Translations under genes and position numbers: made by a program
Assembly: GCF_000238095.2 (NCBI RefSeq)
Contig: NZ_JH815225.1
Coordinates: 1,183,863 to 1,247,862 of the forward strand
Reading direction: 5' to 3'
Origin: Peptoanaerobacter stomatis
GTDB lineage: Bacteria; Bacillota; Clostridia; Peptostreptococcales; Filifactoraceae
DNA length: 64,000 nucleotides
In this document: positions 1 to 64,000 of the stretch, one piece after another
Layout: every line of letters begins with the position of its first letter
How positions within the stretch are numbered: position 1 is the stretch's first letter
Notes under the pieces: generated by a model
The model's database searches: none
What the model was told of the DNA's origin: nothing
The model's input: the letters and a program-made list of their open reading frames with translations, nothing else

Positions 1-1145
1 CAAAGGAAGTAGGAGAAAAACATCCCTTGTATTCGGCAGTTTTAAATAACCTTGCGGAATTACAAGTAAAAAATAAAAATTACCACAAAGCACTCGAACT
101 TTATAAAAATGCTCTTGAAATCGTAAAAAGTTGCTATGGAACTCAAAGCGACGCATATTTATCAGTAAAAAGCAACTATGAGTATGTAAACGATTTAATT
201 TTAACATTAGAGCCTGATAAAATAGAAAATTTAAAAATCGACAAAAACTATAGCAATCCGTCAAAAACAGAAAAATTGCTGGATAAATCAAGAAAGTTTT
301 CAAAACACGTCGAAGAATTGATATATGAATATTTTCCTACCTTGAAAAATAGAATATGTCTTGCACTTGTAGGTTCAGGTTCAGAATGTCTGTACTTTGA
401 TGACGAACTTTCGAAAGACCACGATTATGATTTAAGATGCCAATTATTTTTGACAGATGAAGATTACATATCGTATAGTCAAAAATTAGAGCATATTTTT
501 TCACAATATCTTGAAAACAAAGTGATTATACAAACAATAAGCAATTTTTACATATATTATACATCATACAAAAACGGTCCTTCTACAATAGAAGAATATA
601 GAAATATACCTGATGAATACCTATGCAGCGCGACAAACGGCGAAGTATTTTTAGACAACTTAGGAGAGTTCAGCAAAATAAGGCAAAAAATATTAAATTA
701 TTATCCACAAGACTTAATATATAAAAAATTGGCATATCATCTCAATAATATAGCTCAAAGCGGTCAGTACAACTATCCGAGACTTTTAAAAAGAAATGAC
801 AAGATAGCGTGCTCACTTGCCCTATCGGAATATATAAAACATTATATGCAAGTTGTACACATACTTAATAAAAAATATATGCCGTTTTATAAATGGTCAT
901 TTAAAAATCTTAAAAATTTAGAAATATTGGGCGAATACACAAGCAAAAAGCTAAATGAACTAATAAGCTCACCTGATATTGAAAAAGAAAATATAATAGA
1001 TCAAATGTGCAAAAAATTGGTATCACAGTTAAACGAAGAACATTTTACTACCGGCAAAATAGATTTTTTGACTTATCAAGCAAACGAAATAACTCAAAAT
1101 ATACAAGATGAAAATTTGAGAAAAGAAGATAATTGGATAAAATAA
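1..1145 (+). CDS. TPR and DUF4037 nucleotidyltransferase-like protein (5' end cut off by window)
   Basis: The reading frame is open to the left edge (first whole codon at nt 3), so the start lies outside the window. The N-terminal part seen here reads like a kinesin-light-chain/TPR repeat (GEKHPLYSAVLNNLAELQ, then KALELYKNALEI). The rest matches the DUF4037 pattern: GSGSE at about nt 375-390 followed by DDELSKDHDYD, an arrangement typical of nucleotidyltransferase-fold proteins where the Gly-Ser and Asp residues would bind NTP and metal. No substrate is known for the family. It is followed 11 nt downstream by the DUF4125-HbpS gene, with its Shine-Dalgarno at this gene's stop codon, so the two are translationally close. 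The microcompartment genes downstream suggest it belongs to a larger locus to the left. Family assignment is from memory of the motif; function is unknown. Confidence 0.85.
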   Translation, partial: KEVGEKHPLYSAVLNNLAELQVKNKNYHKALELYKNALEIVKSCYGTQSDAYLSVKSNYEYVNDLILTLEPDKIENLKIDKNYSNPSKTEKLLDKSRKFSKHVEELIYEYFPTLKNRICLALVGSGSECLYFDDELSKDHDYDLRCQLFLTDEDYISYSQKLEHIFSQYLENKVIIQTISNFYIYYTSYKNGPSTIEEYRNIPDEYLCSATNGEVFLDNLGEFSKIRQKILNYYPQDLIYKKLAYHLNNIAQSGQYNYPRLLKRNDKIACSLALSEYIKHYMQVVHILNKKYMPFYKWSFKNLKNLEILGEYTSKKLNELISSPDIEKENIIDQMCKKLVSQLNEEHFTTGKIDFLTYQANEITQNIQDENLRKEDNWIK

Positions 1146-1156
1146 GGAGATTTCCC

Positions 1157-2194
1157 ATGGAAAAAAATTCGATCATACAAAATATAGTTGACGAAGAGTG
1201 GATTCAATTCACAAACACTAAAAATATAGGCAGTAGAGCTGTGTGCCAAGACCAAAAAGGAAATTTTACAGCATCAAGAAGAGCCTATTGGCAGATGTAT
1301 AATGAAGATATATTAAACTCATACTTAGCTGATATAAAAGCCGCAAAAAGAGAAAATATAAACCTCATAACACAAAAATACGGCTATATGATGAGCTCCA
1401 CAGACAAAGAAAACTACGAAAAAATAAAATCCCGTTTAATGCCTGTAAACGAGCAAAAAGAAAAGCTTATTTCATCGATAATGCTGATATATATGGCTTG
1501 GGAAGAAGAAATAACAAAAAATTATCCTACGCTTGACAATAAAAACAGAATCTTATACTCATATAACGATACAAAAAATTCAACATCCGTACAAACATAT
1601 ATGAAGGGTGAGCTGGCGACATATTCAGCAAGAACTCTTGCACTTATATTGCAATATTTCTTGACACAGGCAAGCCTTAAAAACAATCTTGTATATAAGT
1701 ATATGTCAAAATTAAACAGTTATGAAAATCCAAGCAATAACAGTTTTTGCACATCAGAAACTCTAAATAGCTGTAGCTCAAACAAAGTTATAGATAATAT
1801 GGATTTAAAAAGTGCTGAATTGCTCGCAGATTTTGCCAAAAATACAGCAAATGATATGAATTTACCTATCGTTATAACCGTAGTTGATAAATTTGCAAAT
1901 ACGATACTTTTCAAAAAAATGGACAATGCACTTGTTGCAAGTATAGACATTTCTCCTGCAAAGGCAAAAACAGCATTAGCTTTCAAAAAAGATACATATT
2001 CTCTGTCACAAGACAGCTTAAGCAAAAGTTTGAACAACTTTAACCCTCCAAGCACAAAATACTGTTTCCTTGGCGGAGGAATACCGATATTTGTAAATGA
2101 CACATTAATAGGTGCAATAGGCATAAGTGGAGGAAGCGTTGAACAAGATATACAAATCGCACAAGCCTCAATAGAAAAATTTTTAAAAATATAA
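1157..2194 (+). CDS. DUF4125 protein fused to a GlcG/HbpS (PduO C-terminal-like) domain
   Basis: This 345-residue protein starts at ATG 1157, chosen because AAGGAG at 1144-1149 sits 7 nt upstream; an ATG at 1133 has no ribosome site. Residues about 1-185 resemble DUF4125, a family usually found beside DUF4037. A Ser/Asn-rich linker (about 186-210) joins it to a C-terminal domain of about 130 residues with the GlcG/HbpS (DUF336) pattern: ADFAKNTANDMNLPIVITVVD, then FLGGGIPIFV and GAIGISGG. Stand-alone or PduO-fused versions of that domain bind haem or corrinoid-related ligands and are common in propanediol-type microcompartment loci. The fusion of DUF4125 to this domain is unusual as far as I know. 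Neighbours are the DUF4037 gene upstream and pduS-like and pduT-like genes downstream, so a link to microcompartment redox chemistry is inferred, not shown. Confidence 0.85.
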   Translation: MEKNSIIQNIVDEEWIQFTNTKNIGSRAVCQDQKGNFTASRRAYWQMYNEDILNSYLADIKAAKRENINLITQKYGYMMSSTDKENYEKIKSRLMPVNEQKEKLISSIMLIYMAWEEEITKNYPTLDNKNRILYSYNDTKNSTSVQTYMKGELATYSARTLALILQYFLTQASLKNNLVYKYMSKLNSYENPSNNSFCTSETLNSCSSNKVIDNMDLKSAELLADFAKNTANDMNLPIVITVVDKFANTILFKKMDNALVASIDISPAKAKTALAFKKDTYSLSQDSLSKSLNNFNPPSTKYCFLGGGIPIFVNDTLIGAIGISGGSVEQDIQIAQASIEKFLKI

Positions 2195-2218
2195 AATTGC
2201 TGATATATTTTTATTCCA

Positions 2219-2351
2219 TTAGACTTGTTTGATAAAATTACAAAAACCTATAAAATATATTTTAATTTAGCGGGGTAACACCGATTTTTGCATTGTTCTT
2301 TAATTTGTAATATTTACAAACCAGCAACTGTAAGTAATCAAACAAGTCTAA
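2219..2351. repeat. Perfect 15-bp inverted repeat enclosing a potential structured leader upstream of pduS
   Basis: TTAGACTTGTTTGAT at 2219-2233 is exactly complementary to 2337-2351. Inside lie a further 8-bp pairing (2237-2244 with 2304-2311), a self-complementary TAAAATATATTTTA, and a TTGTAA/TTACAA hairpin. If transcribed with pduS (start 2409) the whole block could fold as one long structured leader; it could also be a small mobile repeat. Neither a T-tract nor an open frame explains it. Confidence 0.55.
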
Positions 2352-2408
2352 CAGGTATAACATAATTATATAGGTTTTAGTATAATATAGCAAAAGAGAG
2401 GTACATAA

Positions 2409-3740
2409 ATGAGTTTTATAGAAGATATATATAAAGCCGGTGTCGTAGGTGCAGGCGGTGCAGGATTTCCTACACATATAAAATATAGAGCAAATGCTAC
2501 ACATCTGATGATAAATGCCGCAGAATGTGAGCCGTTACTTTTTACAGACCAGTATAATATGGAAAATTATGCCGATGATATAATATCCGCCATATCACTT
2601 GCAAAATCCAAAATAAAGGCTGATAAAGCAACAATAGGTATAAAATCAAAATACATAAAATCAATATCCGCTTTGCAAAACGCCATAAAAAAACAAAATG
2701 CAGATGTAGATATATGCTCTTTTGACAGCTACTATCCTGCAGGAGATGAACAGAGCATAATAAATGAAATCACAGGTGAAGCTCTGCCGGCAGGAAAAAT
2801 CCCTCTTGATATGAAAATTATCGTATCAAATGTGTCAACTATGAAAAATATTTATGATGCTACAAGGAATATACCTGTAACTGAAAAATGTATAACAGTT
2901 ACAGGAGAAGTGGTGAGTCCGAGCATAATAACAGTGCCTATAGGTACAAGCATAAAAGAATGCATAAACTTATCAGGCGGTTCATCTATAGAAGACTATG
3001 ATGTAATAATCGGCGGTCCTATGATGGGTAAACTTCTACTAAAAGAAAATATAGGCACTACATTTGTAACAAAGACTACAGGAGGAATAATAATACTTCC
3101 AAAAGACCATAAACTGATAACAAGAAGAAAACAAAGCATAGAACATATAAAAAATCAGGCATCATCTGCCTGTATACAGTGCACATTTTGCACTGAGTTA
3201 TGTCCAAGATACTTAAAAGGTCATCCTTTAAAACCTCATAAAATTATGAAGGCATTCGGTTTTGGAGATATAACCAATGAGAATTTAAAACAGGCAAATC
3301 TATGTTGTGAATGTGGAATATGTGAGTTATATTCATGTCCAATGGGATTATCTCCACGAATGGTAAATGCCCATGTAAAAACAGAACTTAGAAAAAACAA
3401 TATTCCAAGAGAAAATTATATCACCGATGAAATTCACGATATGCTTATTTACAGAAAAATACCTACAAGCAGACTTATATCTAAAATAGATATAGAAAAA
3501 TACTATAAAATACATGATTTTAATATATTAAAAAGCGATACGGATACAGTAACAATAATGTTAAGCCAACATATAGGAAAAGTTCCTACACCTGTTGTAA
3601 ATGTAGGAGATACTGTAAAAAAAGGCGATGTTATAGCCGATTTGTCCATAGATGATATGGGAGCAATAATACACGCAAGCATAGACGGCAAAGTTACTGA
3701 AATTACAAATAAAGATATAACAATTAAGAAGGTGATATAA
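2409..3740 (+). CDS. pduS: PduS-like RnfC-family flavo/iron-sulfur electron carrier
   Basis: The 443-residue protein opens with AGVVGAGGAGFPTH and then NAAECEP, the hallmark of RnfC/PduS proteins and their flavin- and NADH-binding region. Two [4Fe-4S] motifs follow: CIQCTFCTELCP (about residue 255) and CCECGICELYSCP (about residue 298, with four rather than three residues before the last Cys). The C-terminal about 60 residues form a lipoyl-like barrel-sandwich (KVPTPVVNVGDTVKKGDVIA). In propanediol microcompartments PduS passes electrons to reduce cob(III)alamin. Here that role is inferred from similarity and from the pduT-like gene that overlaps its stop by one base (TAATG). The start ATG has AGAGAGG upstream. 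An RnfC homologue in a different complex is less likely, because no rnf genes are adjacent and a shell gene is. Confidence 0.9.
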   Translation: MSFIEDIYKAGVVGAGGAGFPTHIKYRANATHLMINAAECEPLLFTDQYNMENYADDIISAISLAKSKIKADKATIGIKSKYIKSISALQNAIKKQNADVDICSFDSYYPAGDEQSIINEITGEALPAGKIPLDMKIIVSNVSTMKNIYDATRNIPVTEKCITVTGEVVSPSIITVPIGTSIKECINLSGGSSIEDYDVIIGGPMMGKLLLKENIGTTFVTKTTGGIIILPKDHKLITRRKQSIEHIKNQASSACIQCTFCTELCPRYLKGHPLKPHKIMKAFGFGDITNENLKQANLCCECGICELYSCPMGLSPRMVNAHVKTELRKNNIPRENYITDEIHDMLIYRKIPTSRLISKIDIEKYYKIHDFNILKSDTDTVTIMLSQHIGKVPTPVVNVGDTVKKGDVIADLSIDDMGAIIHASIDGKVTEITNKDITIKKVI

Positions 3741-4288
3741 TGATAAATGCAATAGGAATAATAGAACTTAACAGTATAGCCAAGGGCATAACAGTGGCAG
3801 ATGCTATGTTAAAAGCATCAACAGTAACTTTATTGGAATCACGACCTATCTGTCCCGGAAAATACCTCACAATAATACATGGTGACGTAGAGTCTGTAAA
3901 AAATTCAATTGATATTGGTAAATCACTTGCAAAAGCGTACTTAGTCGACAGTTTGGTGATACCGAATATACATACGCAAGTAGTAAAAGCTATAACAGGT
4001 GTATCAAGCGTAGAAAAATTCAAAGCAATAGGCGTACTTGAATTTTTCTCAATAACCTCATCCATCTTATCAGCAGATTTTGCAGTAAAATCTGCAAACG
4101 TAGATATTGTTGAATTAAGATTGGGCATTGCCATAGGAGGAAAATCATTTGTTACTTTGACAGGAGATGTGAGTGCAATACAAGAGGCTATAAAAGTAGG
4201 TAAAAGAGCTGGCGTAGAAAACGGATTGCTATTTGAAAGTACAATAATCGACTCCCCTGATCAAGAGTTGTTAAAAAAATTAGTATGA
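3740..4288 (+). CDS. pduT: PduT-like microcompartment shell protein (tandem BMC domains, Fe-S type)
   Basis: Two BMC domains are seen: residues about 3-88 (AIGIIELNSIAKGITVADAM) and about 96-180 (AIGVLEFFSITSSILSADFA). The total of 182 residues is the usual size of PduT. The Cys in RPICPGK is residue 38, the same position as the cysteine that ligates the [4Fe-4S] cluster in the central pore of Salmonella PduT. Such proteins form pseudohexameric trimers in the shell and are thought to move electrons across it, which fits the PduS-like neighbour it overlaps by one nucleotide. No other shell or enzyme gene of a microcompartment lies to the right; the rest of the locus must be to the left of the window or elsewhere. 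Identification is firm; the encapsulated pathway is not visible. Confidence 0.93.
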   Translation: MINAIGIIELNSIAKGITVADAMLKASTVTLLESRPICPGKYLTIIHGDVESVKNSIDIGKSLAKAYLVDSLVIPNIHTQVVKAITGVSSVEKFKAIGVLEFFSITSSILSADFAVKSANVDIVELRLGIAIGGKSFVTLTGDVSAIQEAIKVGKRAGVENGLLFESTIIDSPDQELLKKLV

Positions 4289-4372
4289 TACTAAACCATT
4301 TATTAATAGTGAATTAAATAACTGTATAAATAAAGCCATATTACAAACTCCTAAAGTTTGAATCATACAAAA

Positions 4373-4418
4373 AGAATGTCTATTGCTGAGCATTAAATTA
4401 GCCGGCAATAGACATTCT
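4373..4418. terminator. Bidirectional terminator between pduT and pyc
   Basis: A perfect 14-bp stem (4373-4386 with 4405-4418, AGAATGTCTATTGC) and 18-nt loop lie between two convergent genes. The stem is followed by CTTTTA on the plus strand and CTTTTT-like sequence on the minus strand, as expected for a shared terminator. Confidence 0.75.
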
Positions 4419-4431
4419 GCTTTTATACACT

Positions 4432-7400
4432 TTATTTTTTTAATCTTATCAACAATTCTCCTGCTTTTACCTGTTGTCCTGCATTTATGAGCACTTCTTC
4501 TACAATTCCGCTCTCTTTTGCAACTATATTTGTCTCCATTTTCATAGCCTCTACCAATATCAAGCTTTGACCTGCTGTAACCTTATCATTTTCTTTTACA
4601 TAAACTTTTAATATATTCCCCGGTATTGATGCACCTATTTCCATATCATCATTCGGATTTGCAAATTTTGTAATATTTAACTCGTCTTGTTTTTTTGCAA
4701 AGTTCTTATCTGCTATTTTTATATCTCTTCTATTGCCGTTTACTTCAAAAGACAATCTTACATTACCTTCCTTGTCAAGTTTTCCTATTTCAAGCAGCGT
4801 TATTATAAGTATCTTTCCATCTGCTATTTCTACTTCACAAGTTTCTCCCTCTCTTATACCGTGGAAGAAAACATCACTTGACATATATGAAAGCTCTCCG
4901 TATTCAATTAATGTTTTTCTGTAATCTTCATATACTTTAGGATAAAGAGCATAACTCAAACATTCTTTTATCGTAGGTTTATAGTTGTATTTTTTTTCAA
5001 GATATTCTGATATTTTATCAAAGTCTTCATCTTCAAGCAATGTTCCAGGTCTTACAGTTATAGGTTTTTCATCTTTTAATACCAATTTTTGCAAGTCTTT
5101 TGGAAATCCGCCTTCAGGTTGTCCCATCATACCTGAAAAATAAGTTACTACAGAATCAGGAAAAGTCAAATTTTTGCCTTTTTCATAGATATTTTCTTTT
5201 GTAAGTGAATTTTGCACCATAAATATTGCCATATCTCCTACCATTTTTGATGACGGAGTTACTTTTACTATATCACCCAACATTTCATTGACTTCTTTAT
5301 ACATGGTCTTAACTTCACCGAATTTATCAGATAATCCGAAACTATCCACTTGAGGTTTAAGATTTGAATATTGTCCTCCCGGTATCTCATATTTGTATAT
5401 TTCTGTTGTACCAGATTTCAAATCAGACTCGAAATGCTCGTATATAGGTCTTAATGATGCCCAATAGCTCGATATTTTTTCTAAATTATCCAAATCTATC
5501 TTTGTGTTTCTGTCAGTATGCTCTAAGGCTGCAATTATAGAGTTCATTGAAGGTTGTGATGTAAGACCTGACATAGAGCTTATAGCTGCATCTATTATAT
5601 CAACACCTGCTTGAGCCGCCATTATAACTGTGGCAACTCCGTTACCTGATGTATCATGTGTGTGAAGATGTATAGGTATTGATACTTCTTCTTTTAATGC
5701 CTTTATAAGTTTAAATGCTGCATATGGTTTTAGAAGTGCGGACATATCTTTGATACCGAGTATATCAGCACCTGATTTTTCTATATCTTTTGCAAGGTCT
5801 ACATAATATTTGAGAGTATATTTATCTCTTGTCTCATCCAATATATCTCCTGTGTAGCACATAGTACCTTCTGCCACTTTACCTACATTTTTTACCGCAT
5901 CTATTGACGGTTTTATAGCCTCAAGCCAGTTAAGCGAGTCAAATATCCTGAATATATCTATTCCGCTGTCAGCAGATTGTTTTATGAATTCTTTTATAAC
6001 ATTATCAGAATAATTTTTATATCCTACCGCATTTGATCCTCTAAACAACATTTGGAAAAGTATGTTTGGTATTCTGCGTCTTAGCTCTGTAAGTCTTTTC
6101 CAAGGTGACTCTTTTAAAAATCTATATGCGACATCAAATGTTGCTCCTCCCCACATCTCCAAAGAGAAAAAATCTTTACCGTATAAAGCTGTGGCTTTTG
6201 CCGCTTTTATCATATCTATAGTTCTTACTCTTGTTGCAATCAATGATTGATGAGCATCTCTCATAGTTGTATCTGTAATCAATAACTTATCTTGCTCATG
6301 TATCCACTTTATAAGTCCGTCTACACCTTTGCTGTCCAAAATTTGCTTTGTACCTGACAAATCCTGTGGCAATCTCGGTTTTGAAATTGAGAGCGCATCA
6401 AAATCTTTTTTCACGCCTTTTGTTTCATTTACAATTTTTTCACCTATATAGCTCAATACTTTTAATTCTTTGTCACCTTTTGTAGTTATTTCAAAAAGTG
6501 AAGGATTATCTTTTATAAATGATGTTGTACATTCACCTTTTCTAAATTCTTCAGTATTTAATACATTTATCAAAAATGCCGCATTTGTTTTTACCCCGGA
6601 TATTTTAAGCTCTCCGATTGAACGTTTTGATTTTCTTATAGCGTCTTCAAAAGTTCTTGAATGCGATGTAAGTTTTACAAGAAGTGAATCATAATATGGA
6701 GATATTATTGAACCTGTAAATCCGTTACCTCCGTCAAGTCTTATACCTGCTCCTGAACCTGATCTATATACATCCAATCTTCCGGTATCAGGGGCAAATC
6801 CGTTTGCGGGGTCTTCTGTTGTTATTCTGCATTGTATTGCATATCCTCTTGGAATTATATCTGCTTGAGAATTTATACCTATTTCAGACGAATTTAACGG
6901 ATAGCCTTGTGCTATCAATATTTGGCTTTGCACTATGTCATATCCTGTTATTTCTTCTGTAACAGTATGTTCCACCTGTATTCTCGGATTTACTTCTATG
7001 AAATAATGGTTCATATCTTTGTCCACAAGAAACTCTACTGTACCTGCATTTATATATCCTACATGTCTTGCGAGTTTCACTGCATCCTCACATATCTGCT
7101 GTCTTTTTTCCTCAGTAAGTGATATAGATGGACAAAATTCTATCAATTTTTGATGCCTTCTTTGAATTGAGCAATCTCTCTCAAATAAATGCACTATATT
7201 TCCATATTTATCTCCCAATATTTGCACTTCTATATGCTTTGGAGAGTCTATATATTTTTCTATAAAAATATCATCTATTCCGAATGCTTTTTTTGCTTCT
7301 GAACGTGCTTCGTTGAAGTTTCGTATGAGTTCTTCTTCGCTGTTTACTATCCTCATACCACGTCCGCCACCACCTGCTGATGCTTTCAGCATTATCGGAT

Positions 7401-7872
7401 ATCCGCATGATTTTGCAAATTCCATAGCTTCCTGTTCAGATTTTATGGCTTGCTCCACTCCCGGTATAGTCGGTACGTTTGCCTCTTTTGCTACTATTTT
7501 GGAACGTATTTTATCTCCAACAGCGTTTATCATTTCTGATGTAGGTCCTATGAAAGTAATGCCGTTTTCTTCGCATTTTTTTGCAAATTCAGCATTTTCT
7601 GACAAAAAACCGTAACCCGGATGTATTGCATCTACATTTTTTTTCTTAGCTAATTTAATTATTTCATCCATAGACAAATATGCGTCTACAGGAGTTTTAT
7701 TCTTACCTATCTGATATGATTCATCTGATTTTGTTCTGAAAAGTGATGTTTTATCCTGAGCAGAATAAACCGCAACAGTCCTTATACCAAGTTCTTTACA
7801 AGCTCTAAATATTCTTATAGCTATTTCTCCTCGGTTTGCCACAAGCACTCTTTTAAATTTATTAAGTTGCAT
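4432..7872 (-). CDS. pyc: Pyruvate carboxylase (single-chain)
   Basis: This 1146-residue protein has the full length and order of single-chain pyruvate carboxylase. The N-terminal biotin carboxylase domain (about 1-455) has the glycine-rich ATP loop KASAGGGGRGMR. The carboxyltransferase TIM barrel (about 530-800) has TTMRDAHQSLIATRVR with metal- and pyruvate-binding residues, LHTHDTSGNG, and GQYSNL. The C-terminal biotin-carrier domain has EAMKMET carrying the biotinylated Lys. It carboxylates pyruvate to oxaloacetate at the expense of ATP, feeding the partial citric-acid cycle and gluconeogenesis in the cytoplasm. It starts with ATG after AAGGAG. It stands alone, with a hairpin about 40 nt upstream of the start. 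No birA is in the window. High certainty. Confidence 0.97.
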   Translation of the reverse strand: MQLNKFKRVLVANRGEIAIRIFRACKELGIRTVAVYSAQDKTSLFRTKSDESYQIGKNKTPVDAYLSMDEIIKLAKKKNVDAIHPGYGFLSENAEFAKKCEENGITFIGPTSEMINAVGDKIRSKIVAKEANVPTIPGVEQAIKSEQEAMEFAKSCGYPIMLKASAGGGGRGMRIVNSEEELIRNFNEARSEAKKAFGIDDIFIEKYIDSPKHIEVQILGDKYGNIVHLFERDCSIQRRHQKLIEFCPSISLTEEKRQQICEDAVKLARHVGYINAGTVEFLVDKDMNHYFIEVNPRIQVEHTVTEEITGYDIVQSQILIAQGYPLNSSEIGINSQADIIPRGYAIQCRITTEDPANGFAPDTGRLDVYRSGSGAGIRLDGGNGFTGSIISPYYDSLLVKLTSHSRTFEDAIRKSKRSIGELKISGVKTNAAFLINVLNTEEFRKGECTTSFIKDNPSLFEITTKGDKELKVLSYIGEKIVNETKGVKKDFDALSISKPRLPQDLSGTKQILDSKGVDGLIKWIHEQDKLLITDTTMRDAHQSLIATRVRTIDMIKAAKATALYGKDFFSLEMWGGATFDVAYRFLKESPWKRLTELRRRIPNILFQMLFRGSNAVGYKNYSDNVIKEFIKQSADSGIDIFRIFDSLNWLEAIKPSIDAVKNVGKVAEGTMCYTGDILDETRDKYTLKYYVDLAKDIEKSGADILGIKDMSALLKPYAAFKLIKALKEEVSIPIHLHTHDTSGNGVATVIMAAQAGVDIIDAAISSMSGLTSQPSMNSIIAALEHTDRNTKIDLDNLEKISSYWASLRPIYEHFESDLKSGTTEIYKYEIPGGQYSNLKPQVDSFGLSDKFGEVKTMYKEVNEMLGDIVKVTPSSKMVGDMAIFMVQNSLTKENIYEKGKNLTFPDSVVTYFSGMMGQPEGGFPKDLQKLVLKDEKPITVRPGTLLEDEDFDKISEYLEKKYNYKPTIKECLSYALYPKVYEDYRKTLIEYGELSYMSSDVFFHGIREGETCEVEIADGKILIITLLEIGKLDKEGNVRLSFEVNGNRRDIKIADKNFAKKQDELNITKFANPNDDMEIGASIPGNILKVYVKENDKVTAGQSLILVEAMKMETNIVAKESGIVEEVLINAGQQVKAGELLIRLKK

Positions 7873-7908
7873 TTATTTTTCTCCTTAAATTCTTTTATAT
7901 AAATACAA

Positions 7909-7932
7909 AGCCTTCGCTTTTGGGCGAAAGCT
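7909..7932 (-). terminator. Hairpin between the secreted-protein gene and pyc
   Basis: A 9-bp stem (7909-7917 with 7924-7932, one G-T pair) with a 6-nt loop, followed on the minus strand by TTTGTATTTAT. It could end transcription of the gene at 8006-9472 or be a leader hairpin of pyc; the T-run is short, so this is uncertain. Confidence 0.4.
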
Positions 7933-8005
7933 CAATTTTTAAATATATTATTCAAAATAATTTTAGTAAATTATATGCTTCTAATTATTTTATGTCAATA
8001 TAATA

Positions 8006-9472
8006 TTATCTTTCTTGCTGAATTTTTTTATTTTTTTCTTCAAAGTATGCTTTCTCATCTAACTGCGTTTGAGTCGGAGATTTTTGTCTTAGTGTATTTT
8101 GAGACTGTTCCTTGGTTTTTGCATCGCCGTTCATCATATCATTTATCTCTTTTGATGTATAATATCCGCTCTCAAAATTCCTATATAATGAAAACATAGG
8201 CTCTGCATAATTGTATAAAAATCCTCTCATATCTCTTGTATCGTTGTACTTATCATAAAATGCGTCTGCAAAGCCGAAATAATACAAAAATGCCTCAAGT
8301 CTTCCTTTTGAATTGGAAGTGTCTTCATATGCTTTTGGAAAATATTTTTTCAACAAGTTGTCAGCTACGTTTTGGTTAAAATAATTTCTTCCCATATAGC
8401 TACGCTCAAATTCTATCTGTCTTGCCAAGTCATCTACAAAATCACGTTTTTTTGATGTCAGATTCGCTTTTTTAGGCCAACTGTTTAAATTTGGGGGCAG
8501 TTTTGACGGTAGTAAATTAGCTATTGAGTTATACTTTATATAGTCTTTATTGTACTCATATTCATACTCATATATCTTGTCATCTCTAAAATATTTTTGA
8601 CCGTTTTTATATTTTGCTCTTACTTGCGACATATGATTTAATTTCCAAAGATAGTCTTCTTCATTTGTATATTTAAAATCGTCATAATAGCGTCTGTTTC
8701 TATACTCGTCATCATAATATATCTTTCTTCCGTTTTTATCGTAGTAATATCCGTAATCTCTCCTGTTTCTCGAAGTACCGTAATATTTTTCCCTATCTTT
8801 ATACTCATCACTCTTTAAATAGTATTCCAAATAATATTTAAGGTCACTGTCATCGAGTTTTTTTTCGTCTACATCTACAATATATCTTTTGTCTGAGTCT
8901 TTGTCATAATAATAATCTTTAATTGTATATATTTTATCACTGTCTTTGTAATAATAGTCTATTGTGACATAGTGTTTTATGTCATTATGTCTATATGTGT
9001 CTTCATATATATAATGCCTTTTGCCGTCTACTGTCTTTGTATTATAACTTTCTTGAGAAAAAATATCCGATGATAAGTTGTAATTGCGAAGATTAGTGTC
9101 GTTTTTAACGTATCTTTTTTCACCGTAACTGTTGTAATAATAATCTTCTATATCATATACTTTTTCATCATTTACACCATAATAATATCTTATACGAACA
9201 TAGTGCTTTTTATCGTCTCTGTCCATATATGTGTATTCTTTTACATAATATCTTCTGCCATTGTCATAATATGTCGTATAGTTGTCATTATCATCGTAAT
9301 ATCTATAATACTCTCTATTTCTTGAATTATATTCTCCATCAAAATATAAACCTTCTCTTCTTCCGTAAGAGAGTATGTCTTTTTCTTCCTGTGTAAGTGT
9401 CTGCTCACAATATGCTATCGGTGTCATAATTGAAAGAGCTAAAAGTCCTGCTAATATAGCCAATTTTTTCAT
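8006..9472 (-). CDS. Secreted Tyr/Asp-rich repeat protein of unknown function
   Basis: The start is placed at ATG 9472 because GAAGGTG lies just upstream and the protein then begins with a clear signal peptide (MKKLAILAGLLALSIMTP, cleavage probably after AYC); upstream in-frame starts would bury it. The mature part (total about 488 residues) is extremely rich in Tyr, Asp, Lys and Arg up to about residue 290. It contains at least two about 50-residue repeats, near residues 73-124 and 151-202, each with the pattern KHYV-x-I-x-YYY ... DYYY ... KRYI/V. A low-complexity-free C-terminal part (about 330-470) is helical in appearance and ends in a charged tail. I recognise no family. It is probably exported to the wall or medium. 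The codon use looks like that of neighbouring genes, so I see no sign of transfer. Confidence 0.8.
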   Translation of the reverse strand: MKKLAILAGLLALSIMTPIAYCEQTLTQEEKDILSYGRREGLYFDGEYNSRNREYYRYYDDNDNYTTYYDNGRRYYVKEYTYMDRDDKKHYVRIRYYYGVNDEKVYDIEDYYYNSYGEKRYVKNDTNLRNYNLSSDIFSQESYNTKTVDGKRHYIYEDTYRHNDIKHYVTIDYYYKDSDKIYTIKDYYYDKDSDKRYIVDVDEKKLDDSDLKYYLEYYLKSDEYKDREKYYGTSRNRRDYGYYYDKNGRKIYYDDEYRNRRYYDDFKYTNEEDYLWKLNHMSQVRAKYKNGQKYFRDDKIYEYEYEYNKDYIKYNSIANLLPSKLPPNLNSWPKKANLTSKKRDFVDDLARQIEFERSYMGRNYFNQNVADNLLKKYFPKAYEDTSNSKGRLEAFLYYFGFADAFYDKYNDTRDMRGFLYNYAEPMFSLYRNFESGYYTSKEINDMMNGDAKTKEQSQNTLRQKSPTQTQLDEKAYFEEKNKKIQQER

Positions 9473-9586
9473 AGATACACCTTCTTTTATATTTTTTACT
9501 ATATACGAATAGTCTAACATATGAATTAGCAAATTTCAATATTTATAAATTAATATTATCAATTAGCTAAAATCCATAATATATAA

Positions 9587-9608
9587 AAAGAGGCGATTAC
9601 GCCTCTTT
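9587..9608 (-). terminator. Intrinsic terminator after the lipoprotein gene
   Basis: AAAGAGGCG (9587-9595) pairs perfectly with 9600-9608 around a 4-nt loop, and on the minus strand the stem runs into TTTTTATAT. It lies 48 nt beyond the stop of the gene at 9656-10222. Confidence 0.85.
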
Positions 9609-9655
9609 CAGTTTATCTATAATCTAATCAGTTTTATTATTTGATTAATTTATGT

Positions 9656-10222
9656 TTATTTGAATTTTATTGTATCTACCATTGACCATATTTCAGCAAT
9701 TTTAGAGTTTTCTTTTCCGTCATTTCCGTCAACAATAATTATAGCAAAAGGTTTTTCTTTAGCAAAACCATAGTATATCATACTTTTCATTGTTTCAGAA
9801 AATTCAGAATCCGCTTCAGTCATTTCAAGACCTTTAAGTTTTACTCCATCTATTGTGATAGGTTCTACTTCTTTAGGTTCTTCCTCTCCTTCTGCTTTCA
9901 TCATTTCTCTTACTTCTTTGTCCATCTCTTCTTGTGTTACATTTTCAGTAGATATTAAAAAACTAACAGATGCAAAAACATCGTCATTTATAAAATCTGC
10001 GTTTACTGAGTTTCCTCCTCCTTCTTCATCTTCTTTTTCTGCCTTCCAATCCTTAACAATATCCACTGTAAAATCTTCAGTTTCTATTTTCTCTCCAAAT
10101 TCAACATCTTTAGCCTTTTTTTGTTCAATTCCACTATTTCCTCCGGTTGAGCCTCCACCACAAGCTACCATTGTCAATCCCATTAAACCAGCCATTAATA
10201 ATGCAAGTATTTTCTTTTTCAT
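9656..10222 (-). CDS. Putative lipoprotein, unknown function
   Basis: The protein has 188 residues with a lipoprotein signal (MKKKILALLMAGLMGLTMVACGGG; lipobox LTMVAC, so lipidated Cys at about position 21) and should be anchored to the outer face of the membrane. A short Gly/Ser/Asn spacer is followed by a single acidic domain of about 150 residues with alternating hydrophobic strands (DFTVDIVKDWKAE, NADFINDDVFASVSFLI, AIIIVDG). This is similar in layout to small PsbP-like or DUF-type lipoproteins that fold as a compact beta domain, but I cannot name the family. GGAGG lies 8-9 nt before the ATG. It is transcribed with its own terminator downstream and appears monocistronic. Confidence 0.8.
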   Translation of the reverse strand: MKKKILALLMAGLMGLTMVACGGGSTGGNSGIEQKKAKDVEFGEKIETEDFTVDIVKDWKAEKEDEEGGGNSVNADFINDDVFASVSFLISTENVTQEEMDKEVREMMKAEGEEEPKEVEPITIDGVKLKGLEMTEADSEFSETMKSMIYYGFAKEKPFAIIIVDGNDGKENSKIAEIWSMVDTIKFK

Positions 10223-10340
10223 CCTAAAATCCTCCCTATATTTTTATAAAACTTTTAATTTAATAAAATTACTCAGTTTTTTATTTTTTTCTTTCTTTTT
10301 TATAAAGCCTAAATTTGTTATTTAATATTATAAACTTATT

Positions 10341-11567
10341 TTAATATTTTCCGGATCGTCCACCACTGCTACCACTACTTCTACTATCACTGCTACTGTT
10401 TTCTTTAGGCTTAGGTTTTTCTCTTCTTGTAACATTTCTGTATAAGAAAGATTCGCTACTGTTTCTAAGATTTAAGCTTCCTTCTTTAAGATAATTGTTG
10501 GCTGTTCTGTTGAATGCAACTGATTTTAATGAGCTTTTTCCTATTGAGACTATTATGAACGCTATTAGAAATCCTCCCGCTACTCCACCTACATATAATA
10601 AAGGATTTATAGGAGGTTTCGGCAAAGTACCGTCTTCTTTTATCTGAGAAACTACTTCCTGCGTTTTGTCAAGATATATATTAAATGCCTCTGCATATTT
10701 GTTTTCTTTAAGTTGCGCCAAAACATCAGTCAATATATAATCTTCCCAATATGTAGTGAATGCTTTGTAAATCTTGCCTGATTCGTAAAATCTATAATCT
10801 CTGTCTTCATCACTTAAAAGCAACATTATACCATCTTTATTATATTCACGGTCTTTATAAAATTTATCTGCAAATTCTTCTATACTTTGCCCATTTAAGG
10901 AATCAACTGTCGCTATTACAACGTCTATATTGTATTTTTTACTTATATCTTCAGCTTTTTTGAGTAAATCAGACTCTTTATCATCAGGTATCAAATTTGC
11001 ATTATCTTCCAATAAAGTTATTTCTTCATCATTTTCTATTTTATTAGCTTTATCATCGATGCTCAAATAATCAACAAAATCTCCGTTATTATATGTTTCA
11101 TCATATTTTTGGGCAACTGATGTCATATAGTATTTTACAGGATTCGCAAAAGTTTCGCCTTCAACTTTAACCATTTCTCCCCATAGCTTTTCTATATAAT
11201 CCTCGTCATATATTTCTCTTAGAGACTCTGTCATATATTCTATATACAGATTTTCTTCAGCTTCATATACAAGCACTATAGTAGGTTCAAGCCAACCCCC
11301 TTGCTCCAAGGCTTTTTTGGCATATTCTTCTATCGGCATTCCATCACAATCCACTGTTTGTATGTATACTATATCTATTCCCAAATTATCTGAAATATAC
11401 TTTGCATACTCATTCAATTCGAGCTTTTCTTCATCACTGAACTGATCAAGTTCATCTATTACAAATATACCGTTTTCATAAGATTTTGAGTCGGGCAGCG
11501 CAAATACTGGTAGAACAGATGAAAGTGAAAGTAAAATTGCACATATAAATATTTTAATATTTTTCAT
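10341..11567 (-). CDS. Membrane protein with two TPM domains (YdjH/YgcG-like)
   Basis: ATG 11567 is chosen over the GTG three codons earlier because AGGAGGTG overlaps that GTG and is well spaced for the ATG. The protein (408 residues) has a signal peptide and two TPM domains (about 25-160 and about 185-310; NGIFVIDELDQFSDEEKLELNEY and the related LIPDDKESDLLKKAED). One transmembrane segment follows (YVGGVAGGFLIAFIIVSIG, about residue 330), then a basic, Ser/Gly-rich tail ending in SGGRSGKY. TPM domains are extracytoplasmic domains of membrane quality-control or photosystem-repair type proteins. The stop of the zinc-ribbon gene is directly before this gene's ribosome site, so the two are one operon. 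With the SPFH gene the set resembles Bacillus YdjG-YdjH-YdjI. Confidence 0.85.
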   Translation of the reverse strand: MKNIKIFICAILLSLSSVLPVFALPDSKSYENGIFVIDELDQFSDEEKLELNEYAKYISDNLGIDIVYIQTVDCDGMPIEEYAKKALEQGGWLEPTIVLVYEAEENLYIEYMTESLREIYDEDYIEKLWGEMVKVEGETFANPVKYYMTSVAQKYDETYNNGDFVDYLSIDDKANKIENDEEITLLEDNANLIPDDKESDLLKKAEDISKKYNIDVVIATVDSLNGQSIEEFADKFYKDREYNKDGIMLLLSDEDRDYRFYESGKIYKAFTTYWEDYILTDVLAQLKENKYAEAFNIYLDKTQEVVSQIKEDGTLPKPPINPLLYVGGVAGGFLIAFIIVSIGKSSLKSVAFNRTANNYLKEGSLNLRNSSESFLYRNVTRREKPKPKENSSSDSRSSGSSGGRSGKY

Positions 11568-11579
11568 ATCGGTCACCTC

Positions 11580-12650
11580 CTAATGTAATAGTGTTATTCC
11601 TGCACATATTATCGTAGACAATATAACACCTATAATACTAAACCAGCGGAAATAAGCTGATTTATCTAAAGGTAAATCACCGACAAACTTTCCTGTTTGA
11701 CCGTTCATAGCAAATGTATATTTTTGTTCTTTCCATGTTGTATGCAACAGCCATACAGGATATAGTGCATAATTCACGCTTGAGTCTTCCAAATTTACTA
11801 CACTGCTTGATACATAGACTCTATCATGTCCAGTAACTGTATTTTTAAAAGTTTCTTCCACGCTTTCTTTTACTCTCACATTTGCTCTTTCAATACTTTG
11901 ATCTGCATCTACATCGTATCTTTCTGAAACATATCCTGCCAAATATGCTGTTTGAAAATCTACCGCATCATCAAATTTATAAGGCTCTATTGATTCCATC
12001 AAATCGTCAGGCATCTTTGTAGCTCCGTCTACCGGTATTCTTTCAAAATTTACGCTTCCGGCTCTATTTACAAGATATGTAGTTACTTCTGTATATTCAT
12101 AATCTGAATCACTCCAAGTTCTTATATCTTCCGCTTTGTATTTTACATCAGCATCAGCTTTACAATTAAATAACCAAAATGGAACATATGCACCCTCTAT
12201 CTTATCTATATGATTCTCATCTTTAAAAGTTTTAGGTAAAAATCTTTTTCCTTTTAAATGACCTTTTAATGCTTCTTTTGCAGCATTTTTATCTATCTTG
12301 AACGGAATTATATAATCAGGACGTAAATCACCTGAAAATTGTCCTTTCATAACTATATTGCTACCACAATAAGGACATTGTGTTGCTGATGTGGTAGAGT
12401 CCGATATAACTTCTCCTCCACAAGACTCACACGAATACACCGACATACCGCCCGCTTCTTCATTTGACCACTCATTAAAATCAGTACTCCAGTCTATGTT
12501 CTCCTGTGTATTCTCAGCAGACTCCATACTTTTAATAGTTTCTATATCAAATTCGGAATCACAAAACGGACATTTCATATTTTGACTTGAACTGTTAAAC
12601 TCTATAGCTCCTCCGCAACAAGGACATTTAAAATCCATTAAATCACTCAT
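11580..12650 (-). CDS. Zinc-ribbon membrane protein (YdjG-like)
   Basis: The protein has 356 residues with two zinc ribbons at the N-terminus: CPCCGG with CPFC (about 9-33) and CESCGG with CPYC (about 74-97). A central domain of about 200 residues is of the kind often mislabelled as primosomal protein N' or helicase (PDYIIPFKIDKNAAKEAL, GAYVPFWLFNCKA, YPVWLLHT). A single transmembrane helix at the very C-terminus (WFSIIGVILSTIICAGITLL) would leave the ribbons in the cytoplasm. GGTGG precedes the ATG. It forms an operon with the TPM protein downstream, and the SPFH protein with similar zinc ribbons lies upstream after a 315-nt gap. There are no helicase motifs, so the old helicase name should not be used. 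Confidence 0.85.
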   Translation of the reverse strand: MSDLMDFKCPCCGGAIEFNSSSQNMKCPFCDSEFDIETIKSMESAENTQENIDWSTDFNEWSNEEAGGMSVYSCESCGGEVISDSTTSATQCPYCGSNIVMKGQFSGDLRPDYIIPFKIDKNAAKEALKGHLKGKRFLPKTFKDENHIDKIEGAYVPFWLFNCKADADVKYKAEDIRTWSDSDYEYTEVTTYLVNRAGSVNFERIPVDGATKMPDDLMESIEPYKFDDAVDFQTAYLAGYVSERYDVDADQSIERANVRVKESVEETFKNTVTGHDRVYVSSSVVNLEDSSVNYALYPVWLLHTTWKEQKYTFAMNGQTGKFVGDLPLDKSAYFRWFSIIGVILSTIICAGITLLH

Positions 12651-12680
12651 TTTACACCACCTTTTTATTAACTGATTCCA

Positions 12681-12845
12681 TACTAAGACCTATTTAAAAT
12701 AACATATAACACTAAAATATATAAAATGAATTTGAGTGTGTTTGATTAAAAGAATTGCTAATGCTATCGTAGCCAAATATTCCTTAATAACATACATTAC
12801 ATTCAGTATTTTCATTATATGTATGTTTAATTAGATAATAGCATA
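12681..12845. repeat. Degenerate MITE-like element (about 165 bp)
   Basis: The left end reads TACTAAGACCTATTTAAAAT and the right end, read in reverse complement, TGCTATTATCTAATTAAAC. The latter matches the terminal consensus TACTATTATCTAATTAAA seen at many other intergenic sites in the window. The interior is not similar enough to the clear copies to align by eye. Confidence 0.4.
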
Positions 12846-12897
12846 GAATTAGGATAAAAAAAATTATATAATTATTTATGCTGAATTTTAAAAAATC

Positions 12898-12945
12898 TAT
12901 AGTAGATTGATTTTAAAAAAATTATATTTATATCAATCTACTATA
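12898..12945 (-). terminator. Terminator after the SPFH gene
   Basis: A 14-bp perfect stem (TATAGTAGATTGAT, 12898-12911 with 12932-12945) and 20-nt loop are followed on the minus strand by GATTTTTTAAAATT. It lies 20 nt past the SPFH stop codon. Confidence 0.7.
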
Positions 12946-12965
12946 TCTTTTTATTAAATAAGTCT

Positions 12966-14330
12966 TTATCTTTTTATATCATTGTCATCAAACACATCTC
13001 CACACTCAGGACAGAATTTTGGAGGTTTTGTCGGATCTTCAGGCTCCCAACCGCATTTATCACATTTATATAAAGGTGCTCCGGCAGGTTTCGGCTTGCC
13101 ACACTCTGCGCAGAATTTCCCCTTATTTACCGCTCCACAAGAGCAAGTCCAACCATCAGGGTTTGCTTGTGGCTTAGGCGATGCACATTCTACACAAAAC
13201 TTGCCTGTATTTACTGTTCCGCATGAACAAGTCCAAGTGTTTTGAGATGGCTGAGCTTGCGGTTGTACTTGCGGTTGTTGTTGCATTTGTTGCTGTTGCA
13301 TTTGTTGCTGTTGCATTTGTTGCTGTTGTCCCATTTGGAATAAATTTTGTGCATTCATTCCTCCTGCTTGTTGTGCCATACCCATGCCCATAAAGCCCAT
13401 CATAGCTCCACCTTCATTTGATGCGGCTGCTCTCATAGCATCTGATTGAGCTCCTACAAGTGTTGCCGCCGCCATATTAGGATCTCTCATAACAGCTGTT
13501 CTTTGCAACTGCTTAATCATATCCTCATCTTCTTTTGGAGCCGTTATAGAATTTATACCTACTGATACTATTGATATACCTCGTAGTTCTGACCATTTTG
13601 GTGTCAGTATTTCGTTCATAGCATCAGATAATTCCATAGTGTGACCCGGAAGAGCACTATATCTTATTCCCATCTCAGATATTTTTGCAAAAGAAGGTTG
13701 TAAAGCATTTAAAAATTCACTCTTCAACTGACCGTCAATCTCACTTCTGTCATATTGATTTTCTACATTTCCGCAAACATTGGCATAAAACAACATAGGG
13801 TTTGTTATCTTATATGAATATACTCCGTTACATCTTACAGATATATCCACATCAAGCCCTATATTTCTATCAACTACTCTAAAAGGCACAGGATTTTGTG
13901 TTCCAAATTTATTATCAAGTAATTCTTTCATATTGAAATAATATACTCTTTGATCTTTTCCTGTATCTCCACCGTAAGCAAACCTTTTGCCTACTGTTTC
14001 AAAAGTCTTCTTAATTCCTTCGCTAAAAGAACCGTTAAATATTGACGGTTCTGTTGATGAATCAAAAGTAAATTCTCCAGGCTCTGCACAAAATTCCACT
14101 ACCTTGCCTTGTTCAACTATCATCATGCACTGTCCGTCAGCTACCGCAATACCTGAACCTTGTGAAATTATATTATCGCTTCCCTTTTTATTGGACGAAC
14201 GTCCTCCTATGCGTTTTTGACCTTTAACAACCAATACATCATTTGGAATAGAATCACAATAAAAAAATTCTTTCCATTGGTCAGCCATTGTTCCGCCTAA
14301 TGCTCCAAGACCTGCTTTTATTAATCCCAT
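12966..14330 (-). CDS. SPFH-domain protein with C-terminal zinc ribbons (YdjI-like)
   Basis: This 454-residue protein begins MGLIKAGLGALGGTMADQW, as in the SPFH 'virion core' family. The SPFH/Band-7 core spans about 25-290 (VVKGQKRIGG, AVADGQCMMIVEQGKVVEF, PVPFRVVDR, GISIVSVGINSI). An Ala/Met/Gly-rich stretch then leads into a Gln-rich linker with three exact 15-bp repeats. Three zinc ribbons end the protein: WTCSCGTVNTGKFC-VEC, WTCSCGAVNKGKFC-AEC and YKCDKCG...FCPEC. Related Bacillus YdjI oligomerises and recruits PspA to damaged membrane together with YdjG and YdjH; that role is inferred here. No pspA or liaH gene is next to it. It starts with ATG after GGGGG. High confidence in the family. 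Confidence 0.9.
   Translation of the reverse strand: MGLIKAGLGALGGTMADQWKEFFYCDSIPNDVLVVKGQKRIGGRSSNKKGSDNIISQGSGIAVADGQCMMIVEQGKVVEFCAEPGEFTFDSSTEPSIFNGSFSEGIKKTFETVGKRFAYGGDTGKDQRVYYFNMKELLDNKFGTQNPVPFRVVDRNIGLDVDISVRCNGVYSYKITNPMLFYANVCGNVENQYDRSEIDGQLKSEFLNALQPSFAKISEMGIRYSALPGHTMELSDAMNEILTPKWSELRGISIVSVGINSITAPKEDEDMIKQLQRTAVMRDPNMAAATLVGAQSDAMRAAASNEGGAMMGFMGMGMAQQAGGMNAQNLFQMGQQQQMQQQQMQQQQMQQQPQVQPQAQPSQNTWTCSCGTVNTGKFCVECASPKPQANPDGWTCSCGAVNKGKFCAECGKPKPAGAPLYKCDKCGWEPEDPTKPPKFCPECGDVFDDNDIKR
13284..13328. repeat. Three perfect 15-bp tandem repeats in the SPFH gene
   Basis: CATTTGTTGCTGTTG is repeated exactly three times (13284, 13299, 13314) and encodes MQQQQ units in the linker before the zinc ribbons. 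Exact identity suggests recent expansion and possible length variation between strains. Confidence 0.85.
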
Positions 14331-14682
14331 AACATTTCCCCCCTATGATTTATTAACATATGTAAAAACTTAAATAACGCAAACACAATAAAACTATAGT
14401 AACATTAAACAAATCTAAAACTTATAGGCATTTTTATATTTATTAACTGCATTTTAAGCACCAAATAAATATTTTTTCATATTGTTTTTTGTATTAATTA
14501 TAAATAAAAGTTATACGTTTACAATACCATTATAATCATTTTTTTTTTAATTACATCTGTAATATTACCTGTTTTTTATTAAATTTTTATATCATTGACA
14601 AAAAAAACATATTCAATTATAATCAGATTATATAGGCAAACGATTATTTTTGTATTAATTCTAAGCAGAAAGGAGAATTTAT
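14331..14682. other. 352-nt divergent intergenic region
   Basis: This AT-rich region lies between the SPFH gene (-) and the SLH protein (+). It contains the plus-strand consensus promoter at 14595-14623; no minus-strand promoter of similar quality stands out and no open frame looks real. Confidence 0.6.
14595..14623 (+). promoter_or_regulatory. Consensus sigma-A promoter of the SLH protein gene
   Basis: TTGACA (14595-14600) and TATAAT (14618-14623) are both perfect and are separated by exactly 17 nt, 60 nt upstream of the ATG at 14683. Confidence 0.85.
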
Positions 14683-16155
14683 ATGACATTCAAAAAATCA
14701 AAATATTTGTTGACTTGTATTATAATATTTTTTATAACATTCTTTTTTGTCTTATTTCGTTCATCACACGCTTATATGGATTTCACTACCCTATCTATGG
14801 GTATTGAGCACAGATACGGTAATGATGATAGAGATTTTTCCGATGACACATTAAGCATCAATGATACTAATGTTGATCTGAGCAGATATGTAAGAAACAG
14901 AGACGGTTATACGGTTGAATCTTATTCACCGAGCCAATTTATTAATCCCAGCCAATATAGTCCGGGAAGTTTTTTAAGCGTAACTATATATTATAAGAAA
15001 AATGAGCCTGCGCCTCCACCGGAACCTACTCCTCCACCGGAACCTACACCTGATCCGAAACCTGATCCTACGCCTCCTCCGCAAAATAACGGAAAGAAAG
15101 ACTCATATATCTACATCTACTACAGGAGCGTAGCAGGACACGATGTGCTTGCATCGCAAACTATACAAGGTTATGATGGTGAAACTCTAAATCTTAATGA
15201 CTATGTAAAAGATGTAACTACCATGACTCATGTAGGATTCGAGCCTTCCTCAGCTACAGTCACATTCAATAAGAGTAGAAGAGGTATGGGAATAATCCTG
15301 TATGAAAAAAATCAAAAATTGAACCAAAACAACAATAACAATAATAACAACAACAATAACAACAATAACAATAACAATAACAACAATAACAATAACAATA
15401 ACAACAATAACAATAACAATAACAATAACAACAATAACAATAACAATAACAATAATAACAATGACATCTATATCAAAAAGAGTTATAAGGAGTATCTTCC
15501 TCCATCCGACGAAGAGAACACAACTGAAAATACACAAGTTTCTAAAAATCAGGATACATCAGATGAATATATCATTGGACCTGAAAGCAATAGTGTAGCA
15601 ATTATAAAAGGATATCCTAACGGAACTGTAAGACCGAATGCTGCTGTCACAGGTGAAGAATTTGCATCCATGTTGTATAAATTACTAAATAAGAACTACA
15701 CTGCAAATATAGACGTATCATCTTTTAATTCTTCTCGTTTAAAAAAATCATCATGGTCATATGAGGCTGTATCCAAATTGGTAAGTGCAGGAATAATTAA
15801 TGAAGATTATCCCGGTTCATTCAATCCGAAGAAAAAAATTACAAGAGGTGAAGTTGCGATGGCATTATCAGCTTTATATGAAGGTGAAGCCGACAACAGA
15901 TTTGTATTTATCGATACGCAAGACACTAAATACGAAGATCCTGTAAAAATTGTGACTTCTAATCATATCATGAGCGGATACCCTGACGGCTCATTTAAAC
16001 CTGAAAAAGAAATTACAAGAGCCGAATTAATAGCCACATTGAACAAATTAACAGGAAGAACTAAATCCGTTATAAAAAAAGAATACACATTTTCAGACTT
16101 AAAAAAATCTTCATGGTATTACTATGAAATTCAAGCCGCATTACAAGGTAAATAA
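14683..16155 (+). CDS. SLH-domain surface protein with Pro-rich and poly-Asn linkers
   Basis: This 490-residue exported protein starts at ATG 14683 after AAAGGAG. A signal/membrane segment (YLLTCIIIFFITFFFVLF) is followed by a domain of about 60 residues, a Pro-rich stretch of PPPEPTP-type repeats (about 107-128) and a second domain of about 80 residues that begins YIYIYYRSVAGHDVLASQTI and resembles MucBP/InlB-like extracellular repeats. Then come 45 consecutive Asn (codons 216-260). Three SLH motifs close the protein (GYPNGTVRPNAAVTGEEFA, the module ending INEDYPGSFNPKKKITRGE, and SGYPDGSFKPEKEITRAEL). SLH domains bind pyruvylated secondary cell-wall polymer, and csaB, which makes that modification, is in the window at 18476-19558. 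A strong consensus promoter suggests high expression. Confidence 0.92.
   Translation: MTFKKSKYLLTCIIIFFITFFFVLFRSSHAYMDFTTLSMGIEHRYGNDDRDFSDDTLSINDTNVDLSRYVRNRDGYTVESYSPSQFINPSQYSPGSFLSVTIYYKKNEPAPPPEPTPPPEPTPDPKPDPTPPPQNNGKKDSYIYIYYRSVAGHDVLASQTIQGYDGETLNLNDYVKDVTTMTHVGFEPSSATVTFNKSRRGMGIILYEKNQKLNQNNNNNNNNNNNNNNNNNNNNNNNNNNNNNNNNNNNNNNNNNNNNNDIYIKKSYKEYLPPSDEENTTENTQVSKNQDTSDEYIIGPESNSVAIIKGYPNGTVRPNAAVTGEEFASMLYKLLNKNYTANIDVSSFNSSRLKKSSWSYEAVSKLVSAGIINEDYPGSFNPKKKITRGEVAMALSALYEGEADNRFVFIDTQDTKYEDPVKIVTSNHIMSGYPDGSFKPEKEITRAELIATLNKLTGRTKSVIKKEYTFSDLKKSSWYYYEIQAALQGK
15328..15462 (+). repeat. AAC/AAT trinucleotide tract encoding 45 Asn
   Basis: An uninterrupted 135-nt run of AAC and AAT codons lies inside the SLH protein gene. 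The mixture of the two codons forms higher-order AACAAT units. The tract is in frame, so the gene is intact, and unit gain or loss would keep the frame. Confidence 0.95.
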
Positions 16156-16166
16156 AAATACACAAA

Positions 16167-16192
16167 AAAAGGACTGTATCTACAGTCCTTTT
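16167..16192. terminator. Bidirectional terminator between the SLH gene and rpsR
   Basis: AAAAGGACTGTA pairs with TACAGTCCTTTT around a tight loop. It is followed by TTTTAATTTT-type sequence on the plus strand and TTTTTTTGTG on the minus strand, serving two convergent genes. Confidence 0.85.
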
Positions 16193-16201
16193 AATTTTAT
16201 C

Positions 16202-16459
16202 TTATTCTACTGTGTAAGGCAACAACGCTATTATTCTTGCTCTTTTTATAGCATTTGTAAGTTTTCTTTGTGCCTTAGCTGATGTTCCTGTCACTCTTCT
16301 TGGAAGGATTTTTCCTCTTTCAGATATAAATTTCTTAAGTAGAGCAACATCTTTATAATCTATTTGATTTATTTTATCTCCAACAAAAGGGTCAACTTTT
16401 TTTCTTCTTTTTCTAAAGTTGGCATTGTTGTTAGCATTTGCTTGTTTTTGGTTAGCCAT
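16202..16459 (-). CDS. rpsR: 30S ribosomal protein S18
   Basis: The protein has 85 residues with the S18 signature: [34 protein letters not shown], then [27 protein letters not shown]18 pairs with S6 on the platform of the small ribosomal subunit. It is the last gene of the rpsF-ssb-rpsR operon, 23 nt after ssb, and is followed by a strong terminator. The N-terminal extension ([15 protein letters not shown]) is a little longer than usual. AGGTGT precedes the ATG. Confidence 0.98.
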
Positions 16460-16482
16460 TTCTTACACCTCCAAATCTTTTG

Positions 16483-16944
16483 CTAAAATGGTACTTCATC
16501 ATCTGACAATGCTCTGTAGCCTTCTTCATCAAGGCCTTCAGGCATAAATTCATCTTCTTTTTGTGATTGAGCAGCTTGATTTCCTGATGACATAGAATTG
16601 TTGGAAGATGTTTGAGTTTTTTTATCTCCCCAATCTATGAATTGTACATCTTCTGCAATTATCTCTACTGAGTATTGCTTAACTCCGTTTTTATCTGTAT
16701 AGTTATTGTTTTGCAATCTGCCTCTTACTGCAACCATTCTACCTTTTGCAAGATAATTGGCACAAGTCTCCGCTCTTTTTCCCCATACAACTATGTTGAA
16801 AAAATCAGCAGTAACTTCAGCGTCTTTTGCGGCAAATGCTCTGTCAACAGCTATAGAAAATCTCGTTACGGCATTACCTGTAGATGCAATATACCTAAGC
16901 TCAGGATCTCTTGTCAATCTTCCAATCATTATAACGGTATTCAT
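16483..16944 (-). CDS. ssb: Single-stranded DNA-binding protein
   Basis: The 153-residue protein has an N-terminal OB fold (MNTVIMIGRLTRDPELRY, FSIAVDR, FFNIVVWGKRAETCANYLAKG, about 1-105). A Ser/Gln-rich flexible linker follows, and the conserved acidic tip DDEVPF that recruits replication and repair partners. It lies between rpsF (9-nt gap) and rpsR, the standard Firmicutes arrangement. It binds single-stranded DNA as a tetramer during replication, repair and recombination. Confidence 0.98.
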   Translation of the reverse strand: MNTVIMIGRLTRDPELRYIASTGNAVTRFSIAVDRAFAAKDAEVTADFFNIVVWGKRAETCANYLAKGRMVAVRGRLQNNNYTDKNGVKQYSVEIIAEDVQFIDWGDKKTQTSSNNSMSSGNQAAQSQKEDEFMPEGLDEEGYRALSDDEVPF

Positions 16945-16953
16945 ATCTTCCTC

Positions 16954-17244
16954 CTATTTATTATCAGTAATGTTGATAATCATATGGCGGATTACTTGAT
17001 CCATTATTTTAAGATTTCTGTCAAGTTCTTTAGGAACTTCTGCTCCCGCATTGAACTTAACTAAAACGTAATAGCCGTCGCTCAATTTTTGTATTTGGTA
17101 AGCAAGTTTTCTGTTACCCCATACATCAACAGCTTCAACTTCTCCGTTTGTGTCGATGATACCTTTTAGCTTGTCTTGGATTTTTTGCTTAGTTTCATCA
17201 TCTGTGTCAGTTCTTAAAATATAAACTAATTCATATTTTTTCAT
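16954..17244 (-). CDS. rpsF: 30S ribosomal protein S6
   Basis: The protein has 96 residues with the S6 pattern: KKYELVYILRTD at the N-terminus, then VDVWGNRKLAYQIQKLSDGYYVLVKF and a C-terminal RNLKIMDQVIRHMI. It binds S18 and 16S rRNA in the small subunit platform. It is first in the operon with ssb and rpsR. The start ATG is preceded by GGGAGGTGA. The 5' leader carries hairpins that could be the site of S6:S18 feedback control (see that entry). Confidence 0.98.
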   Translation of the reverse strand: MKKYELVYILRTDTDDETKQKIQDKLKGIIDTNGEVEAVDVWGNRKLAYQIQKLSDGYYVLVKFNAGAEVPKELDRNLKIMDQVIRHMIINITDNK

Positions 17245-17270
17245 TGATATTCACCTCCCTCGGACTATTG

Positions 17271-17310
17271 GTTCTTTAACTTGTAAAGAACAGAAAGTGT
17301 AATTTTCTAA
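17271..17310 (-). promoter_or_regulatory. Two hairpins in the rpsF leader, possible S6:S18 feedback site
   Basis: On the minus strand the leader contains a GTAATTTT/AAAATTAC hairpin and, closer to the gene, a GTTCTTTA/TAAAGAAC stem (17271-17278 with 17284-17291), followed by AGTCCGAGGGAGGTG with the ribosome site. Many bacterial rpsF leaders bind the S6:S18 complex through a structure with a conserved CCG; a CCG is present but I cannot confirm the fold. Confidence 0.4.
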
Positions 17311-17324
17311 AATTACAACAATTT

Positions 17325-17353
17325 ATAATATCACTTTCCAAAAATTTTTTCAA
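17325..17353 (-). promoter_or_regulatory. Likely promoter of rpsF-ssb-rpsR
   Basis: Read on the minus strand: TTGAAA (17353-17348), 17-nt spacer, TATTAT (17330-17325), about 80 nt upstream of the rpsF start. Confidence 0.65.
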
Positions 17354-17383
17354 GTGTTTTTAAATAATTTATATATTTTATAA

Positions 17384-18427
17384 TCATATCAAATATTTAT
17401 TTATATATTTTATGCGTTTTAAAATCTCATATATTATATAGCTCGGAATAAATACTATCAATATAAAGATAGGTACATTTATTATATCGGGATAATTAAC
17501 TATGTTTATATTTTTATAAAATAATATCTTTAAAAATATGTCATGTACTAAAAATATGCAAAATGACGCTTTAGATATATTTTCTACGATTTTTGATGAA
17601 TATATTTTTAAATCCGTACTCACAACAAATCCGAAAAAACCGTATGCCATAAGCATTACTCCTATAGACATACCTCCCCAAAATACTATATTTATATCAT
17701 TTTTAAGCAGGCATAAAAAATATGTTGCTCCAAAACTTATTATAAAACCTATAAACAAGACTATAAAATAATGCTTGGTTTTTCTTATATTTGTGTTTAT
17801 ATAATATCCAAGTACTCCATAGCCTATTGACGCATATCCGAGATGCATTGCTATATATTGAGTAAGATTGTTGAATTTTCCTTGAGCGTCAAGCCCTATA
17901 AATGTCGGCAACACTATGCCGAGAGCCACCCAAACTATCAAAAAATATTTTATTTCCGATTGTTTTGCATTGTTTATAAATATCTTTACTATAGGTGTAA
18001 AAATATAAAATAATACCATTATATAAATATAATATAACTGATAATTATGATTGAAATAAATTATATTTTTTATGGCATTTTTTATGGCTTCAAGTTCAAA
18101 AACTCCTGTTTGCACACGTCTATAGATTATATACATACTTTCATATATGCTTGCCCAAAAAAATAATGCCGTTATCATCCGTACAATATATTTTTTGAAA
18201 ATATCTTCTATTTTTATAACTTTACTCTTATTAAACAGCAGTGCTCCGCTACACATAAAAAATAGCGGTACGGCAGGTGCTACAATACTTCTGTAAAACA
18301 CCGCTATACCCCAACTCCTGCTTGCAAAAGTATAGTCATAAAGCGCTGACGCTGTAGAATGAATACCTATAACAAATATTATTGCTACTGCTTTTATAAA
18401 ATCTATGTTTCCGCTTCTGTTTTGCAT
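17384..18427 (-). CDS. Acyltransferase family 3 integral membrane protein
   Basis: From ATG 18427 (347 residues) the protein begins MQNRSGNIDFIKAVAIIFVIGIHS, the typical opening of acyltransferase-3 (OafA/WecH-like) proteins with the conserved His near the end of helix 1. About ten hydrophobic helices follow, including a second conserved region FFMCSGALLF. In-frame starts at 18445 (ATG) and 18460 (GTG) are possible but lack a better ribosome site. Such enzymes O-acylate cell-surface glycans. It lies 48 nt after csaB and in the same direction, so acetylation of the wall polymer that csaB pyruvylates is a reasonable inference but is not proven by the sequence. Confidence 0.85.
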   Translation of the reverse strand: MQNRSGNIDFIKAVAIIFVIGIHSTASALYDYTFASRSWGIAVFYRSIVAPAVPLFFMCSGALLFNKSKVIKIEDIFKKYIVRMITALFFWASIYESMYIIYRRVQTGVFELEAIKNAIKNIIYFNHNYQLYYIYIMVLFYIFTPIVKIFINNAKQSEIKYFLIVWVALGIVLPTFIGLDAQGKFNNLTQYIAMHLGYASIGYGVLGYYINTNIRKTKHYFIVLFIGFIISFGATYFLCLLKNDINIVFWGGMSIGVMLMAYGFFGFVVSTDLKIYSSKIVENISKASFCIFLVHDIFLKILFYKNINIVNYPDIINVPIFILIVFIPSYIIYEILKRIKYINKYLI

Positions 18428-18475
18428 AATTTTCTCACTAAACATTATATATTTTTGCACATCTTAATTTAAAAT

Positions 18476-19558
18476 TTATTTTTCTATGATTAATTTCATA
18501 TAATCAAAGTTTTTCTTTGCCATTTCCTTTATTTTCTCAATTTTACTTTCGAGTTTTTTTCTGTATGATTGTATATTTATCTCCATATCGTCAACAGATT
18601 TTTTCATATCTTCAATGCTCATATCTTCTATTTTGCTGCACACCGGCATATCTATCTGATTTAAAAGATTATCTATCTTAGGATCATAACTGAAACCAAG
18701 CACCGGTGTACATACACTCGATGCAAATATAAGTCCGTGAAGTCTCATGCTTATCACATATGTCGCTTTTTGCATTATACCCATCATCTGCATAGGTGTT
18801 ATATCTTGTATTATATATGAGTTGTTTTTCATCTTCTGTTTTATTATATGTGTAGATTTCAAATCATGTGGATATTGGAGTGCAAAAAATATTATATTTT
18901 TATCATATTTTTCTATTATATAATCACAGGCTTTTGCAAATATTGTTGTAAATTCTCCTTGCTTATCCCATGACCGTACTGATATTACAACAAATTCTTT
19001 ATCGCAAGGTATGTTGTTTTCTTTTAACAATGCTTGTGTATTATCATCAGGTTTGAGCGAGAATACAGGGTCTGTCGTTAAAAATATATTTTTATTTTCA
19101 ACTTTCATTGATTTTATAGTTTCCAACGCTTCTATATCTCGAAGGGTTATAATATCAGATTTTTCTATTGATTTTTTCACTCTTTTTATATTGCTCTGTT
19201 TTTTTAGCGGTCCGATTCCGTTTGCATATATCATAACTTTTTTACCGAATAATTTTGCAATATTTATTATGCTTGTATAATATATGAGTGAGCGTGTACT
19301 TGTCTTATCTTGAAAAAGTGTGCCTCCTCCACTTATAAGTATATCGCATTTTAATAATGCTTTTAGTATATGAAGTGGATTAAATCTTTTTACAGCATTT
19401 ATATTATATTTTTCTTTTGTAAATTCTATATTATCCGATAACACAGTTATATCTGCATTTTTATCTATTTTCTTTATATTGGCTATTATGGATTTTAATA
19501 TGGCTTCATCGCCTGCATTATTGTATCCGTAATAGCCTGATAGCAATATTTTATGCAT
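18476..19558 (-). CDS. csaB: Polysaccharide pyruvyl transferase CsaB
   Basis: The 360-residue protein opens HKILLSGYYGYNNAGDEAIL, the CsaB signature. It has ISGGGTLFQDKTSTRSLIYY and a C-terminal MRLHGLIFASSVCTPVLGFSY, with the His and Gly residues expected of the GT-B-like pyruvyl transferase fold. CsaB transfers pyruvate from phosphoenolpyruvate onto the secondary cell-wall polymer; the ketal is the ligand for SLH domains. It overlaps the DUF5693 gene by 8 nt and is followed by an acyltransferase, forming an operon. The SLH protein at 14683-16155 is an obvious client. The ATG is preceded by AGAGGG inside the end of the upstream gene. Confidence 0.93.
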   Translation of the reverse strand: MHKILLSGYYGYNNAGDEAILKSIIANIKKIDKNADITVLSDNIEFTKEKYNINAVKRFNPLHILKALLKCDILISGGGTLFQDKTSTRSLIYYTSIINIAKLFGKKVMIYANGIGPLKKQSNIKRVKKSIEKSDIITLRDIEALETIKSMKVENKNIFLTTDPVFSLKPDDNTQALLKENNIPCDKEFVVISVRSWDKQGEFTTIFAKACDYIIEKYDKNIIFFALQYPHDLKSTHIIKQKMKNNSYIIQDITPMQMMGIMQKATYVISMRLHGLIFASSVCTPVLGFSYDPKIDNLLNQIDMPVCSKIEDMSIEDMKKSVDDMEINIQSYRKKLESKIEKIKEMAKKNFDYMKLIIEK

Positions 19559-21650
19559 TTGCCCTCTTACCTCTTTGGATTATTTTACATATTATATCTA
19601 TAAGCACTACTATTACAAATGTTATTACAAAACTTACCGCATATTCTACCCCTACTCTTGAAAGCGACACAAGAAACGGTGTTCTTATATGTGAAAATGT
19701 ATTTAATATATCCGCTTGTCCAATAGTAGCTGCCAATGCAAAAAGTATATAAGTATCTCTGAATTTTTTCTTAGATGCTAACATTATGAGTAATATCAGT
19801 GACGGATAACCCAAAAATATAGCTTTGTTTCTCGGTCTTGCAGGAAATATATATTCAAATATATTTCTCATAAGTATTTCAGATGACGAAGGATCAACAT
19901 TTGATGTATGTCCACTTCTAAGCAACATAAGTCCGAGTACGCCAAGCATAGCAAAAAGCAACACCACTTGCCATACCTTTACATTTTTTTGGAGTGTTTC
20001 TACAACTTGTTCTTTAAGTGACCTGTTTTTATCAAAATATTTTCCAAGTCCTATTATGCTCAAATATGCAAACGGCACTATCAAAAGTGGTAACATCTGT
20101 GATATTTTTACACCTGAAAATTTACTGAATTCAAGCATATATACACTATCTCCGTACAAAGTCACTATGAATGTAACTCCTATCAGTGAAATCATTATAC
20201 ATTTCAACAATTCTACAGTTCCAAATAAAAATAGTTTATAAATATTTGTATTTTCTAAAGATTTATTTTCTTCAAATTTTTTTGTAGCTCTTAGTAAATA
20301 TACAATAGAAAGTGTAGCAAATGATATTGTACCGAGCAATGCCATAAATGTATTAAATGTCGCAAGCTTTATATTAAATTTATATATTCCTGCTGAGCCT
20401 ATCACTCCAAGTACAAGTAATACGAGTTGAATGTTTTGTGTATTTTTAAATATATTGTCAAATATTATAAGGGCACTTACCATTATTGCAACTGTAGCTA
20501 ATAATTTCATATATTTAGATGTCAAAAATCTATCCATAGTTTTTACATAGCTGTCTGATGTTATAGGTGTTATGCCATAAAATTTATCAAGTCTTGAATT
20601 TAATTCTTCGAACCTTTGTTTATATATACTCATATCTGTTATGAGATGGCCTCCTTTGTAATGGAAGGCTCTGAAATATATAACTCTTATATTTCTTTCA
20701 GATATGGCTCTATAATATGAATTCATTATCTCTTGACCTTGATTATGACCTGCTATGCCATAGTCATATCTGTCTTGTATATATGTTAGAGTTGAAAATA
20801 ATCTCGTTGTCTGATAATCCATTTTTTGAGTCAAAGCTCTCAAACCTTTTAAGTCTATATTTCCGTCCTGCTCAGATGTTTCTATTGCAACTGGTATCAA
20901 AGATGCTTCTTTCATCTTTTCAGCAAGATAATCGGTATTTTCTTCTCCTCCTAATATCTCCTCTCCACCGAATATAACTATTCTTTGATTAGGGGAATAT
21001 TTTTTTACAAAGTTAATATATCTATCTATTGATTTTTTTTCATCTTGTATCGCACCTATATATACAGGTCTTAAATTTATAGAAAATTTATTGTCTTTCA
21101 ACTCTTGAAGTTCACTGTCCACAAAACCCAATCCTGTATATTCTATAAGCGACTGCTTGTTGTTTTCAAGTGCAACTCTCTTACCTGTAAAATCTCTCAT
21201 TATCTGTGAGCTGTTATATGCAAAATCAGATAATCTGCCTTCTATTATCAGTGTATCTTCGTCCTTATAATATATTTTTCTGCCATCTTTTACAGTTTCC
21301 TCAAGACCTTTTTTAATGTATTCAAGTCCATATTTTGTACCGTTTATCTCCAAGTCTAAACCGTCATACCTTGTAGATATCTTAAAATTTTCATTCAATT
21401 TAAGCGAATCTATAGTATCCTCAAAAACACATATAGAATTTACACCTATATCCGTAAATTCTCTTGCTACATCTAAATAATCTCTGTTTTCAACAGATGC
21501 AACGCTTTTTATATCTCTAAGCTCCATTACGGTTTCATATGTTTTATAATTGCTTTCAACGTTTATACGCTCATACACAACTTTTAACGAGCCGAGTAGA
21601 CATATACACATCAAAAATAAATAAACAAAATATATTTTTTTAAGCCTCAT
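19551..21650 (-). CDS. DUF5693 multi-pass membrane protein
   Basis: The 699-residue protein has one N-terminal membrane anchor (FVYLFLMCICLLGSL), an extracellular part of about 350 residues and then about nine hydrophobic helices in the C-terminal half. The layout and neighbourhood match DUF5693, a family of unknown function commonly next to csaB in Firmicutes. The extracellular part has a TIM-barrel-like run of strands (GVNSICVFEDTI, IRVIYFRAFHYKGG), which may mean a sugar-handling role; that is speculation. It overlaps csaB by 8 nt and follows murJ by 264 nt. GAGGT precedes the ATG. A role in assembling or exporting the pyruvylated wall polymer is plausible from context only. Confidence 0.85.
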   Translation of the reverse strand: MRLKKIYFVYLFLMCICLLGSLKVVYERINVESNYKTYETVMELRDIKSVASVENRDYLDVAREFTDIGVNSICVFEDTIDSLKLNENFKISTRYDGLDLEINGTKYGLEYIKKGLEETVKDGRKIYYKDEDTLIIEGRLSDFAYNSSQIMRDFTGKRVALENNKQSLIEYTGLGFVDSELQELKDNKFSINLRPVYIGAIQDEKKSIDRYINFVKKYSPNQRIVIFGGEEILGGEENTDYLAEKMKEASLIPVAIETSEQDGNIDLKGLRALTQKMDYQTTRLFSTLTYIQDRYDYGIAGHNQGQEIMNSYYRAISERNIRVIYFRAFHYKGGHLITDMSIYKQRFEELNSRLDKFYGITPITSDSYVKTMDRFLTSKYMKLLATVAIMVSALIIFDNIFKNTQNIQLVLLVLGVIGSAGIYKFNIKLATFNTFMALLGTISFATLSIVYLLRATKKFEENKSLENTNIYKLFLFGTVELLKCIMISLIGVTFIVTLYGDSVYMLEFSKFSGVKISQMLPLLIVPFAYLSIIGLGKYFDKNRSLKEQVVETLQKNVKVWQVVLLFAMLGVLGLMLLRSGHTSNVDPSSSEILMRNIFEYIFPARPRNKAIFLGYPSLILLIMLASKKKFRDTYILFALAATIGQADILNTFSHIRTPFLVSLSRVGVEYAVSFVITFVIVVLIDIICKIIQRGKRANA

Positions 21651-21699
21651 CCAATTACCTCTTTAAAAATTTTATAATAAATTTATTTATAGGATTTAA

Positions 21700-21904
21700 T
21701 ACTAAAATCCATTTAAAATTAAGATATGCTCAAATTGTTTTGCAATCAAAATTGCTGACACTTTTATAAAAAACTCCTAAAGCACAAAACATTTTAGAGT
21801 TATCTTAAAATATCTTTTAATATTAACAATGTGTTCGGTTTGTAACAAAAAACATATTTGAATATTATATTAAAATATCTCTTTTTAATTAGATAATAAT
21901 ATAA
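21700..21904. repeat. Probable MITE-like element (about 205 bp)
   Basis: The left end TACTAAAATCCATTTAAAAT resembles the right-hand terminal repeat of the clear copies; the right end reversed reads TATTATTATCTAATTAAA, close to the terminal consensus. Part of the interior (GCTCAAATTGTTTTGC ... GACACTTTTATAAA) also resembles sequence at 24546-24580 upstream of the Abi gene. It fills most of the gap between DUF5693 and murJ. Confidence 0.45.
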
Positions 21905-21914
21905 AATATTAAAT

Positions 21915-23471
21915 TTAAGAATTTTTTCTCTTTTTTATAATATTTTTTACAAAACTCACCTGTTTTATTTTTAAAATAAATGCTGAAAGAAAATATGTCA
22001 ATACTCCTGCAACAAACAATATTGCCAAATTTATAATTTTTTTAGAAGCACCTATATTTCCTCCAGGCAGTATTTTCTTTATTAAAAATATCACTATACA
22101 CATCAAAACTGAAGATATCACAATCTTCAATATCTCTTTTATAAAATCAAAGTCTATAAGCTTGGTATTTTTGTCCATTTGCAACGGTATTATAAGCATA
22201 ATCGCATTTATAGTAACTGATATTGATGATGACAACGCCAAGCCGCCTACTTCAAATTTATTTATGAGTAAAGCACAAAACACATAGTTGATAATTATTG
22301 CAACTATTGCACTTATCATAGGCACTTTTCCATTTTCTTTTGCAAAATACACTCTCGATAAAATCGTCTGTATGGCATATCCTATCATACCTACTGAAAA
22401 GAAAAATAGTGCACTTGAAGTAATATTTACGGAAAATTCATCAAATCTATTGCCTCCATATATGAGTCCTATTACTTCTTTGCTCAAGCTCATAACACCT
22501 GCCATTAGCGGAAGTATTAAAAACATAGTAGCTTCCATAGTTGTACTGACAGTTTTGTTAAATTCGTCCTGCTTCTTATCATTTATGAGTTTTGACAATT
22601 GTGGAAATACGAAATTCATTATTGACAATACCAATACACTCGCTATCATCGTATAAAGATTATTTGCAAATTCAATCGCAGCTACCGCAGAACCTTCGTA
22701 TAATCTTGAAGCATATTTTGCATTTATCAATATATTAAACGGTTGAACCCATGTGCTTATCATAACCGGACCCATTAATATGAGAGTTTCTTTCAAATAT
22801 GGATAATCCAAATAAGGTTTGAAATGATATCTATATCCTATTTGTTTTAGCGACGGTATTTGAATAAGTACCTGCATTATCCATCCTATAAGATAAGTTA
22901 CAGCTAAACCGTATATACCGAATACTTTGTCGAATGTAAAATAATATACAATTATTATAATATTAAATACAACACTTATAGATGCCGGTATCAAAAATCT
23001 GTCCATAGACTGCAATATACCTACAAACGAAAATGCAATACCTGTGCATATCATTGTAGGTAGTAATATTTTTAGCAGATTTATACAAAGCTCATGTGTT
23101 TTTTCATCAAAACCGTCTGCAAAAAAATATGCTATTTCTTTTGCAAAAATCATTGATAAACTCATAAGTAAGACCATGAACATTCCGACAACACTTATAA
23201 AAACATCAGAAAATTCATATGCTTTATCTCTTCCTTTTTCTTTTAAGGCTCTGTTAAATATTGGTATAAAGCTCGAAGTAATAGCAGACGCAAATATAGC
23301 GTCAAACAAAACTCTCGGTATTCTGCTCGCCGTCAAAAACGCACTTACTTCAACACCGCTACCATATTGTCTTGCAAGTATCATATCTCTTAAAAGTGCC
23401 AACACTTTACCTGCAAGTGTTATTATCATAATATAGCTTACTGTTTTCACAGCTTTATTTTTTTCAGACAA
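21915..23471 (-). CDS. murJ: Lipid II flippase MurJ
   Basis: The 518-residue membrane protein has about 14 hydrophobic helices and the MVF/MurJ pattern: an N-terminal LLRDMILARQYGSGVEVSAFLTA region, SFVGILQSMDRFLIPA, and a charged central cavity. It flips lipid-linked peptidoglycan precursor across the membrane. The start is TTG (23471) with AGGAG 7-8 nt upstream. It lies only 18 nt after the Abi_2-type gene and is probably co-transcribed with it. Downstream are DUF5693, csaB and an acyltransferase, an envelope cluster. A general polysaccharide flippase role (wall-polymer export) is an alternative. Confidence 0.92.
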   Translation of the reverse strand: MSEKNKAVKTVSYIMIITLAGKVLALLRDMILARQYGSGVEVSAFLTASRIPRVLFDAIFASAITSSFIPIFNRALKEKGRDKAYEFSDVFISVVGMFMVLLMSLSMIFAKEIAYFFADGFDEKTHELCINLLKILLPTMICTGIAFSFVGILQSMDRFLIPASISVVFNIIIIVYYFTFDKVFGIYGLAVTYLIGWIMQVLIQIPSLKQIGYRYHFKPYLDYPYLKETLILMGPVMISTWVQPFNILINAKYASRLYEGSAVAAIEFANNLYTMIASVLVLSIMNFVFPQLSKLINDKKQDEFNKTVSTTMEATMFLILPLMAGVMSLSKEVIGLIYGGNRFDEFSVNITSSALFFFSVGMIGYAIQTILSRVYFAKENGKVPMISAIVAIIINYVFCALLINKFEVGGLALSSSISVTINAIMLIIPLQMDKNTKLIDFDFIKEILKIVISSVLMCIVIFLIKKILPGGNIGASKKIINLAILFVAGVLTYFLSAFILKIKQVSFVKNIIKKRKNS

Positions 23472-23489
23472 TTCTTTCTCCTAATTAAT

Positions 23490-24428
23490 TTAGAAATTTA
23501 TATCTTTAATTTCTTTCCAATTATGTGGAAATCCCATCATATTATATATTTTAGTTATATGTATGCTGTCAATATTTTCATCCAGATCTTCAAATACTGC
23601 AATAAGTTCATTTATCATCTTCATCTTATCTTCTCTTGAAAGCAACATACATAGTGTTATGCAAAGTGCAAATACATCTTTTTTACCATTTTCTGAAGTG
23701 TCATTTATTTCAAAATATGTATGATATTCATTATGGGCAATAGAGAACTTTGTAGCTTTTACATTATACAATCTTTCGTCATGTGCACATATATTTCTAT
23801 ATGCATTTAAAAGCTCCATATAAGTTTCCAATTCATTGACTTTTACTCTGAAATATTTTCTTGCGATATACTGTTTTTCTTCATCTTTCATAAGTTTGTA
23901 GAAATTTATTATTCCTCCGAAAGTAAGTATATTCGCCAATATCCAAAAAGGGACATTGTTATATTTTTCTATATTGTATGTTATATACTCGTTTTTTCCT
24001 ATAGCTTTGCTGAGTGCATTGTGCAAAGAACCTATCAAAAAGAATATCTCTTTTGTATTTTTTTCATCTTCACACGCAAAATTGGAGTAATGCAGATAAT
24101 TTTCAGAACCATAGATTTTTGAAAACTCATAGCTTATTGCAGACTTTAAATTTTGTTCCATTATAAGTATATATTTCAGAAATATTATTCTAATAGATCT
24201 GTCAAACATATATAAAGAATATATCTCTTCAAATGCAGAACCTGGTATATATTTTGACTTATCTCCCGATTTTCTATCAAGCAAAAACGGGGTTCTGTAT
24301 CCGTTTATCACAACATAGTAATTGGAGCGCACGAGCATCTCCACTGCTTTTTGTTCGTCTTTTATAGTCAAATTTTTACTTTTCAATATGTTAATCTGTT
24401 CACCAACATTTGAAAAAACTTTTTTCAT
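23490..24428 (-). CDS. Abi_2/AbiF-type HEPN protein (abortive-infection family)
   Basis: The 312-residue protein follows the Abi_2 (AbiD/AbiF) pattern: GEQINILKSKNLTI near the N-terminus, LVRSNYYVVINGYRTPF (about 32-48), YSLYMFDRSIRIIFLKYILIMEQNLKSAI (about 70-98), and a C-terminal AYRNICAHDERLYN. In the last of these R211 and H216 form the R-x4-H motif of HEPN ribonucleases. Family members act as RNA-cleaving abortive-infection toxins; some are controlled by an adjacent non-coding RNA and are considered relatives of Cas13 ancestors. Here it lies directly upstream of murJ in the same direction, an odd place for a defence gene. Two strong stem-loops lie upstream. The ATG is preceded by GGAGA. 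The family call is good; activity is not shown. Confidence 0.88.
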   Translation of the reverse strand: MKKVFSNVGEQINILKSKNLTIKDEQKAVEMLVRSNYYVVINGYRTPFLLDRKSGDKSKYIPGSAFEEIYSLYMFDRSIRIIFLKYILIMEQNLKSAISYEFSKIYGSENYLHYSNFACEDEKNTKEIFFLIGSLHNALSKAIGKNEYITYNIEKYNNVPFWILANILTFGGIINFYKLMKDEEKQYIARKYFRVKVNELETYMELLNAYRNICAHDERLYNVKATKFSIAHNEYHTYFEINDTSENGKKDVFALCITLCMLLSREDKMKMINELIAVFEDLDENIDSIHITKIYNMMGFPHNWKEIKDINF

Positions 24429-24482
24429 ATTAAAATCTCCATATATAAATTAAAAGCATATTAAAAGAACTATAAATAATCT

Positions 24483-24521
24483 AATTGGAAACCAATAATT
24501 AAGTAAAATTATTATCCAATT
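24483..24521 (-). other. Two-part stem-loop upstream of the Abi gene
   Basis: AATTGGA/TCCAATT (outer, 7 bp) and AATAATT/AATTATT (inner, 7 bp) form an interrupted hairpin 55-93 nt upstream of the Abi start. Part of it (ATTATCCAATTAAA) matches the terminal consensus of the MITE-like family, so it may be a remnant of such an element rather than an RNA gene. Confidence 0.5.
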
Positions 24522-24572
24522 AAATCTATATATTTTTAATATAAGGCTCAAATATATTTTGCTTGAACACTT

Positions 24573-24607
24573 TTTTATAAATATCTGCAAAGCAGATATT
24601 TATAAAA
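24573..24607. repeat. Perfect 16-bp palindrome with 3-nt loop
   Basis: TTTTATAAATATCTGC (24573-24588) and its exact complement (24592-24607) flank AAA. Neither strand has a T-run straight after the stem, so it is not a good terminator for the VanW gene although it lies 64 nt past its stop. It could be a transcript-end hairpin, a protein-binding operator or part of a small RNA upstream of the Abi gene. Confidence 0.75.
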
Positions 24608-24670
24608 GTATCCAAAATTTTGCTCGTAAAAAACTTTAATCATAGCTTAATTTAAAAAGCATTTAATATC

Positions 24671-25918
24671 TTAGTTGCTTGGAGTTTGATAATTTGAATA
24701 GAATTTTTCCTCTACCGTACTACCTTCTATAGCTCTGTAAAGAACATAGCTGAGTCCTCTACCTGATGTCCATATCTTTATATTTTTTTTATCCGCTCTG
24801 TTACCGTATATATTAAATGTTATCTCATCATTTGCAGTTCTTTGATAAGTTATATATATATCATGCGGAAAATTGTTTCTAAATACAAAATCATTATAAT
24901 CTGAAACCATAGCGTCTCTGCCTCTAGGTACATAATGCACCGGAAGCGTATGGCATCTTCTATGATCTATTTGCAAACCGCTTTCAAGTGTTGCATTGAA
25001 AAGCGTAGTAGATACTTGGCAAAGTCCTCCGCCCGTTCCTTCTACAAATTTATTATTTAAAATTACTTTAGCTGTTCTTAAATTAGGATATATAGGAGAT
25101 ATTCTCGTATTATATTTGAATTGTTCATTAGGTGCCAATTTAGTGCCGTTTATTTCTTCTCCGGCCAACACAATATTGCTTGTTCTTCCTGTATCATAGG
25201 CATTATACTTAGTAGTATAGCTTGAGAATAGTACAACTTCGTTTTTAAGTATATTGCTGTCTATTTGTTCATTATTTATAAACGGTACTTTTAACGGAGT
25301 ATAATCTGCAATTCTTATCCTATTCATAAGCTCGTTTTTAAATTTTGCTTTGTCTATCTTCTTTTCGCCCAGTTTTTTTGTAATAATCTTATATTTATTT
25401 GTATTTCCTATTTTTTGAGGATATAATATCTCTTTTAAATGCTTATTTGTAAAATAATCCTCTATTTGTGCTGTAAATACATCAAAACTCCACTCATCTA
25501 CTTTAAGAGGAGGAAATTTTTGCTTATAATCGTAAGTAAATGCTTTATTCGCTTGAAAATCATAAATTTTTCCTGTTTGTTCGTCATAAAGCCTGAATGT
25601 ACCTATAAAATAATTGTTTACTGTCTCTAATTTAGGTTTATCCGCTTGAGACATATCCTCTTTTTTTTCAGAGCTTTCTTCTTTTAGTTGCTTTTCAGTA
25701 GTAGCATTTTTTTGATTAGACTCTATACCTTCTTGAATATTATTATTTTCATTAGAAAATTCAGTTTCCACTTTATCAGGCTTTATATCTTCATAAACTG
25801 TATTTACAGGTGTATCATTTTTTTCGCCATCATTGTCTGCAAATGCTATACTATTACTGAAAATAGTGGAAACACTTGCCAAAACACACAAGGCTGTCTT
25901 TAATATATTCCTTTTCAT
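24671..25918 (-). CDS. Secreted VanW-family protein
   Basis: ATG 25918 gives a signal peptide (MKRNILKTALCVLASVSTIFSNSIAFA) and 415 residues; the GTG nine nt earlier overlaps the likely ribosome site. After a Glu/Lys-rich spacer (about 30-95) comes a peptidoglycan-binding-like region (FRLYDEQTGKIYDFQANKAF, about 108-190). The VanW domain follows, with NTRISPIYPNLR, FVEGTGGGLCQVSTTLFNA and the conserved RRCHTLPVHYVP-type segment (about 255-370). VanW proteins are named from a vancomycin-resistance cluster but their function is unknown; no other van gene is nearby, so no resistance role should be assumed. Its final location is outside the membrane. It appears to be monocistronic. Confidence 0.9.
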   Translation of the reverse strand: MKRNILKTALCVLASVSTIFSNSIAFADNDGEKNDTPVNTVYEDIKPDKVETEFSNENNNIQEGIESNQKNATTEKQLKEESSEKKEDMSQADKPKLETVNNYFIGTFRLYDEQTGKIYDFQANKAFTYDYKQKFPPLKVDEWSFDVFTAQIEDYFTNKHLKEILYPQKIGNTNKYKIITKKLGEKKIDKAKFKNELMNRIRIADYTPLKVPFINNEQIDSNILKNEVVLFSSYTTKYNAYDTGRTSNIVLAGEEINGTKLAPNEQFKYNTRISPIYPNLRTAKVILNNKFVEGTGGGLCQVSTTLFNATLESGLQIDHRRCHTLPVHYVPRGRDAMVSDYNDFVFRNNFPHDIYITYQRTANDEITFNIYGNRADKKNIKIWTSGRGLSYVLYRAIEGSTVEEKFYSNYQTPSN

Positions 25919-26121
25919 AATACTCACTTTCTCACAAATTGTTAAATTTGCAGCCGATTGATTTCAACTGTTATAATATTTATAAACCATTTTTATAAAC
26001 TGTTTTCATATTTTTTAATTTAAATTTTTGATAAATATTATAATAAAATCAATCAACTGTCATTTTATATATAAGATTAATTACGTCTATCTGCTTTTAT
26101 AAAACATTATTGTAAACTTTA

Positions 26122-28533
26122 CTATTTAACCACAATATTAAGTATCTTTTTAGGCACATATATCTCTTTTACTATTTGTTTTCCGTCTAATAATGATTTT
26201 ATAATATCTGTTTCCTTTGCTTTTTTTATCGCTTCATCATTAGTGCAATTTACAGGTATTTTTACTGTTCCTTTAACTTTTCCGTTTATTTGTACCGGCA
26301 TTTCTATCTCTTCTTCTAAAAGCATTTTTTCATCGCATACAGGCCATTTCGCCTTATTAAGCATTGAATTTTCTCCATTTATTACTTGCCATGCCTCCTC
26401 AGTGATATGAGGCGCTACAGGATTTGCAAGTATCAACAATGTATTGTAATCTTCCTTGCTTATACGTTTTGCATCATAGACTTCATTTAAAAATGCCATC
26501 ATAGCAGCAATAGCTGTATTTGCCTTTAAATTTTCATAATCTTCAGATACTTTCTTTATTGTTCTGTTTAATGATTTTTGCAATTCTTTGCTTGAAGGCT
26601 CTTCGCTTACAAGCTCTTGCATATTCCATATTCTTTCTACAAATCTATAACTTCCTTTGATATTTTGTGATGACCAAGGAGCTTTTTTCTCAAAATCGCC
26701 TATAAACATCTCATATGTTCTGAACGTATCAGCTCCATATGTCTCTACTATCTCATCAGGATTTACTACATTGCCTCTTGATTTAGACATCTTTTGTCCA
26801 TCTTCACCTAATATCATACCATGTGAAGTTCTTTTTGCATAAGGTTCTTTTGTGTTCACTACACCTATATCATATAGGAATTTATGCCAAAATCTTGAAT
26901 ACAACAAGTGCAAAGTGGTATGCTCCATACCTCCGTTGTACCAATCAACGTTCATCCAATAATCAAGTGCATCTCTTGATGCAAAGGCTTTATCGTTATG
27001 AGGATCTGTATATCTTAAAAAATACCATGATGAACCTGCCCACTGAGGCATAGTATCTGTTTCTCTTGTAGCCTTTGCCCCGCATTTAGGACAAGTTGTT
27101 TCTACCCAATCTGTAAGTTTCGAAAGCGGAGATTCTCCGTTATCTGTAGGCTCATAACTATCTACTTCCGGTAATCTCAGTGGCAATTCACTCTCATCCA
27201 TAGGAACATAACCACAGTGCTCACAATGTATTATAGGTATCGGCTCTCCCCAATATCTTTGTCTTGAAAATACCCAGTCTCTAAGTTTGAAGTTTACTTT
27301 TTTGTGACCAAGCCCTTCTTTTTCAATATATTCCCCTATTTTTTCAATACCTTCTTTTACTGTAAGACCTGAATAAACTCCTGAGTTTACAAGCTTTGAA
27401 TTATCGCTCTTATCTATATGCGCTTTTTCATTCACATCTTCTCCGCCTGATATTACCTCTACTATAGGAAGATTAAATTTTTTTGCAAAATCATGGTCTC
27501 TTTCATCATGTGCCGGCACACCCATAACTGCGCCTGTACCATAACTCATAAGCACATAATCTGAAACAAAAACAGGTATTTCCTCTTTTGTAAGTGGGTT
27601 TATAGCTGATATTCCTTCTATTTTTACTCCTGTCTTTTCTTTTACCATTTCAGTTCTTTCAAAATCTGATTTTTTGGCAGACTCATCTCTATAATTTTTT
27701 ATATCGGCAAAATTTTTTATTCTGTCCTTAAATTCATCTAATATAGGATGTTCAGGAGATAGCACCATATAAGTAGCACCGAATATAGTATCACATCTTG
27801 TAGTAAACACAGTGAGCTTTGTATCTGCAAATTCAAAATCCACTTCCATTCCATATGAACGACCTATCCAATTTATTTGTTGTGTCTTGACTCTTTCTAT
27901 AAAATCAACTTCATCCAAATCGTTGATAAGTCTGTCGGCATATTCAGTGATTTTTAACATCCATTGGCTTTTTTCTTTTCTGATTACTTCACTGCCACAT
28001 CTTTCGCATTTTCCGCCTATTACTTCTTCATTTGCAAGTCCTACCTTACAAGATGTACACCAGTTTATAGGCATTTTTTTCTTATATGCCAAGCCTTTTT
28101 CAAATAGTTTCAAAAATATCCATTGCGTCCATTTATAATAATCAGGATCTGTTGTGTTTATCTCTCTTGACCAATCAAATGATATACCCAAAGATTTCAA
28201 CTGTCTTTTAAAATTTGCAATATTATCCTCTGTAACTTTTTTAGGATGGACTTTATTCTTTATAGCAAAATTTTCAGTCGGTAGTCCGAATGCGTCCCAA
28301 CCTATAGGATAAAGCACATTATAACCTTCCAATCTCTTTTTTCTGGCAACTATATCGAGTGCAGTATATGAACGTGGATGTCCAACGTGAAGTCCCTGTC
28401 CTGAAGGATACGGAAACTCTACTAAAGGATAAAATTTAGGTTTTTCGCTACCTTTTTCTGCATAAAAACTCCCCTCTTTATCCCAAATTTCTTGCCATTT
28501 CTTCTCTATCTTTTTAAAATTGTACTTATCCAT
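26122..28533 (-). CDS. leuS: Leucyl-tRNA synthetase
   Basis: The protein of about 803 residues starts at ATG 28533, which is well spaced from GGAGGG; a TTG four codons upstream overlaps that site. It has the class I HIGH variant HVGH (in [17 protein letters not shown]), a zinc-binding knuckle (CTSCKVGL ... CERCGSE), the editing insertion, a second zinc pair ([15 protein letters not shown]) and KMSKS in [11 protein letters not shown]. It charges tRNA-Leu in the cytoplasm. The bacterial length and domain order are complete. The leader region lacks a T-box motif, which is noteworthy because many Firmicutes leuS genes have one. Confidence 0.98.
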
Positions 28534-28787
28534 TATTCCCTCCAAAAATATAAGTCATAGCTTATAATATTTATATACAATTTAAGTTAAAAATTATTAC
28601 ATAAGTTATAAAAACAATATGCCTGCAATAAGTTAAATTTGCTATAAATTCATTTTATCATTTTATGTATTTGATAAAGATATTTTAAAAAAAATATATA
28701 TTTCTAAAATATCTTTTCTATTATATAACAAAAATCTTTAAATTTCAAAAAAATTATTTTTTATAAACACTGTTTCTATATCATGCA

Positions 28788-29591
28788 CTATTTTTTAATT
28801 TGTCTTTCTATTTTTACAGTTTTTCCTACACCGTTTACAGCTTTATCATATTTTACTTTAAATTCAAGCGAAACATCATTTCCGTCACTATCTATCTCTT
28901 TTAATGTCAAAGTTTCATCTTCTGAAAGCTCTGTATCATTATCTATCAAAAAATATGCCAAATTAAGCAATCTGTTTCTAAGTGTTTCAGGCTCTTCATA
29001 TGAGTTTAATATTTCCATCTCATCTTTTAAAAATGCCTTCATCCCTATAGTATATGCACTTAAAGTTTCTCCTTCATTCTTGATAAAACCTATATAAATC
29101 CAGTTTTCTATCGGCAAAAAATCTCGTTTTATATAGCTTGCTTCGTCTATGAAAACATCAGCCTCAATAACATTATACGGTGTATAAATGGCTATCATAT
29201 TGTATTGTTGCAAACAGGCATCAGCAATCTTTGTAAACAAAGTCGCAGATTTTACTCTATTTTCTCCGCCTACAACTCCTATTGCCAAATAGCTGTTATG
29301 CGACTTGCATCTTTGTACTCCGTCTTCAAACATATAATTAAAACTCGCTTTTAGAGTTATCTCTTCATCAGGTATCTTGGAATCTATAAAATTTATAAAA
29401 CAATTCATATCTTCTATTGCAAAAGTTACCGAATTTTCACTTTCTTCATATTCGTCCATATCAGCATTTACTTTTATTCCCCAGCGTTGTCTCAAATTTA
29501 AAAGTATATGGTTAAGTTCAAACTCTTTTGTAGTCATAAGGCAAAGTCCTGTAAATACATTGTCTTTATCAAAATTATTTTCTAAATTCAT
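28788..29591 (-). CDS. DUF4261 domain protein
   Basis: The 267-residue cytoplasmic protein carries the DUF4261 pattern in its middle (KSHNSYLAIGVVGGENRVKSA followed by FTKIADACLQQYNMIAIY and a helical C-terminal half). There is no signal peptide or membrane segment. The function of the family is unknown. It lies 24 nt after sbcD in the same direction with AGGAG before its ATG, so it is probably in that transcription unit. The family is assigned from memory of the pattern and could be wrong at the DUF number, but the gene itself is clearly coding. Confidence 0.75.
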   Translation of the reverse strand: MNLENNFDKDNVFTGLCLMTTKEFELNHILLNLRQRWGIKVNADMDEYEESENSVTFAIEDMNCFINFIDSKIPDEEITLKASFNYMFEDGVQRCKSHNSYLAIGVVGGENRVKSATLFTKIADACLQQYNMIAIYTPYNVIEADVFIDEASYIKRDFLPIENWIYIGFIKNEGETLSAYTIGMKAFLKDEMEILNSYEEPETLRNRLLNLAYFLIDNDTELSEDETLTLKEIDSDGNDVSLEFKVKYDKAVNGVGKTVKIERQIKK

Positions 29592-29615
29592 AATTTCTCC
29601 TAAATTTATATTTTT

Positions 29616-30833
29616 TTAAGTTATTTCTTCATCTTCATAGCTTATAATATCCATATATCTATCTATTATATTTTTAGTAGGTTCAGCACCGTTTTTTTCT
29701 TTATAAAACTCTGTGAATTTTTCCATTTCGCTTTTTTCAAGCATATTTTCAGAAGTGCTTATTATATTTTCTATGCTCATTATAGGACGTATCTCTATTA
29801 TATCTTTTTTGTTTGATTTTATCTGTCTTATTTCTTCATTGCTTATTATTCTGTCAGTTTTTATATTGATGTATACAAATGAGCTTTCATCTGCTTTTTC
29901 TTCACTTATTTTGATGGCGTCTTCTATACTTTCTGCATTCCATATTTCTATTTTTTTGTATATAGGAACATTTATTTCCGTCAAATCTATGCTCTTATCC
30001 TCTTGTATATCCACTTGCAATATTACCTTTTTTGCAGTTTTTACTTCCGTTTTGTTGTAATGTATTGGCGAACCGCAGTAATATGCTCTCTTATCAACTC
30101 CCGATATACACTGTTTTTTATGTATATGCCCTAAAGCTATATAGTCTGCCGATTTTGGAAATGCTGATGCATCTACAGCATATGCTCCACCTATTGAATA
30201 GCCTATCTCATCTTCACTAAGTCTTGCTCTTGTGGTAAAAAGATGTGCTATTATTATATTATACTCATCTGTATTAAAAAACTTTTCTTTTTTACCAACT
30301 AAGGCTTCAAATTTTGTCTGAAACGATCTTGCATTTTCTTCTTCACTGTCAAACAAGTCCTGCACGTTTTCATTCAATCTTGCTTCACTTATATATGGAA
30401 GTGCCATTATGTTGGCAATTTTCCCGTTTACTTTTACCTTTATAACTCCATCATTACAAGACAACACCTCTGTATTTTTGTACATACCTATATCTATTTT
30501 ATCATCATTATTTTCGTATATTATGATTCCATGCGTCCTTGCGAGAAGTTTTGCACTTGCAAGTCTTTTCGGACTGTCATGATTTCCCGGTATTATCACT
30601 ATAAGCGAGGAAGTATTAGATGAAATATTGGTTAAAACATCATAAAACATCTTTTCTGCAACGGCTGAAGGATTGGACGTGTCAAATATATCTCCTGCAA
30701 TTATTATTATATCCGGCTGAATTTCTCTTGATTTTTCTACAAAAAACTCAAGAAACTTCTCCTGCTCTTCTATTCTTGAATATCCATCCAACGTCTTGCC
30801 CAAATGCCAATCACTGCTATGAAGTATCCTCAT
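29616..30833 (-). CDS. sbcD: Nuclease SbcCD subunit D
   Basis: The protein of about 405 residues starts at ATG 30833 with GAGGTG upstream; a GTG two codons earlier overlaps that site. The Mre11-type metallophosphatase motifs are all present in order: SSDWHLGK, AGDIFDTS, IPGNHDSP, IAHLF and LGHIH, with the Asp, His and Asn metal ligands. A capping domain of about 100 residues follows. SbcD with SbcC cleaves DNA hairpins and blocked ends. The sbcC gene normally comes directly after; here the next gene is a DUF4261 protein and then leuS, and no sbcC is in the window, so its partner must be elsewhere. Confidence 0.93.
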   Translation of the reverse strand: MRILHSSDWHLGKTLDGYSRIEEQEKFLEFFVEKSREIQPDIIIIAGDIFDTSNPSAVAEKMFYDVLTNISSNTSSLIVIIPGNHDSPKRLASAKLLARTHGIIIYENNDDKIDIGMYKNTEVLSCNDGVIKVKVNGKIANIMALPYISEARLNENVQDLFDSEEENARSFQTKFEALVGKKEKFFNTDEYNIIIAHLFTTRARLSEDEIGYSIGGAYAVDASAFPKSADYIALGHIHKKQCISGVDKRAYYCGSPIHYNKTEVKTAKKVILQVDIQEDKSIDLTEINVPIYKKIEIWNAESIEDAIKISEEKADESSFVYINIKTDRIISNEEIRQIKSNKKDIIEIRPIMSIENIISTSENMLEKSEMEKFTEFYKEKNGAEPTKNIIDRYMDIISYEDEEIT

Positions 30834-31085
30834 ATTCACCTCTTTTATTTTTGCAAATTAAATAAAAAACCACTCAATATTTATATTTTATCATAAATAT
30901 GAGCAGTTTTATATATTTATATATTTAAAATCTGTCTATATATCTTTATTTATTACCATAAAAAACAAATTTTATTTTTTATATTTAATATCGTATTGCG
31001 CAATAACAATCTCTTGGCATATATATTTATATTTCAATTATTTAATTGAATTACTCTATTTCTCCTGATTATTTATTTTAACAAT

Positions 31086-32384
31086 CTATTCATATATATA
31101 ATATTTTCTTGTATTTTCTCTAAATTCATCTGCATTTTTTCTATAAAGCTGTTCTATTTCATATGCTGATTTTTTTGCAAGTATAGCATTGCCGAAGGCT
31201 TTATTACCGCTTATCTTATAAAACATAGTAGCTCTGCCTTTGCTGTCATAAAAACTCACATTCAACGCTTTTTGTAAATTGGCTGTTGCCATTATATAGT
31301 ATCCTGTCTTTGCCGGATTAAATGTATGATAGTTTGTAATTTTAAGCTTTACTCCTCCGCTTTGACCTTTATTAAGTGCTATAAACTCTACTCCTTGTAA
31401 ACCGTAAGAATTTAATTTATCCGCAAGTACAGATGAATTTATGTTTTTACCACCAGACCAAGTAAAATTATCGCCCATACCTATACCCATATTTTCAGAT
31501 TGACCTGTTGCCATATAGCAAAATGCAGATTCTATATTGGGTATATACGGTGATGTCTGTTTGAAATTAAGTCCTGTATCTTGCCATATCATATCACGTC
31601 TGTAATTTCTCATTGCTACAACCTTTAAATCTGCACCTATATTCCTGTTGAAATATCTCGCTAATTCTCCTGCTGTCATACCATGTGCCATAGGCATATT
31701 ATCTATTCCTACAAATGATTTCGCTTCATCTTGAAGTACAAAACCTTCCACATATTTACAAGAAATAGGATTAGGTCTGTCCAATACCACAAACGTCTTG
31801 CCGTATTTTTTGCAAGCCTCCATACATTTATACATAGTTGAAATATATGTATATGTCCTTGAACCTATGTCCTGTAAATCGAATAAAAGCACATCAATAT
31901 TGGATATCATCTGCTCATTAGGTTCTCTTGTATCTCCATAAAGCGAATAAATCGGCAATTTTGTATCTTTGTCAGTATATGACGATACATAATCTCCTGC
32001 CTTTACAGTTCCGTCTATTCCATGCTCAGGTGCATATAGAGATGTAAGTTTTGCATTTTTATATGAATACAATACATTTTTCGTATTTTCCCCTTTTGAG
32101 TTTACTCCTGTTTGATTTGTAACAAGCCCCACCTTTTTACCGTCTATCAAATGCTTATATTCATCTGTAAACAGCATTTCATCGCCTAAAATAACTTTGC
32201 CGTTTGTAATTACATCACTTTTACCATTTGAAGAGCTGTTTTTACTTAAATTCATATTTGTCTTGTCATTAATCATATACATATCCAAAAACTCATCAAT
32301 TATCTTAAAATTATCAGCATATGAATTAATGCACATAGTTAGACAAAAAAATATAATACTTAAAAAAATTGTTATTTTCTTCAT
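31086..32384 (-). CDS. namZ: Secreted exo-beta-N-acetylmuramidase-like protein (NamZ/DUF1343)
   Basis: The 432-residue protein has a signal peptide (MKKITIFLSIIFFCLTMCINSYA). The NamZ/DUF1343 catalytic region has GKKVGLVTNQTGV, YAPEHGIDG, DVLLFDLQDIGSRTYTYI and VLDRPNPI, and an accessory domain at the C-terminus begins with GVEFIALNKG. The characterised Bacillus enzyme removes MurNAc from the non-reducing end of peptidoglycan fragments; the Glu of PEHG is a likely catalytic residue. It follows a NimA-like flavoprotein gene by 16 nt. Wall turnover and MurNAc salvage is the expected role, though no murQ or transporter is adjacent. Confidence 0.9.
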   Translation of the reverse strand: MKKITIFLSIIFFCLTMCINSYADNFKIIDEFLDMYMINDKTNMNLSKNSSSNGKSDVITNGKVILGDEMLFTDEYKHLIDGKKVGLVTNQTGVNSKGENTKNVLYSYKNAKLTSLYAPEHGIDGTVKAGDYVSSYTDKDTKLPIYSLYGDTREPNEQMISNIDVLLFDLQDIGSRTYTYISTMYKCMEACKKYGKTFVVLDRPNPISCKYVEGFVLQDEAKSFVGIDNMPMAHGMTAGELARYFNRNIGADLKVVAMRNYRRDMIWQDTGLNFKQTSPYIPNIESAFCYMATGQSENMGIGMGDNFTWSGGKNINSSVLADKLNSYGLQGVEFIALNKGQSGGVKLKITNYHTFNPAKTGYYIMATANLQKALNVSFYDSKGRATMFYKISGNKAFGNAILAKKSAYEIEQLYRKNADEFRENTRKYYIYE

Positions 32385-32400
32385 AAAATCTCCTATATCA

Positions 32401-32892
32401 CTATTTTTTCATCTTTACAAGTTCTATCGCTTCTTTTCCTGTAACGTGTTCTATATCTATTCTAACCATACAAAGCGCTCTTTTCTCTCTTTCTATTGCT
32501 TTGTTTCTGTTTTCTTCACTGTCTTCAGGATAGTATTTTATAGACAGCTTTTCTATTGACTCCATAATCTGTTTTTCATCTTCAACTACATATGCCTTTC
32601 CAAAAGCTATAACGCTTCTAAAATAAGTCGTATATTCCTCTTTTACTATATCATCTTTATCTATTATGCAAAATGAAACTTTTGCATTTTTCTTTATAGC
32701 ATCAAGTTTATGTCCTGATTTCGCACCGTGAAAATATATTTTTGAATCATAGTACACATAGCTTACAGGCACAGCATATGGATAATCATCATCTCCAATA
32801 ACGGCAAGCACTCCTGATGTAGATTTTTCCAAAATTTTCGTAACTTCCTCATTTGATAAAATCTGCTTTTTTCTTCTCATTTCTCTAAACAT
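32401..32892 (-). CDS. NimA-like pyridoxamine 5'-phosphate oxidase-fold flavoprotein
   Basis: The 163-residue protein has the split-barrel flavin-binding pattern of the NimA/pyridoxamine-oxidase-like family: MRRKKQILS, EKSTSGVLAVIGDDDYPYAVPVSYVYYDSKIYFHGAKSGHKLDAI, then KVSFCIID and YFRSVIAFGKA. Related proteins reduce nitroimidazoles or unknown physiological substrates; substrate cannot be inferred from sequence. It is cytoplasmic. It is transcribed ahead of the namZ-like gene and separated by 16 nt. The ATG has a weak upstream site (AAGGGG). Confidence 0.85.
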   Translation of the reverse strand: MFREMRRKKQILSNEEVTKILEKSTSGVLAVIGDDDYPYAVPVSYVYYDSKIYFHGAKSGHKLDAIKKNAKVSFCIIDKDDIVKEEYTTYFRSVIAFGKAYVVEDEKQIMESIEKLSIKYYPEDSEENRNKAIEREKRALCMVRIDIEHVTGKEAIELVKMKK

Positions 32893-33714
32893 AATATATC
32901 CCCTTACAAAATAATTTTAAAGTTGTATAATTATCATATAATACTAATAAACTGTATAAATAAATTTACTTTTATATAGTTAAATGAATTAAATACAATG
33001 TCTACAAAATATATTGCACTATTTTAAATAAAAATAATCTTTATCGTTCACTATAATCGTTTTATAGCCACTTAAAAATCATTCGTTCAAAAAGCGTTTA
33101 TAAGCAATCTTTGGCTTAATTTATAAGAAATTATTTTTTCGTAGTTAAAACTAAATGAATTATATATTTAGTTTTATATTAATTGTGATTTTTTCAGATA
33201 TTTTATTATATAACATTTTAATATTATATTCAAATTACAAATAAATATCTATTTTTTTACTACAATATTAAAATCATAAGTCTATAAATATTTTAATTAA
33301 AAGTATAAAACTCTTATGTATTAACAATAACAGTTTTATATAATTAGACATAGATATTTTTTATTGTTCTCAAATTTATTTTATGTAAATATTAATATAT
33401 TTTTTTATTACATTGTTTTAAATATATGCTATAATAAATTATCAATTAATTATTTCTAATACCTGAGTAAAAAGATTATATAATTAATTATACGTTGATG
33501 TTCTTTATTATAACATTTTTATGAATTACAACTATAATTGGTACTGATATTATCTCTAATTTTGCAAAAATATATTGCTATTATCTTTAACTCAACATTT
33601 TTGCCAAATTAAAAATTTTCTCTGTTTTAAGTTATTAATTGTATTTTAATCTTACATAGTTTTTTAAATAGCTTTTAATATAAAATATTTTTTTGAACAG
33701 GAGGGCATTTATTT
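32893..33714. other. 822-nt AT-rich intergenic region
   Basis: This is the largest gap in the window, between divergent genes. No open frame with a ribosome site, no tRNA-like sequence and no strong terminator was found. It contains short fragments that recur elsewhere: AACTGTATAAATAAA near 32951, also downstream of pduT, and a TACATAG...TTTTTAAA stretch at about 33652-33700 that resembles 35082-35130. It must hold promoters for the NimA-like and fprA genes; I cannot place them with confidence. Confidence 0.5.
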
Positions 33715-34902
33715 ATGAAAAGACAAATTAAAAACAATGTGTATTGGATTGGAAAAATAGATTGGGAGTTGGAAGAATTTCATGGCTCGGACTATTCTAT
33801 AAACAACGGCTCAAGCCAAAACGCATATCTCATATTAGAAGATAAAAAAGTGTTAATAGATACTGTGTGGAGACCTCATTCACATGAATTTGTTGAGAAT
33901 TTAGAAAAAGAAATAGATCTCAATGAAATAGACTTCATCGTTATGAATCACGGCGAAGTTGATCACTCCGGTTCATTGCCGTATCTTATGAGCAAAATTC
34001 CGAACACGCCTATTTACTGCACAGCAAACGCTGTAAAATCAATAGTCGGTCAATATCATCATCCTGAATGGAATTTTAACGTTGTAAAAACAGGGGACAG
34101 CATACCTGTTTCAAAAGATAAATCTCTTGTATTTGTAGAGATGAAAATGTTACATTGGCCGGACAGTATGGCTACCTATTTGACAGGCGACAATATTTTA
34201 TTTTCCATGGACGCTTTCGGGCAACACTTTTCAGTAGCTGAATTATTTAATGACAAAGCTGATCAATGTTTACTTATGGAAGAAGCATTAAAATATTATG
34301 CCAACATATTATCGCCATTCTCTCCACTTGTTAAGAGAAAATTAGAAGAAATAGGTAAAATGAATTTAAACATTGATATGATTGCACCAAGTCATGGTGC
34401 CATATGGAGAGATAATCCACTTCAAATAGTTGAAAAATATGCTCTATGGTGTGACAATTACAAAGAGGATCAAATAACGGTAGTATATGATACTATGTGG
34501 GAAGGCACTATGAAACTTGCTCACGCCTTAGCTGATGAGTTAAAATCTCAAAGCCCTCAAACAGTAGTAAAATTATACAATATATCTAAAACCGACAAAA
34601 ATGATGTAATGACAGAGGTATTCAAGTCAAAAGCAATAGCTTTAGGTTCTCCTACTGTAAGCAAAAGCATATTATCATCAGTAGGCGGTTGGTTGCATTT
34701 CTTACAAGAACTTTCATTTAAAGGAAAAAAAGCTGCTGTATTCGGATGTTACGGATGGTCCGGTGAAGGAAATAAAGTGCTTAGAGAAGAACTCAAAAAA
34801 GCCGGTTTTGAAGTTATAGAGCAAGAGGAGCGTTGCAGTTGGAACCCTACAGAAGAAAATTTTGCCCATCTTAAAGATATAGCAAACGAACTTTTAAAAT
34901 AG
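33715..34902 (+). CDS. fprA: FprA-family flavodiiron protein
   Basis: The 395-residue A-type flavoprotein has an N-terminal metallo-beta-lactamase-like domain with the diiron ligands in NHGEVDHSG (H79, E81, D83, H84), H146 region MLHWPDSMATY, D165 in MDAFGQHF and SHGAIWR. A C-terminal flavodoxin domain begins ITVVYDTMWEGT and binds FMN. These cytoplasmic enzymes reduce O2 or NO to water or N2O and protect anaerobes; electrons usually come from rubredoxin or a flavoprotein, which is not adjacent. CAGGAGGGC lies 8 nt before the ATG and a strong terminator follows, so it is monocistronic. Confidence 0.95.
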   Translation: MKRQIKNNVYWIGKIDWELEEFHGSDYSINNGSSQNAYLILEDKKVLIDTVWRPHSHEFVENLEKEIDLNEIDFIVMNHGEVDHSGSLPYLMSKIPNTPIYCTANAVKSIVGQYHHPEWNFNVVKTGDSIPVSKDKSLVFVEMKMLHWPDSMATYLTGDNILFSMDAFGQHFSVAELFNDKADQCLLMEEALKYYANILSPFSPLVKRKLEEIGKMNLNIDMIAPSHGAIWRDNPLQIVEKYALWCDNYKEDQITVVYDTMWEGTMKLAHALADELKSQSPQTVVKLYNISKTDKNDVMTEVFKSKAIALGSPTVSKSILSSVGGWLHFLQELSFKGKKAAVFGCYGWSGEGNKVLREELKKAGFEVIEQEERCSWNPTEENFAHLKDIANELLK

Positions 34903-34913
34903 ATTAAAAATAT

Positions 34914-34958
34914 AGCGGTGTAATGCTGAACAAAAATATCAATCAGCATTGCACTGCT
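34914..34958 (+). terminator. Intrinsic terminator of fprA
   Basis: A 16-bp stem (AGCGGTGTAATGCTGA, 34914-34929, with 34943-34958; two G-T pairs) and 13-nt loop are followed by TTTATTTATT, 12 nt past the stop. Confidence 0.8.
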
Positions 34959-35119
34959 TTTATTTATTGTATCGCTATTTTGTTAATGCTATTACACCTA
35001 ATTAAATAAGCATATAATAAAAATACTAAATTAAATGTATTTGATTTATATGAACTCAAACGCATTTTTTATATTCTAATATTACATAGCTTTTTAAACA
35101 AGTTTCAGTATAATATTTT

Positions 35120-35881
35120 TTAAATATTTAAAATAAATACTCTCACTATCCAAATAACGCACAAATGTAAAGGATAGAATATATAAAATATCCATTTTGA
35201 AAATTTATCGCTACTACCATGCTTACCGTTGTAAAACAACAACAGCATAAAAGGTAAAAGATACCCAATCCAATAATAATCATTATAAAATTTGAAATTG
35301 CCATCGTATACCAAATTCCAAAACGGACCTGCAAAAAAGTCCAACAAGCCCAAATTCAAAACTATTACTAAAAAATATCCTGCAAGCTGATTTTTTAGAT
35401 TACCATAGTAAAAATCAAATACAAGCATTATTATTATACAAAGCTCACCATAATCAGCAGGTATACTTATTATCATAAGCAAGTATATGATTATCGCTTT
35501 TAAAAAGACATTTTTTACTGTTCTTCTCGTATGAACCGCCAAAACTCCAAGCAATATATTAAAAATTATGTTCAGTCGCAATATGTTGAACGTATCTCTC
35601 CACGCGTACATAAATGGTATGTAACTTATAATTGCAAATATAAAAAGCCTAAAAATGTATTTCTTCAAACTTTTTGTGTGATGATATCCCTCCACCGCAC
35701 AAAAAAACATAATCGGACCTGTAATTCTTCCTATTATATCAAATACCAAATATACTGTCATATCCTCAGGTATAAATGCAATATCTATATGATCTATAAG
35801 CATAGCTGTAATTGCGATATATTTTAAAGCATTTACAGAAAGCCCTTCTTTAAAAATTTTTTTAACTTCGCCGACTCCCAT
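35120..35881 (-). CDS. TraX-family integral membrane protein
   Basis: ATG 35881 is used because GAGGAG sits 8 nt upstream; the protein has about 253 residues. It shows the TraX pattern: LNALKYIAITAMLIDHIDIAF with the conserved Asp-His in helix 1, RITGPIMFFCAVEGYHHTKSLKKYIFRLFIFAIISY, and about eight hydrophobic helices. TraX of F plasmid N-acetylates pilin, and the family is distantly related to acyltransferase-3; chromosomal copies in Firmicutes have no conjugation genes around them, as here. An O- or N-acylation role at the membrane is plausible. It is alone between fprA and a MITE-like repeat. Confidence 0.85.
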   Translation of the reverse strand: MGVGEVKKIFKEGLSVNALKYIAITAMLIDHIDIAFIPEDMTVYLVFDIIGRITGPIMFFCAVEGYHHTKSLKKYIFRLFIFAIISYIPFMYAWRDTFNILRLNIIFNILLGVLAVHTRRTVKNVFLKAIIIYLLMIISIPADYGELCIIIMLVFDFYYGNLKNQLAGYFLVIVLNLGLLDFFAGPFWNLVYDGNFKFYNDYYWIGYLLPFMLLLFYNGKHGSSDKFSKWIFYIFYPLHLCVIWIVRVFILNI

Positions 35882-35887
35882 ATTCAA

Positions 35888-36224
35888 AACTCCTCTATCT
35901 ATACTATGATTAGATTATAAATTCTAAAACATCAGTTCTCTTATACTAAAATCTTATATAATAATGGAAAATCTAACAATTAATTTTTCTGGTAGACTAT
36001 GTATATTAATTTTATATAATTATACAAGTTATCCATAATTTTATTAGAAAATAGTATTAATTAAAATAAAATATATATTTTCCACTTATTTCAGTATAAT
36101 AATTATACACTATAACATTGTAATTGAAAAATACACATCTTTAATGTATAATCATTATATAACGCAGTCATATGATTTATTTAAAATATTTTTTAAATTT
36201 TTACTAAGTAAAAGAGGTATCCTT
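35888..36224. other. 337-nt divergent intergenic region
   Basis: Between traX-like (-) and the small membrane protein (+). A MITE-like element occupies 35944-36056; the remainder is AT-rich and has no evident gene. Confidence 0.6.
35944..36056 (-). repeat. MITE-like repeat, family 1, copy C (113 bp)
   Basis: In reverse complement it starts TACTATTTTCTAATAAAATT and ends AAGATTTTAGTA. It aligns with the copies at 39659-39772 and 41529-41640 over its whole length with roughly 80 percent or better identity by eye. The two ends are imperfect inverted repeats (about 21 of 28 bases in copy A). Confidence 0.8.
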
Positions 36225-36581
36225 ATGAAAAATAAATTATATTACATCTTGATTGTAATTTTAATCATATACAATGTATTTCTCATAAATAAGCACTCTT
36301 CATTAAAAAAAGAGCTAATACAAATTCAAAAAATATCTACAAACGAAAAGAAAAAATCAGATATTAATGCTCATACCGATAATCCATATGAGCTTGCTGA
36401 CAGCAAATATCTTGATAATATAAAAAATATTCATATTTCATCAGATACTATGAGTATAAAATTCAGCATAGATGCATACAATGTTGAAGATATAGTGCGT
36501 GATACCGATAAATGCCTGAATAAAACCGCTCAAAGTGTAAGTATACAAGAAGATAAATACATAATATTGGAATACAGATAA
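36225..36581 (+). CDS. Small membrane-anchored protein, unknown
   Basis: ATG 36225 is chosen because AAAGAGGT is upstream and the protein then begins with a membrane helix (KNKLYYILIVILIIYNVFLI); longer in-frame starts lack a site. About 118 residues: one N-terminal helix, a short coiled segment (HSSLKKELIQIQKIS) and a small domain of about 60 residues at the C-terminus. It is followed 9 nt later by a second protein of the same layout. Bitopic pairs with this layout occur in type IV pilus (PilN/PilO-like) and cell-division complexes, but I see no specific motif, so no function is assigned. Confidence 0.7.
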   Translation: MKNKLYYILIVILIIYNVFLINKHSSLKKELIQIQKISTNEKKKSDINAHTDNPYELADSKYLDNIKNIHISSDTMSIKFSIDAYNVEDIVRDTDKCLNKTAQSVSIQEDKYIILEYR

Positions 36582-36590
36582 GGGTTTGAT

Positions 36591-37010
36591 ATGAAGATAA
36601 AAATGCAATCTATAAAAAAATCAGAGCTGTTCATAATGTTTATATTACTCGCAAACTTACTTATAATAACAATACCCTACAGTATAAAAAACATAAAAAT
36701 TAAACAGCAGATAAACAATGTGCAAATTTTAGAAACAAAAAACAATGAAAGCATCGACTTTTATAAAATTTACAAAGATTTTAACGATATTTTAAATAAA
36801 TTAGACTTGAATACAACTTACAAAAATTCTACTATATCTCAAAATTCAATGACTATAAATATAAAATTCCACTCAAACATAAATATGCTCACCAATTTGT
36901 TGGCTTACATACATAAAAATATACCTAATATGTCAATAATATCTGCCAATATAGAAAATGATACCAAGGAAGAAAACGAAATAACATTTTATATAGAAAA
37001 TCAACATTAA
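36591..37010 (+). CDS. Small membrane-anchored protein, unknown (partner of preceding gene)
   Basis: The 139-residue protein has one N-terminal membrane helix (ELFIMFILLANLLIITIPYSI), a short coiled-coil-like stretch (NIKIKQQINNVQILETKNN) and a compact domain (about 60-135). That domain's strand-helix-strand layout resembles PilO-type domains (SMTINIKFHSNINMLTNLLAYIH, then FYIENQH). The gene starts 9 nt after the stop of the previous one and GGGTTTG is the only upstream site, so translation may be coupled. A PilN/PilO-like or secretion-related role is a structural guess. No pilin or ATPase genes are near. Confidence 0.7.
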   Translation: MKIKMQSIKKSELFIMFILLANLLIITIPYSIKNIKIKQQINNVQILETKNNESIDFYKIYKDFNDILNKLDLNTTYKNSTISQNSMTINIKFHSNINMLTNLLAYIHKNIPNMSIISANIENDTKEENEITFYIENQH

Positions 37011-37091
37011 AAAACAATACTATCATCTAATTAAAATGTTTAAATATATTTTAATTTATAAATAGAGCTGGATATTAATACGATAATAAAT

Positions 37092-37120
37092 TTGAAAATA
37101 TATCAAAAATATGGTATATT
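37092..37120 (+). promoter_or_regulatory. Likely promoter of the hydrolase/MurF-like operon
   Basis: TTGAAA (37092-37097), 17-nt spacer ending in TATGG (extended -10 type), TATATT (37115-37120). The hydrolase start is at 37159. Confidence 0.65.
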
Positions 37121-37158
37121 AATTTGCCGGATACTTTACTTAAATTATGAGGTGAAAT

Positions 37159-37923
37159 TTGAATATAGAAATAGATAATATAAAAACAAATTACATAGAT
37201 TGTGGAAGTGGAGACACTATAGTGCTGTTGCACGGCTGGGGTTCCAATATAAACTTGTTAAACACCCTAACAACATCACTTAACGCAAACTATCGTGTAA
37301 TCGCATTAGACCTTCCGGGGTTCGGTCAAAGCAGTGAGCCCGATTATGCTATGAACGTAGACGATTACACAAATTTTGTCATAAACTTTATAAATAAATT
37401 AGGCATAAAAAAGACACATATATTGGGACATTCTTTTGGCGGAAGAATAATAATTAAAATGGTGAGCAAGCAAAATCTTCCTTTTCAAATAGACAAGATA
37501 GTACTTGTAGACTCTGCCGGAATAAAACCGAAAAAAAGTCTTAAAGTAGCATTTAAAATAAAAATTTTCAAGCTTTCAAGAAAATTATTTGAAGGCACTA
37601 TACTTGGTAAAATGTATCCCAATTTCATAGAAAATATGCGAAATAAAAGCGGTTCCGCTGATTATAACTCTGCAACACCTATAATGCGTCAAATATTGGT
37701 AAATGTAGTAAACGAAGATCTGACACCGCTAATTTCTAATATAAAAAATGAAACTCTGCTTGTATGGGGAGATAAAGATGATGCAACACCTATACAAGAC
37801 GCATATACTATGAACAAACTCATAAAAAACAGCGGACTTATAACTGTAAAAAACGCCGGACATTACAGTTATTTGGAACAGAAAGATTATGTAAATTCTG
37901 CTATATCAGCTTTCTTATCATAA
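37159..37923 (+). CDS. Alpha/beta hydrolase
   Basis: The 254-residue protein starts at TTG 37159 after GAGGTG. It has the alpha/beta-hydrolase fold: oxyanion region VLLHGWGSN (about 22-30), nucleophile elbow GHSFGG (Ser about 94), acid in WGDKDDATP and catalytic His in NAGHYSY. There is no signal peptide. It is followed 53 nt later by a membrane MurF-like ligase in the same direction; this pairing is found in other Clostridia as I recall, which suggests a linked role in cell-wall precursor or peptide metabolism. Substrate cannot be inferred. Confidence 0.9.
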   Translation: MNIEIDNIKTNYIDCGSGDTIVLLHGWGSNINLLNTLTTSLNANYRVIALDLPGFGQSSEPDYAMNVDDYTNFVINFINKLGIKKTHILGHSFGGRIIIKMVSKQNLPFQIDKIVLVDSAGIKPKKSLKVAFKIKIFKLSRKLFEGTILGKMYPNFIENMRNKSGSADYNSATPIMRQILVNVVNEDLTPLISNIKNETLLVWGDKDDATPIQDAYTMNKLIKNSGLITVKNAGHYSYLEQKDYVNSAISAFLS

Positions 37924-37976
37924 ATTTTTAATGAATTTATAATATTACATCAAATTTGTAAAAAAACGGAGAACAT

Positions 37977-39524
37977 ATGATATATATTTTCATAATATCG
38001 AATATATCAGCATTTATTTCACTTCTGATATATCACACACATATTTTTCAACTTAATTCGTACAACGAAATAGAGGAAAATAACTGGCTTAGAGAGAATT
38101 ATTATCCGATACTTGGTAGAAATCTCGGACTTATAATTTCAGCCTTATTCATCTTCATATTCAGTTTTAAATTCCAAGTGGCAGGTTTAATAATAGCTAC
38201 TATACTTAACATACTGACAGCAATTTTAAACAGAGAAAAAAATTCTAAAATACCTCTTAAATATACAAATAGAGTAAAAAGAATGCTCTTTACCGTTTGC
38301 ATTATGTATATAATAATGCTCTTATTTTTAATAATAGACCATAATTTTTTATATTTTGCAGTTTTAGAAGTTATATGTATGATAACACCATATATGCTAC
38401 TGCTGTCAAATACAATAAATAAGCCTATCGAAAAACACATAAATGACGGCTTTATAAACGATGCCAAACGCAAAATCAATTCAATGAATAATTTAACCGT
38501 AATAGGTGTAACAGGTAGTTACGGTAAAACAAGCGTAAAACATATATTAGGAAAATTACTCAGCAAAGACTACAACGTACTCATAACACCAGGCAATTAT
38601 AACACAACTCTTGGTGTAGTAATTACAATAAGAGAACATCTAAGTCCCATACATGACATATTTGTATGTGAAATGGGAGCAAAATCACTTGGAGAAATAA
38701 AAGAAATCTGTGATATTGTAAATCCGCGTTATGGTATAATTACATCCATAGGAATGCAACATCTCGAAACTTTTCTCAGCTTGGAAAATATAATAACAAC
38801 AAAATTTGAATTAGCAGAAGCACTTCCTGATTCAGGAACTGTATTTTTAAACTACGACAATGAGTATATAGTAAATCATCACATAAACAAAAATATAATC
38901 TCATACGCCGTCGACAACAAAAACTCAAACTTTGTTCCATATGACTTACAGGTAGACGAAAACGGTTCAAGTTTTAAATTAGATATAGATAACACACCTA
39001 CATCATTTAAAACAAAAGTGATCGGAAAACACAACGTGTTAAATATTACAGGTTGTATAGCTGTTGCGCACGAGTTAGGTGTGGACACAAGCACATTAAT
39101 TCAAAGAGTCGCACAATTAGAACAGGTAGAACACAGACAACAGATAATAAAAAAAGATTTTGGGCTTATAATAGATGACGCCTATAATTCCAATCCAAGC
39201 GGTGCAAAATCTGCATTAGATACATTGTCAATGTTTGATATGACAAAAATAGTGGTAACACCCGGAATGATAGAGCTTGGAGACAAACAATATGAGCTTA
39301 ACAAAGAATTTGGCAAGCAGATAGCAGATGTTGCAGATTATATAATACTCGTAGGCAAAAAACAAACCCTACCTATACAAGACGGAATAAAAGAAAAAAA
39401 TTATGATGAAAAAAATCTGTTTATAGAAGAAAGTATGCAGAAAGCTCTCTCACTTGCATATACGCTTAAAACAGATAAACAAAAAGCAATTCTTATAGAA
39501 AATGATCTGCCTGATAATTATTAA
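37977..39524 (+). CDS. Membrane-anchored MurF-like Mur ligase
   Basis: The 515-residue protein has four or five hydrophobic helices in the first about 150 residues. The Mur ligase ATPase domain follows (GVTGSYGKTS at about 180-189, NTTLGV, FVCEMGA, ITSIGMQHLETF) and then the C-terminal Mur domain (HRQQIIKKDFGLIIDDAYNSNPSG, ENDLPDNY at the end). The usual MurF N-terminal UDP-MurNAc-tripeptide-binding domain is missing and replaced by the membrane part. Such proteins add an amino acid or dipeptide in an ATP-dependent reaction; the acceptor may be membrane-bound. GGAG lies before the ATG. It is in an operon with the alpha/beta hydrolase and ends at a strong terminator. It should not be called murF without a test. 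Confidence 0.9.
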   Translation: MIYIFIISNISAFISLLIYHTHIFQLNSYNEIEENNWLRENYYPILGRNLGLIISALFIFIFSFKFQVAGLIIATILNILTAILNREKNSKIPLKYTNRVKRMLFTVCIMYIIMLLFLIIDHNFLYFAVLEVICMITPYMLLLSNTINKPIEKHINDGFINDAKRKINSMNNLTVIGVTGSYGKTSVKHILGKLLSKDYNVLITPGNYNTTLGVVITIREHLSPIHDIFVCEMGAKSLGEIKEICDIVNPRYGIITSIGMQHLETFLSLENIITTKFELAEALPDSGTVFLNYDNEYIVNHHINKNIISYAVDNKNSNFVPYDLQVDENGSSFKLDIDNTPTSFKTKVIGKHNVLNITGCIAVAHELGVDTSTLIQRVAQLEQVEHRQQIIKKDFGLIIDDAYNSNPSGAKSALDTLSMFDMTKIVVTPGMIELGDKQYELNKEFGKQIADVADYIILVGKKQTLPIQDGIKEKNYDEKNLFIEESMQKALSLAYTLKTDKQKAILIENDLPDNY

Positions 39525-39564
39525 TCCATCATTTTCCATTATTAATTAGATACTGATTAAGATA

Positions 39565-39625
39565 AAAAAAGTGATTTTAAATCATATGTATTTTATGTAT
39601 TACAGCGATTTAAAGTCACTTTTTT
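39565..39625 (+). terminator. Terminator of the MurF-like gene
   Basis: A 19-bp stem (AAAAAAGTGATTTTAAATC, 39565-39583, with 39607-39625; one G-T pair) and 23-nt loop end in a T-rich run, 40 nt past the stop. Confidence 0.75.
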
Positions 39626-39658
39626 ATTTTTTTACAAGCATTTTTCATAATACAGTTA

Positions 39659-39772
39659 TACTATTTTCTAATAAAATTATGGATAACTTATATAATTATA
39701 TAACATCAATATAAATAGTTTATTAAAAAAATTAATTATTATGTTTTTCCATTGTTCTATTAGATTTTAGTA
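39659..39772 (+). repeat. MITE-like repeat, family 1, copy A (114 bp)
   Basis: It begins TACTATTTTCTAATAAAATT and ends TTAGATTTTAGTA. The terminal inverted repeat reads TACTAttttCTAATAaAAtt at one end and TACTAaaatCTAATAgAAca at the other. It aligns over its full length with copies at 35944-36056 (reversed) and 41529-41640. Confidence 0.8.
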
Positions 39773-39885
39773 TTAAATCCTCTTTGGTTTTTATACTATG
39801 CGTTTTTTATACGATTGCTTTATCTCATATTATATATAACTTTTTCAAAAGTCTTTAGCATCACTATGTTTTCAAATTGGTTGAT

Positions 39886-39969
39886 TTATAAATACATAAA
39901 GCACACAGCTCCTAATATCATAGATAAAAATACTGTTAAATTTATCTTTTTTATCTTAGCTTCAGACAT
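39886..39969 (-). CDS. Possible 27-residue small membrane peptide
   Basis: ATG 39969 to TAA 39886 encodes a peptide with a basic start (SEAKIKKIN) and one hydrophobic helix (LTVFLSMILGAVCFMYL). A GGGTG lies about 10 nt upstream. The composition suits a small membrane protein, but length and lack of comparison make this tentative. Confidence 0.3.
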   Translation of the reverse strand: MSEAKIKKINLTVFLSMILGAVCFMYL

Positions 39970-40102
39970 AATCCATACACCCTTTCATAAAATCTCTATA
40001 TTTTTAAAATGATTATAATTTTTATTTTTAATATTATTATACAGCATTTTAAAAATATATCAAGAGTTTTTAAAAATATTTTTCTTATGAAAATAATTTT
40101 TA

Positions 40103-40131
40103 TTGACAAACATTATTTATTATCTTATAAT
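40103..40131 (+). promoter_or_regulatory. Consensus promoter of the DUF3793 gene
   Basis: TTGACA (40103-40108) and TATAAT (40126-40131) are perfect with a 17-nt spacer, 24 nt upstream of the start codon at 40155. Confidence 0.85.
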
Positions 40132-40154
40132 TTAGAAAAGGAGATATGATTTTT

Positions 40155-40694
40155 ATGTTTGAACAGTTACTTATTAGTCATTGTGCCCCTACTTTAGCAG
40201 GTATAAAAGTTGCCAATATGTTTATGTATAACGGTAGCAACCCGTACAGAGATGTAAAACATTGGAATAATATATTAAACGCTTTCGGATTGAAGCTTAT
40301 GATTATAAAAAAATCTGAAAATAAAGCCCTCATATACATATATAGAGTATCTATGCTCAGCCATCTGCTAAATTTGGCTGAAATACAAAATTTTTTAAAG
40401 GATTATGGATATACAAATTTTGATGATATGTCTTCGATTTTAAACCAACTTGTGAAAAGATTCAAATACTCTTCTTTTCCACATGAGATAGGTATATTTT
40501 TGGGATATCCTCTTGAAGATGTTAAGATGTTCATACTAAACAGGGGAAAAAATTACAAATGTTGTGGCATATGGAAAGTGTACTGCAACGAAAAAAAATC
40601 AACAGAAATTTTTGAAAGCTATAAGCATTGTACGTCTTCATTTTTAAATTTATTTTTAAGCGGTAAGAACATAACTAGTTTATGTGTGGCTTGA
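40155..40694 (+). CDS. DUF3793 family protein
   Basis: ATG 40155 is preferred because AAAGGAG lies about 10 nt upstream; an ATG at 40146 is too close to that site. The protein (179 residues) matches DUF3793: it opens FEQLLISHCAPTLAGIKVANMF, contains FPHEIGIFLGYPLEDVKMFI, and ends with a cysteine-containing CCGIWKVYCNEKKS segment. The function is unknown, but the family is often next to a flavodoxin, as here (333 nt downstream), so a role in flavodoxin-linked redox or iron stress is inferred. It has a consensus promoter. Cytoplasmic. Confidence 0.85.
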   Translation: MFEQLLISHCAPTLAGIKVANMFMYNGSNPYRDVKHWNNILNAFGLKLMIIKKSENKALIYIYRVSMLSHLLNLAEIQNFLKDYGYTNFDDMSSILNQLVKRFKYSSFPHEIGIFLGYPLEDVKMFILNRGKNYKCCGIWKVYCNEKKSTEIFESYKHCTSSFLNLFLSGKNITSLCVA

Positions 40695-41027
40695 TATTTA
40701 TCACATTGAAAAAACTTATTAATATATTTTAATTAAACTGTTGAAATAATTATTTTATATCTTAATGATAAGAAAATATCTTCTAAAAAATATTCATTTT
40801 ACAAACAGTATTTATCATAAATTTTAATTAAATGATGATATTAATAAAAATTTTGCAAATTTGAATTTTTTATATTGTGTTTATAATGGCAAAGACCATT
40901 TATATAAATTTTTATATGTGATACTGAGCTATGTTTAAAACATTATTTTTAATTTATATATTTCTTAAAATATTATTTTTTAATTGTTGCTCGGTATAAA
41001 AATTAAATCATAAAGGAGTAGTTAAAA
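40695..41027. other. 333-nt intergenic region before flavodoxin
   Basis: AT-rich and without a recognisable gene, clear hairpin terminator or clean copy of the repeat family. It presumably contains the flavodoxin promoter; no good -35/-10 pair was fixed. Confidence 0.5.
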
Positions 41028-41450
41028 ATGAGTAAAGTAGCAGTTGTTTATTGGTCAGGTACAGGAAATACAGAAGCTATGGCTAATGCAGTAGTTGAAG
41101 GCGCAAAAGCTGCAGGTGCTGAAGTGGATTTAATATTCAGTGATGATTTTGGCCCTGATAAATTGGATGATTACGAAGCAATAGCATTCGGCTGTCCTGC
41201 AATGGGTAATGAAGAACTTGAAGAATCAAGTTTTGAACCTATGTTTGCAAGCGTAGAAGGAAATCTTGGCGGAAAGAAAATAGCTATATTCGGTTCTTAT
41301 GAATGGAATGACGGTCAATGGATGAAAGATTGGGAAGAAAGAGTTAAAGGCGGAGCAGGAAATCTTGTATATCCGGCACTTCCTGCATATGACAATCCTG
41401 ATGCGGATGCTCTTGAAAAATGTAAAGAACTTGGAAAAGCTCTTGCATAG
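41028..41450 (+). CDS. Flavodoxin
   Basis: The 140-residue protein has the flavodoxin short-chain pattern: VAVVYWSGTGNTEAMA (FMN phosphate loop), AIAFGCPAMGNEELE and IAIFGSYEWNDGQWM lining the flavin. It is a soluble low-potential electron carrier that can replace ferredoxin, often under iron limitation. AAAGGAG lies before the ATG. It stands after a DUF3793 gene and ends at a clear terminator. The length and the absence of the long-chain insertion are typical of clostridial flavodoxins. Confidence 0.95.
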   Translation: MSKVAVVYWSGTGNTEAMANAVVEGAKAAGAEVDLIFSDDFGPDKLDDYEAIAFGCPAMGNEELEESSFEPMFASVEGNLGGKKIAIFGSYEWNDGQWMKDWEERVKGGAGNLVYPALPAYDNPDADALEKCKELGKALA

Positions 41451-41476
41451 TAGTTATAACACCTATTAAATAATTT

Positions 41477-41504
41477 AAGGGACTGTAAGTAAAATCAGTC
41501 CCTT
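41477..41504 (+). terminator. Terminator of flavodoxin
   Basis: AAGGGACTG (41477-41485) pairs with CAGTCCCTT (41496-41504), followed by a run of T. Confidence 0.9.
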
Positions 41505-41528
41505 TTTTTATGATATTTATTATACTAA

Positions 41529-41640
41529 TACTATTTTCTAATAAAATTATAGATAACTTGTATAATTATATAAAATTAATATATAGTCTACAAGAAAAAT
41601 TAATTATTATGTTTTTCCGTTATTCTATAAGATTTTAGCA
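41529..41640 (+). repeat. MITE-like repeat, family 1, copy B (112 bp)
   Basis: It begins TACTATTTTCTAATAAAATT and ends AAGATTTTAGCA, and aligns with copies A and C through the whole interior (for example AATTAATTATTATGTTTTTCC is shared with copy A). Confidence 0.8.
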
Positions 41641-41736
41641 TAAAAGCAAAAAAACTTATATATCTATTAATTAAATAAATATTTATATGATATTCTCAAA
41701 TATATTAAAATATCGATGTTTGATTGAATATTAGTA

Positions 41737-42513
41737 TTAAAATCTCGGCATATCCTTTATAAGTTTTTTTGTATAATCTGATTTCGGATTTGACACCAAT
41801 TCTTTTGACGTCCCCATATCCACTATCTTGCCGTCTTTTAATACTATCATACGGTCAGATATATTGTATGCCATTGCGAGATTATGCGTTACCATTATCA
41901 TGCTCATATCTATTTCTTTATGAAGTTTTTTTATCTCGTCCATTATTTTCTTTTGAACTGTAGCATCTAATGCTGATGTAGGCTCGTCCATTATCATAAT
42001 ATCCGGCTTTAACATAAGTGCCATAGCTATAGACACCCTTTGTTTCATACCTCCGCTTAACGAATATGAATAACTTTCCCATATAAAATCAGGGTCGAGT
42101 TTTACACTTTCAAGGACATTTTTTCCAATATCTATACTCGAATCTTTATCTAAGTTGAAATTATATTCAAACATTTGAATTATCTGCTTGCCTATCTTTA
42201 TATTAGGATTTATTGTGCTTCCCGGTTCTTGGAATACTACTCCTATTTTCTTGCCAAGCATATTTCTTATTCCTTTATTTTTAATAGGATTAGAAAATAT
42301 ACTTTCTCCTAAAACTTCAAATTTATTTGCATACGCTCTTGCAGTTTGTGGCATAATTCCGTAAATCGCTCTCAAAATACTCGACTTACCGCTACCGCTT
42401 TCTCCTACTATTGAAAGTATCTCTTTTTTACCAAGTTCAAACGATATATCATATAAAACCTGCTTTTTTTTATAGAACATATTAAGCTCATCTATTTTTA
42501 TAAGATATGTCAT
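41737..42513 (-). CDS. ABC transporter ATPase (DppD/NikD-like)
   Basis: ATG 42513 follows AAGGCGGTG; 258 residues. Walker A GESGSGKS, Q-loop VVFQEPGSTINP, signature LSGGMKQR, Walker B IMIMDEP and the H-loop THN are all present. The GSTINP-type Q-loop and the partner genes indicate the peptide/nickel family (DppD or NikD). These importers normally have two ATPases; only this one is in the cluster, and no DppF/NikE-like gene follows (downstream is only a MITE-like repeat). It is separated from the permease genes by 193 nt. Confidence 0.92.
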   Translation of the reverse strand: MTYLIKIDELNMFYKKKQVLYDISFELGKKEILSIVGESGSGKSSILRAIYGIMPQTARAYANKFEVLGESIFSNPIKNKGIRNMLGKKIGVVFQEPGSTINPNIKIGKQIIQMFEYNFNLDKDSSIDIGKNVLESVKLDPDFIWESYSYSLSGGMKQRVSIAMALMLKPDIMIMDEPTSALDATVQKKIMDEIKKLHKEIDMSMIMVTHNLAMAYNISDRMIVLKDGKIVDMGTSKELVSNPKSDYTKKLIKDMPRF

Positions 42514-42706
42514 ATACACCGCCTTAATAAATATTGCTTTAATATATCTGATGTCAGAACATATTTAGATAAAATATCTATGTTTAATTGGATAATTTGA
42601 AAAACATTTATTTTTTACTCATATGCTTTATCATACAAATAAAAATATTTATAATCTCCACATTATTTTCTTGAATATAATTTTGTATACATTAAAAACA
42701 TAATAA

Positions 42707-43549
42707 TCAGCTCATTAGGCTGTCTTTTTTATAATTTAAATAATCCTGCATATAATCAGCAAAAAAATTGAATACAAATACTGTAAAAAATAGAGCAAAA
42801 CCTGTATAAATCATATAAGATGGTGCCAACTGCATATAATCCTTCGACTCTGATAGCATTAAACCAAGCTCAGGTCGTGGCGGTTTTACTCCTAAGCCCA
42901 AGAAGGCAAGCCCTGAAAATCTAAGCATTGCACTACTGAAATTTAATGATGCGAATACAATCAGTTGTGGCAAAATATTCATAAAGATATATCGAAATAT
43001 TATCTGCTTATTATCACATCCATGAAAAATTGCCGTTTTCATATATTCATTATCTTTTACGGATATTGTCAAAGCAAGAGACATTCTTGCATATTCTGCC
43101 CAACCGGATATGACAAGTGCAATAATTGTATTAAAAACTCCTTGACCAAGCACACCGACTATTGCAATACTGAGTACCAATCCGGGAAATGCAAGCATAA
43201 CATCTGTAAATCTCATTATTATACTCTTTACTTTTCCTCCCTTATATCCTGCTACAATCCCAAGCACAGTGCCTATGACAAAATTTATCAAAACTGTTAT
43301 CAAACTTATCAATATAGATGATTGTATTCCCAAAATAATTCTGGAAAACAAATCTCTACCCATATGGTCACAGCCCATTATATGAACACTATCGCTCTTT
43401 GCCAAAACATCTCTCGCATCTGAATAATACGGATCAAACGGAATTATATATTTTGCAAAAACAGATATAAATATTAAAATGCTCATCATCATGAGCAAAA
43501 AAATAAAAAATATCTTTTTTGAAATATTCAGATTTAAAAAATAGTCCAT
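42707..43549 (-). CDS. ABC transporter permease (DppC/NikC-like)
   Basis: The 280-residue protein has about six membrane helices, an N-terminal DppC-type segment ending in FDPYYSDARDVLA, then HIMGCDHMGRDLFSRIILGIQSSI and the EAA loop (the SGWAEYARMSLALTISVKDNEY region). It forms the inner-membrane channel together with the DppB-like protein. GGAGAG precedes the ATG. The gap to the other permease gene (221 nt) is long for an operon and contains a MITE-like sequence. Confidence 0.92.
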   Translation of the reverse strand: MDYFLNLNISKKIFFIFLLMMMSILIFISVFAKYIIPFDPYYSDARDVLAKSDSVHIMGCDHMGRDLFSRIILGIQSSILISLITVLINFVIGTVLGIVAGYKGGKVKSIIMRFTDVMLAFPGLVLSIAIVGVLGQGVFNTIIALVISGWAEYARMSLALTISVKDNEYMKTAIFHGCDNKQIIFRYIFMNILPQLIVFASLNFSSAMLRFSGLAFLGLGVKPPRPELGLMLSESKDYMQLAPSYMIYTGFALFFTVFVFNFFADYMQDYLNYKKDSLMS

Positions 43550-43770
43550 AAACTCTCCAATTAAAATTTCACAGTTTGCCGAAAATATCTTATGCTAAAC
43601 CCTATTTATACTAATATTGATCCACATAGATACCATGTTCAAATCCCTTAAGTTATACTTTTTAGCATATCTTTTTTGAAAGATATTATATCTTATTTTT
43701 CTCTTTTGCACCGTTATTTTATAGAAGTTTAGTATTAGACAAAATATCTACGTTCAATTAAATAACCATA

Positions 43771-44706
43771 TTAATCTATATCTTTACTTTGCTCTTTTGG
43801 CTTAAAGTATACATAAGATATATCCACAAAAAAATTTATTATTGCAAACGCACTTGCAATCCACAAAGTATATATCTGTATCATAGGCAAATCTCTATGT
43901 CCTATAGAATCTACAACTTGAGAAGAAATTCCGGGATAGTTAAATATGATTTCACACGCAGATGTACCTCCAAGCAGATTTCCGAAACTAAGAGCCAAAA
44001 ATGTGATTATTGACAACATACTGCCTCTTAAAATATGAAGTACTATTATCTTGTCAGGCAAGCCTCTTACTATTTCACCTGCTACATAATCCTTGTTAAG
44101 CTCCTCCACCAAAGAAGCTCTTAATTGTTTTATAGCTCTTCCGGACAGTATAATTCCTAATGTCATTGACGGCATGATCATATTTTTAAATGCAACTCCT
44201 CCTATTATAGGAAACACTCTAAATTTCAACCCAAATATAAAAAGTATTATAACGCCTAAATAAAAATCAGGCATAGACATAGAAAATACGCTTAAAAGCC
44301 TGATTATAGCATCTGTTATACTGTTTTTCTTAATCGCAGAGATAATTGCAATAGGAAAAGATATTAAAAAACATATGAAAAAAGCAAATATTGTAAGTTT
44401 AAGTGTATTTTTAAGTGCTGACGAAAACTCTTTAACGACCGGCTCTCCGGAAGAATAACTGTTCCCAAAATCAAATCTTACAATATCCGCAAGCCAAGAA
44501 GTATATCTGACAAAAAACGGTCTGTTAAGCCCCATCTGCTCTCTTGTTTTTTCAAGTAACTCTTCAGATGGAGGTACACCCTTTTCACTCAATTTAATAT
44601 ATGCCGGATCTCCGGGAGATATACTTACAAGTGCAAAAGATAAAAAAGAAATACCCACAAGTATTATTATGAGTTGCAATAATCTGCTTAATACAAGCTT
44701 TTTCAA
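43771..44706 (-). CDS. ABC transporter permease (DppB/NikB-like)
   Basis: The 311-residue protein has about six helices and the DppB pattern: N-terminal LSRLLQLIIILVGISFLSFALVSISPGDPA, GLNRPFFVRYTSWL, then SFPIAIISAIKKNSITD and the C-terminal GTSACEIIFNYPGI. The start is TTG at 44706 with GGGAGGT upstream. It pairs with the DppC-like permease and receives substrate from the lipoprotein encoded 93 nt upstream. Confidence 0.92.
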   Translation of the reverse strand: MKKLVLSRLLQLIIILVGISFLSFALVSISPGDPAYIKLSEKGVPPSEELLEKTREQMGLNRPFFVRYTSWLADIVRFDFGNSYSSGEPVVKEFSSALKNTLKLTIFAFFICFLISFPIAIISAIKKNSITDAIIRLLSVFSMSMPDFYLGVIILFIFGLKFRVFPIIGGVAFKNMIMPSMTLGIILSGRAIKQLRASLVEELNKDYVAGEIVRGLPDKIIVLHILRGSMLSIITFLALSFGNLLGGTSACEIIFNYPGISSQVVDSIGHRDLPMIQIYTLWIASAFAIINFFVDISYVYFKPKEQSKDID

Positions 44707-44799
44707 GTATACCTCCCAGAAAACTTTTATTTACAATAAAAATATGCTAAATCTAATTTTTGCTTATATTTTAAAAAATACTATAAATTAAAATATGAC

Positions 44800-46362
44800 T
44801 TATTCTATAGTAACATCGCTATTTATTTGATAATAGTCTATCGGCGATAATTCAAAGCCTTTCACATTATTTTTTCTGCTTACTGAGTTTTGTGTGTATA
44901 TGAAAAATATATTTTTCGCTTCTTTCACAATTATACTGTTAGCTTCTGTTGCAAGTGATTTTTGCTTTTCCGGATTAGATTCTGATTTTAGCAATTCTGC
45001 TATTTCATCTATTCTCTCGTCAGAAAAATATCCATTAAAATTGTTTGTTGCACCTGTTTTAAATCCTAAATTTAACAATTTCAACGGATTTGCACTTGTA
45101 GCAACTGTCCACGAATCAAATCCTATATCAAAATCACCTGCATTATAGTTATCTACCGCTTGTTTATCAAAAGATATGAGTTCTGCATCTATTCCCACTT
45201 TTTTAAACTCTGTTTGAATATACTGTGCAATTATAGGCATTTCAGGTCTTGATATATAATATGTTATTCTTAATTTTACATCTTTACCATCTTTTTCTAA
45301 TATTCCATCTCCATTAGTATCCTTTAAGCCTGATTCTTCCAACAATGATTTTGCTTTTTTTACATCATATTTGTATACATCAGTTTTATTATCATTGTAT
45401 CCAAGAGATTCAGGATATGGCATATATGCAGGTAAACCTGAAGATGCAAGAGTTACATTTGCCAATGTTTCTTTATCTATGGCATAATTTAATGCCTGCC
45501 TTACTTTTTTGTCTTGTAAAAACTCATTTTTAGGATTAAGCATTGCGTATATTAATCTCATAGATGGTATTCTTTCCACCTCAATATCTTTTTCTTTTTC
45601 AAGTACAGATAATTGTTGTGTTCCAAGTCCCACAGTAACATCTATTTCTCCGGATTGAAGCGCCAACATCCTCGTATTTGCATCAGGTATGAAAATATAT
45701 TTAATTGTGCTTAATTTAGCTTTGTTGCCATAATAATCTTCAAATGACGCCATTACAGCTTCCTTTTCCGGAGTATAACTTTCTACTTTAAATGGTCCGG
45801 TTGCAATAGGTTTTACGTTAAAATCTTCCGTATTTTTCCCTTCCTCGCTATCAACTATCGCAAACATAGGATCTGCCAAAGACTGTGCTATGTATGGAGA
45901 TATTTCTTTTGTTTTTAAAACGACTGTGTTATCTCTTACTTCAAATGTGCATCCATCAAGAGCCTCTTTCGCTCTGTCATTCAATTCAACACTTCTTTTT
46001 ATACTTTCCATTACAGCTGTCGCATCACAAGTTTTTCCATTGTGAAATTTAACATTATCTCTTATTTTAAATTCCCACGTATTTTCATCTACTTGTTCAA
46101 ATTCTTCCGCTAAAAAAGGTATTGTCTTTAAATCTTTATCTACCTTTACAAGCGTTTCTCCTACACCCATTTTTACGGTATCCCAACCTTGCCAGCCTAT
46201 CGCAGGATCCAATCCGACATCAAAAAATGCCACTCCCACGTTTAAAGCCTTTTGACTGTTTTCTCCACTTTTATTCGCTTCATTTGAAGATGAACAGCCA
46301 AATAGTAGAGACGTACATATCACAGATGATATAATAAATGTCGCAAGTTTTTTCAATTTCAT
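44800..46362 (-). CDS. ABC transporter substrate-binding lipoprotein (NikA/DppA-like)
   Basis: The 520-residue protein has a lipoprotein signal (IISSVICTSLLFGCSSS; Cys about 23) and then the family 5 extracellular binding fold: NVGVAFFDVGLDPAIGWQGWDTVKMGVGETL, DNVKFHNGKTCDATAVMESIKRS, and a C-terminal FDSWTVATSANPLKLL. The N-terminal GWQGWDTVKMGVGET segment is typical of nickel/oligopeptide receptors in Clostridia; nickel or a metal chelate is likely, a dipeptide possible. AGGAGG precedes the ATG. It is the first gene of the transporter cluster and ends 94 nt before the DppB-like gene. Confidence 0.9.
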   Translation of the reverse strand: MKLKKLATFIISSVICTSLLFGCSSSNEANKSGENSQKALNVGVAFFDVGLDPAIGWQGWDTVKMGVGETLVKVDKDLKTIPFLAEEFEQVDENTWEFKIRDNVKFHNGKTCDATAVMESIKRSVELNDRAKEALDGCTFEVRDNTVVLKTKEISPYIAQSLADPMFAIVDSEEGKNTEDFNVKPIATGPFKVESYTPEKEAVMASFEDYYGNKAKLSTIKYIFIPDANTRMLALQSGEIDVTVGLGTQQLSVLEKEKDIEVERIPSMRLIYAMLNPKNEFLQDKKVRQALNYAIDKETLANVTLASSGLPAYMPYPESLGYNDNKTDVYKYDVKKAKSLLEESGLKDTNGDGILEKDGKDVKLRITYYISRPEMPIIAQYIQTEFKKVGIDAELISFDKQAVDNYNAGDFDIGFDSWTVATSANPLKLLNLGFKTGATNNFNGYFSDERIDEIAELLKSESNPEKQKSLATEANSIIVKEAKNIFFIYTQNSVSRKNNVKGFELSPIDYYQINSDVTIE

Positions 46363-46538
46363 ATAATTCCTCCTATTTACAATTTAATTGCATCAATATG
46401 GCAATAATTTACAAAAAAATAATCGCACACGTAAATAATTATACTAAATAAAATTTATAAACACAAGATATAAATTTAACTATTTTTATACAATAACTTC
46501 ATATTAAATTTAAAAAATCATTTTCAAAAAACCTATAC

Positions 46539-46721
46539 TTAAAACATAGACATCAAGGCTCCAAGCACTGTACTTCCAACCATTGCAAGCAATGCAAGTA
46601 TAGCCACTATCGCCAATGTTTTTTGTTTAGTTTTGCGTCTTTTAGCTATATCTGAAATATCGCTCTTCCTTACCTTAGATGATTCTATATTTTTCTTTTT
46701 AACTTTCTTATTTGAATTCAT
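46539..46721 (-). CDS. Small membrane protein, unknown
   Basis: A 60-residue protein with a very basic N-terminal half (NSNKKVKKKNIESSKVRKSD) and a single C-terminal helix (ALLAMVGSTVLGALMSMF). The ATG is well spaced from GGAGG. No family is recognised; it would sit in the membrane with the basic part inside. It stands alone between the ABC transporter and the selenium genes, with 176 and 208 nt gaps. Confidence 0.75.
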   Translation of the reverse strand: MNSNKKVKKKNIESSKVRKSDISDIAKRRKTKQKTLAIVAILALLAMVGSTVLGALMSMF

Positions 46722-46929
46722 TTATTCCTCCAAAAATATTTTTGAATATATATTCAATACATACTGAAAAGTAGAGTGTATTAATTTATATTGTATAGTT
46801 TTAACAATATTTGAACAAAGTTTATTTTTTGTGTCAAATATTTTGAATTTAACTACATTTTAATCAATACTGCTCTAAATTTTCAGATATGTTATGATAT
46901 TTTTTTCAATTATTACTACGATATGATTT

Positions 46930-47169
46930 TTAAAGCAGTTGTACTGCTGTATTTTTATCTACTTCAAAAATCCCTTTTATTTTTATATGCTTTTCTTGTA
47001 TCAACACTTTTGCTTTTTCTATATCTTCTTTGTTTATCTGTAAAGATATTCCACAGCTGTTGCTTATAGCTCTTGGTGTAGGTACTACCATTTTTTGAAA
47101 ATTAATTTCATCAAAATATTTATCTGCAAGCATAGCGTAATTGGTCGACTCAAAACTTATAACTATCAT
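46930..47169 (-). CDS. DUF3343 putative Se/S carrier-like protein
   Basis: The 79-residue protein matches DUF3343: YAMLADKYFDEINFQKMVVPTPRAISNSCGISLQIN, with a single Cys in the conserved SCG motif. The family is found beside yedF, selD and selenium-dependent hydroxylase genes and is thought to carry or deliver selenium or sulfur. Its start overlaps the stop of yedF by 4 nt (ATGA), showing translational coupling. Substrate is inferred from context. Confidence 0.88.
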   Translation of the reverse strand: MIVISFESTNYAMLADKYFDEINFQKMVVPTPRAISNSCGISLQINKEDIEKAKVLIQEKHIKIKGIFEVDKNTAVQLL

Positions 47170-47741
47170 ACGCTCATCTTACTTTCTGCGTTATTTATTG
47201 AATCAACTATATCATACATATTACCGACAGTTCCTACTTTCAACTCTTCTTTCAAGCCGTAAAAATCTAAACAAGTACCACAAGATATGATTTCTACACC
47301 TTCATTTTCAAGGACTTTTAGATTTTTTATAACCTCTTCATTTTGTGTAGTGAGCTTTACTCCTGAATTTACAAAAATAACTTTGCTTGGATATGGTTTT
47401 GATTGAGTAAGTGAAAATACAAATGATTTCATAAGTATAGCTCCAAGCTCATCGTCTCCGCTTCCCAAATATTGAGTCTTTACAAGCAACACCATTCCTT
47501 TTTTATGTTCTTCAACTTTTACACTTGAATTTTTCACTATTGTTATTATGAATTTACCTGCATCATCTTTTGCAGTATAACTCAAATTCATTGAATTTGC
47601 TAACTTGCTGACATTTTCTTTTGCTGTTTCATTATCGACAATAACATCTAATGTTATGCTTTCATTTTCTTCCAACATATTTTTTGCCTTTACTACAGGC
47701 ATAGGACATTCAAGTCCTGTACAATCAAGTGTATGTTTCAT
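47166..47741 (-). CDS. yedF: Sulfurtransferase-like selenium metabolism protein YedF
   Basis: ATG 47741 with AAGGAGAAG upstream gives 191 residues; longer frames have no site and begin in an unlikely Lys/Phe-rich stretch. Residues 1-70 are a TusA-like domain (CTGLECPMPVVKAK, with the conserved Cys-Pro-x-Pro), and residues about 90-190 a DsrE/F-like domain with SCGTCLDFYG. YedF proteins occur with selD and molybdenum hydroxylase genes and are placed in selenium transfer. It overlaps the DUF3343 gene by 4 nt. A class V aminotransferase that may mobilise selenium is 2 kb away and a MOSC-MogA protein is at 58.3 kb. Confidence 0.9.
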   Translation of the reverse strand: MKHTLDCTGLECPMPVVKAKNMLEENESITLDVIVDNETAKENVSKLANSMNLSYTAKDDAGKFIITIVKNSSVKVEEHKKGMVLLVKTQYLGSGDDELGAILMKSFVFSLTQSKPYPSKVIFVNSGVKLTTQNEEVIKNLKVLENEGVEIISCGTCLDFYGLKEELKVGTVGNMYDIVDSINNAESKMSV

Positions 47742-47923
47742 TTTTCTTCTCCTTATAGTTTTAAAGTTGTAAAATATAATTAAAATTTTATTTATTTTTT
47801 TGACTTTTTTACAAAATATAAAAGAAAAAATATTTCGGTCAAAACTTATAGTCACTTATGATATTTTTTAGCTAAATTACAATAGCAAATACATATTTTT
47901 TATCAAAAATATATGGCTATTTT

Positions 47924-48472
47924 CTATACATTGAATAAATTCATAAATATATTATACGTGTATAGTGGAGACATCAACGCTGAATTTGCAAATATTTCTT
48001 TAATCTGAACTGTTAATACATAATCTGAAACTTTATCTATAAAATACACTATAAGCATCATTATAAGCAGCGATTTTACCAAGCCGTATGCAAATCCCAA
48101 AATTTGATCGCTCACCTTAAGTGTATCATCATCTGTAACATCCTTCAATATTTTAAATACTATAAAAACTATTATGCTTACAAATATAAATATTGAAAGT
48201 ATCAATATTGCCTTATCCAAAAAATCAGTATATGCAAGATTTGGAAGGCTTTTTGACAAATAATCTTTTATATATTTCAAAATCAGTTTTATATTGTTGT
48301 CTGCAAACAGCATTTTAGAAAAAGCTGTATATATAAAATAAGTCGCAATTATTCTTATAACAAATCCGAAACTTATAAATATTGACTTTACAAAGCCGTT
48401 TTTTACTCCAATTATCACATTATATAAAGTAAATATGATAATAAAAATATCTATGTTGTTTATTGTATTCAT
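47924..48472 (-). CDS. CvpA family membrane protein
   Basis: The 182-residue integral membrane protein has four helices and the CvpA pattern: DIFIIIFTLYNVIIGVKNGFVKSIF near the N-terminus and LGFAYGLVKSLLIMMLIVYFIDKV near the C-terminus. The name comes from a locus affecting colicin V production in E. coli; the family's function is unclear and may involve envelope stress. AGGGGG precedes the ATG. It lies in line with the propeller-like gene upstream (69-nt gap). Confidence 0.88.
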   Translation of the reverse strand: MNTINNIDIFIIIFTLYNVIIGVKNGFVKSIFISFGFVIRIIATYFIYTAFSKMLFADNNIKLILKYIKDYLSKSLPNLAYTDFLDKAILILSIFIFVSIIVFIVFKILKDVTDDDTLKVSDQILGFAYGLVKSLLIMMLIVYFIDKVSDYVLTVQIKEIFANSALMSPLYTYNIFMNLFNV

Positions 48473-48541
48473 ATTCCCCCTAAAACTTATAATAGTTCAT
48501 CAAATCTCACCAATAGTCTGATTTTATCAACTTTCATATGA

Positions 48542-49579
48542 TTAATATGGTATGGCAAAAGTCCTTATTCCACCGTTAAAAAACACAATCAACTTATTAT
48601 TTGAAAGCAATATACTCTTATCTATGACTTCTTGAACCACATAGTCTTTTTTGTCAGAATAAATTTCGCTTTTGCTTACATAGACAACCTGTGATACATT
48701 GGTAAACATATTGATTATAGGCTCTTTAAAACTCTTTTCTTCTACTAAATTTCCGGCTTTATCGAATATTCTTACGTTTTTTTCTCCATCTTGTAAATAT
48801 ATCTTGTCATTTGCTATTATCATTCTCTCAAATGATGCTTGAGCAGATACTTTTGACACATTTTTAAAATCTTTATCCATTATATAAAGCGCTGTAGGAT
48901 CTAATATCAATATATTGTTTCCCAATACATCAAGTGCCATAGTCACTAAATTTTTATAATTTTGAAAAAGTTGCGGTTCATATTTAAAATCATATACATA
49001 TATTGAGTTTATAACATCTAACTCATTTACAACTTGTATGCTGACAAACAAATTATTTGTTCTTTCTTCATATGCTACAGTATTTACAAGACCGTTCGGG
49101 TAATTTATGTCTTTTTTCTTCTTCAAATCTTTATCATATATTATTATACCGTCCGTATTTACTCCCGTACTGTACTGCAAGACTACATCGGAATTTTTAA
49201 GCGGATAAATGTTTTGACCATTTTCTACAAATTTGACTTGGCTAACAATTTCTCCGTCTTTGCTTATTTTATATAAAATTTTTTCTGTCTTATCAAGTAT
49301 ATATATGTCTTCTGACATAGTTTTTATGACATAATTGCTCGCAACTAATCTAAGAGTAAATAAGTCTTTAAAGGTATCACTTTTTCTAATGAGTTTTTTT
49401 CCATCATATATCAAAAATGTGTTTTGAAACGGTAAAACACTCATATTGCTGTTATATTCAAACTGCACTTTCGTTTCCATATCTTCGTTTTTGCTGTTAT
49501 GCTTGTTTATATATATAGCTGTCCATATAATTATAGCAATTACAAAAAATATAGATATTGCCAATAATTTTTTTTTCAT
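48542..49579 (-). CDS. Membrane-anchored beta-propeller-like protein (possibly DUF5711)
   Basis: ATG 49579 is better spaced from GGAGAA than the ATG one codon earlier; 345 residues. There is one N-terminal helix (LLAISIFFVIAIIIWTAIYI) and an extracellular part made of repeated strand-loop-strand units with IYDKD, YVYDF, IYIMDKD-type turns. This is consistent with a six- or seven-bladed propeller and similar to DUF5711. It is co-oriented with cvpA 69 nt downstream. Function is unknown; the family number is a guess. Confidence 0.75.
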   Translation of the reverse strand: MKKKLLAISIFFVIAIIIWTAIYINKHNSKNEDMETKVQFEYNSNMSVLPFQNTFLIYDGKKLIRKSDTFKDLFTLRLVASNYVIKTMSEDIYILDKTEKILYKISKDGEIVSQVKFVENGQNIYPLKNSDVVLQYSTGVNTDGIIIYDKDLKKKKDINYPNGLVNTVAYEERTNNLFVSIQVVNELDVINSIYVYDFKYEPQLFQNYKNLVTMALDVLGNNILILDPTALYIMDKDFKNVSKVSAQASFERMIIANDKIYLQDGEKNVRIFDKAGNLVEEKSFKEPIINMFTNVSQVVYVSKSEIYSDKKDYVVQEVIDKSILLSNNKLIVFFNGGIRTFAIPY

Positions 49580-49757
49580 CATTTCTCCATCTTAATTCAT
49601 TAAAAAATCTATCGGAATTATAATAAATTCATTTTTATTTTAAAACTGCTAATTCCATTTTTAGATATGCTTTGTATTTATAACATTTTTTTATTAGTGT
49701 GATACAGTATTTCCAATATATAAAAAACTAATAACCTATCCATTATATATTTTAGCT

Positions 49758-50912
49758 TCATATATTTAAACCTGAATTTGATTTTATGCTTTTTACAGCC
49801 GATATGAATTTATCTGCTTCATTCATATTATTGAAGTATGATAAAGACGCTCTTATAAATCCGCTTTCCAATGTCCCCAAATATCTATGTCCAAGCGGAT
49901 TACAATGAAGACCTCCTCTAACGGCTATGTCATATTTCAAATCCAAAACTCCTGCCACAAATGATGAATCCAAGCCGTCTATATTGAATGACACTATACC
50001 TGCAAGCTCATCATTAAGAGGCGTATATACTGTTACACCTTCTATTTCTATTAATTTTCTTATTATATATTTGGCGAGAGCATTTTCCTTTGCTCCTATT
50101 ATATCTATTCCGACAGAATTTATCCACCTTATGCCTTCCAACAAACTCTTTATCCCTACTACGTTAAGTGTACCCGTTTCCAATTTATCAGGCATTATTT
50201 CAGGCTGATGGATGTCATCTGAAAAGCTTCCTGTTCCTCCATACAAAACAGGTTTTACTTTTGCTTGTTCATTTGCATATATAAAACCTGTACCTGTAAA
50301 TCCATAAAGCGATTTATGACCGGGTGCGCATAAAATATCTATATTCATCTTTTGCACATCTATATTTTTTTTACCTGCGCTTTGAGCTGCATCGACCATA
50401 AAAAGTATATTATATTTTTTTGTTATCTGCCCTATTTTTTCTATATCATAAAATGTTCCGACAAGGTTGTTTGCATGACTTAAAACTACCATTTTTGTGT
50501 TAGGCTTTATATTGTTTTCTATATGATAATCTTTTATAGTCATATCTTCATCAGGATTTAGATATGTTATCTCTATATTTTTTTCTGACTTTATATGTTC
50601 AAGTGCTCTTATTATGGAATTGTGTTCCAATACACTTGTTATGACATGATCATTTTCTTCCAAATTTGAAAATATCCCTATATTAAGTGCCTCTGAACAA
50701 TTCTTTGTAAATGCTATATCAGTAGGGTCATTTATATTAAACATATTTGCAATTTCAAATCTACATTCAAAAACTTGCCTTGATGATTCTATGCTCATCT
50801 TATGTGCTGAACGTCCGGGATTGGCACATGAAGTTTTTAAAAACGAAAAAGTGTTTGCAGTGACTTTTTCCGGTTTTGGAAATGTAGTTGCAGAATTATC
50901 AAAATAAATCAT
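49758..50912 (-). CDS. Class V aminotransferase, cysteine desulfurase/selenocysteine lyase-like
   Basis: The 384-residue PLP enzyme begins MIYFDNSATTFPKP, has VDAAQSAG, the PLP Lys in CAPGHKSLYGFTGTG and a catalytic-type Cys in GGLHCNPLGH near the C-terminus. The sequence type (TFPKPE ... HCNPLGH) is that of the cysteine desulfurase family found with yedF and selD in clostridia, where release of selenium from selenocysteine or sulfur from cysteine is proposed. It has no iscU partner, which argues against a main Fe-S role. GGAGGGT precedes the ATG. Confidence 0.92.
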   Translation of the reverse strand: MIYFDNSATTFPKPEKVTANTFSFLKTSCANPGRSAHKMSIESSRQVFECRFEIANMFNINDPTDIAFTKNCSEALNIGIFSNLEENDHVITSVLEHNSIIRALEHIKSEKNIEITYLNPDEDMTIKDYHIENNIKPNTKMVVLSHANNLVGTFYDIEKIGQITKKYNILFMVDAAQSAGKKNIDVQKMNIDILCAPGHKSLYGFTGTGFIYANEQAKVKPVLYGGTGSFSDDIHQPEIMPDKLETGTLNVVGIKSLLEGIRWINSVGIDIIGAKENALAKYIIRKLIEIEGVTVYTPLNDELAGIVSFNIDGLDSSFVAGVLDLKYDIAVRGGLHCNPLGHRYLGTLESGFIRASLSYFNNMNEADKFISAVKSIKSNSGLNI

Positions 50913-51071
50913 ATCAACCCTCCAGTTTTATAATAATTATTTCTTATATTTTTAATAACTTTTCAAACCACGAATATTTATATTCCATTTGATGTATATA
51001 AATGAAAATTCGACTCTATCAGATAATGACTATGCCAATCTTTTAAACAAATAAAAGTATAAATAATATGA

Positions 51072-51145
51072 TGCTATTATCCAATAAACAATAGATTTTT
51101 TTAACACAATTATCAAAATACATCAATTTAAAATAGTGTTTAGTA
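51072..51145. repeat. Short MITE-like fragment
   Basis: Starts TGCTATTATCCAATAAAC and ends AGTGTTTAGTA, i.e. both terminal motifs of the repeat family, but only about 74 bp apart, so it is a truncated or internally deleted copy at best. It lies between the aminotransferase and parB. Confidence 0.35.
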
Positions 51146-51173
51146 TATGCTGAAAATAAATATACAATAAATT

Positions 51174-51923
51174 TTACAAAATATTTTCTATTATATCTCT
51201 AAGCTGTTCATATGAATAAAACTCTATGTTTATGCTACCTTTTTCTTCGCTTTGCCTTTTTATATCTACTTTTGTTGCCAACTTTTCTTCCAACATCTCT
51301 ATTATCTGTTCATCTTCATCAAACACATCATTCTTTTTATTTTTTTTGATTTTTACAGCTTTTTCCACATCTCTTACACTAAGTCCGCTTGATATTATTT
51401 TTTGAGCCAATTTTTTTCTTTTATCTATATCTTTTTCTGCAAGCAATGCTCTGGCATGACCTTCGCTTATCTTGTCTTCCTGGAGCATTTTTTTTGTGGT
51501 ATCATCTGCTGTCAATATTCTAAGTTTATTTGTAATATACACCCTTGTTTTTCCAAGTATTTCAGACAACTCCTCATGAGTGTAATTTTTTGCATTTTTA
51601 AGTGATAATATAGCCTCCGCTTCTTCAAGCGGTGTAAGATTTTCTCTTTGTATATTTTCTATAAGTGCAATTTCAGCTATATTTTCATCATCCTTGACTA
51701 TAACATCTACATATTCCAAATTAAGAATTTTACAGGCTCTATATCTTCTCTCCCCTGCAACTATTTGATAATAATTGTCTATTTTTTTGACAAGTATAGG
51801 CTGTAATAAACCGAATTTTTTAATAGATTTTGCAAGGTCTTCTATCTGAGCTTTGTCAAATGTCTTGCGTGGCTGATTTTCATCCTGCCTTATTAGATTT
51901 ATATTTAATTTTTGTATTTCCAT
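51174..51923 (-). CDS. parB: ParB/Spo0J-family DNA-binding CTPase
   Basis: ATG 51923 (249 residues) has AGGT upstream; the longer frame starts in a hydrophobic stretch without a site. The N-terminal CTP-binding domain has GERRYRACKIL and ENIQRENLTPLEEA. The middle domain has a helix-turn-helix (YTHEELSEILGKTRVYITNKLRIL). The C-terminal part (VDIKRQSEEKGSINIEFYSYEQLRDIIENIL) is a dimerisation domain. ParB spreads from parS and supports chromosome segregation with ParA. No parA is adjacent and I found no parS-like palindrome nearby, so it may be a second ParB or a Noc-like protein. Confidence 0.92.
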   Translation of the reverse strand: MEIQKLNINLIRQDENQPRKTFDKAQIEDLAKSIKKFGLLQPILVKKIDNYYQIVAGERRYRACKILNLEYVDVIVKDDENIAEIALIENIQRENLTPLEEAEAILSLKNAKNYTHEELSEILGKTRVYITNKLRILTADDTTKKMLQEDKISEGHARALLAEKDIDKRKKLAQKIISSGLSVRDVEKAVKIKKNKKNDVFDEDEQIIEMLEEKLATKVDIKRQSEEKGSINIEFYSYEQLRDIIENIL

Positions 51924-52425
51924 AATAATTACCTGATAAAATAATACTATATACAACTAAAACTTTAATTTAAATACCGGTTAAAGGTGTATTATGCTTA
52001 TATACTTAAAACTTTATATTTTTTTAACCACAAACTCTATAAAATTTAGAAATTTTATAATTTATAACAATACAATAGACAATTATAGTCAATTAAATTT
52101 TAAAAGTTTTACAAATTAATATATTGCTTATAAACATAGTTTTATCTGATGATAAATTAAAATCCCTATATATTTATATTGAAATATTTCACAAACATAT
52201 TATATCCGATTATTGACCATTCACTAGCCTATATTAATATTGTCGTAAAAAAAGTAGCGTATGTTTTATTATACACCACTTCCTAAAAAGCGTCTACATA
52301 CTTATAATTTTAAATTTGATATTTACTTGATGCTATAATTTTATACAAAAAAATAAAATGAACTATGTTTTTCATAATTCATTTTATCAGTTTTTTAATA
52401 TTTTTATGTTAAATTAAAATTATAT
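51924..52425. other. 502-nt intergenic region between FMN reductase and parB
   Basis: AT-rich, with no open frame that has a ribosome site, no tRNA and no clear terminator. No parS-type or Noc-type palindrome is visible. Confidence 0.5.
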
Positions 52426-52983
52426 TTACTCGCCTATGAATTTTAAAAACTCATCGACCTGTTGATTTAAAGCATCAATATCTGTTTGAGATAAGTCGAT
52501 TTTGTCTGTTTTAAATGCTTCTGATGTAAGTGCTACACCTGTTTGAGGCGTTTCCATTAACTCCATTTTCATCAATTTCAACAGTTCTGTAAGTTTTTTT
52601 CTTGCTCCGCCTGCTGCTGATTTCCCACTTACACCGCTTATAGTAACCTTTTTCATTTTAACAGCTGTTCCTGATGAAAAATCATTTTCTTTTAATGGAC
52701 GAGATAACCAATCCAACAAATTTTTCAAAACTCCAGGATAACTGAAATTGTATTCAGGAGTAATAACCCACAAAGCATCAGCTTTAAGCACTTCATCTTT
52801 TATTCTAACTATTTGATTTGGAGCCGGAGATTCTATATCTTGATTCATATACGGTATACCTGAATATTCCAAAAATGAAACCTCTGCCCTATCTCCTAAA
52901 ATTTCCTTTATTTTATTTGCAAGTTGTCTATTAAAAGATTCTTTTCGCATAGAACCAACTATCATCAATATATTTTTCTTCAT
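52426..52983 (-). CDS. NADPH-dependent FMN reductase
   Basis: The 185-residue flavodoxin-like protein begins with the FMN-binding loop GSMRKESFNRQLA, has PEYNFSYPGVLKNLLDWLSR and a Gly-rich VSGKSAAGGA region. These are typical of the NADPH-dependent FMN reductase/azoreductase family (Pfam FMN_red). It transfers electrons from NAD(P)H to FMN or quinone-like compounds; the physiological substrate is unknown. AGGAGGAA precedes the ATG. It is monocistronic. Cytoplasmic. Confidence 0.9.
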   Translation of the reverse strand: MKKNILMIVGSMRKESFNRQLANKIKEILGDRAEVSFLEYSGIPYMNQDIESPAPNQIVRIKDEVLKADALWVITPEYNFSYPGVLKNLLDWLSRPLKENDFSSGTAVKMKKVTISGVSGKSAAGGARKKLTELLKLMKMELMETPQTGVALTSEAFKTDKIDLSQTDIDALNQQVDEFLKFIGE

Positions 52984-53292
52984 CGTATTCCTCCTAAATA
53001 GATTAATAGCAAAACCTATTTAAATTATGGATTTTATAGTATGGCCTTATATTTTTTCACTCTATATTAAATATATAGATTTTTATTAAATATATACATA
53101 CTTCTATTTTTAAGAATATATTCGCTAAATGAGATTAAGTATACTTAAAATAAATAACTTATATAAATTTTAGCTATTAATTAAACAGATATCAGTATAA
53201 AAATGTTCTTATATGAAAATTATATAGCTTATATTTTCTCTGCATCTTTTTGGGTTAATACCCATTATTCAATAATTTATTAAATTTAATTT
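52984..53292. other. 309-nt intergenic region
   Basis: Contains the family-2 MITE-like element at about 53093-53199; the rest is AT-rich and has nothing recognisable. Confidence 0.5.
53093..53199 (+). repeat. MITE-like repeat, family 2, copy F
   Basis: Its body (GCTAAATGAGATTAAGTATA ... ACTTATATAAATTTTAGC ... ATCAGTA) aligns with 59748-59833 at about 70 percent by eye. The left end is not well defined. Confidence 0.55.
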
Positions 53293-54165
53293 TTACTTTT
53301 CATAATATGGTTCTATGTGCACTAAAACATGAGCATTTTTATTTATGTTTTCTTGAATATGTGTTTCTATTTTATGAGCTAATATATGACTTTGCTCGAG
53401 AGTTATATCAGGATTTGCCAATATGTGCATATCTATATAAGTGTTATTTTGTGTACCTCTTGAACGTATTTTATGCACGCCCTTTACATTTTCCATATTT
53501 AAGATAATCTCTCTAATCTTATCTTCATCAACTGCTTTGGCATCTATCAATATATTTCCGTTTTCACTTAGCACTTCCCAAGCAGTAAAAAATATTACAC
53601 CTGCAACTACGAACGATACTATTGTATCCAATATCGGCGGCATTCCCAATTTTACTGAAAGAAGTGTTACAAGCACACCCATTGTAACAAATATATCCGA
53701 TTTCGTATGTGTAGCATCTGATATTAAAATGTTACTGCCTAATTTGACTCCTTGCCTATGTTCATATACAGTTACAAATATGTTGATTATAAGTGTTATT
53801 AATAGCATTGCAAGGCTTGATAAAGTTATAGACGGCACTAAGGGATTTTTTAATTTTTCTATAGCTTCAAAAACTACATTACATCCAACAAATATTAAAA
53901 ATATTCCTATTAAAAGTCCTGTTATTATCTCTATTTTGTCATGTCCATATGGATGTTTTTTATCTTCAGGTTTTGAGGCAAAATATATTCCTATCATTGC
54001 AACTATGTTGGATGAACCGTCAGACAACGAGTGAAAACCGTCTGCACTCATAGATGATGATTTTATTATATTTCCCATCACTATTTTTAAAATTGCCACT
54101 AAAAAATTTGCAACAAGTATAACAAATAATACTCTCTGCACTTGCTTATAATTACTGCTTTGCAT
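53293..54165 (-). CDS. Cation diffusion facilitator (FieF-like) metal exporter
   Basis: The 290-residue protein has six membrane helices with the metal site motifs SADGFHSLSDGSSN in helix 2, HPYGHDKIE in the following loop and DATHTKSDIFV in helix 5. The cytoplasmic C-terminal domain (about 205-290) has IRSRGTQNNTYIDMHILANP and HVLVHIEPY. It exchanges a divalent metal such as Zn, Mn or Fe for protons as a dimer. The metal cannot be assigned. AAAGG precedes the ATG. No metal regulator is adjacent. Confidence 0.93.
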   Translation of the reverse strand: MQSSNYKQVQRVLFVILVANFLVAILKIVMGNIIKSSSMSADGFHSLSDGSSNIVAMIGIYFASKPEDKKHPYGHDKIEIITGLLIGIFLIFVGCNVVFEAIEKLKNPLVPSITLSSLAMLLITLIINIFVTVYEHRQGVKLGSNILISDATHTKSDIFVTMGVLVTLLSVKLGMPPILDTIVSFVVAGVIFFTAWEVLSENGNILIDAKAVDEDKIREIILNMENVKGVHKIRSRGTQNNTYIDMHILANPDITLEQSHILAHKIETHIQENINKNAHVLVHIEPYYEK

Positions 54166-54396
54166 TTTTTTGCCTTTCGTCTTTAATTCGTAAATGTTTA
54201 AACCACTATTTTTTACTATTCTATTTATATGATAAATCTAAATTTTTATAAAACCCTCTTTTTTATCATTTGATAATATATTTTTTAAATTTATTTAGTA
54301 TTTATAAATATTTTAGATTATTTTTAAAATCATTTGATATTATATTTATATCATTAATTTCATTTTATAAACTTTTTATCCAATATTTTTATAAAA

Positions 54397-54504
54397 TTGC
54401 TTTCTAATAAAATTATGTATAACTTATATAACATTAATATAAATAGTTTATTTGAAAAATTAATTATTATGTTTTTTAATTATCCTACTAATTAGGTAAT
54501 AGTA
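54397..54504 (+). repeat. MITE-like repeat, family 1, copy D (diverged)
   Basis: Shares TTTCTAATAAAATTATG, then AACTTATATAACATTAATAT and AAAAATTAATTATTATGTTTTT in the same order as copies A-C. The right end has changed to AATTAGGTAATAGTA, which in reverse reads TACTATTACCTAATT, the shared terminal motif. Confidence 0.65.
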
Positions 54505-54537
54505 TAAACAACAAGTATAAAATAGACAATAAAAAAA

Positions 54538-54559
54538 CAACCTAAATTAAATTAGGTTG
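54538..54559 (-). terminator. Terminator of rpsT
   Basis: CAACCTAA (54538-54545) pairs with TTAGGTTG (54552-54559), and the minus strand continues with a run of T. It lies 8 nt past the rpsT stop. Confidence 0.8.
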
Positions 54560-54567
54560 CTTATTTG

Positions 54568-54840
54568 TTAGTTTGATTTTTGTGCTAAGTTAAACTTCTT
54601 AGTAAGTCTTGAAACTTTTCTTGCTGCCATATTTTTGTGTATACTTCCTTTAGCTGCTACTTGATTAAGTTTCTTTTGTGCAAATCTCAATTTTTCACCT
54701 GCTAAATTCATATCTCCACTGCTAAGAGCCATTTCAAATCTTTTTATAGCTGTCTTCACTTGTGATATTCTCATTTTGTTTATCAAAGTTTTCTTTTGAA
54801 TAACTTTTATTCTTTTTTTAGCTGATTTTATATTTGCCAA
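54568..54840 (-). CDS. rpsT: 30S ribosomal protein S20
   Basis: The 90-residue protein has the S20 pattern MANIKSAKKRIKVIQKKTLIN and a helical, very basic body (AAKGSIHKNMAARKVSRLTKK). It binds 16S rRNA early in small-subunit assembly. The ATG follows GGAGGTGA. It is transcribed alone and ends at a close terminator. Standard length. Confidence 0.98.
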   Translation of the reverse strand: MANIKSAKKRIKVIQKKTLINKMRISQVKTAIKRFEMALSSGDMNLAGEKLRFAQKKLNQVAAKGSIHKNMAARKVSRLTKKFNLAQKSN

Positions 54841-54941
54841 TTAATTCACCTCCATTTTAGACATACTGATTCTGTTTTCATATGCTGTATATTTTATCAA
54901 AAAAATATTAAAAAGTAAAGTATTATTTTTTATTAATTTTT

Positions 54942-55640
54942 TTAGCTTTTAAAATAATAGCCTACTCCTCTTTTTGTCATAATAAATTCAGGGTTTGACG
55001 GATCTTTTTCAATTTTTTCTCTTAATCTTCTTACTGTTACATCTACTGTTCTCTCGCTGTCTACCCCTATATAATCATATTCCCATACTGTAGTTAAAAG
55101 CTGTTCTCTTGAAAATACTTGCTCTTTATGTTGTGCTAAATATTTAAGCAGTTCAAATTCTCTAAATGTTATTTTTATTTCTTGTCCTGCTTTTGATACT
55201 ACATATTTTGTAACGTCTATTTCAAGATCTCTGAATTTTAATATTTCTGATGATGTATTGGTGTTTAGCATTTCAACACGCCTTACATTTGCTTTTACTC
55301 TCGCTATAACTTCCCTTGTACTGAACGGCTTTGTAATATAATCATCCGCTCCCAATTCCAAGCCTAATATCTTATCAACTTCTTCTTCTTTGGCTGTAAG
55401 CATTATTATCGGAACAGTCTTATGCTCTCTTATCTTCTTGCATATCTCAAAGCCATCCATTGAAGGCAACATTATATCCAACAAAACTATATCAAAGTCT
55501 TTTTCAAGTGCTGTATCAAGCCCTTCTTTTCCATCAAATCTCTGAGTAACTTCATAGTTTTCTTTTACTAAATTAAATTTTAATATATCTGAAATATTTT
55601 TTTCGTCTTCTATTATAAGTACACAAACTTTATCTTTCAT
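54942..55640 (-). CDS. walR: OmpR/PhoB-family response regulator, WalR-like
   Basis: The 232-residue protein has a receiver domain (about 1-120; IIEDEKNISDILKFNL, phospho-Asp in DIVLLDIMLPSMDG, Lys in ADDYITKPFSTREV). A winged-helix DNA-binding domain follows (FREFELLKYLAQHKEQVFSREQLLTTVWEYDY, DVTVRRLREKIEKDP, TKRGVGYYF). Overall it looks most like WalR/YycF, the essential cell-wall regulator of Firmicutes. walR is normally followed by walK and yyc genes; here the next genes are rpsT and an unrelated exporter, so either walK lies elsewhere or it is another PhoB-type regulator. AGGAGGAT precedes the ATG; 30 nt separates it from glgB. Confidence 0.85.
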   Translation of the reverse strand: MKDKVCVLIIEDEKNISDILKFNLVKENYEVTQRFDGKEGLDTALEKDFDIVLLDIMLPSMDGFEICKKIREHKTVPIIMLTAKEEEVDKILGLELGADDYITKPFSTREVIARVKANVRRVEMLNTNTSSEILKFRDLEIDVTKYVVSKAGQEIKITFREFELLKYLAQHKEQVFSREQLLTTVWEYDYIGVDSERTVDVTVRRLREKIEKDPSNPEFIMTKRGVGYYFKS

Positions 55641-55670
55641 ACTTATCCTCCTTGATAAAAGTAAACTTTA

Positions 55671-57575
55671 TTATCCTATAATTACAACTTCAAAAAGTCT
55701 TGCACTATAAGGCGGTAAATCCATTTTTATATAATGTTCGTAGCTGATATTTTCTATTTCGCTTATTACTTCTTTTGGTGCATCTATTTCTTTTAAAGTT
55801 GTGAAATCTTCCTCATACGCTGTAAATATTTCTTGTTTTCTTACACATATTGAATCTATTATATTTTCATCTTGATATTTTGTTTTTCCTCCATATATAT
55901 CCCAATCAGAGTTTAATATCTCTTTTAACCTTACTTTTTTGTCATGCTTATATTCATAATTTTTATGATATTCATCAGAAAAATTGAATACACAAACTAT
56001 TTTTTGCACTTCACTTTTTCTTACATATGAATATGTAACACCTTGTTTATCGTCTACTATTAGCCACTTAAAACTTTCAGGCATATAGTCTTTATCATAC
56101 AGTGCAGGTGAGTTCATATATATGTTTTGCAATCTTTTAATGTATTTATTGAAAGCGTCATGTATAGGATATTTCAGTAAAAAATAATCAAGTTCTTTCG
56201 TTTCGTCCCACTCTCTTAAATGCCCGATTTCATTACCCATAAAATTGAGTTTTTTTCCGGGATGAGTGAACATATATGCATAAAACGCCCTTGCCTGAGG
56301 AAATTTATCTTCATAATTTCCATACATTTTTTGGAGTATCGTTGCTTTTCCATGCACGTTTTCATCGTGTGATATTGCAAGCAAAAAGCATTCACTATAA
56401 AAGTACATCATGGAAAAAGTTATTTTATTGTAATTTCCTTTTCTTTCTTTTGGTGTTTTTTTGAAAAAATCAAGTGTATCGTTCATCCAGCCCATATCCC
56501 ATTTATATGTGAAGCCAAGTCCACCATCTGATACAGGTGCTGTAACTTTGGGAAAATCTGATGAATCTTCTGCTATAAGTATTACGTTCTTATGACGCTC
56601 ATCCAAGCCGGAATTTAATGTTTTCATAAATTCCAAGCCTTTTTGATTAATACCTCTGTCACTGTTACCTTGCCAATATATTATACGGCTTATAGCATCC
56701 ATTCTCAAACCGTCAAAATGATATTTGTCAAGCCAATAATTAGCTGATGATTTTAAAAATGATGATACTTCTCCTTTTGAATGTATGAAATTATAACTCC
56801 CCCACTCACTTAAACCCATTGAATTGTCTGCATACTCATAAAGCGGTGTGCCGTCAAATCTTACAAGTGCATAATCATCTATTGCAAAATGCACAGGCAC
56901 AAAATCCATTATCACTTTTATGTTAGCTTTATGAAGTTCATCAATTAACTTTTGCAGTCCGTAAGGAGTTCCGTATCTCGAAGTAGGTGCAAAAAAACCT
57001 GTGCTTTGATAGCCCCATGATATATCGGCAGGATGCTCTGTAAGCGGCATAAACTCTACTGCATTGTAGTGATTATCTTCTAAATATTTTATGAGTAAAT
57101 CAGATAGTTCTTCATATTTATACCAACCGTTTACATCATCTTTATTTTCTATCCAAGAGCCTAAATGCAACTCATATATATTTAACGGCTCATCATATGA
57201 TTTAGTTCTGTTTTTCATCCAATCTTCATCGCTGAATTCATACTCATCCAAATCTGCAATTATTGACGCAAAATTTGGTCTAAGTTCCATACTGAAGCCA
57301 TACGGATCACAATGCTCTACGAAATTATGCTCATCTGTATATATTCTATATTTATACATCATACCTACTTTTGCATTTTCTACAAACACACTATGTACAT
57401 TATGATAGCCTCTATCCATATGTATTTCATTCCATGAAGAAAATTCACCTATCAGTGTAACTTTTCTTGCATTTGGTGCATATACTCTAAAAACTACACC
57501 GTCATCTTGTATATGAGCACCGAAATATTTATAAGCATCAAAACAAGAGCCTTCAAAAAACTGCTGAAAATCCAT
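55671..57575 (-). CDS. glgB: 1,4-alpha-glucan branching enzyme
   Basis: The 634-residue GH13 enzyme has an N-terminal CBM48 domain (about 20-110; VVFRVYAPNARKVTLIGEFSSWNE). The TIM barrel shows GYQSTGFFAPTSRYG, the nucleophile Asp in GLRMDAISR, the acid Glu in ILIAEDSSDF and the third acidic residue in ISHDENVHGK. A C-terminal beta domain ends the protein. It makes alpha-1,6 branches in glycogen-like glucan. Other glg genes are not in the window. It lies upstream of the WalR-like gene with a 30-nt gap, so they may be co-transcribed. The ATG follows AGAGGTGG. Confidence 0.95.
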   Translation of the reverse strand: MDFQQFFEGSCFDAYKYFGAHIQDDGVVFRVYAPNARKVTLIGEFSSWNEIHMDRGYHNVHSVFVENAKVGMMYKYRIYTDEHNFVEHCDPYGFSMELRPNFASIIADLDEYEFSDEDWMKNRTKSYDEPLNIYELHLGSWIENKDDVNGWYKYEELSDLLIKYLEDNHYNAVEFMPLTEHPADISWGYQSTGFFAPTSRYGTPYGLQKLIDELHKANIKVIMDFVPVHFAIDDYALVRFDGTPLYEYADNSMGLSEWGSYNFIHSKGEVSSFLKSSANYWLDKYHFDGLRMDAISRIIYWQGNSDRGINQKGLEFMKTLNSGLDERHKNVILIAEDSSDFPKVTAPVSDGGLGFTYKWDMGWMNDTLDFFKKTPKERKGNYNKITFSMMYFYSECFLLAISHDENVHGKATILQKMYGNYEDKFPQARAFYAYMFTHPGKKLNFMGNEIGHLREWDETKELDYFLLKYPIHDAFNKYIKRLQNIYMNSPALYDKDYMPESFKWLIVDDKQGVTYSYVRKSEVQKIVCVFNFSDEYHKNYEYKHDKKVRLKEILNSDWDIYGGKTKYQDENIIDSICVRKQEIFTAYEEDFTTLKEIDAPKEVISEIENISYEHYIKMDLPPYSARLFEVVIIG

Positions 57576-57708
57576 AAAGCCACCTCTTTTAAATTACTTC
57601 CGTAAATCAAAATCCAACTTCAAAAAATTTTATAATTCATTTATTTATATTGTTATTATTATAACATTTATTTTAATAAAATAATACATTTATATTTATT
57701 GTAAAACT

Positions 57709-58155
57709 TTATCTTTCTTTTATAAATTGTAAATATTTTAACTCTTCAAATCCGAATGATGAAAAAAGCGCCATAGATTCAACATTACCTTTTACCATAT
57801 CTATCCTGAATCTTGCTGTATTAGGATACTCCTGTATTACATAATCAAGCAATTCATTCGATAAGAGTCTGTTTCTATACTCTTTTTTTATATATATTTC
57901 CTCTATCCATACCACACTTCCACCGGCTTCATTTGAATATGTAAATGCAAGCAGTACATATCCTACCATATTTGAATCCATCTTTAATATAAAAGCCTCC
58001 GTAAACGGAGATTTTTGATTTAATAAAGCTATTGTTGATTTTATATTGCTGTCATCTATCTTATGCAAAACACCCGGAGTGGAATAAAATTCCCTCATCA
58101 TACTAGATAAACCGTCAGCATCTAATACATCATATCTCTTGATAATATGCTCCAT
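57709..58155 (-). CDS. GNAT-family N-acetyltransferase
   Basis: ATG 58155 follows GGAGGT; a GTG four codons earlier overlaps that site, so the protein has about 148 residues. It has the GNAT core: SSMMREFYSTP, MVGYVLLAFTYS, then VVWIEEIYIKKEYRNRLLSNELLDYV (acetyl-CoA pyrophosphate loop, weak R-x-x-Gly) and a C-terminal FSSFGFEELKYLQFI. It uses acetyl-CoA to acylate an unknown amine. Monocistronic. Confidence 0.85.
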   Translation of the reverse strand: MEHIIKRYDVLDADGLSSMMREFYSTPGVLHKIDDSNIKSTIALLNQKSPFTEAFILKMDSNMVGYVLLAFTYSNEAGGSVVWIEEIYIKKEYRNRLLSNELLDYVIQEYPNTARFRIDMVKGNVESMALFSSFGFEELKYLQFIKER

Positions 58156-58346
58156 TTCTACCTCCACTTATTAAATTTGTCCTACACATACTATAAAAAC
58201 AAATTCAATTTTTCAACAAAAAGTTATATCGGTAAGCCTGACAAAATTATGCAAGATTAATCACATCTATTATGCGTATCAACAACTATATACAATAATA
58301 AGCTTAATTTTCACTTAACTTTTTGAATGATAAAAACCTTTTACAC

Positions 58347-59288
58347 TCATCTTGCACATTCAGCATCTCTTTTTAGCAATATCTCAAGTCCATGTTTAAG
58401 CGGATCTGCTATAAATTCCAATGACTCTTGTACTGCAATAGGACTGCCCGGTAAATTTATTATAAGAGACTCATCCGCTATGCCTGAAACTGCTCTTGAC
58501 AATATAGCTCTGTCAGTTTTTTCCAAACTTCTTGCTCTTATATACTCGCTTATTCCAGGCGTTTCTCTTTCTATCACTTTTTTTGTAGCTTCAGGTGTGA
58601 CGTCCCTTTTTGAAAATCCTGTACCTCCTGATGTAAGTATAAGATTAACTTTTTCAGACACATTTTTTCTTATAACTTCTTCTATTTTGTCCATTTCATC
58701 AGGAACTATAACATAATTTACAAGCTTATATACTATTTCTTTTCCTAAAACATTCACTATTTTTTCTTTACATCCATCTTGTCTCAAACCTTGCGAGCCT
58801 TTATCAGACACAATTATTATCGAATAAGTAAAAATAGATTCCTCAGGTATGGAGATTATTTCTATATCATCATTTACCTGTATAAGTCCACCCTTTTCAA
58901 TAGTCGCAAAAATACCTTGTGTAGGCATAATACAAGAGCCTACTTTTTGCATGATATTACATCCATGATGACACTCTTTACCAATCTGCGTAACTTTTAA
59001 TATACATTCACCTATTTTAAGCACAGTACCCACAGGTAATCTGTGAAGTGTTATTCCCTGAGTTGTTATGTTTTCTGCAAAATCTCCAAAATTTACATCT
59101 ATATTTGACTTTTCTCTCATAAAATCTATAGATTCCTTGGAAAGCAATGACACTTGTCTATGCCAATTACCGGCATGAGAATCATCTTTGAGACCTAAAC
59201 CTTTTATAAATTCACCTTTATCTATAGGAATTTTTACATCCCCTTTTTTTTCAGAAATATTCACAGACAACACTTTTGCCGATATCAT
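58347..59288 (-). CDS. MOSC-MogA/MoaB fusion protein (molybdenum cofactor)
   Basis: The 313-residue protein has residues 1 to about 145 forming a MOSC domain (KVLSVNISEKKGDVKIPI, GLKDDSHAGNWHRQVSLL, FAENITTQGI, conserved Cys in GKECHHGC). Residues about 150-313 form a MogA/MoaB-type domain (IIIVSDKGSQG, LTSGGTGFSKRDVTPEA, INLPGSPIAVQESL). MogA adenylylates molybdopterin for molybdenum insertion; MOSC domains handle sulfur or selenium of the cofactor. The fusion is known in clostridia near selenium-dependent molybdenum hydroxylases. Here none is visible in the window, but yedF, DUF3343 and a selenocysteine-lyase-like gene lie 8-11 kb away. Confidence 0.93.
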   Translation of the reverse strand: MISAKVLSVNISEKKGDVKIPIDKGEFIKGLGLKDDSHAGNWHRQVSLLSKESIDFMREKSNIDVNFGDFAENITTQGITLHRLPVGTVLKIGECILKVTQIGKECHHGCNIMQKVGSCIMPTQGIFATIEKGGLIQVNDDIEIISIPEESIFTYSIIIVSDKGSQGLRQDGCKEKIVNVLGKEIVYKLVNYVIVPDEMDKIEEVIRKNVSEKVNLILTSGGTGFSKRDVTPEATKKVIERETPGISEYIRARSLEKTDRAILSRAVSGIADESLIINLPGSPIAVQESLEFIADPLKHGLEILLKRDAECAR

Positions 59289-59709
59289 TTATATTACCCC
59301 TTACAGTTAATCATAAAAATTTATACTAAAATCAATTAAATAATTAAAAAATATTTTATTAACGTTCTAAAAATGATTAAATCTAATTGAAATCCATATT
59401 TTAATAAAATTATACTAAACACTATTACAAATTATAAAACCTCTAAATTTTATATAATTTGTCATTTTAAAAAATATAGATTTTTAAATACATAATTATA
59501 TTGTTAATTGCTAATTAGCATTAGTATTAAAATATAAACATTAACAATATAAAAATATGTTAATGTACATATTATATACTACTATAATAATGATTTAATT
59601 ACAAGCTGTTTTTATGTTTATACTAATACCATATTTTAAAAAATATCTATGTTTAATTTGGATAACAGCATTAATTTTACTACACCAGACAAATAATCTG
59701 CTATCATAA

Positions 59710-59833
59710 TACTAAAATCTAATAGGATAATGGATATTTTTATTTTTAGGAATTTATTAGCTAAGTAAAATTAAGTCTATTTAAAACAAGCAACTTATAT
59801 AAATTTTGTCCATAAATCAAAAGAATATTAGTA
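59710..59833 (+). repeat. MITE-like repeat, family 2, copy E (124 bp)
   Basis: Starts TACTAAAATCTAATAGGATA, i.e. the right terminal repeat of family 1, and ends ATATTAGTA, whose reverse begins TACTAATATTC. The interior differs from family 1 but matches 53117-53199. Shared ends with a different middle is typical of non-autonomous transposon families. Confidence 0.6.
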
Positions 59834-59869
59834 TAAGATTGAATATCACCGTAACATAAACCTATATAA

Positions 59870-59903
59870 ATAGAAAAAGTCACCATATGGCAACTTTTTC
59901 TAT
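59870..59903 (-). terminator. Terminator of the hexuronate operon
   Basis: ATAGAAAAAGT (59870-59880) pairs with 59893-59903; two mismatches lie below a CC/GG closing pair. The stem has T-rich sequence on the minus strand. It lies 38 nt past the kdgK stop. Confidence 0.6.
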
Positions 59904-59940
59904 GAGCAATTTATTAAAATTATTTAAAAGGAATTGATAT

Positions 59941-60963
59941 CTATCTTTGCACTCTCCCAGACGCATCTCCACCTACAAGAGTATCCACCTCTTCTCTTGA
60001 TACCAAGTTAAAATCTCCGTTTATTGTATGTTTTAACGCAGATGCTGCAACTCCGTATTCAAGTGACTCTTTCATATCTTTGCCGTCTAATAATCCGCAG
60101 ATTAACCCACCTGCAAATGAATCCCCACCACCAACTCTATCTATTATTCTAACATCATATTTTTTAGAACGATAGAATTCTTTACCGTCTGATATGCAAG
60201 CTGACCAACCATTATCAGAGGCTGAATATGACTCTCTCAGTGAACTTACTACATATTTAAAACCAAATTTTTCTATCATTTGTTTCATCATTTTTTCATA
60301 TCCTGCTATGTCAAGTTTACCTGATGTAACATCTGTGCCTTCCGGATGGAAGCCTAAGCATAATGCTGCATCTTCTTCATTACCTATACATACATCTACA
60401 TATTCCATAAGTTTAGTCATAACACTTTGAGCTTCTTCAGTTGTCCATAATTTTTTACGATAGTTTAGGTCAACAGATACTGTTGCTCCTGCCTTTTTAG
60501 CAGCTTTTGCAGCTTCTATAGTAAATACTCTTGCATTTTCAGATATAGCTGGAGTTATACCGGATATATGAAACCAAGAAGCATCTTTAAATATTTTTTC
60601 AAAATCAAATTCATCTGCTTTTGCTTCAGCTATTGCTGAATGTGCTCTATCATATATAACTTTTGATGGTCTCATAGATGCACCAGTTTCAGAGAAGTAT
60701 ATCCCTACTCTGTCTCCACCTCTTAGTATATAATCCGTTTTTACACCATATTTTCTTAGTTCGTTTACCGCACTTTGTCCTATTTCATGTTTTGGCAGTT
60801 TTGTCACAAAGTATGCGTCATATCCATAATTAGCTAATGATACTGCTACGTTTGCTTCTCCACCACCATATATTATATCAAATTTATTTGCTTGTACAAA
60901 TCTTTCTTGTGCTGTAGAGAGTCTCAACATTATTTCGCCCATAGTTACAACTTTTTTTGACAT
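59941..60963 (-). CDS. kdgK: 2-keto-3-deoxygluconate kinase
   Basis: The 340-residue PfkB-family sugar kinase has an N-terminal GEIMLRLSTAQERFVQANKFDIIYGGGEANVAVSLA (substrate region) and a C-terminal anion-hole and catalytic GGGDSFAGGLICGLL. It phosphorylates 2-keto-3-deoxygluconate to KDPG using ATP. It overlaps the eda stop codon by one base (TAATG) and is followed by a terminator, the last gene of a hexuronate operon. AAGGAGG lies before the ATG. A ribokinase-like alternative is unlikely given the neighbours. Confidence 0.95.
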   Translation of the reverse strand: MSKKVVTMGEIMLRLSTAQERFVQANKFDIIYGGGEANVAVSLANYGYDAYFVTKLPKHEIGQSAVNELRKYGVKTDYILRGGDRVGIYFSETGASMRPSKVIYDRAHSAIAEAKADEFDFEKIFKDASWFHISGITPAISENARVFTIEAAKAAKKAGATVSVDLNYRKKLWTTEEAQSVMTKLMEYVDVCIGNEEDAALCLGFHPEGTDVTSGKLDIAGYEKMMKQMIEKFGFKYVVSSLRESYSASDNGWSACISDGKEFYRSKKYDVRIIDRVGGGDSFAGGLICGLLDGKDMKESLEYGVAASALKHTINGDFNLVSREEVDTLVGGDASGRVQR

Positions 60964-61589
60964 TATTTTCTTGCCTCCTTGATTTTTTCAATGAAATTTT
61001 TAGATTTTGCAGTTATTTCTTCACTAGTACCTTTTACTAATTGGCCACCTACACCTACTGCATAAGCTCCTTGTTTTATCCATTGATCAACATTATTTAT
61101 ATCTACACCACCTGTCGGCATAAGGTTTACATAAGGGAATGGTCCATGTAATGCACTGAAATATGATGGACCAAAAGCTGATCCCGGAAATACTTTTATA
61201 ACATCTACTCCAAATTCTAATGCCCTTGTTATTTCTGTAGGAGTCATACAACCCGGCATATATGGTACTTGATATAGGTTGCAAAGTCTTGCTACTTTTT
61301 CGTCAAAAGCAGGACTTACTATGAATTTTGCGCCTTCCATTATAGCAAGTCTTGCTGTTACTTCATCAAGAACAGTACCTGCACCTATAAGGACTCTATC
61401 TTTCAACTCGTCCATTAGAGATTTCATAACATCAAGTGCATTTGGTACGGTAAATGTTATTTCCAATATATCTACTCCTCCATCTGCACAAGCCTTAGAA
61501 AATCTGAGAGCTTCTTCCTTATCTTTTCCTCTTATTACTGCTACTATGCCCTTCTCTTTAATATATTGTAGAGTTTCTAATTTATTCAT
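60963..61589 (-). CDS. eda: KDPG/KHG aldolase
   Basis: The 208-residue class I aldolase has the Eda pattern: IVAVIRGKDKEEA, ILEITFTVPNA with the catalytic Glu, IGAGTVLD, FIVSPAFD, and the Schiff-base Lys in DVIKVFPGSAFGPSY, then LMPTGGV. It splits 2-keto-3-deoxy-6-phosphogluconate into pyruvate and glyceraldehyde-3-phosphate. It overlaps kdgK by one base and follows uxaA by 135 nt. AAGGAG precedes the ATG. Standard length. Confidence 0.96.
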   Translation of the reverse strand: MNKLETLQYIKEKGIVAVIRGKDKEEALRFSKACADGGVDILEITFTVPNALDVMKSLMDELKDRVLIGAGTVLDEVTARLAIMEGAKFIVSPAFDEKVARLCNLYQVPYMPGCMTPTEITRALEFGVDVIKVFPGSAFGPSYFSALHGPFPYVNLMPTGGVDINNVDQWIKQGAYAVGVGGQLVKGTSEEITAKSKNFIEKIKEARK

Positions 61590-61724
61590 TATATTTCTCC
61601 TTAATCTATTTAAATGATAACAAACATATTGCCATAAACTTTAACTATACATTTTTATCAAATTAAAGACTTTTCAATTATTTTATAATACTTTTAGGAT
61701 AAGTTTATTATATAATTCATACTT

Positions 61725-63206
61725 TTACAGCGTTACACCTTTTTTAAATATTGCCCAATCATAACTATTCATTTTTTCAGAACTTGTTTTTTCTCCTGAA
61801 GCGATACTCAAAACAAATTCAAATAATTCCTCTGCTAAAGTTTTTTTATCTTTATCTTCTACTATTGAGCCTGCATTAAAATCCATCCAATTTTTCTTTC
61901 TCTTATAAAGATTAGTGTTAGATGATATCTTTATCGTTGGAACAGGACAAGAAAAAGGAGTTCCTCTTCCTGTTGTAAAAAGCACAATATGTGCACCACT
62001 AAGTGCAAGTGCTGTCGATGATACAAGATCATTTCCAGGTGCACTTAATAGATTAAGTCCTTGTTTTTCTATCCTTTGCCCATACTCTAAAACATCAACT
62101 ACATTAGCAGTACCAGATTTTTGTATACATCCATTCGATTTATCTTCAAGCGTAGATATTCCACCTTCTTTATTTCCTGGTGATGGATTCTCATATATAG
62201 GCATATCATAGTTTTTATAATACATTTTAAAATCATTTATTAGAGATACAGTTTTGTCAAAAATATCCTTGTTTTCACATCTATTCATAAGATTTGTTTC
62301 AGCTCCAAACATCTCCGGAACCTCTGTAAGTATTGTACTTCCACCTTTTGATATCAATATATCAGAAAACTCTCCAACAAGCGGATTTGCAGTTATACCA
62401 CTAAGCCCGTCTGAACCTCCGCATTTTAGTCCTACTACTAATTTACTTGCATCCGTTTTTACTCTTTGTTCATCTTTTATTAAATTATATAGATTATCTA
62501 ATACTTCTAATGATTTAGCATATTCATCATCAAATTCTTGACAAGATAAAAACACTACCCTTTCTTTGTCATATTCTCCTATATACTCTTTAAGTATCTC
62601 TATACCTGTATTTTCACAGCCCAGTCCTAATACAAGTACAGCTCCTGCATTTTGATGAAGTATCATATCAGCTAATGCTTTTCTTGTACTTTCTTGATCG
62701 TCTCCCATTTGAGAGCAACCATAAGGATGAGGAAATGCTATGGCTCTTAAATCAGGATTATTTATTTTAGCATTAAAATCAAGTTCTAATTGTTTACAAA
62801 CTGCATTAACACATCCAACTGTAGGTATTATCCAAATATCATTTCTTATACCGATTTTACCATTTTTCCTTGGATATCCATAAAAATATGAACTTTCTCT
62901 TTTCTCTAAACTTGTTAAATTGGGATTATACTCATAGTTTAATATATCTCCAAGAGAAGTTTTAATATTAGATGTATGTAGTAAACATCCTTTTTCAGTA
63001 TCTTTAATAAGAATACCTATAAGCATACCATATTTTATTACCTTATCATCTTTTTTCATATTTTTTAAAGCAAACTTATGACCTCTTTTTATAGATTCCT
63101 TTAGAATTATTTCTTCTCCATCAATATTAACAGCATAATCTTTTTCAAGATCGGTTAATGCAACAGCAACATTATCTTTATTATTTATTTTTATATATTC
63201 TAACAT
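61725..63206 (-). CDS. uxaA: Altronate dehydratase
   Basis: The 493-residue protein begins with an SAF-like N-terminal domain (about 1-95; VAVALTDLEKDYAVNIDGEEI). The UxaA catalytic part follows: FYGYPRKNGKIGIRNDIWIIPTVGC, FPHPYGCSQMGDD, LGLGCENTG, GLKCGGSDGLSGITANPLVG and GTPFSCPVPTIKIS. It converts D-altronate to 2-keto-3-deoxygluconate in an iron-dependent reaction, the substrate for kdgK downstream. It begins 1 nt after the uxaB stop. AAAGAGG precedes the ATG. Full length. Confidence 0.95.
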   Translation of the reverse strand: MLEYIKINNKDNVAVALTDLEKDYAVNIDGEEIILKESIKRGHKFALKNMKKDDKVIKYGMLIGILIKDTEKGCLLHTSNIKTSLGDILNYEYNPNLTSLEKRESSYFYGYPRKNGKIGIRNDIWIIPTVGCVNAVCKQLELDFNAKINNPDLRAIAFPHPYGCSQMGDDQESTRKALADMILHQNAGAVLVLGLGCENTGIEILKEYIGEYDKERVVFLSCQEFDDEYAKSLEVLDNLYNLIKDEQRVKTDASKLVVGLKCGGSDGLSGITANPLVGEFSDILISKGGSTILTEVPEMFGAETNLMNRCENKDIFDKTVSLINDFKMYYKNYDMPIYENPSPGNKEGGISTLEDKSNGCIQKSGTANVVDVLEYGQRIEKQGLNLLSAPGNDLVSSTALALSGAHIVLFTTGRGTPFSCPVPTIKISSNTNLYKRKKNWMDFNAGSIVEDKDKKTLAEELFEFVLSIASGEKTSSEKMNSYDWAIFKKGVTL

Positions 63207-63207
63207 A

Positions 63208-64000
63208 TTAGTCCTCTTTTAATAATTTATCAAAGGCGGTCTTTATTCCATCGTTCGATATCATATTATAGTAATTATTCACTATATCATACATATCACT
63301 TATATTGACATGCCATAAATTACTGTCTAATATTTCTTTTACTGTACTTTTCTTCATAAATTCCATAACTGACTCACTATCATTGGCTTCATCTCCTTTA
63401 TAGAATTTTATGAGTGCAGCTAATGAAAAACTGAGTGCTTTTGGATATACTTTATATTTTTCTTTGTACTCTACAATTGTAGGAAGGACTCTAACATCAA
63501 ATTTACTTACTGAATTAAGTGCTATAGAAAGCAATTGATGTTTTATAAATGGATTTGAGAACCTATCTATAACAGCATTTCCAAAATCTATATCGTCTTG
63601 ATTTGAACCCAAAGTAGGTATTATTTCATCAAATACACATCTATTTAAAAATGTATTTATTGTATCATCATTCAAACATTCGTCTACTGTATTTAATCCA
63701 TATAGTCTTGCTCCAAGCACCAATGATGTATGTGCTCCGTTTAATATTCTAACTTTTCTTTTTTTGTATGGGCTTACATCATCAGTCCATATTATATTAA
63801 ATCCTGCTTTTCTAAATGGAAGAAGTTCTTCAAAATCTCCCTCTATAACCCATTGATGAAATATTTCCGCTGTATCAAGACATTTATCATCATATCCAAG
63901 CTCTTCTCTGAATTTTTCTAATTCTTTTTCATCTTTAGGATATCCTGTAACTATTCTATCAACTAATGTTGAACAAAATGTATTTCTTTTAGAAATCCAA
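63208..64000 (-). CDS. uxaB: Tagaturonate reductase (5' end cut off by window)
   Basis: The frame stays open from 63208 to the right edge, so the gene's start lies outside. The visible part reads NTFCSTLVDRIVTGYP, then VIEGDF, FNIIWTDDVSPYKKRKVRILNGAHTSLVLGARLYG, the pattern of the mannitol dehydrogenase C-terminal domain in UxaB, with the catalytic Lys and the Asn-Gly-x-His motif. It reduces D-tagaturonate to D-altronate with NADH and is followed 1 nt later by uxaA. A shorter frame beginning at 63723 is only an internal Met. Mannonate oxidoreductase is an alternative, but uxaA makes tagaturonate the likely substrate. Confidence 0.92.
   Translation of the reverse strand, partial: WISKRNTFCSTLVDRIVTGYPKDEKELEKFREELGYDDKCLDTAEIFHQWVIEGDFEELLPFRKAGFNIIWTDDVSPYKKRKVRILNGAHTSLVLGARLYGLNTVDECLNDDTINTFLNRCVFDEIIPTLGSNQDDIDFGNAVIDRFSNPFIKHQLLSIALNSVSKFDVRVLPTIVEYKEKYKVYPKALSFSLAALIKFYKGDEANDSESVMEFMKKSTVKEILDSNLWHVNISDMYDIVNNYYNMISNDGIKTAFDKLLKED

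Follow-up and report, generated by a model that had tools for sequence, protein, structure and literature searches.

Intergenic repeats of Peptoanaerobacter stomatis are very likely MITEs moved by an IS630-type transposase that duplicates a 3-bp TNA target

What moves the short, non-coding repeats that recur between the genes of Peptoanaerobacter stomatis, and into which target are they inserted? We addressed this question from a stretch of 64,000 nucleotides (the window; contig NZ_JH815225.1, positions 1,183,863 to 1,247,862), which contains a repeat family, here MITE-A, together with an element of a second type. The evidence makes it very likely that these repeats are MITEs moved by the IS630/Tc1/mariner-type transposase of a 1.1-kb insertion sequence (IS), with duplication of the target trinucleotide TNA. 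The relevant features of the window are as follows.

39659..39772, plus strand: MITE-A copy of 114 bp, flanked by TTA (39656-39658) and TTA (39773-39775)
41529..41640, plus strand: MITE-A copy of 112 bp, flanked by TAA (41526-41528) and TAA (41641-41643)
35944..36056, minus strand: MITE-A copy of 113 bp, flanked by TTA (35941-35943) and TTA (36057-36059), read on the plus strand
54397..54504, plus strand: MITE-A copy, degenerate and eroded at its ends, matched by the profile at 54397-54493 (E=3.1e-15)
59710..59833, plus strand: second, distinct MITE type of 124 bp, ends placed by eye, with TAA/TAA flanks

All four MITE-A copies that a first-pass annotation had aligned by eye were recovered at their coordinates by local BLAST: with 39659-39772 as the query, 35944-36056 (minus strand) and 41529-41638 were each 88% identical, and of the diverged copy only 54401-54490 aligned, at 83%. 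The query itself is 100% identical over 114 bp to another copy in the same genome (G000:C1:131237-131350, where G000 denotes P. stomatis). MITE-A is typically 112-114 bp long and runs from TACTA to TAGTA. Its terminal inverted repeats, TACTATTTTCTAATAAAATTATGGATA and TACTAAAATCTAATAGAACAATGGA, are imperfect, as the annotation had described them, but at 24-27 bp they are longer than it had quoted. The element at 59710-59833 carries ends of the same kind (TACTAAAATCTAATAGGATAATGG...ATATTAGTA). A 24-bp end, TACTAAAATCTAATAGAACAATGG, matched the window at three positions with up to 3 mismatches, namely two MITE-A copies and the element at 59710, and had no match in 100 dinucleotide shuffles of the window.

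The annotation had proposed a genome search with a profile of the copies, adding that confinement to the window would speak against a mobile family. We built a sequence-only profile from 39 aligned MITE-A copies, scored 150 candidates per genome (150 of 5860 in the P. stomatis genome) and accepted matches at E≤0.001. At least 65 matches were found, spread over all three contigs, with 51 at E≤1e-12 and four in the window; the profile counts are perhaps lower bounds, since 150 candidates were scored in each genome. An earlier DNA search (40 candidates scored) had given at least 41 matches, one merely a 31-base end. With 150 candidates scored in each, the profile found one weak match (E=4.8e-4) in the same-genus genome G001 and none at E≤0.001 in a second one, G002. 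A plain DNA search of G001 recovered related elements about 70-73% identical across most or all of their length, and the 24-bp end (up to 3 mismatches) occurred 35 times in P. stomatis, 140 times in G001 and not at all in G002; the reversed control pattern was absent from all three. The sister genome G001 holds a separate, larger MITE set of several lengths, with some elements nested or near each other; 26 of its 30 well-ended elements measure 122-133 bp. Side by side, the two sets suggest parallel species-specific amplification. Because two P. stomatis MITE-A copies are 100% identical and the copies of the IS described below are 99.4-100% identical, recent activity is also suggested. Outside the genus, MITE-A was not recovered convincingly: 10 of 40 genomes had matches at E≤0.001, and those beyond P. 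stomatis and G001 comprised 26-69 A+T-rich bases, which we took as chance.

The copies had been described as intergenic and non-coding, and this held for the well-ended elements of the genome samples. None of the 11 well-ended elements in the P. stomatis sample and none of the 30 in the G001 sample overlapped an ORF of at least 100 aa, against 87% and 83%, respectively, of random placements.

IS630/Tc1/mariner elements classically duplicate TA, which is taken as a hallmark of the group. A TA duplication had also been guessed for the present repeats. To avoid a choice of register, we paired facing ends by positions 6-24 of the terminal repeat only, in 464 kb of the P. stomatis genome, made up of the window and 20 further stretches, and in 397 kb of G001. 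The resulting 92 pairs were reduced to 41 with at most one mismatch per terminal pentamer (TACTA/TAGTA); the other 51, together with 4 pairs from G002, were dropped. Left and right flanking 3-mers were identical in 37 of these 41 elements (TAA in 19, TTA in 17, TGA in 1), compared with a mean of 18.0 and a maximum of 28 in 2000 shuffles of the same 41 elements. Flanking 2-mers were identical in 3/41 and 4-mers in 0/41. For G001 alone the count was 28/30 (shuffle maximum 23), and for P. stomatis alone it was 9/11, a value reachable by shuffling (maximum 9). A wider set of further loci with looser end scores, in which some pairings arise by chance and some copies are worn, gave equal 3-mers in 29/45 cases for P. 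stomatis and 44/55 for G001, with shuffle maxima of 27 and 33 in 5000 shuffles each; 3-mers were unequal in the remaining 16/45 and 11/55. Among the 73 equal pairs of the wider set, 3 were TGA and all others TAA or TTA. Outside ORFs of at least 100 aa, TCA and TGA together make up 21% of TNA in the P. stomatis sample and 25% in the G001 sample, so the middle base of the target is preferentially A or T. These flanks, together with the empty sites described below, show the TA guess to have been wrong; the duplication is the 3-bp TNA. Candidate excision scars of the form TWA-TAC-TWA, counted after masking because unmasked counts include the elements' own ends, did not favour a repeated duplication, with same versus different trinucleotides at 6 vs 8 in P. 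stomatis, 11 vs 11 in G001 and 7 vs 5 in G002.

Four of the 35 P. stomatis matches to the 24-bp end belong to a 1108-bp IS with two overlapping ORFs and the ends TACTAAAATCTAATAGAACTATGG and TACTAAACTCTATTTAAGCTATGG, present in four copies. This multi-copy IS630-type element supplies the transposase gene with the same ends that the first-pass annotation had suggested looking for. ORFA matches HTH models and the NCBIfam IS630 model NF033545 (77.3 bits, under the cut-off of 100 when taken alone), with a weaker IS481 match (32.7 bits). ORFB matches Pfam DDE_3 (E=6.2e-22) and NF033545 (132.7 bits, cut-off 100); its single-sequence structure prediction was poor (mean pLDDT 43). An HTH plus DDE transposase, terminal inverted repeats and a length within the approximately 0.95-1.25 kb given for the family (PMC9977792) are all features of IS630 elements. 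Relative to ORFA, ORFB is read in the -1 frame, and an A7T run precedes the FQDEAGF codons by 66 bases in 7/7 sequences (from G000, G001, G002 and two further genomes, G007 and G697). The more distant relatives G353 and G563 have A7T at -72 and A8T at -63, respectively; no A7T-like run was present within the stretch scanned in G659, and an A. caldus plasmid also entered into the scan gave no reading. The conserved run would be consistent with a programmed -1 frameshift fusing ORFA and ORFB.

The IS measures 1108 bp in G000, 1107 bp in G001, 1139 bp in G007, 1102 and 1110 bp in G002 and 1088 bp in G697, and ORFB is 73-100% identical to the query in the copies with both ends located. The transposase was found at E≤1e-40 in 4 of 198 genomes of the order, P. 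stomatis included, and at E≤1e-30, P. stomatis apart, in two genomes in a draw of 398 from the phylum and two in a draw of 391 from the class; the best-ranked plasmid match was 42% identical. Within G002 (loci L168, L170, L173, L176 and L177), 12 of 15 ORFB matches contain in-frame stops and the 24-bp end is absent; in this genome a lineage of the same IS may be dying out. The viral contigs IMGVR_UViG_2513237271_000002 and IMGVR_UViG_2513237271_000001 (L251 and L260), which share a source number, also carry stretches of near-identical IS630-type copies, with TTA outside the right end in one and outside the left end in the other. The two pieces are possibly one insertion split over two contigs. 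The sequence flanking one viral-contig copy of the IS had no match in G000-G002.

The MITEs and the IS are linked by their ends. The right end of MITE-A is identical to the left end of the IS at 24 of 25 bases (E=5e-8), and its left end matches the IS at 22 of 27 bases (E=0.001); the interior of MITE-A has no convincing similarity to the IS, and sharing is confined to the ends. In the second MITE type, 32 bp of the left end correspond to the IS left end at 87.5%. A 132-bp MITE of G001 consists of IS positions 1-52 (88%) joined to positions 1031-1108 (82%) and is, judged by this alignment, an internal deletion of the IS. The repeats are thus short, non-coding and multi-copy, bounded by terminal inverted repeats and a target duplication, and share their ends with an autonomous element of the same genome. 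The ends, the copy number, the 3-bp duplication, the sharing with the IS and the deletion-derived MITE of G001 can all be read from sequence, and we infer that MITE-A is mobilised by this particular transposase.

Where both ends of an IS copy could be located (10 copies from five genomes), 8 had equal flanking 3-mers: 3/4 in G000, 1/1 in G001, 1/1 in G007, 1/2 in G002 and 2/2 in G697. The last of these genomes represents another family of the same class, and its two copies, 98.6% identical to each other, sit at TTA/TTA and TAA/TAA. The two exceptions, L139 in G000 and L170 in G002, both have TTA/TAA; by eye, the left flank of L139 differs from the continuous sequence of G001, and a rearrangement is therefore likely there. 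In a side observation, an IS630-type element lies within or next to one IS30-like transposase gene at both L139 and L166, which come from two species, although its position differs between them. The ten copies leave out G659 and a third match in G697, both partial, and the relatives G353 and G563 (51-55% amino-acid identity), whose 3-mers are unequal (TCA/TTA and TCA/TTG) and were taken as uninformative because the two flanks, in the raw DNA, resemble parts of different genes. Since the duplication is a 3-bp TNA in the MITEs and in 8/10 IS copies, and not the TA of the IS630 family, we regard the IS as a variant of the IS630 group rather than a canonical member.

Flanks were joined for 124 candidate elements in a search for empty sites within genomes, which gave at least two. 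In the cleaner one (L014), a MITE-A copy interrupts the end of another element, as GCTTTTA-MITE-TTAGTATATAT. Removing the MITE and one TTA yields GCTTTTAGTA, which matches ...CTTTTAGTA in a related element (L209) and ...TTTTAGTA in others. In the second, removing the MITE at L221:15323-15444 of G001 and one TAA gives a sequence that aligns to a paralogous upstream region (81%, E=1.9e-12); the junction is ungapped, although the alignment has a gap of two bases lying 10 bases left of it, which makes this site the weaker. A G001 copy of the IS, flanked by TCA/TCA, interrupts an IS30-like gene whose P. stomatis homologue is continuous there by eye; on the left side the last 10 bases agree exactly, and the right side is unaligned. 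Downstream of the G001 gene that matches 41028-41450 (an 81% identical stretch), no MITE-A-like element was seen by eye, in intergenic DNA whose divergence precludes an exact empty site. Together with the genome-wide copies, the sharp shared ends, the duplication and the IS, the empty sites support the proposal of the first-pass annotation that these are non-autonomous elements served by a transposase encoded elsewhere.

Could the same MITEs and IS630-type transposase nevertheless duplicate the canonical TA, with elements running CTA...TAG and the outer TWA representing a target preference only? A TA does lie just inside the proposed TNA at every intact end, an IS630-group element studied in vitro is described as duplicating TA (PMC2170065), and the best relative on a named plasmid is flanked by TA, as judged by eye in one copy. 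Such a reading, however, requires the target TA to have had identical 3-mers to its left and right in 37/41 cases, and at L014 it predicts a longer sequence than the ...GCTTTTAGTA that is restored once 3 bp are taken out. We therefore consider a TA duplication improbable.

Slightly less probable still is that a different, unseen transposase, for example of the IS5/IS1031 type, moves the repeats. The IS5/IS1031 group makes TNA duplications, with which the duplication observed here would fit, and the MITE-A interior is unmatched in the IS630-type element. Yet the only transposase gene found bounded by these ends is IS630-type, with the same TNA flanks, and the other long end pairs look like chance pairings; at E≤0.001 in Pfam and NCBIfam, neither ORFA nor ORFB matched an IS5/IS1031 or PIF/Harbinger transposase. 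A role of the repeats as functional RNA or DNA signals, in place of a transposon nature, would agree with the location of well-ended elements between genes but is largely refuted and very improbable. Across 39 copies the consensus fold has an energy of -0.07 kcal/mol, and the window yields no Rfam hit at the gathering threshold; the conserved RNA structure that the annotation had named as a possible counter-sign is thus not found. Further points against such a role are the sharp ends with target duplications, and the one weak and zero profile matches among the 150 candidates scored in G001 and G002, respectively.

Movement by the IS630-type transposase could thus proceed as follows. The 1.1-kb IS in the same cell would provide a cut-and-paste DDE transposase of the IS630/Tc1/mariner type, presumably as an ORFA-ORFB fusion made by -1 frameshifting at the conserved A7T run. 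The enzyme would recognise the approximately 25-bp terminal repeats, excise the MITE and insert it at T-N-A, mostly TAA or TTA, by a strand transfer with a putative 3-bp stagger that duplicates TNA. The reaction would resemble that of ISY100 except for the 3-bp stagger, with the outer T and A of the target retained.

The kind of system is known, namely MITEs with an IS630-group IS, and what differs is the target rule, TNA. We think it likely that an IS630-group clade, found in five genomes from two families of one class, has changed its target from TA to a 3-bp TNA by adding one base between T and A, in parallel to the TAA of Fot elements, and that its own MITE swarms use TNA in at least two species. 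A clade that keeps the T and the A with one base between them offers a natural comparison for the residues that set target choice and stagger. MITEs multiply the evidence, since each genome holds dozens of insertions that record which target a single transposase uses, and an annotation that assumes TA would misplace element ends by about 2 bp.

Among titles and abstract openings in a literature weighted towards open access, no bacterial IS630-type element with a 3-bp duplication appeared. Several described systems share parts of the present one. ISY100 is likewise an element of the IS630 type, a likeness that covers a 1.1-kb IS, an HTH plus DDE transposase and terminal inverted repeats; it is described as inserting almost only into TA, which is duplicated (PMC2170065), whereas the clade considered here duplicates TNA. 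Sailor (DD82E), an ITm element of prokaryotes and eukaryotes, also has a non-TA duplication by its description, but this is mostly the 4-bp TATA (PMC8533490), and the spacing of its catalytic domain is distinct. Fot elements, eukaryotic members of the pogo superfamily within the same ITm group, are reported to make a 3-bp TAA duplication in most cases (PMC7386202); theirs are eukaryotic pogo transposases, whereas the bacterial transposase described here matches the IS630 model. Closest among the systems seen, as likened by description, is RUP of Streptococcus pneumoniae, a 107-bp intergenic, non-coding repeat whose ends resemble those of IS630-Spn1, the IS630-type IS proposed to mobilise it in trans (PMC2229807). 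RUP inserts at TA-containing sites (PMC2229807), whereas the present MITEs do not follow that rule and MITE-A is bounded by the 3-bp duplication TNA.
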